DNA of 45,212 nt from Candidatus Bipolaricaulota bacterium (GTDB lineage Bacteria; Bipolaricaulota; Bipolaricaulia; RBG-16-55-9; DRXL01). The stretch spans positions 1 to 45,212 of the forward strand of contig JAUQPG010000011.1 in assembly GCA_030550495.1 (NCBI GenBank), read 5' to 3'. The notes beneath the pieces are model-generated. The model was not told where the DNA came from, ran no database searches, and saw only the letters and a list, made by a program, of their open reading frames with translations. The first letter of the stretch is position 1. Each line of letters opens with the position of its first letter. The translations under genes and the position numbers were made by a program. Of the stretch, positions 1-45,212 are shown one piece after another.

Positions 1-214
1 CTCATGGAGTTCGCCCAGTTTTCAAAGATCACAGAGTCACTTCATTATAAGAAGCGCATGGAAAAAGTCAAATGCTCACGAAGGGCTTGCGAGAAATCCT
101 AAGATCGCCCTGTGGACTTCGTCAGGGCGCTCGCGTGGCGCCCAGTAGCCACAGTGGGGAATAGCCTGGCTCACTGAATGCACAGCGTGTCTAGGTAAGG
201 CCATCGTTTCTGAG
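1..214. other. Window edge, no confident gene
   Basis: Frame 1 on the + strand is open from the window edge to a TAA at 100-102 and ends in a lysine-rich tail. It could be the last 33 codons of a gene that starts outside the window, but nothing else supports it. Positions 125-143 can form a short GGGCGC/GCGCCC stem with a 7-base loop and no U-tract. Nothing else is recognisable before the lipoprotein stop at 215. Confidence 0.2.
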
Positions 215-1639
215 TCATTTATCTTTATTGTGCAGCTCTTGGAGTGCTTGTTCGAGCTTTCGCACACGTTCCCCAAGGTGTCGCACCGCCTGGCGCAGCG
301 CGTCGAGCTGCAGCTGCATCGTCAGCATGGGCAGATAATTCGCTCGCTCCCCTGTCTCGACGTCCTGCACCCACAGGGCCGGCTGCACCCCCATGGGGAG
401 CTTTTCGTCCTCCATCTCTAGACGAAATTGCACATACACCAGATGAGCGTCGTCGAGCCAGAGGGGGAAGAGCCAACCGTTCGTCTGCTGCGCGAGCGGC
501 TTCACCCCGTCTTCTGTGGCCAGATAGAGCGTCGACTGGAGGAAAAACTCTATTCCCATACGATAGCTGACGAGTGTGAACGCCACGCGCTGCCCATCGG
601 GAGAGACGGCCAGCTCATGAACGGCTTCTCCTTGGGGAAGCTCGAAGAGGAGCTGACGCGCCCCAGAGGTCAGCTCAACTTTGTAGAGCCCCAAGCGAAG
701 ATCCTGAGCTGTGCGCGGTGACAGCGTCATCAGATTCGTATAATAAAGCGTCTGGCCATCGGGGGAGAGCGCCAGCGGCCCTGGACCATAAACGCTCTCC
801 GGATACGAAGAATCCTGAGGAACCCCATAGAACCAGATGTCTCTGACCAAGACCGTCTCTTCAGCTGTGGCCAGGTCGTAGCGCACGATCATCCCTACGG
901 GGTATTGTTGATTACCCATCTGGACAGGGCGTTCTGGCTTCTGGCGCGCAAGCAGCAACGCTTTGCTATCGGCAGTCCAGTTGACGCGAGTCAGATAGAC
1001 CGTGGGCAAGGCCGCGATCTCCTTGGGAGGATCTTGCTCAAGATCTAGAATGACGACGGTAAACTGCTGGAAATCGTAGCCCCTAGACTCTCGCAAGAAT
1101 GCCATGTATCGTCCATGGGGCGAGGGAGCGAGGGCGCTTATGGAACCCTTGAAGTCTGCCCAGAGCCGCTGTGTGTTGTGGAGTGACAACGGCTTGAGCT
1201 GCAGGAGCAGGCTCGGGTCATAGACCAAGCGCTCTATGTCGTCGAAGTTCATAGGGATTCTGTAGATTTTTCGAGAGTCTCCAATCACATAGAGCACGTC
1301 GTCGGCGCCCCAGCGAGGCCACGACAAGTCCTCCGAAGGGTCTTCAATCACCGAGAGGGTGACTCCCAATGCCGGATGGAAGAGCAAAATCTTGCTTGTG
1401 AGGTCTTGGGGCTTTTGCGGGGGCGGGAACGGGGCACGGCTCCCGGTGAAGACGACCCACCCCTGGGGATGGACGTCCGCCCACAGTGAGACCGTCCGGG
1501 GAACGTAGACCCCGCAGCCGCCAACGATGAGACTCGCAAACACTAAGAGCGCTGACACCAAGACTAAGACCCTGCTTTGGCATAGCGCTGCTAGAAGTCC
1601 CACATTCGCCCTAGCCTTCAAAAATTTCAGCACGTGCAT
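215..1639 (-). CDS. Lipoprotein with TolB/WD40-like beta-propeller
   Basis: Exported lipoprotein of about 474 residues. The N-terminus has a basic start, a hydrophobic segment and a lipobox ending LIVGGC, so it should be lipidated and membrane-anchored. The rest contains repeated PD40-type motifs (SPDGQTLYY, SPDGQRVAF), typical of TolB-like six-bladed propellers. The C-terminus (about the last 35 residues) is a leucine/glutamine-rich probable coiled coil. I start at ATG 1639 because GGGAGG (1645-1650) lies 5 bases upstream; a TTG start at 1660 would place that ribosome site inside the gene. It is transcribed away from the amidohydrolase operon. The ligand or partner is unknown; such propellers usually mediate protein contacts. 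The fold call is confident, the function is not. Confidence 0.75.
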   Translation of the reverse strand: MHVLKFLKARANVGLLAALCQSRVLVLVSALLVFASLIVGGCGVYVPRTVSLWADVHPQGWVVFTGSRAPFPPPQKPQDLTSKILLFHPALGVTLSVIEDPSEDLSWPRWGADDVLYVIGDSRKIYRIPMNFDDIERLVYDPSLLLQLKPLSLHNTQRLWADFKGSISALAPSPHGRYMAFLRESRGYDFQQFTVVILDLEQDPPKEIAALPTVYLTRVNWTADSKALLLARQKPERPVQMGNQQYPVGMIVRYDLATAEETVLVRDIWFYGVPQDSSYPESVYGPGPLALSPDGQTLYYTNLMTLSPRTAQDLRLGLYKVELTSGARQLLFELPQGEAVHELAVSPDGQRVAFTLVSYRMGIEFFLQSTLYLATEDGVKPLAQQTNGWLFPLWLDDAHLVYVQFRLEMEDEKLPMGVQPALWVQDVETGERANYLPMLTMQLQLDALRQAVRHLGERVRKLEQALQELHNKDK

Positions 1640-1687
1640 AGGAGCCTCCCTTCTTGTCAAGGCTAGTTTATTACAGATATGCTATCC

Positions 1688-1716
1688 CTGCCAAGTACTC
1701 TCAAGATTGCTATAAT
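1688..1716 (+). promoter_or_regulatory. Predicted promoter, possibly leaderless
   Basis: A perfect TATAAT lies at 1711-1716, 17 bases after CTGCCA at 1688-1693 (4 of 6 to TTGACA). Transcription would begin near 1723-1724, exactly at an in-frame GTG of the amidohydrolase. A second weaker candidate is TTGTCA at 1654-1659 with TATGCT at 1678-1683 (18-base spacer). Confidence 0.45.
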
Positions 1717-1723
1717 CGCTGTG

Positions 1724-3247
1724 GTGATCGTCGTGCTCGCTGCTGATCTCGTTATTTTGAACGCAAATATCTACGTCTCATCGGGGCGCGTGCAAGCGCT
1801 CGCCGTGCGCGACGGCAAGATCGTCGCTGTGGGGAAAAACGAAGAGATCAGAAAGCTCGCTGGGCCAAAGACACAGATTGAAGACCTTCAGGGAAAGACG
1901 GTGCTCCCCGGATTTATTGACGCGCACATGCACTTAGTCAGTGTGGGGCTGCGCGAGTCTGGGTATTATTTAGATTTAAGCCAGGCTCGCTCTTTAAGTG
2001 AAGCCCTTGAGTTAGTGCGAGCACGAGTGAAGCAAACTGAAAAGTCTCAATGGGTGCTGGGGCGCGGCTGGGACGAGTCCCGCTGGCCAGAGCGCCGTTA
2101 TATCACTAAAGCCGACTTGGACAAGATCGCTCCCCAACACCCAGTAGCCCTGATTCGAGTCTGCGGGCATATTCTCTGCGCGAATAGCGTAGCTCTTCGG
2201 AAGATCGCCGTGACACCGCGCGCTGGAGAGTTCGATGACGCTTTGGGGCTGCTGCGTGAAGAGACGGCGTGGGCGTTCTTGCAAAAGCTTCAGCCGTCAG
2301 ACGAGCAGCTCCAAGCAGCGATTCTAGCTGGGATAAAGCTCGCGCATAGGCTCGGCGTGACAGCGATTCACGATATCGCCAAGCCCGAGCACATCCGATC
2401 TTACACAGTCTTGCACCAAGCTCAGCAACTGCAGTTACGCGTACGCCTTAACCTCGAAGCCCAGCACTTAGATCATCTGATTGCGCTAGGCTTGCGTACC
2501 GGCTTTGGGGACGACTTCGTAAAACTTGGCGCGATCAAATTTTTCGCTGACGGCTCGATTGGCGCGCGCAATGCTGCTCTGCACAAACCCTATCGCGATG
2601 CTGACAGCTTCGGCAAACTCAACTACGACCAGAGTGAGCTGAATCGTCTTGTGAAGCGCGCTCACGATCACGGCTTTCAAATTATGATCCACGCCATCGG
2701 CGACCGGGCCATTGACGCTGCGCTCGAAGCCCTCGCTTACGCCAAAGCAACCCCAGAGCGCCGGCACAGGATCGAGCACGCCGAACTGTTAAGTGACTCT
2801 CAGATCGCCCGTATGAAAGAGCTAGGGATCATCGCGTCGATGCAGCCCAATTTTCTCCAATGGAGCGGCCCTGGAGGGCTCTACGAGACGCGCCTTGGCC
2901 CAGAGCGAGACGCTCAGATCGATCCACATCGCAGAGTCCTCGACGCCGGAGTACAGTTAGCATTCGGTTCTGACGGAATGCCCTTCAGCCCGCTCTATGG
3001 GATTCATTGCGCTGTCCATGCGCCGCATCCTAATCAAAGAGTCTCAGTTGAAGAAGCTATTCGCGCCTACACGCTTGGCGCAGCCTTCGCAGGGTTTGAA
3101 GAAAATTTGTTGGGCTCACTAGAACCGGGCAAGCTCGCCGACTTCATCGTGCTCTCAAAAGATCCCACTCACTCTGAGAATATCTCGGAGATCAAGGTTG
3201 AGAAGACGTATCTAGCAGGCCAGTGCGTCTTCGAGTATGATAACTGA
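1724..3247 (+). CDS. YtcJ-like metal-dependent amidohydrolase
   Basis: Member of the amidohydrolase superfamily (Amidohydro_3, YtcJ-like), TIM-barrel hydrolases of unknown natural substrate. Visible marks are the metal motif GFIDAHMH near the N-terminus, a later IHDIAKP segment, the MIHAIGDRAID motif, HRIEHAELL, and LAFGSDGMPF with the late catalytic aspartate. Length (507 residues) fits the family. The start is uncertain: ATG 1679 adds a hydrophobic stretch but has no ribosome site; the family normally begins close to ADLVILNANIY, which favours GTG 1724 or 1733. GTG 1724 coincides with the predicted transcription start. First gene of a five-gene operon; it ends 2 bases before the nucleotidyltransferase. 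No pathway link to its neighbours is evident. Confidence 0.85.
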   Translation: MIVVLAADLVILNANIYVSSGRVQALAVRDGKIVAVGKNEEIRKLAGPKTQIEDLQGKTVLPGFIDAHMHLVSVGLRESGYYLDLSQARSLSEALELVRARVKQTEKSQWVLGRGWDESRWPERRYITKADLDKIAPQHPVALIRVCGHILCANSVALRKIAVTPRAGEFDDALGLLREETAWAFLQKLQPSDEQLQAAILAGIKLAHRLGVTAIHDIAKPEHIRSYTVLHQAQQLQLRVRLNLEAQHLDHLIALGLRTGFGDDFVKLGAIKFFADGSIGARNAALHKPYRDADSFGKLNYDQSELNRLVKRAHDHGFQIMIHAIGDRAIDAALEALAYAKATPERRHRIEHAELLSDSQIARMKELGIIASMQPNFLQWSGPGGLYETRLGPERDAQIDPHRRVLDAGVQLAFGSDGMPFSPLYGIHCAVHAPHPNQRVSVEEAIRAYTLGAAFAGFEENLLGSLEPGKLADFIVLSKDPTHSENISEIKVEKTYLAGQCVFEYDN

Positions 3248-3249
3248 GT

Positions 3250-4314
3250 ATGAAAGCCATCGTTCTCTGCGCCGGTGAGGGCACGCGGATGCGCCCGCTC
3301 ACCTACGCCAGCGCGAAACACTTGATCCCTGTGGCAAATAAGCCCGTGATCTTTTACAGTATTGAAGCGATCGCCCAAGCGGGCATTAAAGAGCTAGGGA
3401 TTGTCGTGAGCCCGCACCGCGAAGAAGAATTTAAACTCACGGTGGGCGACGGCTCACGCTGGGGTTTGAAAATCTCATATATCTTGCAGCATCAGCCTAA
3501 GGGGCTGGCACACGCTGTCAGCTGCGCTCACGAGTTCGTCGGGCGTGAGCCGTTTCTCGTCTATCTTGGTGATAATCTGTTAGAGCACGGTGTCACGAGC
3601 TTTGTGAGGGAGTTCGAGCGCGGGCACGCTAACGCTTCTATTGTGCTCTATGAAGTCGAAGACCCACGCAACTTCGGGGTGGCCCAGCTCAAAGATGGGC
3701 AAGTTATCCGAGTCATTGAGAAACCTCAAGATCCTCTAAGCAATCTCGCGATCGTCGGCGTCTATCTCTTCGACGAGAAGATCTTCGAAGCTATTCGTGA
3801 GATCAAGCCCAGCTGGCGCGACGAGTTAGAGATTACAGACGCGATCCAGAGACTGATAGACAAGGGCTATCGCGTGACGCCCCATTTAGTTCAGGGCTGG
3901 TGGAAGGACGTGGGCAAACCCGACGACATGCTCCACGCCAACAGATTATTATTAGAGCGCATTGCGACCCAGATTGATGGGGAGCTTGACGCGCGCTCGC
4001 AAATCAAAGGGCGGGTGCAAGTTGCTGCGGGCGCGAAAATTATAAACTCGGAGCTGCGCGGCCCGCTCGTGATCGGCGAGGGCGCAGTGATCGAAGACTC
4101 TTTTGTTGGGCCGTTTACGGCCATCGGCCCGCGCGTCGTGGTGCGCCAAAGTGAGATCGAGTACAGCATTGTGATGGAGGGGTCGCAGATTGAGGGCATT
4201 GGGCGGGTTGATCACAGTTTAATAGGGCGCAACGTCCAGATCAGCAAGAAGGATCGTCGCCCTGAGGCCCTCACCTTCGTGCTTGCGGACAACAGCCAGA
4301 TCAAGTTAATATGA
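3250..4314 (+). CDS. rmlA: Glucose-1-phosphate thymidylyltransferase-like enzyme, long form
   Basis: Nucleotidyltransferase that joins a sugar 1-phosphate to a nucleoside triphosphate, giving an activated sugar for polysaccharide or antibiotic-like sugar synthesis. The first ~235 residues are the catalytic Rossmann-like domain: the pyrophosphorylase signature GEGTRMRPLT (about 9-18), YLGDN near 112-116, and the GWWKDVGKPDDM segment. The C-terminal ~110 residues form a left-handed beta-helix of hexapeptide-like repeats (VIGEGAVIEDSFVG). This layout matches the long RmlA form (TIGR01208/StrD-like), common in archaea and thermophiles, rather than short RmlA. Thymidylyl specificity is inferred from the family; a GlmU-like uridylyl activity is the main alternative. 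It starts 2 bases after the previous stop, with no clear ribosome site, so coupling is likely. Confidence 0.8.
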   Translation: MKAIVLCAGEGTRMRPLTYASAKHLIPVANKPVIFYSIEAIAQAGIKELGIVVSPHREEEFKLTVGDGSRWGLKISYILQHQPKGLAHAVSCAHEFVGREPFLVYLGDNLLEHGVTSFVREFERGHANASIVLYEVEDPRNFGVAQLKDGQVIRVIEKPQDPLSNLAIVGVYLFDEKIFEAIREIKPSWRDELEITDAIQRLIDKGYRVTPHLVQGWWKDVGKPDDMLHANRLLLERIATQIDGELDARSQIKGRVQVAAGAKIINSELRGPLVIGEGAVIEDSFVGPFTAIGPRVVVRQSEIEYSIVMEGSQIEGIGRVDHSLIGRNVQISKKDRRPEALTFVLADNSQIKLI

Positions 4315-4325
4315 AGGAGGTTCTC

Positions 4326-5426
4326 ATGAAGGTCACGATCAGTGCGATCAAAGCCGACATCGGCGCGATTGCCGGACATATCTGCCCCAGCCCCGGCGTC
4401 GTCAACGCTGTCACGGAGTTCGTCAAGAAGAACGCCAAGGGACTCTTAATAGACTATTATATCGGCTACTGCGGCGACGATATTCATATCTTAATGACGC
4501 ACCAGAGGGGCGTCGGGAGCGCAGAGATTCACGGCTTAGCCTGGGAGGCATTTAAGGCCGGCACAGCCGTCGCCAAAGCCGAGGGCCTCTACGGCGCGGG
4601 GCAAGATCTGCTCAAAGACAGCTTCTCTGGGAACGTGCGCGGGCTTGGTCCTGGCGTCGCCGAAATGGAGATCGAAGAGCGCCCCGCCGAGCCGTTCTTG
4701 TTCTTCGCAGCTGATAAGACCGAGCCAGGAGCGTTCAATCTTCCGTTGTATTTGGCATTTGCCGACCCGATGTATTGCCCAGGGCTTATGCTCAGCCCGA
4801 CGATGGCCGCAGGGTTCTCTTTTACGATCATGGACGTCAACTATACTGAAGGCGACAGAATTATCAAGCTCAACGCCCCAGAAGATCTGTACGATATTGC
4901 AGCCCTCTTGCGCGACAACCATCGCTTTGTGATCGAAAGCATTCACTCGCGCAAGACGGGCGAGATCGCCGTAGCGTGCAGCACGACGAGACTTCATAAT
5001 ATTGCCGGGAAGTACGTGGGCAAGGACGACCCTGTGATGCTCGTGCGGGTGCAGTCGCAGTTTCCCGCGACGGGAGAAGTTTTAGCGCCGTTTGAGATCG
5101 CCCACTACGTTGCGGGTGACTGCCGGGGGAGCCATAACGTCCCGCTCATGCCTGTCAAGAAGAATTCAACTATTGGGTATTTCGACGGCCCGGCGATGGT
5201 GCAGTGTCTTGGGTTCTCCATGAAAGAAGGGAAGCTCGGCACACCCGTGGATATCTTTGATCATCCGTACTGGGACTGGGTGCGCCAGAAAGCCGCCCAA
5301 AAGATGAGTGAGATTCGCCGTCAGGGCTTTTCTGGGCCGGCGATGGTGGGCATGGAAGAATTAGAGTACGGCGGGATTGCCGAGAGACTCCACAGATTAG
5401 AAGAGAAGTTTTCAGTACGAAAGTAA
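4326..5426 (+). CDS. fbp: Fructose-1,6-bisphosphate aldolase/phosphatase (type V)
   Basis: Bifunctional gluconeogenic enzyme that condenses triose phosphates to fructose 1,6-bisphosphate and dephosphorylates it to fructose 6-phosphate in one active site. The protein is 366 residues, as usual. Recognisable residues are the metal ligands Asp11, His18 and Asp51-Asp52 (GYCGDD), the active-site segment GKYVGKDDP with Tyr230 and the Schiff-base Lys233, and the GDCRGSHNVPLMP motif (264-276). The start is ATG 4326, behind GAAGGAGG (4312-4319); an upstream in-frame ATG at 4311 would place that site inside the gene. Fourth from the end of the five-gene operon is the nucleotidyltransferase; the phosphoribosyltransferase follows with no gap. 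The enzyme is typical of archaea and a few deep-branching, often autotrophic or thermophilic, bacteria. Confidence 0.95.
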   Translation: MKVTISAIKADIGAIAGHICPSPGVVNAVTEFVKKNAKGLLIDYYIGYCGDDIHILMTHQRGVGSAEIHGLAWEAFKAGTAVAKAEGLYGAGQDLLKDSFSGNVRGLGPGVAEMEIEERPAEPFLFFAADKTEPGAFNLPLYLAFADPMYCPGLMLSPTMAAGFSFTIMDVNYTEGDRIIKLNAPEDLYDIAALLRDNHRFVIESIHSRKTGEIAVACSTTRLHNIAGKYVGKDDPVMLVRVQSQFPATGEVLAPFEIAHYVAGDCRGSHNVPLMPVKKNSTIGYFDGPAMVQCLGFSMKEGKLGTPVDIFDHPYWDWVRQKAAQKMSEIRRQGFSGPAMVGMEELEYGGIAERLHRLEEKFSVRK

Positions 5427-5990
5427 ATGCATAACGACCTCGAGCGCATTCTGTTTACAGAATCTCAGATCGCTCAGCGGGTGCGGGAGCTGGGCGAGCA
5501 GATCTCCCGTGATTACGAAAAGCTCTTGGGCGATAAAATCTTTCGCGAGCCGCCCATCGCTGTTGGACTGCTGCGCGGCGCCGTGATCTTCTTGGCTGAC
5601 TTAGCCCGCGCTATGCGCATTCCCGTTGAGCTTGCTTTTATGGCCATCTCCAGCTACGGCATGAGCTCCTCTCCGGGCGAGGTGCGCGTCGTCAAGGACT
5701 TAGAGATCTCCGTTGCGGGAAGGCATATTCTGATCGTCGAAGACATCGTCGACACGGGGCAGACGCTGGCGCATCTCACTGAGCTATTGAACGCTCGTCA
5801 CCCGGCGAGCGTGAGAGTCTGCGCGCTGCTCGATAAGACCCCGCGCCGTACCCGAACTGTCAAGCTCGATTATGTCGGGTTCACCCTCACCGAAGATGCG
5901 TTCGTCGTCGGCTACGGCCTAGACTATGCCGAACGATACAGAAACCTCCCGTACATCGCGGCGCTGAAGAAGAGCGCCATCACACGCTAA
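5427..5990 (+). CDS. hpt: Hypoxanthine phosphoribosyltransferase
   Basis: Purine salvage enzyme that transfers the phosphoribosyl group of PRPP to hypoxanthine or guanine. The PRPP-binding signature ILIVEDIVDTGQTL lies around residues 99-112, with the acidic pair of the family. Upstream is the flexible-loop region (SSYGMSSSPGEVRV) and downstream the base-contact segment (LDYVGFTLTEDAFVVGYGLDYAERYRN is split across residues 147-173). The length of 187 residues is normal. ATG 5427 immediately follows the fbp stop codon with no good ribosome site, so it is probably translated by coupling. Position in the operon offers no special clue; nucleotide salvage beside gluconeogenesis is unremarkable. 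Confidence 0.93.
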   Translation: MHNDLERILFTESQIAQRVRELGEQISRDYEKLLGDKIFREPPIAVGLLRGAVIFLADLARAMRIPVELAFMAISSYGMSSSPGEVRVVKDLEISVAGRHILIVEDIVDTGQTLAHLTELLNARHPASVRVCALLDKTPRRTRTVKLDYVGFTLTEDAFVVGYGLDYAERYRNLPYIAALKKSAITR

Positions 5991-5997
5991 GCTTACC

Positions 5998-6993
5998 ATG
6001 GGCTTCTACACGTTGGGCATCGAGACTTCGTGTGACGAGACGAGCGTCGCTGTGCTGCGCGACGAGCGAGAGATCCTTTCTAATATCGTCTACTCCCAGG
6101 CGCACTTGCACGAGAAATACGGGGGCGTCGTCCCCGAAGTCGCCTCGCGCAATCATATTAAGAAGCTCCCGTTTGTCGTTAAGGAAGCCCTTGACCAAGC
6201 TGGGATTGATTTTTCGGATATCTCGCTCGTGGGCGCGACGTATGGCCCAGGGCTGGTCGGCCCGCTCCTGGTCGGGCTCTCGTATGCCAAAGCCGTCGCG
6301 TATGCGCTGAAAAAGCCGTTCGTCGGCGTCAACCATTTGGAGGGGCATATCTTCGCGCACTACTTAGAGAATCCCGATGCGCCCCCGCCGTTTCTGGCGC
6401 TCATCGTCTCTGGAGGACACACGATCTTAGCCGAAGTGCGTGCTTACGGTGAGTACGAGGTCTTAGGCGAGACACGCGACGACGCCGCCGGCGAAGCGTT
6501 CGACAAAGTCGGGAAGCTCTTGGGCTTGGGCTATCCCGCCGGAGCTGCGTTAGATAAGTTAGCGCGTCAGGGTAACCCCAAAGCGATTGCCCTGCCCAGA
6601 CCGATGCTCGACTCAGACTCTTTCGAGTTTAGCTTCGCTGGACTGAAGACTGCGATTGTCTATTATTTGCGTGATCACCCCGAAGCTGACAGAGCTGACG
6701 TCGCGGCGTCCTTTCAGGAAGCTGTCGTAGACGTCTTGGTCGAGAAGACAGTGCGCGCAGCGCGAGAGCTGCATGTCAAGAGAATTATTGTCGTGGGCGG
6801 GGTGGCCGCCAACTCTCGCTTGCGCGAGCGCTTTCTCGCTCAGAAAAATTTTGAAGTCTTCTTCCCCGCGATGGAGCTCTGCACCGACAACGCTGCGATG
6901 ATCGCGGCGTGCGCAGCGTTCCGGCACAGGGCACTTGGACAGAGCGATGCGCTCGATTTGGCGCCTCAGCCGGGTCTAGCTCTCGGTTCCTAA
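5998..6993 (+). CDS. tsaD: tRNA threonylcarbamoyladenosine transferase TsaD
   Basis: Catalytic subunit of the complex that transfers threonylcarbamoyl from TC-AMP to A37 of ANN-decoding tRNAs (t6A). It belongs to the ASKHA fold. Visible: GIETSCDETSVAV at the N-terminus, the metal-binding HLEGH at His113/His117, SGGHT near 140, the GEAFDKVGKLLGL segment, and the C-terminal TDNAAMIA motif. The length of 331 residues and the motif details are those of bacterial TsaD, not archaeal Kae1 fused to Bud32. It is the last gene of the operon. Its 3' end overlaps the convergent pus10 gene by 18 bases, so two tRNA modification genes meet tail to tail. Confidence 0.96.
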   Translation: MGFYTLGIETSCDETSVAVLRDEREILSNIVYSQAHLHEKYGGVVPEVASRNHIKKLPFVVKEALDQAGIDFSDISLVGATYGPGLVGPLLVGLSYAKAVAYALKKPFVGVNHLEGHIFAHYLENPDAPPPFLALIVSGGHTILAEVRAYGEYEVLGETRDDAAGEAFDKVGKLLGLGYPAGAALDKLARQGNPKAIALPRPMLDSDSFEFSFAGLKTAIVYYLRDHPEADRADVAASFQEAVVDVLVEKTVRAARELHVKRIIVVGGVAANSRLRERFLAQKNFEVFFPAMELCTDNAAMIAACAAFRHRALGQSDALDLAPQPGLALGS

Positions 6994-8226
6994 AAAATCC
7001 CCGCGCACCTCAAGCACGTCGAGCTCCGTTACTTCTGCTGATGTGCCCACTAGCTCGCTCACGCTTGGCCGTGTCCGCCCACCGTCCCCAGAGATCAGCT
7101 CTTTGATGTACAGGCCCCCTTCGCCGTGAATCGTGAGAACGGCTTCTGTAGGGCTCAGCAGTTTCCCGGAGATCTCTAGAACGCGCCGCGTGCGCACTAA
7201 GTCCGCGCGACGATGCGCTACACGCGTGGGTGTGCGTTGCTCGATCGTCGCGCCGCGCAAGCGTTTGAGGGCCTCCTCTAATTGGGTGAGGGTGATCGGC
7301 TCGGCAAAGCGTACCTTGGCTTCGTAGACTTTTTCGGCTTCGGTGTTTTTCAGGCGCTCGATGACCGAACCCTTGACAAACTGCAATGCGTTCACTTCGA
7401 CCTTTCCCGCAGCGCTTTGATTAATCTCTTGTTGGAGCTGCTCCAGGTCGAGCGTGCGCACCTTGGGCTCTTTGATCTCGATGACGAACGGGCGGCCCGT
7501 GCCCAGCATGAGCGCATCGATATCTTCGCGACCCGCGCCGTGAAATGCCGTACCGCTGCCGCGCGTCGCCCGTAACAATGGCAGCCCGATCAGCTCCTCG
7601 ACGCTCTCTTGGTACATCTTGCCTGTGAAGTGACAGCGTGCACAGCCACGCCCGCGACACTCCCGACAGGGCCATTTGGTCTGAGGAATCGTGCGCACAA
7701 ATTTCTTGTAACGTCCGTAGATGAAGAGTGAGTTGATCTGAAGAGTGAGCGTGGAGCTCTCCAGGTCCATCACGAAAACGATATCGGGTTCAAGAAAGTC
7801 CACGCTCACGCTCTGGCCGCGCTCAGCGAGCATAGCACCGAAGAGCCGTCCCACCTCGCGGTTGAACTCTTGTTTGAACGGCTCGCCCTGCAGCTCGTAG
7901 TGTGCTTTCAGGGCAGACTCAGCGCTCTCTATAGCTGGTGGGACGTGGGTACCCATCAGATACGTGCGGAATTCTATCCCCTCAACGGCAGCTACAGCGC
8001 GCTCGGCCCACTGCCGCACATGAGCGAAGATCCCCCCGCAGACGCGACAGTTCTGCTCGTTCTCAACGAAGATAAACCCCTCCATGTTGAGCACGGTGCG
8101 CAGCGCACGCCCACGTTGGACGTTGCGCAGCCCTCGCCCCAAGTGCGAGAACGCCCGCCCCAAACAATGGTCACAGAGATCACCGTCGGCCAGCATCTGA
8201 CGTGCTTTCTCTAGGAGAACGGACAT
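6976..8226 (-). CDS. pus10: tRNA pseudouridine synthase Pus10
   Basis: Pseudouridine synthase of the Pus10 family, which in archaea forms pseudouridine 54 and 55 in the tRNA T-loop. At 416 residues it has archaeal size. N-terminal CxxC pairs (Cys18/21, Cys60/63) form the accessory zinc site; the middle part corresponds to the THUMP-containing region. A second cluster CRECRGRGCARC spans 187-198. The catalytic motif AGREDIDALMLG lies at 231-242, with the nucleophilic Asp in GREDID; EIKEPK and the C-terminal YIKELISGDGGRTRPS plus LDVLEV are family hallmarks. The usual VRML after GREDxD reads ALML here. Bacteria normally use TruB for position 55, so this gene points to archaeal ancestry or transfer. 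It converges on tsaD and is divergent from the next gene. Confidence 0.9.
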   Translation of the reverse strand: MSVLLEKARQMLADGDLCDHCLGRAFSHLGRGLRNVQRGRALRTVLNMEGFIFVENEQNCRVCGGIFAHVRQWAERAVAAVEGIEFRTYLMGTHVPPAIESAESALKAHYELQGEPFKQEFNREVGRLFGAMLAERGQSVSVDFLEPDIVFVMDLESSTLTLQINSLFIYGRYKKFVRTIPQTKWPCRECRGRGCARCHFTGKMYQESVEELIGLPLLRATRGSGTAFHGAGREDIDALMLGTGRPFVIEIKEPKVRTLDLEQLQQEINQSAAGKVEVNALQFVKGSVIERLKNTEAEKVYEAKVRFAEPITLTQLEEALKRLRGATIEQRTPTRVAHRRADLVRTRRVLEISGKLLSPTEAVLTIHGEGGLYIKELISGDGGRTRPSVSELVGTSAEVTELDVLEVRGDFLGTES

Positions 8227-8304
8227 GCGACCTTGGTCTCCCCCTTCGTCTGGGGTAGATTATATCTCACCGGAGGTCCGCCCTGACAGCGAGGTCTGGG
8301 TCTT

Positions 8305-9366
8305 GTGAAAAATAATCGCGGTCTTGCTGTATTCGGGATTGTCTTTGTCGGGATCACGATACTGCTCCTCATGCTCATCCGGTCGGATCGTCTTGCACAG
8401 CCGGTCTCCAAGGCTGCGCTCGTGCCCGTTACTAAGATTGATCCATATTCAAGAAGGTTCCCTTCTGTGCGCGGGGTCTATCTGCCGGCGGCCGTCGCTG
8501 CCAATCCCGTAAGGCTTCAAGAAATTATAGAAAGCTCTCAGCGTCTGGGGTTCAATGCGCTCGTGATCGATATTAAAGACAATCACGGCACGGTCGCGTA
8601 TGCCACAAAAGTCCCGCTAGCCCAGAAGATCGGCGCGCGTGTCGATCTCGTAAAGCTTGATGAGCTTCTACCTAGGCTGAAGAAGCTTGGCTTCTACGTG
8701 ATCGCGCGGCAAGTCGTCTTCTACGATCCCAAGCTTGCCCAGTATCTGAACGCGTTGCCAACGGAGAGAGAGCCGCAACGCTGGGTCTCTCCAGCCGATG
8801 CGCGCGCGCAAGAGTACAATCTCGCTATTGCTGAAGAAGTTGCGTCGTTGGGCTTTGACGAGCTGCAGTTTGACTATATTCGCTGGCCCGATGGTGGGGT
8901 GTACCAGCCCATCTATGCTGAACGCTACGAAGCCATCAAGAGATTTCTACGGCGCGTCTATGAAAGGCTGCACACGGAGATTTGGCTCTCGGCGGACGTC
9001 TTCGGCCGGACGCTCTGGAGTTGGAATATGAAAAAGATAGACCCCATCGGGCAGCATTTGGAGACTTTTGATAAATTTTTCGATGTGCTCTCGCCGATGG
9101 TCTACCCATCGCACTATGAAACTGAGAAGCTGCGTTCCGATCCCTACGGGACGGTGAAGAAAGCTTTAGAGAGCGGGTTGAAGCGCCATTTGAAACTGAG
9201 ACCCTTCTTACAAGCGTTTGAGATGCGCATTCCCGATAGCATGAGTTATGCGCGCTACATTCGCGAGCAGATTCGCGCCGTGCGTGAGCTGGGGCTAGAG
9301 AGCTATCTCTTCTGGAACCCCAGGGGAGACTACACAGCGCTGTGGAAGGCGTTGGAGTCCCCTTGA
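8305..9366 (+). CDS. Membrane-anchored putative glycoside hydrolase (DUF4015)
   Basis: Protein of 353 residues with a single N-terminal membrane segment (about 9-26) and an extracytoplasmic TIM-barrel-like domain of the DUF4015/GH13-like family. Supporting motifs are RGVYLPA near the first strand, ALVIDIKDNHGTV, the GFDELQFDYIRWP segment with acidic candidates, LSADVFGRTLW, and DVLSPMVYPSHY, then YLFWNPRGDY close to the end. These are the conserved strand ends of the family. Substrate is unknown; an envelope glycan or storage polysaccharide is possible. The start is GTG 8305, with GAGG about 10 bases upstream. It is divergent from pus10 (78-base gap). Its stop codon overlaps the -35 of the next gene. 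Confidence 0.8.
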   Translation: MKNNRGLAVFGIVFVGITILLLMLIRSDRLAQPVSKAALVPVTKIDPYSRRFPSVRGVYLPAAVAANPVRLQEIIESSQRLGFNALVIDIKDNHGTVAYATKVPLAQKIGARVDLVKLDELLPRLKKLGFYVIARQVVFYDPKLAQYLNALPTEREPQRWVSPADARAQEYNLAIAEEVASLGFDELQFDYIRWPDGGVYQPIYAERYEAIKRFLRRVYERLHTEIWLSADVFGRTLWSWNMKKIDPIGQHLETFDKFFDVLSPMVYPSHYETEKLRSDPYGTVKKALESGLKRHLKLRPFLQAFEMRIPDSMSYARYIREQIRAVRELGLESYLFWNPRGDYTALWKALESP

Positions 9367-9392
9367 CAGTTGAGGGCATTTTATGCTATCTT
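9363..9392 (+). promoter_or_regulatory. Predicted sigma70-type promoter
   Basis: TTGACA at 9363-9368, 18-base spacer, TATCTT at 9387-9392. The -35 overlaps the stop codon of the GH-like gene. Transcription would start near 9399, just before the GGAG ribosome site of the gene at 9411. Confidence 0.55.
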
Positions 9393-9410
9393 TAGCTAAA
9401 GGAGATAGCT

Positions 9411-10187
9411 ATGCGCCAGAAACGATGGGTGGGGTTGGCTTCCCTTCTTATAGTGATTGGGCTGTTCATAGGGCACTACCTGGGAAGCAGCCAGCAGGAG
9501 CAAGCCGCTCTCGATCCTGTTAAAGCTGATCAGATCTTCCAGGAGTTGAGAGAGCTTCTGCTCACTGCCACCGATGTGAATGAAGTCCTGATAGGCCCCC
9601 AATGGCTCTTGACGCCACCTTGGTTTCAACCATGGACATGGTCACTCCAAGCTACAGGGCGTCTCGAAGCCCCACGGGAGGAGCGCTTGGGGAACCCTAT
9701 CAGCGCTGCCGCAGTCTTTCAGAAGCGCGGACGCACCCGCGAAGAGGCTATACGCCTCACGGTCGTCTTGCTCTACTATGTGAACGAAGAGATGGTCAAC
9801 CAACTCTTTGCCTCTGGTCCCCTGGAGGTCATCGGCTTCGGCACGCCCGCAGACCTTCCCGAGGAGGTCGTCGCTCCCATTCGCGAGGGGCTCAAGGGCT
9901 GGATCGATGACCTGCAGGTCTACAAGTACGATCCCTACGAGTTCGCCTTGACGTTCCGAAAGCAGGTAGTCCGCAAGATCGAAGTCGATGTCCCGCGGCG
10001 CTTCGAGCGGCTCTCACTGCTGGAACGGGGCATTGTCGTCGGGGCATTTCGAAGTCCCCTACTGTCGCCTGAGGAGCGCACCAGACCAGAAGCTGAGCAA
10101 TTGAAGCTCGTCGCTGATCGATTGATAAGATTGACACGCCGGCAGGTCGAGCGCCTGGAGAAGGGGCCTGTCGGCTTGAGGAGGTGA
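9411..10187 (+). CDS. Membrane-anchored protein of unknown function
   Basis: Not recognised. The 258-residue protein has an uncleaved-looking N-terminal hydrophobic segment (about 6-25) after two basic residues, so it should be anchored with the remainder outside the cytoplasm. The outside part is mixed alpha/beta, rich in Arg and Glu toward the C-terminus, with no cysteine-based or obvious catalytic motif. A TPPWFQPW tryptophan-rich stretch sits near residue 66. ATG 9411 follows AAAGGAG (9398-9404) and its own promoter at 9363. It lies 81 bases before the next exported unknown, with which it may share transcription. Confidence 0.7.
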   Translation: MRQKRWVGLASLLIVIGLFIGHYLGSSQQEQAALDPVKADQIFQELRELLLTATDVNEVLIGPQWLLTPPWFQPWTWSLQATGRLEAPREERLGNPISAAAVFQKRGRTREEAIRLTVVLLYYVNEEMVNQLFASGPLEVIGFGTPADLPEEVVAPIREGLKGWIDDLQVYKYDPYEFALTFRKQVVRKIEVDVPRRFERLSLLERGIVVGAFRSPLLSPEERTRPEAEQLKLVADRLIRLTRRQVERLEKGPVGLRR

Positions 10188-10268
10188 TGCCTGTCAACAG
10201 CGCTGTCGAGAGCTTCACGGCTCATGGTTCTCTCTAATACGATTGAACTTACAAAGGAGGTTGGTCCC

Positions 10269-11525
10269 ATGAAGAAGATTGCCTTCAAGGCTTTAGGTGT
10301 ACTAATGATTGGAGCACTCATTGGGATGGTCGGGTCGGCAGTGACGGCGCAGCAAGCTCAGCCCATCCCCAGCGCCAACAATGAGGACGTGCAGATTGTG
10401 GCGGGGCTCTTGCTGGCTCAGGAGCTGCTAGATATTGCTTCGCGTGAAGCCGTGACGCCAGCGGGGATGGTCAAGCTTGCCGCCGCCCCTATACTAGGGT
10501 GGGAGGCTGTAGGGGGAACGGGGCTGACGGCTCAAGCCCGTGCCGCTGCCGGTTCCAGCGGCCTAGCCCGCAGCGAAGTGCTCCTAGCGCCCGCTACTCC
10601 CGACTTCTCAGTGACCCCCACTATTAAGATCAAGAACCCCTTGCTCCAGCGAGCTGGCACTGCTCAGAACAAGATGCTCGAGACCGTCTACAAAGCGATG
10701 ATTGAGGCTGAGGCTGCTGGCCAGATGGAGCTCGCGTATGCTCTCGCATCGATCTACTTAACTAATGGATTGTTCAACTTCTTCAACCGCGGGATTGAAA
10801 TCGGGTTTGCCCGCATCAACAGCTGCCTCTCTGGTGAGGACACTAAGCTGGAGATCAGCGATCCGAGCACCGGCAAGAGCACCGAGTTCCCCCTCGAGTG
10901 CAGCAAATATAAAGCCTTACAGGCGGTAGTCGCTACCGAGATCGCCCCTGGTGCGTTCTCATTCTTTGGCCCCTTAGCAGACCTCGGGTGCGAGCAGCTC
11001 CTAGGGTTATCTGTCAATGCCAAGCAGACTGGCCTGAGGTTGGCCGCGGCGCGCGCCTATGTCCAAGGGGTTCAAATCGTTGCCGGGATCTTCGGCGAGT
11101 GTATCCCCGCGGACATAGAGGCGCTCATTGCCGCGATAAAGCAGGCGAAGGCCAATGGCCAGCAAGAACTGCTTCAGGAGCTTGTGGGGTACGATTACCA
11201 GATCTATACCGATGGCAAGTCTGTGACTCTCTACTCGTCGTTTGCGAATCGGCGCGGGCTGGCCAAGGTTCTCCAGGACGCTGAGACGGCTCTCCTGGAG
11301 CAGCTCGCTCAGGACGCTGAAAATCCGGAGATTGGCCTTGCTGCGTACTATGAGCTTGGGGTTCGCTGGGCGGACAAGCCCGAGGCAGAGCTGCGAGATC
11401 TCATAGTCAATGGCAAGACGCCTGCGGTGCGTCGCGCTGCTACGAAAGCGCTCTTGTTGCAGTTGGGTCGGGCGTTCGACGTCCAGTGCTTGCAGAGCCT
11501 TGCCAACGGGCAGGAGTGCAAGTAA
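10269..11525 (+). CDS. Secreted protein of unknown function with HEAT-like tail
   Basis: Not recognised. A clear signal peptide (MKKIAFKALG start, cleavage likely after VTAQ near residue 27) leads into a 418-residue, mostly helical protein. Six or so cysteines (NSCLSG, LECSKY, DLGCEQ, GECIPA, VQCLQ, QECK) could form disulfides outside the cytoplasm. The C-terminal part, with ELGVRWADKPEAELRDLI and TPAVRRAATKALLLQL, resembles HEAT-like helical repeats. ATG 10269 sits behind AAAGGAGG (10253-10260); an in-frame ATG at 10224 would swallow that site. The gene is followed by a strong intrinsic terminator. Confidence 0.75.
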   Translation: MKKIAFKALGVLMIGALIGMVGSAVTAQQAQPIPSANNEDVQIVAGLLLAQELLDIASREAVTPAGMVKLAAAPILGWEAVGGTGLTAQARAAAGSSGLARSEVLLAPATPDFSVTPTIKIKNPLLQRAGTAQNKMLETVYKAMIEAEAAGQMELAYALASIYLTNGLFNFFNRGIEIGFARINSCLSGEDTKLEISDPSTGKSTEFPLECSKYKALQAVVATEIAPGAFSFFGPLADLGCEQLLGLSVNAKQTGLRLAAARAYVQGVQIVAGIFGECIPADIEALIAAIKQAKANGQQELLQELVGYDYQIYTDGKSVTLYSSFANRRGLAKVLQDAETALLEQLAQDAENPEIGLAAYYELGVRWADKPEAELRDLIVNGKTPAVRRAATKALLLQLGRAFDVQCLQSLANGQECK

Positions 11526-11555
11526 CGCCCATAAATTTTTAGAGTAGAGTTTACA

Positions 11556-11596
11556 GCCCTGTCGAGCCTGAAGGCTCGGCAGGGCTTTTGCTTTTT
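11556..11596 (+). terminator. Intrinsic terminator
   Basis: A 13-base-pair stem, GCCCTGTCGAGCC (11556-11568) against GGCTCGGCAGGGC (11573-11585) with one G-U pair, closes on the loop TGAA and is followed by TTTTGCTTTTT. It terminates + strand transcription from the exported unknowns. The opposing permease gene ends at 11595, inside it. Confidence 0.9.
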
Positions 11597-12704
11597 ATCT
11601 CCCTTGAACTGAGAAGGGGTCGGTCGCGTCGCGCAGCGCGTCCCCCATGAAGTTGAACGCGAGCACGGCGACGATAATAAAGAAGCCGGGGATCATCAGC
11701 CAGGGATGGTACGTCAGATTCGTGATCGTGCTGTCTGTAAATTGATTGAGCAGCTGGCCCCAGCTCGTCATGGGGTCACGAATACCAAACCCCAGAAAGC
11801 TCAGGGACGCTTCGGCTAGGATCAGCCCTGGAATGCCCAACGTCGCGCTCACTATGATATAGCTAAGCGTGTTGGGCAGGAGATGCTTAAAGATGATGCG
11901 GGCATGGCTCGCGCCCATCGCTTTCGCAGCGAGAGCGAACTCCTGCTCGCGTAAGACTAGAAACAGCCCGCGCAGCGTCCGTGCTGTGCTCCCCCACCCC
12001 AACAGAGATAGGATCATAATAATGAGCACAAACGAAACGGCCGGTGACAATCCCGGGGGCAGGATCGCTGCAAGCGCCAGGAGCAGCGGCAGCCCAGGGA
12101 AAGAGTTCAAGACTTCGATCATTCTCTGAATGAAATTGTCCCAGCCGCCCCCAAAGTATCCTGAAATCCCCCCGAAGAAAATAGCTAACGTTAAGCTGAT
12201 AGCCAACGCTAGCGGCCCGATAGAGAGTGAAACCCAGCCTCCAATGAGCGTGCGCGAGAAGAGATCACGCCCAACATCGTCGGTGCCAAAGAGAAAGATC
12301 TGGCCTGGAGAGTTGGGATCGCGCTCGCCTGTGCCAAATAAGTGAATGTCCGTAGGGATGAGCCAAAAAAGCTTATAGGGATCGCCCTTGACGAAGAATT
12401 TGATGGGATAGACTTGGTCAGTGTTCTCCCGATAGATCCAACGGCCCCGCGGATCGCGCTCGCGTTGAATCCCGTAGACGAAGGGCCAGCTCAAGCGCCC
12501 GTCTTTATCAAAAAAGTGAATCTTCGTGGGCGGGGCGAACGCAAAGCGCCGGCGTTGCGTCGCGTAATCATAGGGGCTGATGAAGTGCGCGAAGAGCGTC
12601 AGCACCATCAGTGTTGCAATAATAATGCCGCCCAGGGTACCAAGCTTATGGCGCCGGAAGCGCCGCCAGATGAGCTGTCCTTGGCTGACGGGTCTTTCAG
12701 TCAT
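11595..12704 (-). CDS. Peptide ABC transporter permease (OppC/DppC type), system 2
   Basis: Inner-membrane permease of the binding-protein-dependent family, 369 residues. It has an N-terminal membrane helix (about 18-38), a ~100-residue extracytoplasmic segment with tyrosine and arginine patches, then about five helices. The segment GTDDVGRDLFSRTLIGG precedes the core, and the EAA-type loop AAKAMGASHARIIFKHLLPN contacts the ATPases. LAEASLSFLGFG and TSWGQLL are characteristic of OppC/DppC. The gene overlaps the preceding permease by 8 bases and is last in the block. It lacks an adjacent ATPase, so it probably uses the pair at 16889-18863. Confidence 0.9.
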   Translation of the reverse strand: MTERPVSQGQLIWRRFRRHKLGTLGGIIIATLMVLTLFAHFISPYDYATQRRRFAFAPPTKIHFFDKDGRLSWPFVYGIQRERDPRGRWIYRENTDQVYPIKFFVKGDPYKLFWLIPTDIHLFGTGERDPNSPGQIFLFGTDDVGRDLFSRTLIGGWVSLSIGPLALAISLTLAIFFGGISGYFGGGWDNFIQRMIEVLNSFPGLPLLLALAAILPPGLSPAVSFVLIIMILSLLGWGSTARTLRGLFLVLREQEFALAAKAMGASHARIIFKHLLPNTLSYIIVSATLGIPGLILAEASLSFLGFGIRDPMTSWGQLLNQFTDSTITNLTYHPWLMIPGFFIIVAVLAFNFMGDALRDATDPFSVQGR

Positions 12705-13845
12705 AGCGAATCCGTGGGTCGACCCACGCGAGCATAATATCCGCCAAGAGATTGCCCAGCAGCAACAAGATTGCGAAGAACATCAGGAGCGTCTGGACTA
12801 AATAATCGTCATACGCCCGCAGGGCTTCGTAGAAGAGCCGCTCGACCGTAGGGAAATTGAGCACGATCGCTGTGATGAGCGCGCCGCCGATCAAGCCGGG
12901 AAGGCTCTGCCCAAAGATGCTGATCATCACATTGAGGGCGTTGCGCAGCGCGTGTTTATAGATCACAACCCGCTCGCTCAGACCCTTGGCCCGCGCGGTC
13001 ATAATATATTGAGACCCCAAGATGTCGAGCATCTGGCCGCGCATGATGCGCATCAGCCCGGCAATCGAAGACCCGCCAATGACTAAGACCGCGGGCCACA
13101 AGTGCCAGAGATAGTCGAGCCATTTCCTGAGCGACCAATCCCAGGGCCAGGGCGACCCGCCCATGTGCTCCTGCACAAAAAGCCCGCCCACAGACGCTCC
13201 AGGATTGCCCGGACAGAAGAACTGCCAGCCCCAGCCACATAGCGTTGGCGTCAGGGAAGTCACCAGCCAGTACATTAAGACTAACGCCAAGAAGAAATTG
13301 GGAATCGATAAGCCTGCAAATCCCAAGAGCGTGAAGATCGTATCGCCCAGCGAATACTGTCTTGTAGCGGCGTAGATCCCCAACGGCAGTGAGATCAACC
13401 ACGCAAACAGAAACGTCGGAATAGTCACGAGGAGCGTGAGGGGCAGGCGCTCCCAAAACAGCGTGGAGACGGGTTGATTGGTCTCGAACGAGAACCCAAA
13501 ATCCGGGTTCCAGTGGATAAACGGGAATCGAGTACTGACGGACCAGACCTGCCAACGCTGGCCGGTGTGGGGATCGAGGCTTTCGCTGCTGACGAGTATT
13601 CCCTTGAGCCATCGCCCATAGCGCTCTAGGCAGCCGCTCCATTGCCCCTGGAGCGGCTCACAGGGCTTTTCTAGTCCCAAGTGCCTGGCGATATTCTGTA
13701 AAGTTTCTTGGGAGATGCGCTCATTGAGCTTGTATTTGGTGAGAAAGTCCCCCGGGGCAAGTTGCACGACAAAGAATGCGACAACGGAGATCACAAAGAG
13801 CGTTGGGATCATGTAGATCAGGCGTCGCACGATGTAGTTGAGCAT
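12697..13845 (-). CDS. Peptide ABC transporter permease (OppB/DppB type), system 2
   Basis: Partner permease of 382 residues. It starts with the RRLIYMIPTLFVISVVAFFVVQLAPGDF membrane signature of OppB-like proteins (residues 7-34) and contains the EAA loop (TARAKGLSERVVIYKHALRN), GLIGGALITAIVLNFPT and the C-terminal DIMLAWVDPRIRYD. Between helices 1 and 2 lies a longer than usual outside segment with two cysteines (CEPLQGQWSGC), possibly a disulfide. No clear ribosome site precedes ATG 13845; the distal arm of a palindrome (13862-13870) sits 17 bases upstream. It should form the channel with the 11595 permease. Confidence 0.9.
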   Translation of the reverse strand: MLNYIVRRLIYMIPTLFVISVVAFFVVQLAPGDFLTKYKLNERISQETLQNIARHLGLEKPCEPLQGQWSGCLERYGRWLKGILVSSESLDPHTGQRWQVWSVSTRFPFIHWNPDFGFSFETNQPVSTLFWERLPLTLLVTIPTFLFAWLISLPLGIYAATRQYSLGDTIFTLLGFAGLSIPNFFLALVLMYWLVTSLTPTLCGWGWQFFCPGNPGASVGGLFVQEHMGGSPWPWDWSLRKWLDYLWHLWPAVLVIGGSSIAGLMRIMRGQMLDILGSQYIMTARAKGLSERVVIYKHALRNALNVMISIFGQSLPGLIGGALITAIVLNFPTVERLFYEALRAYDDYLVQTLLMFFAILLLLGNLLADIMLAWVDPRIRYD

Positions 13846-13861
13846 GGGTGTCTCTTGAGGT

Positions 13862-13987
13862 GGCCCTCACCCTGCCCTTAGGGCACCCCGAGACGTTTTG
13901 GTGCAGCATCTGTTTGAGAAAGCGGTCGCACCAAAACGTCTCGCCCTCTCCCGCCCAGACGGGAGAGGGGCTGGGAAGTGAGGGCCT
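13862..13987. repeat. Composite palindromic element between binding protein and permease
   Basis: Outer arms GGCCCTCAC (13862-13870) and GTGAGGGCC (13979-13987) enclose a perfect 16-base inverted repeat, CGAGACGTTTTGGTGC at 13889-13904 and its complement at 13928-13943, plus a third stem CCCTCTCCCG/CGGGAGAGGG at 13944-13953/13960-13969. It fills almost all of the 148-base gap between the system 2 binding protein and its permease. The outer and CCCTCTCCC parts match repeats at 25524 and 25902. It may act as an mRNA-stabilising or attenuating structure. Confidence 0.85.
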
Positions 13988-13993
13988 TTGTAC

Positions 13994-16657
13994 TTACTTC
14001 CGTCGCTGCTCGTTCTTCCACCACAAGGTATCGGCGAAAGCCAGCACGCCCCAGTTTGGCTTAAAGTTCTCGTTGTTGCCGAGATCGGCCTTGCTCGCGT
14101 AGAGGAATTGTTGGTTGACTAAATAGATATAGGGTAGATTCTCGGAGACGATCTTCTGAAACTCTTTGTAGATGCGCTTGACTTCGTCTTCGTCGAAGGT
14201 CGTCGCGCCCAGATCAAAGAGTTCGTCGACACGCTTCTCCCACGCTGGGGGCTTCTCTTTCGACGAATAGCGCCAGAAGTGCAGGCGCCCGTTAGTCTTC
14301 CAGACGTTGGAGCCGTTGTTGGGTTCGGGGCTGCCCGTCAGCCCGAGGACCATGGCTTCAAACGTGCTTGTCGTCAGCTGATTCACTAACGCGTTGAAGT
14401 CCATGGGGCGCGGGTTGGCCTTCACGCCGATCTTGGCAAAATCGTTGACCAGGAGAGAGACGATACGCTCGCGAATTTGATTGCCGGAGTTCGTCGCCAA
14501 CGTAAACTCTAACTCGCGGTCCCTCTCTGGACCGAGAGCGGCCAAGTCCGTAGGGCGATCTTCGGGGTTGGCAAAGTTCTTTAAGAACTCGTCAGTGATA
14601 TTGCGCACGCCATCGCCGTCTGTATCTTTGAGGCCGAGCTCGTCGAGGAGCTGGGCCGCGCGTTGCAAGCTATACTCGTACTTGGTGAACGACTCGCTCT
14701 TGTCGTAGTAGGGCGAGGGGATGCTGACGGGGCTCCACTGCGGGACAGCTAGCCCGTTATAGATATTTTCAATGATCGATTCTTTGTCGACGGCGTGAGC
14801 CATTGCTCTACGGAACTGAACATGCCGGAAGACGGCTTGCAAGGCTTTATAGAAGGGCTTATCAGGAGCGACCTTCTCGACATCTTGGTTGAACGCCAGA
14901 TATGTCTCTCCGAAGGTCGGGCCATTGCGCAGGAGCTTCCAATTGTTGACGCTGTTGAAGCAGATCGTGACGTCGCTAGTCTTCTGGACACAGTCGCGCT
15001 CAAGGTCTTTGACGCCCTCCATAAGCTGCGGCCAATCCGAAGGCCGCGGCGCAACGACGTCAATCTCGCCGGATTTGAACTTCAAGAACGCCGTATCGAG
15101 ATTCGGCACAATGAGAAAGACGAACTGATCAAAGTACGGCAACTGCACGCCATTGGGGTCGATCTTCCAATAATATGGATTGCGCTCCAGCACGACTTGC
15201 TGATCGACATCGTAGCGCACGAAGCGATACGGCCCTAGGCCGACAAATTCGCTCGCGGGCGTTCCCAGGCTCCAGGTGGTATTGAACAGCTCCGGGGAGA
15301 CCCCGGCCCACTTGTTCGCTTCGGCTTGTTCTCCAAGCTTTTGCGCGTCATCCGTCGCTCGTTGCAAGGCTTCGATCAACTCAGCCTTCTCTTCCGGCAC
15401 GGCAGCTTGCAATGCTTGGAGTGTCTCTTTCACAGTGCTGACGCTGAGGCGCACTTGGTCGAGTTGTTGAGCATTCACGGCCTCGCCCAGGGCAGAGAGC
15501 TTGCGGTCGAGCTCAATGAGCTTCTCTGGAGAGATCTCTTGTAATGCTCTTCTGTTATCTTCGAGCACTTTCTTGAGGCCCTCAAAATAGCCCTTGGCTC
15601 CCGGATTGAGCTTGGCGACTTTATCAGCGAGCTTAAACTTGGGGAGGATCGCAAACGTCAGCGACCAGAAGATGGGCCGGAAGGGCTTGGGCATAATGAC
15701 TTTGACGGTCTCGTCGTCGACCTTGACAAACTCTAACGGTTTGCCCTCCACGTAGAGTAAGTCCCTTCCAGCAGAATTCACTTCGGGGTTGAGATGCAGA
15801 TCGTTATATGTGAAAAGAACGTCGTCAGCACTGAAACAGCATGTGCCATCGGACCAGCGCACGCCACGCCGCAGGTGCAATGTCAATTCTCTCTTATCTG
15901 GGGAGAGCTCCCACGCGACCGCCAGGCCTGGTGCAGGCGTGTAGTCCTCCCACTGGGTCTCGATCAGGCTGGCGTGCATGAGCCCCGTGATGTCGGTAGA
16001 GCTTGTCTCTTGGGCGACTACGGGATTAAGAGTCTTTGGCCCGCTTATGGTAGCGATGACGATCTTCCCTCCAGGGACACCGGGCTCGTGCAGGCCCTCA
16101 GGGGTGCTCACGACCTTGGCATCGGTCGAGACGGTGCCACCTCGCCCCGGCTGGGGCTCGACCACCTGTATGTCTATCTTCTGGCCGGCAACTTCGATTG
16201 CCTTTGGTCCGGGGGTTGCAAAGCCTTGAATCTGAAAATGCAGATGGCGCGTCTCCCCTGGCTTCAGGGAGGCCTTCTGTGAGCCGAGGCGCTCTCCGTC
16301 CAGCGTGAGCGCGATCTCCTCCGTCACTTCGTTAGCGCTTGGATTGTTCAGATAGATATTGAGCGCGACTGTCCCGTCCTTGGAGACGAGACGATTGCGA
16401 GGGAAGACCTCCACGCGTGTCACCGCGAGCATACCAACGGTCCCGATGCGGCTCTCAGGCTGCTTTGCTTCTTCTTTAGCCCGCTCTTCTTGATCTTTTG
16501 CCTCCCACTTCTCTTGTTCTTTGCGTTCTTGCTCCTGCTTTTCTCGCTCTTGTTGGGTGATCTCCGGGGGTTTCACCCCTGGCGGCACCCCTTGACACCC
16601 ACTGAGCAAGACCCCAAGCCCCGCCAGCGCAGCCATTACAAGCAGTCTCTTCTCCAT
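13994..16657 (-). CDS. Multidomain peptide-binding lipoprotein (SBP family 5), system 2
   Basis: Extracytoplasmic solute receptor of 887 residues, much longer than the usual 500-600. Order: signal and lipobox LLSGC with Cys21; a strongly charged Glu/Lys/Gln linker (32-70); a CARDB-like beta-sandwich (about 76-168, LKPGETRHLHFQ); then the SBP_bac_5 domain from about 197 with WSDGT at 268-272, KFKSGEIDV, and RRAMAHAVDKESIIENIYNG late, in the normal family order. An alanine/glutamate-rich coiled-coil-like insertion spans about 355-450 inside the binding domain. ATG 16657 follows AAAGGAG at a 9-base spacing, and a TATAAT lies just upstream. It should feed the permeases at 11595-13845; a peptide ligand is inferred from family only. 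Confidence 0.88.
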   Translation of the reverse strand: MEKRLLVMAALAGLGVLLSGCQGVPPGVKPPEITQQEREKQEQERKEQEKWEAKDQEERAKEEAKQPESRIGTVGMLAVTRVEVFPRNRLVSKDGTVALNIYLNNPSANEVTEEIALTLDGERLGSQKASLKPGETRHLHFQIQGFATPGPKAIEVAGQKIDIQVVEPQPGRGGTVSTDAKVVSTPEGLHEPGVPGGKIVIATISGPKTLNPVVAQETSSTDITGLMHASLIETQWEDYTPAPGLAVAWELSPDKRELTLHLRRGVRWSDGTCCFSADDVLFTYNDLHLNPEVNSAGRDLLYVEGKPLEFVKVDDETVKVIMPKPFRPIFWSLTFAILPKFKLADKVAKLNPGAKGYFEGLKKVLEDNRRALQEISPEKLIELDRKLSALGEAVNAQQLDQVRLSVSTVKETLQALQAAVPEEKAELIEALQRATDDAQKLGEQAEANKWAGVSPELFNTTWSLGTPASEFVGLGPYRFVRYDVDQQVVLERNPYYWKIDPNGVQLPYFDQFVFLIVPNLDTAFLKFKSGEIDVVAPRPSDWPQLMEGVKDLERDCVQKTSDVTICFNSVNNWKLLRNGPTFGETYLAFNQDVEKVAPDKPFYKALQAVFRHVQFRRAMAHAVDKESIIENIYNGLAVPQWSPVSIPSPYYDKSESFTKYEYSLQRAAQLLDELGLKDTDGDGVRNITDEFLKNFANPEDRPTDLAALGPERDRELEFTLATNSGNQIRERIVSLLVNDFAKIGVKANPRPMDFNALVNQLTTSTFEAMVLGLTGSPEPNNGSNVWKTNGRLHFWRYSSKEKPPAWEKRVDELFDLGATTFDEDEVKRIYKEFQKIVSENLPYIYLVNQQFLYASKADLGNNENFKPNWGVLAFADTLWWKNEQRRK

Positions 16658-16680
16658 GATCTCGTCTCCTTTTAGTCTTT

Positions 16681-16686
16681 ATTATA
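16681..16686 (-). promoter_or_regulatory. Possible -10 element upstream of system 2 binding protein
   Basis: A perfect TATAAT on the minus strand lies in the 37-base gap before the binding-protein start. No good -35 is seen at 16-18 bases, so an internal promoter within the transporter block is only possible. Confidence 0.3.
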
Positions 16687-16694
16687 GCTGATGA

Positions 16695-16889
16695 TCAGCG
16701 GCCGCGCCCATACTGGGCAATGCCGATCAAGCCCATGACAAGGCCTAGCAAAGATGCCCCGTAGGAGAAGAAGCTGAGAGCAAAGCTCGGCTCGAGAACC
16801 CGTATGACCATCAAGAACGGCAGAACAGCCCCAGCAAGGAGGAGTATAGTAGCGACAATAAGCAGTTGCAGGGGGGCTGAGCGCTTCAT
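16695..16889 (-). CDS. Small two-helix membrane protein
   Basis: Not recognised. A 64-residue protein with two hydrophobic helices (about 8-28 and 35-56) joined by a short loop and ending in a basic GRGR tail. I start it at ATG 16889, which overlaps the OppF stop as TGATG; an upstream in-frame start at 16907 would overlap more. The coupling places it firmly inside the transporter block, between the ATPases and the second binding protein. It may be an accessory subunit or a stability factor, but nothing in the sequence proves that. Confidence 0.6.
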   Translation of the reverse strand: MKRSAPLQLLIVATILLLAGAVLPFLMVIRVLEPSFALSFFSYGASLLGLVMGLIGIAQYGRGR

Positions 16890-17851
16890 CAGCGATAGAG
16901 CCAGCACTCTACAAAGTGTCCTTCGGAGGGCTCGAACTCCGGGGGCATCTCCTTATCGCACAGGCCGGCCATGAACGCCGGGCAGCGCGGGTGGAACCGA
17001 CATCCCGATGGGGGATTGACCAGGCTGGGCGGCTCCCCCGGCGGCACTTTCTTGAACGTCTTCGCGTTTTCTGGGTCCGGATCAGGGATCGCCGCCAACA
17101 GGGCTTGGGTGTAAGGGTGCTTTGGGTCTTTGAGGAGCTTGTGCACCGGGGCTTTCTCGATAAGCTTCCCTGCGTACATCACGAAGATCCGCTCGGCAAA
17201 GTAGCGCACAGTCGAGAGATCGTGCGTAATATAGATGACGGTCAGATCGTGGGAGCGCTGCAGGGCGCGTAAGAGCTCCAAGATCTCTACTCTCACCGAG
17301 GCGTCGAGCATCGAGACCGGCTCGTCGGCGACGATAAACTTGGGGCGCAAGATCATGGCCCGCGCGATGACCAGACGCTGCTGCTGCCCTCCTGAGAGCT
17401 GATGTGGGAATTTGTACAAAAAATCTTCGACCGGCGTGAGCTTCACTTCTTCTAAAACTTCCCGGATACGTTGCTCTCTATCGCCGCGAAAGTTATTGAT
17501 TACTAACGGCTCTGTTAAGATGCGATGGACGTCCATGAAGGGGGGCAGGGCCCCGTAGGGATCTTGCTGTACATAGCCGATCTGAGCGCGATACCAGCGC
17601 AGATCACCATCAAGAGGGCGCCCTTCAAAGAGCACCTGGCCCTTGGTAGGACGATAGAGCCCAAGGATAGTCCGAGCGAGCGTCGATTTCCCACAGCCGC
17701 TCTCGCCCACTACTGCAATCGCTTCGCCGTGACGCAGCTCGAAGCTCACGCCGTCCACAGCTCGAACGATCCCTGCTCGTCCAAACGCCCCGCGGCGCAG
17801 CTCAAAGTGCGTATGTAGGTCCTTCACAGATAAGAGCATCTGGTCTTGCAT
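16889..17851 (-). CDS. Peptide ABC transporter ATPase (OppF/DppF type)
   Basis: Cytoplasmic ATPase of 320 residues that powers peptide import. Walker A GESGCGKST, signature LSGGQQQR, Walker B FIVADEPVSMLD and the switch ITHDLS are all intact. The C-terminal oligo_HPY region carries the cysteine set CRFHPRC, LC and EC typical of Opp/Dpp ATPases, some of which bind a [4Fe-4S] cluster. I start at ATG 17851 behind AAGGAG, 7 bases after the preceding stop; an upstream in-frame start at 17893 would overlap OppD. It pairs with the ATPase at 17859-18863 and likely serves both permease pairs in this block. Confidence 0.93.
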   Translation of the reverse strand: MQDQMLLSVKDLHTHFELRRGAFGRAGIVRAVDGVSFELRHGEAIAVVGESGCGKSTLARTILGLYRPTKGQVLFEGRPLDGDLRWYRAQIGYVQQDPYGALPPFMDVHRILTEPLVINNFRGDREQRIREVLEEVKLTPVEDFLYKFPHQLSGGQQQRLVIARAMILRPKFIVADEPVSMLDASVRVEILELLRALQRSHDLTVIYITHDLSTVRYFAERIFVMYAGKLIEKAPVHKLLKDPKHPYTQALLAAIPDPDPENAKTFKKVPPGEPPSLVNPPSGCRFHPRCPAFMAGLCDKEMPPEFEPSEGHFVECWLYR

Positions 17852-17858
17852 AGTCTCC

Positions 17859-18863
17859 TTATCTATATAGCCAACATTTGACCAGCCGTCCACCCTGGAC
17901 TTCGATCATGGGCGGCTCTTGCTCGCACTGGGCAAACTTGGAGGGGCAGCGTGCCGCAAAGCGGCATCCCTTTGGGGGATTGATCAAGCTCGGGGGCCGT
18001 CCTGCAATAAAGTCGAGTGGCCGATCTTCGCGCAGCCGGGGCACGCTGGCCATCAGCTTCTGCGAGTACGGATGTAACGGGTTGGGATAAAAATCTTCAG
18101 CTTTGCCCCATTCGACAAACTGCCCCGCGTACATAATAGCGACGTAATCAGCAAGTTCGCTTGACGTTGCGATGTCGTGCGTGATGAGAATATAGCTCTT
18201 TTGGAGATCTTTCTTGATGTTTTTAAGCACGTTCATGATATTCGCTTGGGTGAGGACGTCGAGGGCTGACGTGGGCTCGTCTAAGATAATGAGATCGGGA
18301 TTCGTCACGAGCGCCATGGCGATCACGGCGCGCTGGCGCATCCCACCGCTCAGCTCGAACGCGTAGCGCTGCAAGAAGTCCACGGGAACGCCAACGAGTT
18401 GCGCGGCCTCGCGCGCTCGTGCCCATGCACTCTTCTTGTCCATGTTCTTGTGGATAATCAACGGCTCAGCGATCTGATCCCCGACCTTCAGCACAGGGTT
18501 TAGAGAGTTCATGGCGGCCTGAGCGACTAGGGAGATCTTGGTCCAGCGCACTTCTTTTCTGAAGCGCTCTTCGCTCCACGGCATCACGTCTATACCATCG
18601 AGTTCCACTCGCCCGCTGTAGAGATGGACATTACGGGGCAAAACCCTCAAGATGGCGCGCGCGAGCGAGGTCTTGCCGCACCCAGACTCCCCTAAGATCG
18701 CTAACGCTTGATTGCGCTCCAAGACAAAGCTGATGTTATCGACAGCCTGGACGACCCCTTGCGTCGTACGAAAGTATAACTTTAATTCTTCGACGCGCAG
18801 CAAGGGGCTGGCCAGCCCAAGTCCCGTCCCCACGCGATTTTGTATATCTGTCTTCTCTCTCAT
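17859..18863 (-). CDS. Peptide ABC transporter ATPase (OppD/DppD type)
   Basis: Second ATPase of the transporter, 334 residues. It has Walker [10 protein letters not shown], signature LSGGMRQR, Walker [13 protein letters not shown] and switch LITHDIA, followed by an oligo_HPY C-terminus with CRFAARC and two further cysteines. The start is ATG 18863, overlapping the upstream permease stop as ATGA. The same frame stays open up to 19490, but that extension is low-complexity arginine/histidine-rich reading of the permease gene in another frame and is not part of the protein. Confidence 0.93.
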
Positions 18864-20218
18864 AGCTCTCTCAATCTCGGGTTGAAGATGCGATCGAGCG
18901 CAAACCCTAACAGCGAAAACCCTAGTGCCGTGAGCATCAGGAGTACTGAGGGGCTGAGCACCCAATAGTAATAGCCCTTGTAGAGCGCGCCATTGCTCTG
19001 GGCATCGTTGAGGATCTTGCCCCAGGTCGGGAGGACAGGGTCGCCCAACCCCAGCAGCCCCAACGACGCTTCCAAGAAGACCAAACTCGGGATGAGCGTC
19101 ACAAACCCTGGCACCAAGATCGGGATGATCCGCGGGGCCATGTAGCGCACGATAATCCGTAAATTGCTCGCGCCGTAGGCCCGCGCAGCTTCTATGTACG
19201 GCGATTCTTTGATCTGTAAGAAAATCGCGCGATAGACCTTGATCCCCGCGGTGAAGATCGACAGGAGCGTGATGGCGATCATCATTACCCAGATGCTGCG
19301 GGAGTAGAACGTCCCGATGATGATCAAGATGGGCAAGTACGGCAGAATAATATTGACTTCGGTGATGCGCTGGATGAGCGCGTCGATCCAGCGCCCGTAC
19401 CACGCTCCAATAGCTGCGATGATCAGGGTCGTCAAGCTTGTGCCCACGGCGACGATAAACCCGAAGGCCAAGGCGACCGGGGCACCCCACAGCAGCGCGA
19501 CCATGAGATCGCGGCGCTTGTGATCTGTGCCCGCGAGCCCGTAGACCTTGCCATAGACGACAAGCTTAGCGTCTATATCTGAGTTCTCTTCAAAGAGCGT
19601 CCCGGTGATCTGGAGCTCATAGCGCCCCCTGAGGGGCGTGTCGCCCCGGGGAGCGAGGAAGAGTCCAATCTCCGGAGGACGGTTCCCCAAGCGTCGTTCT
19701 AAGCGCGTATCTTGGGAGATGCTGTAGCGTTCGCTCGCGGTGAGCTTGCGCTCGCCCAGGGAGATCTCTCGGCCGTCGGGGGTGCGCCAGCGCAGCACCG
19801 CGTAGGGCAAGAGTTCAGCATACTTGGCTGTTAAGAAGAGCGTGATTTCACTAGGGAAGTCGTCATAAGAATAATCAAACGCAAGCGAGATCGTGATGGT
19901 CCTACCCGAGCGGCTCTTGCTGGCTTGGCCCTGGACCCTTCTCACCCCCAAGGGAGCTGGGGTGACAGGGAGGGTGCTGACGACGATCGTCTCTGGGAGT
20001 TTCTTTGTCGAGACGAGATTGAGCCACGCTGGGCGGGCATAACGTGGGCTCTCTTGCCAGACGTCTTCGCCGCCGCGCCAGAGCCGAATCGCTTCATCGT
20101 AGGGAAGGACGATCACGGCGACGAGAGCCAATATAATCAACGCTATAATGATCGCCAATCCGACGAGGGCCGAGGGGTACCGGCGGATCTGCTGCAGGCC
20201 TGATCGGATAGCAGTCAC
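18860..20218 (-). CDS. Peptide ABC transporter permease (OppC/DppC type), system 1, with large outside domain
   Basis: Permease of 452 residues, against about 300 for typical OppC. After the first helix (about 16-38) there is a ~190-residue extracytoplasmic region (about 40-230) of beta-rich character, then the core helices with the EAA-type loop AARAYGASNLRIIVRYMAPR and the FLEASLGLLGLG and TWGKIL motifs. The extra domain could help dock the equally large binding protein encoded upstream. The start is GTG 20218, overlapping the previous stop as GTGA; the stop overlaps OppD as ATGA, so translation is coupled on both sides. Confidence 0.88.
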   Translation of the reverse strand: MTAIRSGLQQIRRYPSALVGLAIIIALIILALVAVIVLPYDEAIRLWRGGEDVWQESPRYARPAWLNLVSTKKLPETIVVSTLPVTPAPLGVRRVQGQASKSRSGRTITISLAFDYSYDDFPSEITLFLTAKYAELLPYAVLRWRTPDGREISLGERKLTASERYSISQDTRLERRLGNRPPEIGLFLAPRGDTPLRGRYELQITGTLFEENSDIDAKLVVYGKVYGLAGTDHKRRDLMVALLWGAPVALAFGFIVAVGTSLTTLIIAAIGAWYGRWIDALIQRITEVNIILPYLPILIIIGTFYSRSIWVMMIAITLLSIFTAGIKVYRAIFLQIKESPYIEAARAYGASNLRIIVRYMAPRIIPILVPGFVTLIPSLVFLEASLGLLGLGDPVLPTWGKILNDAQSNGALYKGYYYWVLSPSVLLMLTALGFSLLGFALDRIFNPRLREL

Positions 20219-21303
20219 ACCGTACCACCCTCCGCGCCGACCTTGACTCGCGGGTCAACAAGCGCATAGATAATATCGAGCAGGAAGACCGTCAAGGCGA
20301 GCAGATACGCGTAGATCACAGTCGAAGCGATGATCACCGGGGTATCGTAGAGCCCGATCGCTTGATAGGTGAGCCGACCGATCCCCGGCCAATTGAAGAT
20401 CGTTTCGGTCAAGATCGCACCGCCCCACAGCCCAATCAGCAGGAACGCAAACTGCGTGATAATCGTGGGCAGAGTCGGGCGCAGAATATAGCGGCGCTCG
20501 ATGATCCCTGAGGGCAGCCCCTTGGCGCGCGCCATCTCGACATAGTCTTCGCTGGCGAAGATCAAGAAGAACGTGCGCCGCGAGTAGATCGAGAGAAATA
20601 TAGAGCTGAGCCACCACGCTAGCGTGGGCAAGATCATATGCTTAAGGACGCTGAGGGCGTATTGGAGCTTGTCTTTAGGGGGCGGGGCGTCGACCATGCC
20701 TCCGAAGGGCAGGATCTTCAATAGCGACGCACATATTAGAATGAGAAAGATCCCATAGAACCAGGCGGGCGCGACTGACGTCGGGGTGAGCGCGATCACG
20801 AGTTTGTCTAAGAAGCTGCCGTAGCGCCGCGACAACCACAGCCCCGCAAAGAGCGAGAAGAAGAACAACAAGAGATTCGCGGTGCCAAAGAGCAAGAGCG
20901 TTGCGGGCAAGCGCTCCAACAAGATCAATCGGACTTGACGCGACCCGGAGTCGCTGGAGAGATGCTCGGCGCGTCCTAGATTGAGCGAGAGCGCGTCCCA
21001 CAGGTAATTGAAGCTTCTCACCATGAAGGGCTTGTCAAGCCCAAGGCGCTTGTATTCGAGCTCCTTGCGTTGGTCGATGATGCGACGCAGTTCGCTGGGG
21101 GGCAGTCCCTGCAAGGAGCGGTCTTGCAGCACTGACGCTCCAACCGCTTCGTCGATCTGGGCCTTACGAATCACGTCGACGTAGCCGCCCATGTTCGCGA
21201 TCAGGATAGCTAGGTAGACCCCGATGACGACGGTGATCGCAAGGGCGACGACGCGATAGACTGTATAGGTAGTGACTCGGCGTAGCGTTTCAAACATATG
21301 CAT
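20215..21303 (-). CDS. Peptide ABC transporter permease (OppB/DppB type), system 1
   Basis: Inner-membrane permease of 362 residues with a first helix near 17-38, an outside helical segment (PPSELRRIIDQRKELEYKRLG), then five helices, the EAA-type loop ARAKGLPSGIIERRYILRP, GGAILTETIFNWPGIG and the end DIIYALVDPRVKVG. These are standard OppB features. ATG 21303 has no Shine-Dalgarno sequence: the bases just upstream (21307-21317) are one arm of a perfect hairpin. An alternative start is ATG 21297. It overlaps the next permease by 4 bases. Confidence 0.9.
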   Translation of the reverse strand: MHMFETLRRVTTYTVYRVVALAITVVIGVYLAILIANMGGYVDVIRKAQIDEAVGASVLQDRSLQGLPPSELRRIIDQRKELEYKRLGLDKPFMVRSFNYLWDALSLNLGRAEHLSSDSGSRQVRLILLERLPATLLLFGTANLLLFFFSLFAGLWLSRRYGSFLDKLVIALTPTSVAPAWFYGIFLILICASLLKILPFGGMVDAPPPKDKLQYALSVLKHMILPTLAWWLSSIFLSIYSRRTFFLIFASEDYVEMARAKGLPSGIIERRYILRPTLPTIITQFAFLLIGLWGGAILTETIFNWPGIGRLTYQAIGLYDTPVIIASTVIYAYLLALTVFLLDIIYALVDPRVKVGAEGGTV

Positions 21304-21306
21304 TGG

Positions 21307-21340
21307 AGGCCCTCATCCCCGCTTGGTAAGATGAGGGCCT
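21307..21340. repeat. Hairpin at binding protein/permease junction
   Basis: AGGCCCTCATC (21307-21317) and GATGAGGGCCT (21330-21340) form a perfect 11-base-pair stem with a 12-base loop. The arm nearest the permease lies 4-14 bases upstream of its start codon, where a ribosome site would be. No U-tract follows on either strand. It resembles the outer arms of the elements at 13862, 25524 and 25902. Confidence 0.85.
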
Positions 21341-21347
21341 ACTGTTT

Positions 21348-23990
21348 TTATTGCACCGTAACGAATGTGGTCTCCTCCGTTGAGGGGATGCTGACGAGCT
21401 TGGAGACGACGATCACCTGGAGGCGGTTGCCTCCCGCAGCGAGCTGAGCTGTCTGCTCCGGGCTGAGCACGACGCGCCACAGCCCATCATGAACGGCTTC
21501 GGCTTCGCCAACGAGCTTCAGTTGGCCTGTCGCATCGAAGACCAGGAACTTCACAAAGTCTATATCTTTCACGGCATAGGGCTCGCCCTTGAAGGTGACT
21601 TCAACGTTGAACTCCGCAGTACTGCCAAGCTGGACTTCTATGGGCCCGGAGACATCAACGTCAGCAATGCGGGGCTCGCTGAAGCGCAGCCATTTGTCCG
21701 GGGGATCGGGGAAGTCCGCAAATCTCTTAATGACGACATTCTTCTCGATGGGATACACAGCATCGAGATAGAACGGTCCGTTGCCGACCCAGAAGTGCTT
21801 GTGGGCGTTATACCATTCGCCTAACAGTCTATAACGCTCTTTCGCTTCTTCAGGGGTGATGAACTCCTTGAGCACGTTTTCATATGGGATGAAGCCTTGC
21901 TCCAGGGCTTGGGCGCGATACTTATCCAATATAGCGAGCGCCGGCCCGGCGATGTAGTTCGCCCGCTCGACCTTGAGCTTATCGGCCTTTGCTGCAGAGA
22001 ACGCGAGTTCCTTGTTCTGCTCGGCTAAAATCCCGATAGCTAGAGTTTGCAGGGGCACTGTCGTAAATAGGTAGCCTGAGCGCGATGAGGCGATCCACTC
22101 CGCATCGGGGTAGAAGAGATCGCTGTAGACCTCGACGATCAGGGGGTCTTTTTGCACGATCTTGAGCCCTTTGAAGTGCCGCATGAACGACTCAAAAGCC
22201 GAGACGGCAGCTTCGTCGTAGATGGGGCTTTCGGGCTTAGCTCGCTCGAACGTCAAGATAAACCCGAGCACGCAGTCGGCCAGAGAGATCCGCGAGCCGT
22301 CGTGCCACTTCATCCGGAAGAGATTTTCCGGGTAGTAGACGACGGTCTTGGTCTTGGCCGTGACTCCGTCGGGGTACTTTTCGCCGACCGTGATAAATCG
22401 CTGATTGACGGGATCCCAGTCGGCCCACGCGTCTTGGGGGACTGTGATCTCCGGGAGGAATTCGAGCTTCAGCCAATCTAGAGTCTTGGTAACAGGAATG
22501 CCCTCTTGGACATAGACATCAACGAACTTGACGCGCTGCGGCCAATAGAGCCCGGTGAAGGGATCAGGCAGCGTATCAGCGTCTACCGTAGCGCGGATAA
22601 TCATGGTGTCGAAGATCCAGTTGGTGCCGGCGACGGGGTTCCACGGTTCGGTCATCAAGCTTGGCACGCCCCAGACAAGCTTTTCTGCTTGGCGTCCCTC
22701 GACGCGGAGCGTGAGGGGCCACAGGGCCGAGCCGGACATCCCGCCCGCTAAGTCTGAAGCCAAGCGCACTTCGGCGCGCCGCGCCCAGACGTCAATCGTA
22801 TCAGCTAACCAGACCCGCACTGAATCTTTGAGCGCCAAACGCAAGGCTTTCTCCATGAGCTCTTGGCGCTCTTCGACCGTCTGATAATCGCGTCGGCCTA
22901 AACGCTCGGAGATCTCATCGAATTCCGGATCGGGTGTGTACGCCTGCCAGAGTGGGTCTGGCCGCCCTCGGGAGGTATAGTAGAAGTCGAAATTGCTCGC
23001 GAGATCACGATTCACAACAGTCGAGACCCAGCCGGCCGTGTAGAGATGCCATTTGCCGTCAGCAGGGTCGCTGCTGATCCAGATGGGAGACGCTTCGGCA
23101 GCGGTTTTGTACTGACGATCTACGGTGAACCCTAAATCTTCTAAGAGATTGGCGATGTAGTCGCCTACCTCGCGGCGCTTATCTTCAGTACGGATGAGAA
23201 AGATCAGCTTGACCGGCTGATTATTATAGTACCATTTGTTGTTTCTCAGCTCCGCGCCGAGCTTCTGCATCTCTTCGGTGATGACGGCGCGAGCTCGTTC
23301 GGGGTTGGGGGCATAGTACGCTTCGAGCTCCTTGGCGACGTGGGCGAGCCGAGCATAATCCGGGAAGACCGTATTGATGGGCAAGTACCTGGGCACGGCC
23401 AGGCCGCCGTAGATTTCCTCAGCGATGGTCTTTCTATCGACGAGCCAATTGAGCGCTTCGCGAATAGCTGGGACGGAGAAGGGGTTGAGCACGCCGTTCT
23501 TGAACGTCGGCCCTACAGGGTTAAGCGTCAGCTCGACAGACCCGCCGTAGGACGTCTCGTATCCTAAGACTGGAGATGCCTTCACCTTACGGGCCAGCTC
23601 TGGGTCGCGGATCCCAAACGCGTAGAGATCCAGCTGGCCTGCGGTGAGCATGTCGATTACTTTCGCCTGATCAGGCTCCTGCACAAAGACAACCTCGTTC
23701 ACCAGCGCTGCTGTGGTCACCACGGGCTGGACTGGCGGCTGCTCTGATGGTGGCGTTGGCTCCTCCCCTGGCGTGACGGCCTCTATGGGAGAAGCTGGCG
23801 GAGTCGTGGGTTCGGTCGTAGGTGGTGTCGGTGGAGGTTGGGTCTCCGTCGGTGGTGGTGTGGGTTGCTGCGTGACTTCTGAAGGTCGTGTCGGTTGTGG
23901 TTGTTGCCACGGCTGGGCAATTAACAGAATCGCTATGCCGATAACAACTAAGACCCCAATAGTGAGCCAAATCCGGCCTTTCTCAGTCAT
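21348..23990 (-). CDS. Membrane-anchored peptide-binding protein (SBP family 5), apparently permuted, system 1
   Basis: Solute receptor of 880 residues. It has an N-terminal anchor helix (about 8-26) without a lipobox and a Pro/Thr/Glu-rich spacer (27-95), as in envelope-tethered archaeal receptors. Family motifs are present but in swapped order: KVIDMLTAGQLDLYAF (110-125) and IREALNWLVDRKTIAEEIYGG (176-196, split by one) come first, and WHDGS comes only near 560. In the system 2 receptor the WSDGT motif precedes both. A beta-sandwich-like C-terminus (from about 785) follows. ATG 23990 sits behind GGGAGG. It belongs with the permeases at 18860-21303. Confidence 0.85.
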   Translation of the reverse strand: MTEKGRIWLTIGVLVVIGIAILLIAQPWQQPQPTRPSEVTQQPTPPPTETQPPPTPPTTEPTTPPASPIEAVTPGEEPTPPSEQPPVQPVVTTAALVNEVVFVQEPDQAKVIDMLTAGQLDLYAFGIRDPELARKVKASPVLGYETSYGGSVELTLNPVGPTFKNGVLNPFSVPAIREALNWLVDRKTIAEEIYGGLAVPRYLPINTVFPDYARLAHVAKELEAYYAPNPERARAVITEEMQKLGAELRNNKWYYNNQPVKLIFLIRTEDKRREVGDYIANLLEDLGFTVDRQYKTAAEASPIWISSDPADGKWHLYTAGWVSTVVNRDLASNFDFYYTSRGRPDPLWQAYTPDPEFDEISERLGRRDYQTVEERQELMEKALRLALKDSVRVWLADTIDVWARRAEVRLASDLAGGMSGSALWPLTLRVEGRQAEKLVWGVPSLMTEPWNPVAGTNWIFDTMIIRATVDADTLPDPFTGLYWPQRVKFVDVYVQEGIPVTKTLDWLKLEFLPEITVPQDAWADWDPVNQRFITVGEKYPDGVTAKTKTVVYYPENLFRMKWHDGSRISLADCVLGFILTFERAKPESPIYDEAAVSAFESFMRHFKGLKIVQKDPLIVEVYSDLFYPDAEWIASSRSGYLFTTVPLQTLAIGILAEQNKELAFSAAKADKLKVERANYIAGPALAILDKYRAQALEQGFIPYENVLKEFITPEEAKERYRLLGEWYNAHKHFWVGNGPFYLDAVYPIEKNVVIKRFADFPDPPDKWLRFSEPRIADVDVSGPIEVQLGSTAEFNVEVTFKGEPYAVKDIDFVKFLVFDATGQLKLVGEAEAVHDGLWRVVLSPEQTAQLAAGGNRLQVIVVSKLVSIPSTEETTFVTVQ

Positions 23991-24053
23991 ATATCTTCCT
24001 CCCTTGCTCGGTCATGAGCTCCCCTTTAGCCTACCATAGAGAGCATTGGAAAT

Positions 24054-24242
24054 TCAAATCGCTTTCTGGACCTTGCCGGCCTTCAAGCACCGCGTGCAGA
24101 CCGTGATTTTCATAGTTTTGCCATTGACGACGGCGCGCACGGTCTGCAAATTAGGCTTGAACATTCGATTGTTGCGATTGCCGGCAAAGCTCACTTGATT
24201 GCCAAACTTTGTCGTCTTGCCACAGATAGCACATGCGGGCAT
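24054..24242 (-). CDS. rpmB: 50S ribosomal protein bL28
   Basis: Ribosomal protein of 62 residues. It begins with CAICGK and has CTRCLK near the C-terminus, so it is the zinc-binding (C4) version of bL28. The central GNQVSFAGNRNNRMFKPNLQ segment is the conserved rRNA-contacting part. ATG 24242 follows AGAGGTG. It is a bacterial-specific protein, the clearest single proof that the window is bacterial. It stands 63 bases upstream of the transporter block in the same direction and may be transcribed with it. Confidence 0.95.
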   Translation of the reverse strand: MPACAICGKTTKFGNQVSFAGNRNNRMFKPNLQTVRAVVNGKTMKITVCTRCLKAGKVQKAI

Positions 24243-24406
24243 AGCGTTTCACCTCTGAGAGTATTGAGATTGTATTATCGCAAAAAATGGGGTCGTCCGC
24301 AAGGCGCTCTATACTGGCGCTGCGTGCTCGCAGCGAAGATCACAGCGCGAAAGTCTTCTGAAGCGATAGGGCTGTCACACAATATCAGAACATTCAGATA
24401 CGGTAT

Positions 24407-24664
24407 GTGCTGACGGGCATCACTGAGCCGCCGTTTGCGATCGCGAACGGCCGCTTTGTCTTCGTAGGGGATCGGGAGCCGACTCTGGGGCGATGGGTGC
24501 GCTTTGCGCGCAATTTACACTCAGATTTTTTGCAGCAGTGGGGGCATGTCCCAGAGAGCTTTGAGAAGATTCGCGTGCTCTGTGAGGCGCGCTACGATGA
24601 CAAAGAGCCCGGTACAGAGTTGTCTGCCGACGTCTACTATGACGCGCTCTTTATGGGAGAGTGA
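24407..24664 (+). CDS. Short conserved-looking protein, probably a 3' remnant
   Basis: Reading from GTG 24407 gives 85 residues with a well-formed beta-rich pattern: FVFVGDREPTLGRWV, then RNLHSDFLQQWG and DVYYDALFMGE. This looks like the end of a DUF3047-like or carbohydrate-binding-like jelly-roll domain. The frame is open back to 24362 (RYVL upstream of the GTG also looks like protein) but has no other start and no ribosome site. The 5' part seems to be missing, so the gene may be a decayed remnant. Its stop is 1 base from the convergent gene stop at 24666. The domain comparison is from memory and weak. Confidence 0.5.
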   Translation: MLTGITEPPFAIANGRFVFVGDREPTLGRWVRFARNLHSDFLQQWGHVPESFEKIRVLCEARYDDKEPGTELSADVYYDALFMGE

Positions 24665-24665
24665 G

Positions 24666-26702
24666 CTAGCGTAGATAAAGCTCTAGGCTGTTTTTCTGTG
24701 AGTCCCACAGGACCCCGACGCGCACCAATGCGTCGGGGAAGAGCTCAAGCTCTGCGCCGAGTTGCCCATCGTTCTGGGCGAAGACGCGCGCGCGTAGATG
24801 CTCGCTCAGCTCCGTCATCACGCCCACACGCCAGCCAAGACTGTTCCCCCAAAGGCGTTGCCCTGTGCGCGTCTGCGTCACTGCCCACAGAGAGAGCTCC
24901 AGCCAATTCTGAGAAGCTCTCCAACTCCCATGCCAGCCCAGCCCAATCTGATGGGAGATAAGCTCTTCTTCATCGCGCTGATAGAAGAGCGATAGGCTCT
25001 GGCGCGTGCTTAAGCTTGTGATGAGAGGCAGCGTCGCGGTTACGGACTGATGAGCGCTGGGGCCATCGCGCGCGATGAGGGCTTCGAGGGACGCTAAGAG
25101 CACGCGGTTCTCGTAGCGCACCGAGTATGAGGGCAGCAGCGTCTTCCAATTGAAGCCGAAGAGCACACTATAGAGATGCTGGCGCAACGCGTCGCTGCCA
25201 AACGTTAGTAGCCTGATGCTGTTTGAGCCTAAGATGGGCACGAGGATCTTTGGCTCCAGCGACGGGCGCGGGTCGTAAGGCGTGATGGGGTAGTCTGTGT
25301 CGGGAAAGCCATCCCAAGGCGGGAAGGGCTCCGGCTCGAGCTGCACAGGCTTCCAGCTACTGGGATCAGAACTTTCTGTGACTTCAAAGAATGAGCCGTC
25401 GGCGAGTCTGTATGCATAGGGCTTCAAGCCCCCATCGCGATCGGAGCTGAAGAGCACGAAGTGCCCATCAGAAGAGAATGTCGGGGCGAGGTCGACGGCG
25501 CGGTCGCGAGTGATTTGGGCAAAGGCCCTCACCCCTAGCCCCTCTCCTGTAGCCGGGGTGAGGGCCATAAGATAGATATCTTGGAACCCACCGCGGCGCC
25601 AGATCGAGAGAGCGAGTTGCTCGCCGTCGGGCGAGATCGCGAACGAATCTATAAAATAATCGTGCAAGGGGAACTCTTTGAGCGTCTCTAGCTGTTTTGT
25701 CTTGAGATCAAAGATTGCTAAGACCGGCCCCAGGTCGCCCCAGCGATGGCGAGCTAGTAAGACTTTTTGCCCGTCGGGGAAGAGCGCGGCTCGATAGATT
25801 CGTGCACCCTCCGTCAGACGAATCTCGCGTCGCGTCCTCGGATCGTAGAGATAGAGATCGCCGAAGAGATATGAGTGTTTGAAGATATCGTGCTTGATGA
25901 GGACCCTCACCCCTAGCCCCTCTCCCGTCGGTGCTGACGGGAGAGGGGAGCCATCAAGCGGGGTGAGGGCCTCGTACTCAGCAGCGAGCTGCGTAAACGA
26001 TGTGCCCGTCAGACGCCGAAAGATTCGATTGTAGTCGCTCCACAGCCCAAGCGATACCGTCGCGCGCAGGTCATTGGCTTGCAGTCGATGCCATTCCTTC
26101 AAAAAATCTGGACCGAAACGCTCCGCGAGATAGCGCACGAATCTATGTTCTCCTCCGATGCCAAGGCGCATGTCGGGCGGCGTGCTCAGGGCTTCTTCAG
26201 CAAGATACTCCCCGATCCCAGCGAGCAGCTCTGAAGATTTGAGATTGGGCAGAATGAGCTTGCCTAAGAGCGGACGCAGCGCCTCTGAAACACCGAAGAC
26301 AAAGTCCGCGCTCGCTAACTGCGCATAGAGCACAAAGACACTCTGCTGCACCCAGCTGGGGAACCTGGGATTAAAGTGCTCGGCGAGATCGGCTTGCGCG
26401 ACGCAGATCGTGATTCTGTCCTGAAAGACATCGAGCTCGCGATAGACAGTATCCGTAGCGTCGCAGAGCACGATGTCCACCGTGGCCTGAGGGGCATACC
26501 CCAACTGGCTATATACGAAGCGATACGCATCTTCCGCAGCGACGGCCGCTTCCTGAGCTAGTCCCTCTAGCCCCGCGGGGAACGTCACGCGGAAGTGCTC
26601 AGTATGGACGGTGTGCCAAGCTAAGCTTGGTTCGCCCAGTCTTTGGGCATGTCCTAGCCACGGCCACCAGACCAATACTATTACTATCGCGAAAGAGCGC
26701 AT
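24666..26702 (-). CDS. Exported pseudo-peptidase with TolB-like propeller
   Basis: Exported protein of 678 residues with a signal peptide (about 1-20), a peptidase-MA-like domain (about 25-250), a PD40/TolB-like propeller (SPDGEQLALS, FSSDGHFVLFSSDRDGG) and a shortened C-terminal beta-strand region. Aligned with the 29017-31770 relative, the zinc ligands of HELVH are replaced (Val124 and Gln128 for the two histidines, Leu125 for the catalytic Glu) and the distal Glu is Ala161, so it should not be an active protease. Two palindromic repeats lie in frame and add the peptide PTGEGLGVR or ATGEGLGVR. The role is unknown; a scaffold or regulator of the active relative is one idea. Confidence 0.8.
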   Translation of the reverse strand: MRSFAIVIVLVWWPWLGHAQRLGEPSLAWHTVHTEHFRVTFPAGLEGLAQEAAVAAEDAYRFVYSQLGYAPQATVDIVLCDATDTVYRELDVFQDRITICVAQADLAEHFNPRFPSWVQQSVFVLYAQLASADFVFGVSEALRPLLGKLILPNLKSSELLAGIGEYLAEEALSTPPDMRLGIGGEHRFVRYLAERFGPDFLKEWHRLQANDLRATVSLGLWSDYNRIFRRLTGTSFTQLAAEYEALTPLDGSPLPSAPTGEGLGVRVLIKHDIFKHSYLFGDLYLYDPRTRREIRLTEGARIYRAALFPDGQKVLLARHRWGDLGPVLAIFDLKTKQLETLKEFPLHDYFIDSFAISPDGEQLALSIWRRGGFQDIYLMALTPATGEGLGVRAFAQITRDRAVDLAPTFSSDGHFVLFSSDRDGGLKPYAYRLADGSFFEVTESSDPSSWKPVQLEPEPFPPWDGFPDTDYPITPYDPRPSLEPKILVPILGSNSIRLLTFGSDALRQHLYSVLFGFNWKTLLPSYSVRYENRVLLASLEALIARDGPSAHQSVTATLPLITSLSTRQSLSLFYQRDEEELISHQIGLGWHGSWRASQNWLELSLWAVTQTRTGQRLWGNSLGWRVGVMTELSEHLRARVFAQNDGQLGAELELFPDALVRVGVLWDSQKNSLELYLR
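25524..25566. repeat. Palindromic repeat inside a coding region (copy 1)
   Basis: Perfect 12-base arms GGCCCTCACCCC (25524-25535) and GGGGTGAGGGCC (25555-25566) around TAGCCCCTCTCCTGTAGCC. It is translated on the minus strand as part of ALTPATGEGLGVRAFA. The relative encoded at 29017-31770 lacks it at the matching loop. Confidence 0.9.
25902..25971. repeat. Palindromic repeat inside a coding region (copy 2)
   Basis: Outer arms GACCCTCACCCC (25902-25913) and GGGGTGAGGGCC (25960-25971), one mismatch, enclose a perfect 13-base stem CCCCTCTCCCGTC/GACGGGAGAGGGG (25917-25929/25936-25948). It is translated in frame as SPLPSAPTGEGLGVRV at the junction of the peptidase-like domain and the propeller. 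Confidence 0.9.
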
Positions 26703-26747
26703 ATCTTATTGTACGCCCTAGGGCGGGGGGAAGGGCAAACGCTAGAC

Positions 26748-26776
26748 TTGTCAAGATTGGCACCAGACGCTATAAT
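26748..26776 (+). promoter_or_regulatory. Strong predicted sigma70-type promoter
   Basis: TTGTCA at 26748-26753, exactly 17 bases, then a perfect TATAAT at 26771-26776. The start would be near 26783, followed by GAGGTGG (26793-26799) and ATG 26806. The CTTGTCAAG around the -35 is close to self-complementary and also presents TTGACA to the minus strand, but no minus-strand -10 fits. Confidence 0.8.
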
Positions 26777-26805
26777 TTCGCTCACCATAAGCGAGGTGGC
26801 TTGCT

Positions 26806-27564
26806 ATGCAGCGATGGTTATCTCTCGCGGTGCTTGGTGTGCTTGTAGTTGGTTGGCCGAGCTCCTCCGCGCAACCCCCGGACATCTCCGGCGCATGGGC
26901 CCAACTCCAAGTCACGTCTTCTATAACAAACGCCCCGGTGCTGGGCACAATTAACCTGAAGACGTTGACCACCATACGCCTCGAGGTCACGCAGAAGGGC
27001 ACGGATCTCTCTATAGTCTTTGAGCCGTGCGCGGTGGAGAGCGAGAGCAGCTCCCCGTTTTTTAAAGTCATCTTTCCTGAAGCGTTTGTGAAACATATGG
27101 GGATTGACACCAAGCCCGCGCGACTCGAATCTCAAGAGAACAGTTGGCAGCTCTTCCAGCCGCGCTATACGATTGTGCGCGGCGTGAAGCTGCAAGACCC
27201 AGAGAAAGATCCGCTCCCCACTGATCCCAACGATCCGAGAATCTTCGACCAAGACAAGGACGGCAAGCCAGGCATGACGATCCGTGTGAACGTGCTCGGC
27301 TTCATCGAAGGGGAGATCTATATCATTCAGAGAGATTGGAACAGCCTGCGCAGCACGACGCTCAACACCATGATCATTGACGGTTTGATCGAATGGGGCA
27401 GCGAGCAGGTCGTGCTTGGGGCGAGCAACCCATTGTTAGCCGGCCAGAGCGAGAACATTCCCGATCCCAAGAAAGAGAACAGCTACTTCCGCACCACGCG
27501 GGTTGAACCCAACACGACGTGCGAGCAGATCGTGAAGAATCGCGATAAGCTCTTCGCCCGGTGA
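26806..27564 (+). CDS. Secreted protein of unknown function
   Basis: Not recognised. The 252-residue protein has a signal peptide with likely cleavage near SSSAQP (about residue 22) and a mostly beta-strand body. A DPNDPRIFDQDKDGKPG segment (about 133-149) resembles a calcium-binding aspartate loop of the dockerin or thrombospondin-3 kind. Two cysteines occur, in FEPCAVE and NTTCEQ. It has its own strong promoter and ribosome site and ends at the start of the subtilase gene, with which it forms a two-gene operon; it might be a partner, inhibitor or co-secreted factor of that protease. Confidence 0.75.
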   Translation: MQRWLSLAVLGVLVVGWPSSSAQPPDISGAWAQLQVTSSITNAPVLGTINLKTLTTIRLEVTQKGTDLSIVFEPCAVESESSSPFFKVIFPEAFVKHMGIDTKPARLESQENSWQLFQPRYTIVRGVKLQDPEKDPLPTDPNDPRIFDQDKDGKPGMTIRVNVLGFIEGEIYIIQRDWNSLRSTTLNTMIIDGLIEWGSEQVVLGASNPLLAGQSENIPDPKKENSYFRTTRVEPNTTCEQIVKNRDKLFAR

Positions 27565-27569
27565 TCACT

Positions 27570-29015
27570 ATGCGATGGACTCACTGGATGCTCTTAGCTT
27601 TCCTCGGAGTAGTCTTTGCGCTAACGGCACATGGGGAGCGCGCGACGCCCATTGCGACGAAGATCACGCCCTTCGTCCAAGCAGCGCTCGCTCAGGGCCG
27701 ACATGCTGACGTCTTGGTCATTCTCAAAGACCAAGCGCGCTTACGCGACACCCAGCACTTCGCGACACAGCTAGAGCGCGGACGTTACGTCTACGAGACG
27801 CTCACCAAGACCGCGCTCCGTTCCCAACAAGCACTTCGAGCTGAGCTTGACGCCAAGGGGATTCCCTATCGAGCTCACTATCTCGTCAATATGATCGCTA
27901 TTCCCAACGCTAATGCAGATTTAGTGCGTACCCTTGCAGCGCGAGATGACGTGGTGCGCATCGAGCTCAATCCCAGAGTGAAGAAGCCCGCGCTGTACGT
28001 CGAGCCTGAGCAACAACAGCAGACTGTAATTCCATGGAACCTCGCGCTCATCAATGCTGATAAAGTCTGGGAGATGGGCATCACGGGCAAGGGCGTGGTC
28101 GTCGCTGGGGCCGATACGGGGGTTGATTGGCTCCATCCGGCGTTAATAAATCAATATCGCGGCTACAGCGGCGAGGACGAGATCGCTGATCATAACTATA
28201 ATTGGTTCGATACCCTCGAGAACTCTCCAGAGCCCATCGATCCCGGCGCTCACGGCACACTGACCCTGGGGGTCGTCGTTGGCGATGAACCCGAACAGGT
28301 TCGCACAGGGGTTGCGTTCGAGTCCCAATGGATCGCATGTCGCAATATGGACTATGACGGTTTTGGCACACCGGAGCGCTATATCGGGTGTATGGAGTTT
28401 TTCTTGGCTCCATTTCCGTTGGATGGCGACCCTATGACCCAGGGCGATCCCAGCAGAGCCCCGCAAGTGATCAATAACTCATGGGGGTGCCCACCGCACG
28501 AGGGCTGTGAGCCCGATACGTTAAAAGAAGCTGTCGAGCATGTGCGCGCTGCGGGGATTCTCTTCGTGGCAGCGGCGGGCAACGAAGGGCCAAGCTGTAG
28601 CTCCGTGATGGACCCGCCGGCGATCTACGAAGCGGCTTTTACAGTCGGCGCGACAACCCGCGACGATAGGATCGCGCATTTTAGCAGTCGTGGACCGGTG
28701 ACGCTTTGGGGCACAGAGCAGATCGAGCCGGACGTGAGCGCACCGGGTGTGGGCATTCGCGGCCCCATGCCGGGAGGGAGCTATCTCAGTGTCGGGGGGA
28801 CTTCGCTCGCTGCGCCGCACGTGACGGGAATCGCAGCGCTGATGCTATCCGCTGCGCCGCATCTGAAGGGCCGCGTCGAAGTCCTCGAGGAGCTGATCCG
28901 CCAGACAGCCGTGCCCAAAGTCGGCGACTGCGGCGGCGACCGGCCGAATAACTCATACGGTTGGGGGCGAGTCGACGCGCTCGCGGCCGTGAAAGCTGCG
29001 CTGGAAGCGAAATAG
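27570..29015 (+). CDS. Secreted subtilisin-like serine protease (S8)
   Basis: Endopeptidase with signal peptide (about 1-22), an inhibitor-I9-like propeptide (about 35-135, VLVILKDQARL to DDVVRIELNP) and a subtilase domain. The triad is visible: Asp in AGADTGVDWLHP (about 182), His in GAHGTLTLG (about 227) and Ser in GGTSLAAPHV (about 412), with the oxyanion Asn in AAAGNEGP. Several cysteines (CRNMD, IGCME, GCPPHEGC, SCSS, DCGG) suggest disulfides. I start at ATG 27570 with GGTGA 5 bases upstream; GTG 27561, overlapping the previous stop as GTGA, is also possible. The 3' end meets the convergent gene at 29017. Confidence 0.92.
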   Translation: MRWTHWMLLAFLGVVFALTAHGERATPIATKITPFVQAALAQGRHADVLVILKDQARLRDTQHFATQLERGRYVYETLTKTALRSQQALRAELDAKGIPYRAHYLVNMIAIPNANADLVRTLAARDDVVRIELNPRVKKPALYVEPEQQQQTVIPWNLALINADKVWEMGITGKGVVVAGADTGVDWLHPALINQYRGYSGEDEIADHNYNWFDTLENSPEPIDPGAHGTLTLGVVVGDEPEQVRTGVAFESQWIACRNMDYDGFGTPERYIGCMEFFLAPFPLDGDPMTQGDPSRAPQVINNSWGCPPHEGCEPDTLKEAVEHVRAAGILFVAAAGNEGPSCSSVMDPPAIYEAAFTVGATTRDDRIAHFSSRGPVTLWGTEQIEPDVSAPGVGIRGPMPGGSYLSVGGTSLAAPHVTGIAALMLSAAPHLKGRVEVLEELIRQTAVPKVGDCGGDRPNNSYGWGRVDALAAVKAALEAK

Positions 29016-29016
29016 T

Positions 29017-31770
29017 TCACATTCCCGCAGTCAGATAGAAGCTTGGGGTGGGCTCACCCAGCCCCTGCGCGATTCCCACTCGCAACGCCCAATTCACGAA
29101 ATACCCCGTTGTCAGAGATACACTGATCTCGGCTCCAAAGCCGACCTTCAGATTAGCTATATCGAGCGTCTCCCCAGCAAGGCCAGCTTCGACAAAGACC
29201 CCGCCGCGCACGTCATCGAAGAAGACGGGCCAATAGCCCAGTGCACGCTCAATCGTCGCTAATGGGAATCTATATTCAAGCGAAGCAATGAGCGCTTGCT
29301 TGCCTTGCTGGACTTTTTCGGCAAAGCCCCGCAGCGCAAACTCTCCCATGTGCCCGCCAAGCGAAAAGCCGTCTTCGGGTTTCTCCGCGTCGCTCCACCC
29401 GCCGACAAACTTTACGCCTAGCGTGTGCGTCTCAACGAGCGGGAGCCGAAAGACTTCGCTGAGCGTCACCGTCAGCCGACGATACAGCTTAGCATCGCTA
29501 GGGCTTTTAAGCTCGCCCTTTACAGAGACTGAGAGCGTATCGCGCCACAGATCATCCCCGTGTACGCTTTGATAACTGTACTGCGCTGCGTAAGTATCTT
29601 CCGTCCAGGGGGCGGGATGGTCTGGCTCTTTCGCTGGACGATCCGAATGGCTGTAGCTGGCCCTCAGCCATTGCTGCTGAAAGATGCTTAGCGTCAACGG
29701 CATCACAGCGCTGATCTTTTGGGTGCGCCCGTCGCGCGTGTCACTCACTGAAAGCGAGAGCACGGGCAGGAAGTGCGCGAGCATATAGTCAACGCTATAG
29801 AACGGCTTGCCCTGCTCGAAGTCCCAGCCCGCTATGAGCTGATACGCCTGCTTGCCCAAGACGTCTTGCCCGAAGGTGACGATCCCGACGGACTTGCCAT
29901 CGCTGAAAGGGAGCCAGAGCTTGGGCAAGAGCGACGGGATCATATCGTAGGGCTTGATAGAGAAGTTCGTCTTCTGGAAGCCGGACCATTGGGGAAGCGT
30001 CTCTTTTTGAATGCTGACGGGCTTCCAGCTTTGCGGATCAAAAGACATGAGATAGATATCGTAGCCGTCGCTGCCGTAGCTTGTAAACGCGATCTGTGTG
30101 CTGTCAGGCGAGACGGCGGGATCGAACGCGCCCGTGAGCACATTCGTCACTTTATAGAATGAGCCGTCGCTGAGCTTATACGCATAGAGATTGGCGACAC
30201 GATAGTCGTCCCTATCAGAGCTGAAGAGCAGATACTGCCCATCGGGCGAGAAGCTGGGGTCTAAATCTTCGTCTTTGTCCTGGGTGATGGGCGTAAGCTC
30301 GCCGCTCTCGATATCTAACAGATAGATATCTTGATATCCGCCGCGCCGCCAGAGCGACAGAGCTAAGATTTTGCTGTCGGGCGAGACAGCAAGCGAGTGC
30401 ACGGTGACGCTGTTGTCAGCAAATTCTTTGACGGGCGTGATCTTTCCGGATTGTAAATCGAGCTTTGAGATAGCAGTACTTGCGTCGCGTCCGATGTGAT
30501 GCGCAAAGTAGATCGTCTGGCCATCGGGAGCAAAGACAGCGACATAGGCCCGCGCGCCGTGGGTGAGACGTCGCTCGCTCTTCTTCTCTAGATCGTAGAG
30601 ATATATGTCGCTGAAAGCGTAATAGAATCCGTGAAAATCGAGCTTGGTGTAGAGTACGGAGCGCCCATCGGGCGAGAAAGACGGCAGCTCTGCTGGACCG
30701 AAGAGGATCTCGCGATCGTTCTCGCCGTCAGCGTTGATCATTCTGAGTCCAATGCGTCCTGGCCTGCGGTGCTGGTAGACAATCTCTTTTCCGTCGGGCG
30801 ACCATGAGGGCTGCATACTCAGCCAGCCGAGTCTTGTTAAGCGTAGGCTTGCTGTGAGGCCCTCGCGGGTGATCGCTTCGATTTCTGAAGAGAATTTCTG
30901 GCGTAGCCAGCCACGAAAGCCCGCGTAAACTTCATCAGCGGACTTGCCCAAAGCTCTCTTCAAGATCGTGTCAAAGTTGTCACCGAAGAAGACAAGAGAG
31001 AGCGCATTGACCAAGCTCCCAGAGTTGAAGTCATTGAATTTCTTCATGCTCTCTGGGCCATAGGTCTCTTCGATGTAGCGAAGGAACCACGAGCTGAAGT
31101 TATAGACGAGCAGGCCCACCGGCGGCCACGCCACGCGATTATAATAGCGCGAGATCTCATCGAATCTGGGAATCTTATTGTCTAAGACCATCTGGCGGAC
31201 CATCATGATCGTATTAGCGTCATTGAGGCGTGACTCGCCCAAGTGCTTATATTTTTCGTAGACGGCTAAGCCCTCAATGAACGTGATGGGCTTGTTCATA
31301 TTGGGCAGAACGATTCTTCCGAAGATCGCGCGCAGCAACGCGTTGACCCCCGTAGCAATGTCCAGGTCCAAGATGTGTACAAGCTCGTGATAGACAAGCA
31401 TCTTAAGCCAGCTCTCTAAGCGCACGTTGGCCCAATCGGCCAGGCGCATCTGCGCCGGGCCGATATAAATAGTGTTCTGCGGGACGGGTGTCGCTGATCC
31501 AACGATCTCGTCAATAAAGTCAACGATGACGATATAAATCTTCTCAGCAGGAGCTTTGCCAAACTCTTTTTGAATGATTTCGTAAGACTCTTCGGCGACG
31601 GTCGCGGTCTCGTGGGCGATGTTCTCTAGACCCTGATGGAAGACGATAATAAAGTGCGGCGTCTCCAGCTGATGCCACACAAGCGCCGGGTCGAAGATCG
31701 TGATCTGGGCATAGCTCACAAGAGAGCTGCATGCTCCGAGAAGCGTTAGAATCAGAAAGCGACGCATCAT
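29017..31770 (-). CDS. Exported peptidase-MA-like protein with TolB-like propeller and outer-membrane barrel
   Basis: A 917-residue exported protein. After a signal peptide (about 1-21) comes a gluzincin-type peptidase-MA-like domain with HELVH at 128-132 and the third ligand Glu166 in FIEGLAVYEKY. A TolB-like propeller follows (about 310-600), with many SPDG motifs and FSSDRDDY. The C-terminal ~290 residues alternate like an outer-membrane BamA/surface-antigen barrel (SLEYRFPLATIER, GGVFVEAGLAG). It could cleave proteins at the outer membrane, perhaps with the propeller selecting substrates. ATG 31770 follows AAAGGAGG. It is second in an operon after the barrel protein at 31792-32799, with a 21-base gap. 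Confidence 0.85.
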   Translation of the reverse strand: MMRRFLILTLLGACSSLVSYAQITIFDPALVWHQLETPHFIIVFHQGLENIAHETATVAEESYEIIQKEFGKAPAEKIYIVIVDFIDEIVGSATPVPQNTIYIGPAQMRLADWANVRLESWLKMLVYHELVHILDLDIATGVNALLRAIFGRIVLPNMNKPITFIEGLAVYEKYKHLGESRLNDANTIMMVRQMVLDNKIPRFDEISRYYNRVAWPPVGLLVYNFSSWFLRYIEETYGPESMKKFNDFNSGSLVNALSLVFFGDNFDTILKRALGKSADEVYAGFRGWLRQKFSSEIEAITREGLTASLRLTRLGWLSMQPSWSPDGKEIVYQHRRPGRIGLRMINADGENDREILFGPAELPSFSPDGRSVLYTKLDFHGFYYAFSDIYLYDLEKKSERRLTHGARAYVAVFAPDGQTIYFAHHIGRDASTAISKLDLQSGKITPVKEFADNSVTVHSLAVSPDSKILALSLWRRGGYQDIYLLDIESGELTPITQDKDEDLDPSFSPDGQYLLFSSDRDDYRVANLYAYKLSDGSFYKVTNVLTGAFDPAVSPDSTQIAFTSYGSDGYDIYLMSFDPQSWKPVSIQKETLPQWSGFQKTNFSIKPYDMIPSLLPKLWLPFSDGKSVGIVTFGQDVLGKQAYQLIAGWDFEQGKPFYSVDYMLAHFLPVLSLSVSDTRDGRTQKISAVMPLTLSIFQQQWLRASYSHSDRPAKEPDHPAPWTEDTYAAQYSYQSVHGDDLWRDTLSVSVKGELKSPSDAKLYRRLTVTLSEVFRLPLVETHTLGVKFVGGWSDAEKPEDGFSLGGHMGEFALRGFAEKVQQGKQALIASLEYRFPLATIERALGYWPVFFDDVRGGVFVEAGLAGETLDIANLKVGFGAEISVSLTTGYFVNWALRVGIAQGLGEPTPSFYLTAGM

Positions 31771-31791
31771 GGGAGACCTCCTTTATTTATT

Positions 31792-32799
31792 TTAGAAGCT
31801 AAAGAGAAAGTGAAACTGCCCATCGCGGGTGAAGACGAAGTCCGCACGAGCTTGAGTGCCCAATTTGTCCAGAGAGATCAAGACGCTCAATCCCCAGGAG
31901 AGCTGGTTCTTCCAGACGAGCTTGCCTTCGCCTTGAGTGCTGCAGCAAGGCAGTTCAGTCTTCCCCATACTGACGACTTGGAGAGAGACAGCCCCTTGCG
32001 CAAGAAGCTCCACCGGGGGCAACAAAGGTACAGTCACTGGGATTGCTATGACGTCGAAAGCTCGCTCAAACTGCACCCTCCAGAATTGCTCACCCTTGAG
32101 TGAAGAGCTCTCGCCCTTGACGCCCTGCACGAAGAGAAAGCCTGGGAACTTGCCCTTGTTTTCAAGGGTGCCGTAGCTGACGCCGAGACTCAGAAGCTCG
32201 CGGCGCAGCGAGAGCCGAGTTTGGCTGTAGCGAAACTCCAACGGCAAGACACCCAACTGCCACCAGCCTTGCAGCGTTTGCTGGGAGAATCCCAGCTCGA
32301 TCCCAAAGGGCAACGCAAAGCTTCGATGTGACTCCCAAGCTATGTAAGCGATCTCAGGGGGATGAAGATCTTCAGTCCAGGGCCAGAGCGTCCCGAAGAA
32401 CCCACTGACGAGAGAGCGCGAGCTGCCACCCAGCTCGCGTTCCCATAGGCCTTCTCCGAACCAATCGCGCACGAAGGGCAACCCTTGAGAGAGGTCCAGC
32501 ATAGCTTTGACTCCGGCTTCGCCTACGCGCCCTAAGACCGGCGTGCGCGGCCAGTCAAGTATTGCAAGCTTTATATCCCCAAAACTGAGCCCAGCCTTGT
32601 AGCGAATCTTCTGGCTCTGCAAGCCGTAAGCTAATCCCAGTGACGGCTCTAGCCAAGCGAAGAGCTTGTAGCTCCCCTCAGCGCCAAGCAGCAGCCCATC
32701 AACGCTGTTCTCTTCAATGATAGGGGTGAAGCTCTGCGCTGCTGACGAGAATGAGACCGCTATAAGCAGCACAGCTAGGGCAATAAAGATTCTTCTCAT
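31792..32799 (-). CDS. Outer-membrane beta-barrel-like protein
   Basis: Not assigned to a named family. The 335-residue protein has a signal peptide (cleavage near SSAAQS, about residue 21). It has many amphipathic strands with aromatic ends (SLGLAYGLQSQKIRYKAG, EFRYSQTRLSLRREL) and ends HFLFSF, with the terminal phenylalanine expected of an outer-membrane barrel. Two adjacent cysteines occur in LPCCSTQG. ATG 32799 follows AAGGAGG. It is the first gene of an operon with the peptidase-MA protein, so the two may act together at the outer membrane. Confidence 0.75.
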   Translation of the reverse strand: MRRIFIALAVLLIAVSFSSAAQSFTPIIEENSVDGLLLGAEGSYKLFAWLEPSLGLAYGLQSQKIRYKAGLSFGDIKLAILDWPRTPVLGRVGEAGVKAMLDLSQGLPFVRDWFGEGLWERELGGSSRSLVSGFFGTLWPWTEDLHPPEIAYIAWESHRSFALPFGIELGFSQQTLQGWWQLGVLPLEFRYSQTRLSLRRELLSLGVSYGTLENKGKFPGFLFVQGVKGESSSLKGEQFWRVQFERAFDVIAIPVTVPLLPPVELLAQGAVSLQVVSMGKTELPCCSTQGEGKLVWKNQLSWGLSVLISLDKLGTQARADFVFTRDGQFHFLFSF

Positions 32800-32823
32800 A
32801 AAGCCTCCTTGGCTCTTTCTCTC

Positions 32824-32853
32824 ATTCTAAAGATTGAGAGCTGTAGCAGTCAA
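32824..32853 (-). promoter_or_regulatory. Predicted promoter for the outer-membrane operon
   Basis: On the minus strand, TTGACT (32853-32848), an 18-base spacer and TAGAAT (32829-32824), 24 bases before ATG 32799. It lies in the divergent gap with murF. Confidence 0.6.
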
Positions 32854-32911
32854 ATAGTTCTGCAAATCCCCGGCGCAAAGGACGCCAGTCCATGCTTGCT
32901 CTCTCAGAGTG

Positions 32912-32917
32912 TATTAT
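32912..32917 (+). promoter_or_regulatory. Possible -10 of a near-leaderless murF transcript
   Basis: TATTAT at 32912-32917 lies 9 bases before ATG 32927, so transcription would begin within 2-3 bases of the start codon. No ribosome site is present and no convincing -35 is seen. Confidence 0.35.
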
Positions 32918-32926
32918 GCTGCAAGC

Positions 32927-34333
32927 ATGAAGCTCTTAGCTCAAGAGATCGCTCAAGCGACCGGCGGAACTCTCGTGCATGGCTCGCCAAAGACAGTTCT
33001 CAATGGCGTCTCAATAGACTCCCGAACGATCCGCCTAGGGCAGCTCTTCGTGCCGTTGGTCGGCTCGCGCTACGATGGGCACGATTTTATCGCCGATGCG
33101 CTCCAACGCGGGGCTAAAGGCTTTCTGTTTCACCGTGAGCTAAGCTGCTCTGTCCCTGAATCTGTTGTCGCGATCCGCGTACACGATACGCTCCACGCCC
33201 TGAGCGATCTTGCCCGATGGGCCGTCACGAAGCTCAAGGCTCAGATCATCGCTGTCGCCGGCAGCAACGGCAAGACGACAACAAAAGAACTGATCGCCCA
33301 CGTGCTCGCTCTGCGAGCTCGCACTCATGCGACCATAGGGAATCAAAACACCGAGCTCGGGCTTCCTCTCACAGTGCTCAACGCCCCAGATGATACTGAG
33401 ATTCTCGTCTTAGAGATGGGAACGACCGCTCTCGGAGACGTGCGTCGGCTCTGCCAGATCGCTCCGCCTACAGTCGGTGTGCTCACCAGCATTAGCGAAG
33501 AGCATCTTGCGACGTTGAGGGGCCTTGAACGGATCATCGAAGCCGAGACAGAGTTACTCGAAGCGCTCCCCAGCGATGGGCTTGCTATCGTCAACGGGGA
33601 CGATCCTGACGTGCTCGCTACCGTACGCCGCAAAACCCGCTGTCGGCTTGTCACATTAGGATTTGCTCCGCACAATGACTTTGTTGCTGAAGGGCTAAAA
33701 ATCTCTCGCGAGGGCACGCGCTTCTTTGTGAAAAGTCATTCAGTGCAGGGTGAGATGCAGCTGTCACTGCTGGGGCGACCGGCAGTCCTTGCCGCGCTCG
33801 CGGCGACGGCCGTCGCGCATCACCTTGGGCTTTCATGCTCGGAGATCTGTCGAGAACTGCAGAGCGCTCGCGGCACGTGGGGACGGCTCCAGCTCGTCTC
33901 AATCCCGAACACGGCGATCACGGTCTTGCATGATGCCTATAACGCCAACCCGGCCTCGATGCGTGAAGCAATCTTCTGTGCTGCGCAAATCCGTCGCCCT
34001 GACGAGGAGCTCATCTTTGTGCTCGGCGATATGCTTGAATTAGGAGCGATCAGCGAACGTGCGCATCGCGAGATCGGGAGATTGCTCGCTGATCCCCACG
34101 TGCGTCCTGATAGACTGATCACTGTTGGTGAGCAGGCGCAGTTCATTGGCGAAGAAGCTGCGTACCTGGGTATTCCGGTTCAGCATTATGCCACTTCCGA
34201 TGAAGCTGCCCGAGCTCTCGACCTGCCAGATACAAGAAGATACTTTATCTTGCTGAAAGGTTCGCGGGGGATGCGCTTGGAACGGGTGCTCGACAAGCTG
34301 TGCCCATTTGACTCCAGCATTACTCCTCTTTAG
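32927..34333 (+). CDS. murF: UDP-N-acetylmuramoyl-tripeptide--D-alanyl-D-alanine ligase
   Basis: Cytoplasmic ligase that adds D-Ala-D-Ala to the peptidoglycan precursor. The N-terminal domain begins MKLLAQEIAQATGG, with SIDSRTIRLGQLFVPLVG (about 31-48). The central ATPase has AVAGSNGKTTTKE (about 109-121) and the GNQNTELGLPLTVL and LEMGT motifs. The C-terminal domain shows VLHDAYNANPASM and FVLGDMLELG. Length (468) is normal. I start at ATG 32927; an in-frame ATG at 32909 adds six residues and overlaps the predicted -10. No other cell-wall genes adjoin it. It shows the organism makes peptidoglycan. Confidence 0.95.
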   Translation: MKLLAQEIAQATGGTLVHGSPKTVLNGVSIDSRTIRLGQLFVPLVGSRYDGHDFIADALQRGAKGFLFHRELSCSVPESVVAIRVHDTLHALSDLARWAVTKLKAQIIAVAGSNGKTTTKELIAHVLALRARTHATIGNQNTELGLPLTVLNAPDDTEILVLEMGTTALGDVRRLCQIAPPTVGVLTSISEEHLATLRGLERIIEAETELLEALPSDGLAIVNGDDPDVLATVRRKTRCRLVTLGFAPHNDFVAEGLKISREGTRFFVKSHSVQGEMQLSLLGRPAVLAALAATAVAHHLGLSCSEICRELQSARGTWGRLQLVSIPNTAITVLHDAYNANPASMREAIFCAAQIRRPDEELIFVLGDMLELGAISERAHREIGRLLADPHVRPDRLITVGEQAQFIGEEAAYLGIPVQHYATSDEAARALDLPDTRRYFILLKGSRGMRLERVLDKLCPFDSSITPL

Positions 34334-34345
34334 ACTAAAGCCGTC

Positions 34346-35254
34346 ATGAACGACGTGAAAAGCCGTTTTGCCCTCTTGTCGGTAGGCGCAGCGGTGGCGA
34401 CGCTCGCGCTCAAGTTTACAGCATATGCGCTTACAGGCTCGGTGGGAATTCTCTCTGATGCTCTGGAGTCTCTGGTGAATCTAGCCGGCTCGCTCATCGC
34501 GCTGATCGCGCTTAAGATCGCGGCGCGCCCTGCGGATAAGACCCACCCTTATGGTCATGACAAAGCTGAATATTTCTCGAGTGGCGTCGAGGGTACGCTT
34601 ATTCTGATTGCAGCAGCGAGCATCGCCTATACGGCTATTAGGCGCCTGCTCGCTCCTGTCCCGCTCGAGCAACTGAGTTGGGGCCTGGCTGTCACCGGCA
34701 TCGCGTCATTGCTCAATTTCATCGTGGCGCGAGCCTTGTTGAGCGCTTCCAAACGGTACGATTCGATCACCCTCGAAGCCGATGCCAAGCACTTGCTTAC
34801 GGACGTCTGGACGAGCGTGGGTGTCATTGTGGGGCTGATCGCTCTTGCGGTGACAGGATGGCAATGGCTGGACTCGCTGGTGGCGCTTGCAGTGGCCGGA
34901 CATATCGTGATCACTGGGGTCAACCTCGTGCGTCGCTCTATCGATGGCTTAATGGATTATAATCTCCCTGCCGATGAGTTGGCCCACCTTGAGCGCATTC
35001 TCATCGATCATCACAAGCAGTTCGTTGCTTATCATCGGCTGCGGGCGCGCAAGTCCGGCTCGCGACGCTTCATCGATTTGCACCTGGTCGTCCCTGGGAA
35101 TCAGACGGTCCAGCAAGCTCACGATCTATGCGAGCAGCTTGAAGCCAAGATCGAGGCCGTGCTCCCCAATGCTAGCGTCACGATCCATGTCGAACCAGCG
35201 GAGGACGCTGCATCCTGGGATGAAGACGAGCACAAGACGCTGGTTCTACGTTGA
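34346..35254 (+). CDS. Cation diffusion facilitator family metal exporter
   Basis: Inner-membrane divalent-cation/proton antiporter of 302 residues with six helices and a cytoplasmic C-terminal domain (about 210-292). The family marks are GSVGILSDALESLVN in helix 2, HPYGHDKAEYFSS in the following loop, and HLLTD in helix 5. The helix 5 metal pair is intact (His149, Asp153). The helix 2 pair, which is Asp-x3-Asp in YiiP, reads Glu41 and Asn45, so metal preference cannot be taken from zinc homologues. The C-terminal domain keeps IDLHLVVPGN and HDLCEQLE. It follows murF by 12 bases and is 3 bases from the convergent FAD-subunit gene. Confidence 0.9.
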   Translation: MNDVKSRFALLSVGAAVATLALKFTAYALTGSVGILSDALESLVNLAGSLIALIALKIAARPADKTHPYGHDKAEYFSSGVEGTLILIAAASIAYTAIRRLLAPVPLEQLSWGLAVTGIASLLNFIVARALLSASKRYDSITLEADAKHLLTDVWTSVGVIVGLIALAVTGWQWLDSLVALAVAGHIVITGVNLVRRSIDGLMDYNLPADELAHLERILIDHHKQFVAYHRLRARKSGSRRFIDLHLVVPGNQTVQQAHDLCEQLEAKIEAVLPNASVTIHVEPAEDAASWDEDEHKTLVLR

Positions 35255-35257
35255 TCT

Positions 35258-36232
35258 TTATCCAGCGAGCGATTCCAGCGCGCGCTTGACCAGGCCCTTG
35301 GCCAAGGGCACCTTGTACGCGTTCTCCCGCAACGGCTGCGCCCCAGCAACCGCAGCTTCAGCGGCACGCTCGGCTAGTTCTTCAGAGAACTTTTGTCCGA
35401 TAAGAATCCTCTCGCTGTCTTTAGCTCGCCAGGGAATGGCTGCAACCCCGCCTAAGACTAATCTTGCATCAGCGATGCGCTCGCCCTCAAAACTGAGCTG
35501 CGCCGCGACGCTCACCAGGGCGAACGACCAAGACTGCCGCTCCATCGCTTTGAGATAGATCCCGCGCGCGGCCTTCTTCGGCGTGGGCACGCGAATCTCA
35601 ACAATAAGTTCGTTTGGCCCCAGAATCGTCATCTGGCGGTGGCTCTCTGTGGGCTTGGTGTAGAGCTCTTCGAGCGAGATCTCGCCGTCGAGATCCGGCC
35701 CGACGACGCGCAGCGTCGCGTCGAGCGCGATCAACGCCGGAGCTAAATCTGATGGGTGCACCGCGTGGCAGCGATCCGCTCCCAAGATCGCGTGATATTT
35801 ATTTTCGCCGTCTTCGGCGAAACACTTTTCTCCGCCCTTGAGCCAACAGGGAAAGAGCTTATTGCGATAGTACCAGCAGCGCGGCTTTTGGCAGAGGTTG
35901 CCCCCGATTGTGCCCATGTTTCGCAGCTGGGGCGTCGCAGCGGAAGCCGCCGCCTGAGCGAGTATAGAAAATCTCTCTCGGATAACGGGATGGCGCTCGA
36001 TCTCGGCCAACGTCACGAGCGCGCCGAGCCGCAGCCCAGCTTGAGGGCTATAGCGGATCTCGCGAAGCTTGGCGAGCGTCTTGAGATTCACTAAACGCCT
36101 GGGGCTGCGCAAGCGCGCCTTGAGTTCCCCTAACAGATCTGTCCCCCCGGCGATGGCTTCCGTCGCCGGCTCGCTCAGCAGCGCAATGGCTGTCTTGATA
36201 TTTGTTGCGTTGACGTACTCAAAAGATCGCAT
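35258..36232 (-). CDS. Molybdenum hydroxylase FAD subunit with extra cysteine cluster
   Basis: Medium, FAD-binding subunit (CoxM/HcrB/XdhB type), 324 residues. FAD motifs are AIAGGTDLLG (27-36) and TIGGNLCQ (108-115); the C-terminal CO_deh_flav_C part follows from about 215. Between them lies an insertion with Cys114, 119, 129, 137 and 155 (PRCWYYRN, FPCWLKGGEKC, DRCHAVHPSD). This is the pattern that binds an extra [4Fe-4S] cluster in 4-hydroxybenzoyl-CoA reductase beta and in PaoB-like subunits. The substrate remains unknown; an aromatic aldehyde or acyl-CoA is a guess. The start follows the hicB stop by 4 bases. It is separated from the large-subunit gene by hicAB. Confidence 0.9.
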   Translation of the reverse strand: MRSFEYVNATNIKTAIALLSEPATEAIAGGTDLLGELKARLRSPRRLVNLKTLAKLREIRYSPQAGLRLGALVTLAEIERHPVIRERFSILAQAAASAATPQLRNMGTIGGNLCQKPRCWYYRNKLFPCWLKGGEKCFAEDGENKYHAILGADRCHAVHPSDLAPALIALDATLRVVGPDLDGEISLEELYTKPTESHRQMTILGPNELIVEIRVPTPKKAARGIYLKAMERQSWSFALVSVAAQLSFEGERIADARLVLGGVAAIPWRAKDSERILIGQKFSEELAERAAEAAVAGAQPLRENAYKVPLAKGLVKRALESLAG

Positions 36233-36236
36233 CGTC

Positions 36237-36488
36237 TCACACCCTGATCTCGATTCCTGTGAGAACTTCGTGATTACTGACTTCGTAAGTCAGCTTACTC
36301 GACGGCTTTGGAATAGGAAGCCCGTCTTCTTGTAACCCGCGTAGATGCATTCGGATGGCCTGCTCCATGTTTTTGATAGTTTGTTCTAGCGTGCGTCCAG
36401 TGGCTACACACCCTGGCAAGTCTGGGCTGAATGCTGAGTAGTTTCGAGCTGTCCTCTCAATGATGATGGGGTATTTCAAGATTTTCAT
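36237..36488 (-). CDS. hicB: HicB-family antitoxin
   Basis: Antitoxin of 83 residues with the degenerate RNase-H-like HicB fold. The pattern is YPIIIER, then YSAFSPDLPGCVATGRT and EQTIKNMEQAIRMHLRGLQEDG, and it ends in a short strand region without an obvious DNA-binding domain. It should bind and neutralise HicA. The start overlaps the hicA stop as ATGA, and the stop is 4 bases before the FAD-subunit start. A small stem CTGACTT/AAGTCAG (36277-36283/36287-36293) lies inside the gene near its 3' end. Base composition looks more AT-rich than the flanking hydroxylase genes. Confidence 0.92.
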   Translation of the reverse strand: MKILKYPIIIERTARNYSAFSPDLPGCVATGRTLEQTIKNMEQAIRMHLRGLQEDGLPIPKPSSKLTYEVSNHEVLTGIEIRV

Positions 36489-36688
36489 CTCTGCCTCCCT
36501 TTTCTCTTCAAGCCTGCTTGCTTCAAAATACTATTGAGCGTGCCTTTGTCGATCTCATCACCTAGGTTGCCTGCGATGGTTACGCGCCCTTTCTTCGTCG
36601 GATGCTTGAATTGCCGATGGCTTCCTACGCAAGCTATTTGGTACCATCCATCAGCTTCAATGAGTCTAATCACTTCGCGGATTTTCAT
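36485..36688 (-). CDS. hicA: HicA-family mRNA interferase toxin
   Basis: Toxin of 67 residues with a double-stranded-RNA-binding-like fold that cleaves mRNA. The catalytic His24 lies in VGSHRQFKHP, followed by KGRVTIAGNLGDEIDKGTLNSILKQAGL, all typical. I use ATG 36688, which overlaps the stop of the large hydroxylase subunit as TGATG; a TTG one codon earlier is also open. Toxin-first order (hicA then hicB) is usual for this family. What is unusual is the placement: it is translationally coupled to a metabolic enzyme gene with no intergenic space for its own promoter. Confidence 0.93.
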   Translation of the reverse strand: MKIREVIRLIEADGWYQIACVGSHRQFKHPTKKGRVTIAGNLGDEIDKGTLNSILKQAGLKRKGRQR

Positions 36689-38964
36689 CAATGTTGCAAA
36701 GCCTTGAGAATCTTCTCGCGCGTGAGGGGCAGCTCGTAGATGCGCACTCCCAGCGCGTCGGCGACAGCGTTGGCAATCGCTGCTGCCGTGGGAATGATCG
36801 GCGGCTCGCCCACGCCCTTCGCGCCTAAGTTATTTGCTCTGGGATCAGGACGCTCCACCATCTCGAAGACGATCTCTGGAATGTCGAGTGCCGTTGGGAC
36901 TTTATAATTCTCTAAGTTATCGTTCACGACGACGCCCGTGTTTCTATCGACCACCCGTTGCTCAAAGAGCGCATAGCCGAGCCCTTGAATGATCCCACCC
37001 TCGATCTGGCTCGAGAGCGTCAAGGGATTGATCACGCGCCCGGAGTCGTGCACCGCGACAATCCTTTCGACCTTCACTTCTCCGGTCTCTGTATCGACAG
37101 TGACTTCGGCAAACTGAGCGCCAAATGTGTTGACAGTGACGTCCTCGGGATTGGGCTCACGGGCTCCGCGCCCGATGATCATAAAGTTCTCAAGATTCTT
37201 GAGCACTTCGTGCACGGCGACAGGCTTTTGAAGTGCTGGACTGCTCAAGAGCCCATCTGTTATGGTGAGTGATTCGCGCGGGGCTTCGAGCACTTGGGCG
37301 GCGACGTCTAAGAGCTGCTGGCGCGCTTCATGAGCTGCCATGCGTACCGCCGGACCAACGCTGGCGACGGTCATGCTGCCCGCGCTTAATGGCGCATACA
37401 ACCCCATCTGGGTATCGCCGATCTCGACGGAGATCTTTTCGATGGGGAAGCCTAGCTCTTCTGCAGCGATCTGCGCTAAGACTGTCTTAGTGCCCGTGCC
37501 GATATCTTGGGTTCCCGTGATGACAGTTGCCGTGCCGTCGGGGTTGATCTTGACGAGAGCGTATGCTGGGGGCATGCCGTTGCCGCTCCAGATTTGCGAA
37601 GCCATGCCGACGCCGCGGCGGAGCTGGCCCTGGGGCTCAGGGCGTCTGGGCCAGCCAAAGAGCTTCGCGCCGCGTTCATACGCTTCCCGCAAGCCCTTGG
37701 TCGAGTAGGGCCGCCCTGTTGTTTGATCGATCTCTGTGTAATTTTTGAGACGCAGCTCAAGTGGGTCCATGCCCAACTCTTTGGCCAGCTCATCCATGAG
37801 AGACTCTAACGCGAACGTGCCCTCAACATACCCAGGGGCGCGAAATGCCGACAACGGCCCGGTGTTCGTGAAGACCGTATACTGTTCGGTCTTTAAGTTC
37901 GGGCAGGCGTAGAGTTCGCGCGCCGGCCCGCCCACCGACGGTGGCCAGAGACAATACGCCCCCGCAGCGATGATCGCTTTCAGCTCTAGCGCCGTGAGCG
38001 CACCGTCGCGCTTGGCCCCGATCTTGAGGCGCTGAATGCTTGCCGGGCGATTGCCCGTTGCGAGGTTCTCTTCATGACGATCTAGGACGATTTTGACGGG
38101 CCGACCCGTCATCCTCGCAGCAAGAGCTGCAATGACTGTGTACTTACCCAAATTGTTCTTGCTGCCAAAGCCGCCGCCCATGTATTTCTTGATCACCCTG
38201 ACTTTGTGCAGGGGGAGTCCTAAAAGACGTGCTAAGCCTTCGCGCACGCCAAAGATATGCTGCGTCGAGTCCCAGACGGTGAGAGAATCCCCTTCCCAGA
38301 GGGCGACGCTGCCGTGGGGCTCCATACAGTTATGGAGCGCACATTGCGTCCGGAACGTTCGCTCTATGACGACATCGGCTTGGGCGAAGCCCTGCTCTAA
38401 GTTCCCCCGTTGGTAGACTTCCGGCTGGCCACCCAGCAGATTCCCGTCGGGATAGAGCTTTGGGGCATTAGGCTGGAGGGCCTCTTCAGGGTCGAGCACG
38501 AAGGGCAAGATTTCGTACTCGACCTCGATCAGTTCGAGAGCGTCCTGAGCGATCTCTTCGTCGTCGGCGATCACACACGCGACTTCATCGCCGACATAGC
38601 GCACGATCTCGTCGAAGATAAACGTCTGGCGGCGGAACGAGATCTTGGGGGTGTTCTTATAGCACAACACGGCGCGCACGCCGGGGAGCGTTTCAGCTCG
38701 CTGAGTATTGATATTTTTAATTCTCGCGTGCGGGTGCGGGCTGCGCAGGATTTTCCCGTAGAGCATCCCTGGAAGCTGCACATCAAACGTATAGGCGGCC
38801 TTGCCGGTAGCGCGCTCAGGGCCGTCGATGCGCGGGATCTTCTTGCCCACAAATTTCAAGGGAGCTTGTGCGTCCCAGGCTGTCAGCCCCTCGCCCTCGA
38901 CCACAACGTACTCTTCTAAGACGCGGCCTTCGAACTCCGTTTTTGTTTTTATAACCTTGGGCAT
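36688..38964 (-). CDS. Molybdenum hydroxylase large (molybdopterin-binding) subunit
   Basis: Catalytic subunit of 758 residues in the xanthine oxidase/aldehyde oxidase family, binding a molybdopterin cofactor. Seen are IDGPERATGKAAYTFDV near the N-terminus, YVGDEVACVIAD, MEPHGSVALW, the cofactor motif YMGGGFGSK, SAFRAPGYVEGTFALE, the GTGTKTVLAQIAAEELG segment and KGVGEPP with the catalytic Glu720. The CO dehydrogenase loop AYRCSFR is absent, so it is not a form I CO dehydrogenase. The FAD partner suggests relation to 4-hydroxybenzoyl-CoA reductase or aldehyde oxidoreductases; substrate unknown. ATG 38964 follows AAGGGAG, 3 bases after the small-subunit stop region. No cofactor insertion genes adjoin it. 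Confidence 0.93.
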   Translation of the reverse strand: MPKVIKTKTEFEGRVLEEYVVVEGEGLTAWDAQAPLKFVGKKIPRIDGPERATGKAAYTFDVQLPGMLYGKILRSPHPHARIKNINTQRAETLPGVRAVLCYKNTPKISFRRQTFIFDEIVRYVGDEVACVIADDEEIAQDALELIEVEYEILPFVLDPEEALQPNAPKLYPDGNLLGGQPEVYQRGNLEQGFAQADVVIERTFRTQCALHNCMEPHGSVALWEGDSLTVWDSTQHIFGVREGLARLLGLPLHKVRVIKKYMGGGFGSKNNLGKYTVIAALAARMTGRPVKIVLDRHEENLATGNRPASIQRLKIGAKRDGALTALELKAIIAAGAYCLWPPSVGGPARELYACPNLKTEQYTVFTNTGPLSAFRAPGYVEGTFALESLMDELAKELGMDPLELRLKNYTEIDQTTGRPYSTKGLREAYERGAKLFGWPRRPEPQGQLRRGVGMASQIWSGNGMPPAYALVKINPDGTATVITGTQDIGTGTKTVLAQIAAEELGFPIEKISVEIGDTQMGLYAPLSAGSMTVASVGPAVRMAAHEARQQLLDVAAQVLEAPRESLTITDGLLSSPALQKPVAVHEVLKNLENFMIIGRGAREPNPEDVTVNTFGAQFAEVTVDTETGEVKVERIVAVHDSGRVINPLTLSSQIEGGIIQGLGYALFEQRVVDRNTGVVVNDNLENYKVPTALDIPEIVFEMVERPDPRANNLGAKGVGEPPIIPTAAAIANAVADALGVRIYELPLTREKILKALQH

Positions 38965-38967
38965 AGT

Positions 38968-39498
38968 TTAACTCCCTTGGTGTAGCAACTTTGCGGCACG
39001 CAGCGCGGCCTTGAAGATCTTCGGGTACGCCCCACAGCGGCAGAGATTCCCCGACACCGCGCGCTTGACGTCCTCGAGCGTTGGTGTGGGGTTTTCGTCA
39101 AGCAGGGCTTTCACAGACATAATTTGCCCCGGGGTGCAGAAGCCGCACTGCAGTGCATCTTCTTCGACAAACGCTTGTTGGATGGGATGAAGCTTGCCGT
39201 TCTGCGCTAATCCCTCGATCGTCTCGATAGATTTTCCGTCGCACTCGATAGCCAGAGCCATGCACGCGTAGATCGGTTTGCCGTCTACTAAAACTGTGCA
39301 AGCCCCACAGGTGCCTTCATCACACGCCTTCTTGGCGCCAGTAAGTCCCAAATCTTTTCGTAAAGCGTCGAGGAGCGTACGGCGTGGCTCGACGAGCACC
39401 TCGTGGGTTTCGCCGTTGACGATGAGCTTTATTAGAGTCTTGCCCGGCCCACGCACAGTGATCTTGCGCCTTCTTGGGCGGACGGCCTCAGTCGCCAT
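38968..39498 (-). CDS. Molybdenum hydroxylase small [2Fe-2S] subunit
   Basis: Electron-transfer subunit of 176 residues (CoxS/HcrC/XdhC type). The plant-ferredoxin-like domain has Cys59, 64, 67 and 79 (CDEGTCGACTVLVDG) and the helical domain has Cys118, 121, 153 and 155 (CGFCTPG, NLCRCGAYPKI), giving two [2Fe-2S] clusters. A basic N-terminal stretch (RPRRRK) precedes the fold. I start at ATG 39498 behind AAAGGAGG (39505-39512); an in-frame start at 39519 would bury that site. The upstream relE gene ends only 17 bases away, so the enzyme may be transcribed from the toxin-antitoxin promoter. Confidence 0.94.
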   Translation of the reverse strand: MATEAVRPRRRKITVRGPGKTLIKLIVNGETHEVLVEPRRTLLDALRKDLGLTGAKKACDEGTCGACTVLVDGKPIYACMALAIECDGKSIETIEGLAQNGKLHPIQQAFVEEDALQCGFCTPGQIMSVKALLDENPTPTLEDVKRAVSGNLCRCGAYPKIFKAALRAAKLLHQGS

Positions 39499-39515
39499 AA
39501 AGAACCTCCTTTTTC

Positions 39516-39773
39516 TCATTGACGATACACATCGCGTCGCAATCCAACATGGAGCACAACGACGCTCCGCTGTTTATCATCTATCTCGTAGATAACGCGA
39601 TACTTGCCCACACGAATCCGCCATCCTTCACGGGCTATGAGCTTTAGGCAACCACGTGGCCTAGGATTTCGCGCCAGTGCGAAGATAGCATATCGAACAT
39701 GCTTATATTCTTTTTCTGGCAATCGCGCTAGCTCTTTCTGGGCCCGCCGCGTGATTGAGACAATATATCTCAT
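39516..39773 (-). CDS. RelE/ParE-family toxin
   Basis: Toxin of 85 residues with the RelE fold. It begins MRYIVSITRRAQKELARLP, has IFALARNPRPRGCLKL in the middle and the strand pair WRIRVGKYRVIYEIDDKQR, and ends VVLHVGLRRDVYR. Family members cleave mRNA on the ribosome or, in the ParE branch, block gyrase; the YefM/RelE-like partner favours the former. The start overlaps the antitoxin stop as ATGA. The stop is 17 bases before the hydroxylase small subunit, whose ribosome site lies in that gap. Confidence 0.92.
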   Translation of the reverse strand: MRYIVSITRRAQKELARLPEKEYKHVRYAIFALARNPRPRGCLKLIAREGWRIRVGKYRVIYEIDDKQRSVVVLHVGLRRDVYRQ

Positions 39774-40003
39774 CGGCGCTTTTTCTCAATCTCAGCCACT
39801 GCTTGTTCAAAGGGGATGATCTCATCAGCAGAAGCTTTCGCGGCATCATACGCGCGGATGGACTCTAGCTCTTCAAGCTCTTCCAACAAACGACGATAAT
39901 CTTTTATGCTTAAGAGCACGCTCACGGGGTTTCCTTGCTTGTCTATCACGTAGCGCTCTTTGAAGCTTTTGGACGTTTTCTGGTAGGCAGCCTTGGTTGC
40001 CAT
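39770..40003 (-). CDS. Phd/YefM-family antitoxin
   Basis: Antitoxin of 77 residues. The N-terminal part (KSFKERYVIDKQGNPVSVLLSIKDYRRLLEELEEL) is a Phd/YefM-like DNA-binding fold, and the acidic C-terminal tail (ADEIIPFEQAVAEIEKKRR) would wrap the toxin. I start at ATG 40003 behind GAGGAGG; an in-frame start at 40027 includes that site in the coding region and is less likely. It should repress its own promoter through the palindrome at 40030-40039. Confidence 0.9.
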   Translation of the reverse strand: MATKAAYQKTSKSFKERYVIDKQGNPVSVLLSIKDYRRLLEELEELESIRAYDAAKASADEIIPFEQAVAEIEKKRR

Positions 40004-40029
40004 AGGGGCCTCCTCAGCATAAGACACTA

Positions 40030-40065
40030 ACTAATTAGTATAGAGAAGCCTGCGAGTCAATTCAA
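40030..40065 (-). promoter_or_regulatory. Toxin-antitoxin promoter with palindromic operator
   Basis: On the minus strand TTGAAT (40065-40060), 17 bases, TATACT (40042-40037). The perfect palindrome ACTAATTAGT (40030-40039) overlaps the end of the -10 and the start region, as expected of an autoregulatory antitoxin operator. The -35 overlaps the stop codon of the helicase gene. It is the only convincing promoter upstream of the hydroxylase genes. Confidence 0.65.
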
Positions 40066-43000
40066 CGTATGCTGAGATTCTTTGCAATCTTGATGATATT
40101 ACCATCTATCTCTAAACGTTTTTCATCCAGTAGCTGCTGAATTGCCAAGCTAATCCGTTCCTTAAGCTTTAATCCAGTTCGTTCGTAACCCAGTAGACGC
40201 GCTGTTTGTACAAGAAGATCTTCCTGGGTCATGCTAAACCCACTCTTGATGCAAAGGTAAGCCGCCTCAGCAATTTCTTCCAAAGCAATCTCTTCTATGT
40301 CTCTTGGATTCTCGCCTGGAGGCACACGGCGAACTGGTGCCTTTTCCATCTTTGCCGGCCACAGAAAATCGCTCTTCTTTTTAATGCTACCTTGATCAAC
40401 AGCGCGACTTATTGCTCTACTAACAATCTTTCGAATCTGAGCGCCTGCCTTACCCATGCCCCAAAAGCTTGCCACTCGCCGAGCCGCGGCCATAAAGTGG
40501 ATAGGGCCTTCGCAGTTGACTACCTTAATTAATATATCTGTTACTTGAGCGATAGGAGCACGATAAAAATCCTCTGGGAAACCTAGTCTCTCAACCGGTG
40601 TTGTTCGATACAAGGTGACACCGTGAGGCCATAGTGTTTGCTGTTGCTGTGTTATTTCCTTAGGGTTTTGTAGCAAATCAGGCCTTGGTGCTTTAGAAAC
40701 AGCTTTCTCATCATTTTGGGTCTCTCCACTGTCTTGGGGATCGTAAGATTCTTTTTGCGAAATCAGTCGTACAATATCAAGAATCTTCTGTATCTCGCGT
40801 TTAGGATTTTCAATCCAATCGCGGGACCATATCCTATGAATTCGCCATCCGAGGCTTTCGAGGATTTGTTGTCGCAACCGATCTCGATCTCTAGCTGTCT
40901 TAGCAGAGTGGTAAGTTGCACCATCACACTCAATGCCAAGTATATATCGTCCGGGACTATTTACATCCCTAACTGCGAGATCAATCCTGTAACCAGAGCA
41001 TCCTACTTGCTTATCAACTACAAGCCCACACTTGGTTAATGCTTTATAAACCTCTTCTTCAAAGGGTGACCCGAACTCGGCACCGGGCGTTGCGTCTATT
41101 TGAGATAGTAACGTGCTTCTATCACCTTTGCCTTGAGCAAACTCCATATAGCTGCGTAAAAGCTTCACTCCTCGGCTTTCTGTACGCGAGATGTCGATAT
41201 CTGACGGTTGGATTGATGCAATTAGTTTGACATGATACCGTGCGCGGGTGACAGCCACATTAAGCCGACGCTCCCCGCCTTCGCTGTTGAGTGGTCCAAA
41301 ATTCATAGACATTCTTCCTAAAGCATCTTTTCCATAACCTACGCTAAAAAACATTACATCCCGTTCATCACCTTGCACGTTCTCCAAATTCTTAACGAAG
41401 AATGGTTCAGGTCGGCTCTCCTCAAAGAATGGCTCATATTCAGGTTTTTGAAGCCTCAGCTTTTCCAGTTCACTGTTGATTGCATCCCTTTGCGCCTCAC
41501 TAAAAGCAACTACTCCTAACGAGCGTTCTGGGAAACGTTCGAAGTGGCGAAACACAAGCTCTGCTACCTTTCGCGCTTCTACGATATTTTGCTTGCTCTT
41601 CCCTCTGTCGTAAATCCCATTAGGCACGTATACGAATTCGATCCCGGATTCAGAATCGCTAGGTTGGGCATTAGGGAACGTGTAAAGACGATTATCATAA
41701 AAATGGTAGTTCGAAAAAGCTATAAGAGCCTCATGCTTGCTACGATAGTGCCAGAGTAGCATCTTCTCAGGAAGCCCTGCCGCTACGCACTCCTCTAGGA
41801 TACTGTCAACAGACTTCCACTCTGCCATCTCTTCATCTTCAGCGCCATCTTCTGCCATAGTAGCAAAGAAATCTGTAGGAGGTAATTGTTTAGTGTCCCC
41901 CACAACAATCACTTGCTTACCTCGCATGATAGCTCCAATGGCATCTTCAGGACGAACCTGAGAGGCTTCGTCAAAGATGACAATGTCAAAGCAGAAAATT
42001 CTTGGGTCCAAGAATTGACTTACAGATAGAGGGCTCATCAACAAGCATGGTTTGAGAGCACGCAAGAGATTGGGAATTTCAGAGAAGAGTTTACGAATAG
42101 GCTTATGACGACGCTGTTTAGCCAACTCTCGTCGCAAGATAGCTGTCTCAGAGCTAGGAGCATCGGCCCAATAATTCTTGGGAAGCCGCTCAGCTAACTT
42201 TGTTTGAATTCGCATCTGCGCAATCGTAAATTGCTTTTTATCTAATTCTCTAAATTCCTCAATGAGTGCTTGGTGATGACTGCTATTAAAATCTCTCAAA
42301 ACATCATCCTGAGCATACACTCTATCTAGCCAAAGCTGATAAAAACGTTTGCGGAAAGCAAGCAGCAGCTGATGAGCTGGAAGCTTTTTAGCTATAGCCT
42401 TGGAGATAAAGTCACCAAGCTTATTCTTTTCACACTCTTTCAGAGTATTATTAAAATCAATCCACTCTCGCAATTTATCCAGGTTATCCAGACGAAGTTG
42501 TATCCATTCTCTCAGAGAAGTCAAAGAAGCTTTACTAAACTCAAAGCCATTTACGACCAAGCCATTGGTATCAAATAATCTTTCTAAGAAGTGGAGTTGC
42601 TCTCTGATTTGCTCCCATAGAGAGCTGACTGTTGGTAACAAGCGTCGAGCTGCGAGAATATTATCCGGCTGCTCGCAGACAAACTCTAGGAAACCTGACG
42701 GCTCTTTTAGGGTGCCTTTATCAATCTGCAATGTTTGGCAATCATTCATGAACTGCTGAACCCATCTTAGTGAACTCAAAATGCTGTCCCAATCTGTTTC
42801 CAAGCCTTTAAAGTATTTACCCCAAGCTTTTTGATGCTCTTGTACATGATTCTCTATCCAGTGATGCTTTACTTGCACTAACGTGGCAAGCTCCAAATCT
42901 TTAACTGCTTCAGTGTAGCTGATTCTATGATTTGAAACGGCCAATCTTCGAATACTTTTTAGATCTTGCCAGAAGCGTGGCTTAAAAATCCTGAAGATAT

Positions 43001-44834
43001 TGCGATACTCTTCCTTAAAACGCGTTAGTAAAGAATCAATGTCCATTCTAAGTAACTCTTCCCGATAACGAGACAAGAGCTTCTGTCTGTGCTGGGAATA
43101 CTCTCGGTAAACTGCCTTGGCGTCTTCTGCTTGTTTAATTAGGTGAGGCAATTTGTCAGTGTCGAACCATAGCTTTAAAGGCAAGGGGGTCTCCACCGCA
43201 AGTTTTACTATATTGTACAAACGGTTTGATTCTTCTAAAGTCATGGGGTGATTGAGATGACAAATCTGAACGAGATCTTTTATCCTCTCCTCTAGAGAGA
43301 TAAGCAAATCACGGAGTTTTTCTAAGTGTTCTTTGATCTCTGACTGAGTATCAAAACTCCATAATCTGATTTGGCAACCATACCAAGGATGAGATTTATA
43401 ATTCTCAAAAATGTGAGACATTTCATTAAGGCGTTTCAATAACTCTTCTATATGTCGCAGTTGAGCCCAACTGATTTCTAAAGGATCTGATGGAAAGTCG
43501 AACTTTAGGTCGGGTACATCCTGAAGGCGTACTAGCTCACCGTGAACATAGAAAGTCGTCTTTTGCAGCTTACCCTGAGGTTTGTGTAAGGTGCGTATAT
43601 ATCGATTGAGCACCTCGCGCCGATTAGCTAGCTGCTCTAAGTACTCTTCTAAAGAGGATAGATCAAGTTTTTGTCTGGGTGTATTGTAAGCACGCCTAAG
43701 CTCTTCAATAACAGCACGCTTATTAGCCTTATGACTATGAAGCTCCAAGCAAAACTGACCAAGCCCACAGCTGTCTAGCCTTTTCTTGACAACCTCTAAT
43801 GCGGCTTTCTTTGCACTGACGAAAAGTACGGTTTTATCCGCTGCCAAGCATTCAGCCATGATATTAGCTATCGTTTGGCTCTTACCTGTGCCTGGAGGGC
43901 CTTGAAGTACAAAACTAATCCCACGCTTGGCTGCAATAATAGCCTCTTGCTGACTGGAATCGGCATCAAGTATTTGGAAGGTTTCTAAGGGAGAGATTTT
44001 ATCATCTAAATTCTCTGCTTTAGGTAAATCATCAGGGATCGGAGTCAGTTTAGAGCGATCTCCAGCTAGGGCAGCTATAATGGGGTGAGCTGCTATACGG
44101 TCAGAGTATCTCTCTAACTCATCGTACATGGCTAGCTTTGTGAATGAAAACAGCCCCAGGTAAACATCGGGAACAATTGCCCAATCTTCTTGGTCACCCA
44201 CAGCTTGTTTTATCTGTTCGAAGATTCCTAGCAAGCTCAACGAATTCACATCGTCTTCTAATAACAACTGCGGCAGGATAATCCCGAAATCAGCAGACAT
44301 TTTATGAACTAATGTTGGATTTAGGACAATTTCTTCGTCCAGCAGAGAAATCTCGTAAGGTTTGATAATATTGTCGCGACTAAGCGATACAGGTGCTAAG
44401 ATTAAGGGCGATCGTATTCTCTGTTCGCTGTTTCGAGATTCTTTCCATTCAAGAAACCCAAACGCCACGAACAGCACGTTTACACCTTGCTCTTGGAGAG
44501 CTGTTTGCGATTTTTGTCTTAGATTGTAAAGCACTCTATTTAAGTCTGCATCATTTAGAGGGGTTAGCAACTCACCAGGCTTAAGCCTTGGATCTGCATT
44601 ATCACTTCCTACAAAATTCAGAGTTTGGGATTCTTGTTCTCTCCATTTAAAAATCATGGGCTTTTCTTTCAGAACTAGCCAGTCGAAAATTTCCTCGATA
44701 GCTGGGGAGATAAGTTGCACAGTGCTAGTTTTAGCCTGTCGAAAATAAAGTAAGCGGTTGCGTTTGCTGAGATCAATGAGCTGGGATTTCCAGTGCTCGA
44801 TCTTTTTAGCAACTGCTAGAGGTACGTTAGCCAT
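40062..44834 (-). CDS. SF1 helicase-nuclease, DUF4011/COG1112 type
   Basis: A 1590-residue protein built as follows: an N-terminal DUF4011-like domain (about 1-260; LSKRNRLLYFR near 23), Walker A GPPGTGKSQT near 313, a long helical insertion (about 400-900), Walker B IVIFDEASQV near 953 with VVGDTKQLPPT, further SF1 motifs (LLWHYRSKHE, NVQGDERDVMFFSVGYG, RLNVAVTRARYH), a restriction-endonuclease-like domain of the MTES_1575/Vsr kind (RIDLAV and IECDG near 1300) and a C-terminal DUF3320-like domain. Such proteins are frequent in defence islands and are thought to act on nucleic acid of invaders; the exact activity is unknown. AT content is visibly higher than in the rest of the window, suggesting transfer. 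ATG 44834 follows AGAGG. Confidence 0.88.
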   Translation of the reverse strand: MANVPLAVAKKIEHWKSQLIDLSKRNRLLYFRQAKTSTVQLISPAIEEIFDWLVLKEKPMIFKWREQESQTLNFVGSDNADPRLKPGELLTPLNDADLNRVLYNLRQKSQTALQEQGVNVLFVAFGFLEWKESRNSEQRIRSPLILAPVSLSRDNIIKPYEISLLDEEIVLNPTLVHKMSADFGIILPQLLLEDDVNSLSLLGIFEQIKQAVGDQEDWAIVPDVYLGLFSFTKLAMYDELERYSDRIAAHPIIAALAGDRSKLTPIPDDLPKAENLDDKISPLETFQILDADSSQQEAIIAAKRGISFVLQGPPGTGKSQTIANIMAECLAADKTVLFVSAKKAALEVVKKRLDSCGLGQFCLELHSHKANKRAVIEELRRAYNTPRQKLDLSSLEEYLEQLANRREVLNRYIRTLHKPQGKLQKTTFYVHGELVRLQDVPDLKFDFPSDPLEISWAQLRHIEELLKRLNEMSHIFENYKSHPWYGCQIRLWSFDTQSEIKEHLEKLRDLLISLEERIKDLVQICHLNHPMTLEESNRLYNIVKLAVETPLPLKLWFDTDKLPHLIKQAEDAKAVYREYSQHRQKLLSRYREELLRMDIDSLLTRFKEEYRNIFRIFKPRFWQDLKSIRRLAVSNHRISYTEAVKDLELATLVQVKHHWIENHVQEHQKAWGKYFKGLETDWDSILSSLRWVQQFMNDCQTLQIDKGTLKEPSGFLEFVCEQPDNILAARRLLPTVSSLWEQIREQLHFLERLFDTNGLVVNGFEFSKASLTSLREWIQLRLDNLDKLREWIDFNNTLKECEKNKLGDFISKAIAKKLPAHQLLLAFRKRFYQLWLDRVYAQDDVLRDFNSSHHQALIEEFRELDKKQFTIAQMRIQTKLAERLPKNYWADAPSSETAILRRELAKQRRHKPIRKLFSEIPNLLRALKPCLLMSPLSVSQFLDPRIFCFDIVIFDEASQVRPEDAIGAIMRGKQVIVVGDTKQLPPTDFFATMAEDGAEDEEMAEWKSVDSILEECVAAGLPEKMLLWHYRSKHEALIAFSNYHFYDNRLYTFPNAQPSDSESGIEFVYVPNGIYDRGKSKQNIVEARKVAELVFRHFERFPERSLGVVAFSEAQRDAINSELEKLRLQKPEYEPFFEESRPEPFFVKNLENVQGDERDVMFFSVGYGKDALGRMSMNFGPLNSEGGERRLNVAVTRARYHVKLIASIQPSDIDISRTESRGVKLLRSYMEFAQGKGDRSTLLSQIDATPGAEFGSPFEEEVYKALTKCGLVVDKQVGCSGYRIDLAVRDVNSPGRYILGIECDGATYHSAKTARDRDRLRQQILESLGWRIHRIWSRDWIENPKREIQKILDIVRLISQKESYDPQDSGETQNDEKAVSKAPRPDLLQNPKEITQQQQTLWPHGVTLYRTTPVERLGFPEDFYRAPIAQVTDILIKVVNCEGPIHFMAAARRVASFWGMGKAGAQIRKIVSRAISRAVDQGSIKKKSDFLWPAKMEKAPVRRVPPGENPRDIEEIALEEIAEAAYLCIKSGFSMTQEDLLVQTARLLGYERTGLKLKERISLAIQQLLDEKRLEIDGNIIKIAKNLSIR

Positions 44835-44986
44835 TGCAGCCTCTTTATCTCAACAAACCACATTAATGTTAAGGGGCCCAATAGGTCAAGACGACATATC
44901 CCAAGGGCTTTGATTAGCTCGCGATGCTCACGTAGAATTTTAAAGGCTTTCTCTTCAGAATCAACAACCTGTATCTTTGCTACCAT
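44816..44986 (-). CDS. Small ORF overlapping the helicase start
   Basis: A 56-codon reading frame from ATG 44986 to TAG 44818-44816, overlapping the helicase start by 19 bases. The product begins MVAKIQVVDSEEKAFKILRE and continues with a likely amphipathic helix and a hydrophobic LLGPLTLMWFVEI stretch. It is not a family I recognise. It has no ribosome site, but ATG 44986 lies 8 bases after a good -10 (TATACT, 45000-44995), so the mRNA would start at the codon itself. That fit, and the absence of stops, are the evidence. It could be a regulator or antitoxin-like partner, or only a leader peptide coupling translation into the helicase. Confidence 0.45.
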   Translation of the reverse strand: MVAKIQVVDSEEKAFKILREHRELIKALGICRLDLLGPLTLMWFVEIKRLQWLTYL

Positions 44987-44994
44987 ATGTTGAC

Positions 44995-45023
44995 AGTATA
45001 GTTCGGTGTAAGGGCAGCGTCAA
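44995..45023 (-). promoter_or_regulatory. Predicted leaderless promoter of the helicase operon
   Basis: On the minus strand TTGACG (45023-45018), a 17-base spacer and TATACT (45000-44995). Transcription would start at about 44988-44986, at ATG 44986. Confidence 0.6.
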
Positions 45024-45028
45024 CCCCG

Positions 45029-45034
45029 TATAAT
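45029..45034 (+). promoter_or_regulatory. -10 element of a divergent + strand promoter
   Basis: Perfect TATAAT, 42 bases before ATG 45077. The -35 is poor at 17 bases (GTGTAA). GTTGAC (44989-44994) and GTCAAC (45019-45024) form an inverted repeat spanning both divergent promoters, possibly a shared operator. Confidence 0.4.
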
Positions 45035-45076
45035 AAGTTTGCGAGTTTATCTGGTGCAAAAGGGTAAGGAGGTCCT

Positions 45077-45212
45077 ATGGACAACAAATCCGTCTGGTGG
45101 TGGCTGGCCGCGCTTGCGCTCTCACTCTTGCTCGTAGTGTTTATAAAACAGAGCAGCGTCAACGTATCGAACGACGTTGTAGGGATTCGCATTCTGCACA
45201 CCCAAGAGCATC
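45077..45212 (+). CDS. Membrane-anchored protein, 5' part only
   Basis: Open from ATG 45077 to the window edge (45 codons, no stop), behind AAGGAGG (45066-45072). The product begins MDNKSVWWWLAALALSLLLV, a single membrane or signal helix (about 7-23), then KQSSVNVSNDVVGIRILHTQEH. Not recognisable from so little; probably exported or anchored. The gene continues outside the window. Confidence 0.7.
   Translation, partial: MDNKSVWWWLAALALSLLLVVFIKQSSVNVSNDVVGIRILHTQEH

Follow-up and report, generated by a model that had tools for sequence, protein, structure and literature searches.

Palindromic repeats lie in frame within conserved enzyme genes of a Candidatus Bipolaricaulota genome

The propeller gene and its two palindromes

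The window analysed here is a stretch of 45,212 nucleotides, contig C51 of a Candidatus Bipolaricaulota draft genome (G000, 1.63 Mb, 92% complete). On its reverse strand, a gene at 24666..26702 encodes a PD40-type propeller protein of 678 residues and contains two palindromic elements of family A. The shortened element at site 2 (25524..25566, 43 bp) has the arms GGCCCTCACCCC and GGGGTGAGGGCC at 25524-25535 and 25555-25566, and encodes ALTPATGEGLGVRA in a propeller loop. The element at site 1 (25902..25971, 70 bp) forms nested hairpins and encodes ALTPLDGSPLPSAPTGEGLGVRV; its arms are at 25902-25913 and 25960-25971, the left one with a single mismatch (GACCCTCACCCC). Both palindromes are GC-rich and open in the frame of the host gene. 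The original prediction, made from the window alone, had described two palindromes with common arms in this gene, both encoding TGEGLGVR, and this was borne out by translation and by an arm search, in which six matches with at most one mismatch were found in the window against 0.21 expected, a number that none of 100 shuffles reached. Two of the other features lie between genes. One is an element copy at 13862..13986, inside which a further inverted repeat, different in sequence (GAGACGTTTTGGTGC ... GCACCAAAACGTCTC, 15 bp), is nested. The other is a lone imperfect arm, GGCCCTCATCCC, on the forward strand at 21308..21319, which is probably a remnant.

The host gene has orthologues in all five congeners and in two species of a sister genus, and its named relatives are Candidatus Bipolaricaulota/Acetothermia metagenome assemblies. 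Outside the source genome, a palindrome or a remnant of family A, B or C is present at site 2 in seven of the seven readable orthologues. The AlphaFold model of the host protein is poor overall (pLDDT 49, pTM 0.36) and only its propeller part is usable (about 66-86). There, two strands are joined by a loop of low confidence in which site 2 lies; the model gives no usable placement for site 1. A third in-frame insertion site, with a peptide resembling that of family C, was seen near FFEVDLSPGPSPTRGGE in the host gene of G002 and G003 (the orthologues at L040 and L041).

The window also contains an element-free paralogue on the reverse strand (29017..31770), a PD40 propeller protein of 917 residues with a YHELVH motif. 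The original prediction took this gene as a view of the state without insertion. It is 8 residues shorter at one site, as had been said, but with 35% identity to the host gene in the alignment it is an old paralogue and not the pre-insertion state. The ancestral state of site 2 is not readable from it, and all readable true orthologues have a palindrome or remnant there. Better empty sites come from orthologues of other genes. The YHELVH motif of the paralogue resembles that of zinc peptidases, and the product of the host gene has LYAQLASAD at the matching position; judged by these residues, the host gene appears to be a copy without catalytic activity.

Dispersal, anatomy and reading frames

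A genome-wide search for the 12-base arm, proposed with the original prediction, returned 38 exact matches in the source genome against one for the reversed control. In all, 41 element clusters were found, which is a lower bound because the count was made on A/B-type motifs in stretches fetched around the matches. Twenty-one of the 41 interrupt 18 long coding genes without breaking the frame, and a few more are at gene ends. One of the elements seen at a gene end (3041-3108 of L090) gives an endonuclease III-like gene a new C-terminal tail after its 4Fe-4S motif, stop codon included. The A/B core pattern is common in two genera (6 to 121 matches) and rare elsewhere in the phylum (0-7). A plasmid search with the element yielded weak partial matches alone, in Azospirillum, Cupriavidus, Sulfitobacter and cyanobacteria.

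The elements are modular, and we assigned family letters by simple patterns and inspection. Family A reads GGCCCTCACCCC-linker-CCCCTCTCCCGT-loop-ACGGGAGAGGGG-linker-GGGGTGAGGGCC; on one side the linker is often long and forms a hairpin of its own. Family B reads CCCTCACCCC..CCCCTCTCCC-loop-GGGAGAGGGG..GGGGTGAGGG. The relatives also have families C (CCTCTCCCC..GGCCCCTCCCC..) and D (CCAGGCTTCGCCTGG..). Modules of D are sometimes nested in A, as in RecG and MPE of G005 and, in the source genome, in TilS. As in MITEs, terminal inverted repeats are present, as outer arms of 10-12 bp; by eye, no clear target-site duplication was found between filled and empty sites. No parent transposon or mobilising enzyme was found, PF01797 being the one family searched for. 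This is the REP-type Y1 transposase (TnpA-REP) that the original prediction suggested looking for, and among the source genome and eight other genomes of genera g1 and g3 it is missing from G000, G001, G003-G005 and G007-G009 and is represented by a fragment in G002. It is present in the element-poor G006, G010, G011 and G020.

Pfam assigned most of the host genes to known families. These include RecG, PriA, MutL, TilS, TIM, NFACT, a P-type ATPase (copper-type) and an ABC ATPase, as well as S9 and S8 peptidases, an FtsJ-type (TlyA-like) protein, a phosphodiesterase (PDE), Glu_synthase and GXGXG proteins, a PKD protein, a NosD-ABC fusion and a metallophosphatase. The Pfam models of TIM and NFACT_N span the insert.

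All three frames are used for the 5' arm (5, 12 and 4 copies), and the 3' arm is read in its two stop-free frames alone, as GVR 13 times and as GEG 8 times. The remaining frame of GGGGTGAGGG, with the first base at codon position 3, contains a TGA stop and is used by none of the copies. Different frames give unrelated peptides (ALTP.., PHP.., PSP..), with the reading ALTP...GVRA the commonest. As the 5' arm occurs in every frame, the encoded peptide would be a by-product and not an object of selection. TGEGLGVR conserved without the nucleotide palindrome, which the original prediction named as evidence against insertion, is not what the orthologues contain: the peptide varies, and palindromes of changing sequence persist.

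A chimera at 2761-3611 of L096 (contig C38 of G000) has its junction inside an element. One part shares 260 identical bp with contig C10, at the 3' end of the ABC ATPase gene region, and the other is a truncated copy of the propeller gene of the window, 81% identical. It reflects either element-mediated recombination or an assembly join.

Occupied, empty and exchanged sites in orthologues

We searched the flanks of 18 insertion sites in ten relatives and compared the orthologous stretches as protein and as DNA. All genomes compared are draft metagenome assemblies. Assembly error was considered as a source of the inserts and rejected, as the same positions recur in separate assemblies. Clean empty orthologous sites were found for the S9 peptidase, TlyA, the phosphodiesterase, the PKD protein, TIM and PriA. 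In the S9 peptidase, G000 and G005 have the insert, and six other species lack it and share one and the same short turn. Of the species read, G000 alone carries the TlyA, PDE and PKD inserts; G004 may retain a PKD remnant. In G010, a relative at the level of the order, none of the sites read holds a palindromic insert. These empty sites in orthologues of other genes lend strong support to in-frame insertion in the manner of Rickettsia, as the original prediction had proposed for the window. In filled segments the inverted repeats are mostly 10-16 bp long and the folding z-scores mostly strongly negative; most empty segments show neither.

The family at one position differs among species. The TIM site is occupied by B in G000, G005 and, in a shorter form, G007, by D in G003, and is empty in G001, G006, G008 and G010. 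At the MPE site, A, A+D, B and D are found in different species, and at the TilS site A, A+D and C. The TIM and MPE genes of G003 have a pure D element in which no A/B remnant is visible. Remnants of a single arm are seen in PriA of G003 (GGGGTGAGGGCC) and in MPE of G007, and loss cannot always be told from non-insertion, as at the G003 PriA site with its remnant. Near-identical copies occupy RecG in G000/G004, and TilS and site 2 in G007/G009; these are clearly vertical, and part of the sharing at PriA, RecG and TilS is plausibly vertical as well. Of 93 orthologous sites 34 are occupied, compared with 2 clusters in the other 121,383 coding bases of the same frames; the count starts from sites known in G000, and vertically shared copies are part of it. 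A concatenated-protein species tree calls for at least 30 state changes across 13 sites, with the unresolved G000/G005 fork entered as a pair, eroded sites left out and pattern letters corrected by inspection. These changes suggest that permissive positions have at least partly been colonised or exchanged more than once.

Within sites, some changes keep the palindrome. Between G000 and G004, a stem pair of the RecG element changed from C-G to T-A on both sides, altering two residues and keeping the base pairing. The elements of one site fit better when inverted between species in PriA (G007/G009), MutL (G001/G007) and S8 (G000/G005); in the S8 case the linkers are swapped and the orientation of the central loop is unchanged. 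Inversion between the arms preserves the length and therefore the frame. Such changes point to DNA-level processes (inversion, template switching, conversion), rather than the peptide, as what maintains the palindrome. The RecG change and the inverted fits are single cases, however, for which independent insertions could also be the source.

Known repeats, origin and persistence

The best-known in-frame palindromes are those of Rickettsia and Wolbachia. The Rickettsia palindromic elements (RPEs) are short dispersed palindromes that lie in frame at solvent-exposed positions of genes that are conserved in other respects. Orthologues have been reported with different RPE groups at one site or close to it, and whether this reflects a hotspot or a common origin was left open (PMC3767692). 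The Bipolaricaulota repeat is similarly in frame in several unrelated conserved genes (21 copies, 18 genes) and absent from orthologues outside the lineage (the sites read in G010). It differs from RPEs in being very GC-rich and in another phylum, and in that comparison of congeners at one and the same position reveals clean empty sites and differences in family. The likeness is one of behaviour and we do not claim common descent. REPs tagged with GTAG or CGTC are small hairpins that are sometimes inside replication and repair genes; different REPs lie at about the same site in recB of two Xanthomonas species, and intragenic REPs occur in O. terrae, Thauera and others (PMC3733652). In contrast, the Bipolaricaulota copies begin with GGCCCTCACC or CCCTCACCCC, have no terminal GTAG/CGTC tag on inspection, and their element-rich genomes lack a RAYT-type transposase, save a fragment. 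The triplex motif (TM) repeats, described from over 260 bacterial genomes, have the order CCCTCTCCC-loop-GGGAGAGGG then GGGGTGAGGG, which the B core fits, but in E. coli they are always intergenic (Holder 2015, PMC4666352), whereas 21 of the 41 Bipolaricaulota clusters are intragenic. Family A also differs from TM in its nested outer arms and GGCC ends. A loose form of the TM pattern, the CCCTCTCCC hairpin with the GGGTGAGGG third strand, fits 15 of the 41 clusters, six of them on both strands, and does not fit the others.

This partial fit bears on the possibility that the elements are functional RNA or DNA structures, such as mRNA hairpins or triplexes affecting expression or pausing, that are under selection inside genes. 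The motif forms triplexes in vitro (PMC4666352) and some stem changes are compensatory. We nevertheless regard such a function as unlikely, since presence varies among close species in the same gene, empty orthologues are common and no Rfam family matched the sampled elements. Selection for the peptide as a protein module, for example a functional linker, is scarcely credible. TGEGLGVR does recur at both sites of the propeller gene and ALTP...GVRA is the commonest reading, but the frames give unrelated peptides, orthologues have other peptides or none at the same position, and the RecG stem change swaps two residues yet keeps pairing; peptide-level selection is thus largely refuted. The palindrome-restoring double changes and the apparent in-place inversions would also fit local birth by template switching at existing quasi-palindromes that are not mobile. 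This origin is very unlikely because the same modular sequence of 60-70 bp, arms and linkers included, is dispersed genome-wide and in a second genus.

A closer question is how often each site was filled. One ancestral insertion per widely shared site may have preceded the split of the two genera, followed by divergence, nesting, inversion and erosion with no new insertion, and we give this somewhat less than an even chance. The near-identical vertical copies (RecG of G000/G004; TilS and site 2 of G007/G009), the single-arm remnants in PriA of G003 and MPE of G007, and the nesting of D in A at RecG and MPE of G005 and TilS of G000 all agree with it. On the other side, the S9, PDE, PKD and TlyA inserts are limited to G000 or to G000 and G005, with short empty sites elsewhere, indicating that insertion continued within the genus, and the pure D elements in TIM and MPE of G003 retain no visible trace of A or B. 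A further reading, in which fixed permissive points in essential proteins are repeatedly refilled by different families through in-place, frame-keeping conversion, inversion or targeted insertion, is somewhat less likely than not. The data favour a mixture of refilled sites and sites filled once and then remodelled.

The most likely explanation is that mobile palindromes have spread and that in-frame genic copies are tolerated and translated, a reading to which we give a probability of about 0.85. The repeats are dispersed non-coding palindromes of about 40-125 bp, whose nested hairpins are modular and fall into at least four families, related or mosaic. They would have spread through the source genome and its close relatives by machinery acting in trans, entering genes as well as spacers, and purifying selection on frame, stop codons and fold would filter the intragenic copies. 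Those copies would persist only where the net gain in length is divisible by three, the stop frame is avoided and the loop or linker is tolerant, and would then simply be translated. Judging from the gene sequences, both the translation of the inserts and their tolerance by the host proteins appear probable.

Our literature search found no paper on palindromes in Bipolaricaulota. The kind of element is known already; as far as the literature searched shows, what is new is its lineage, its reach into core enzymes, and the empty and swapped states that can be seen. In Rickettsia and Wolbachia, the age of the inserts leaves a hotspot and one old insertion undecided at shared sites. Here, close species present occupied, empty, eroded and family-swapped states of one site, in such constrained enzymes as TIM and PriA, and the hotspot question therefore becomes directly testable. 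The inserts also amount to many natural insertion-tolerance experiments in well-studied enzymes, in an independent phylum.

Several empty sites (PKD and TIM in relatives) have a small CTCTC..GAGA-like palindrome, which may reflect a preferred target or a footprint of excision, or may be there by chance.
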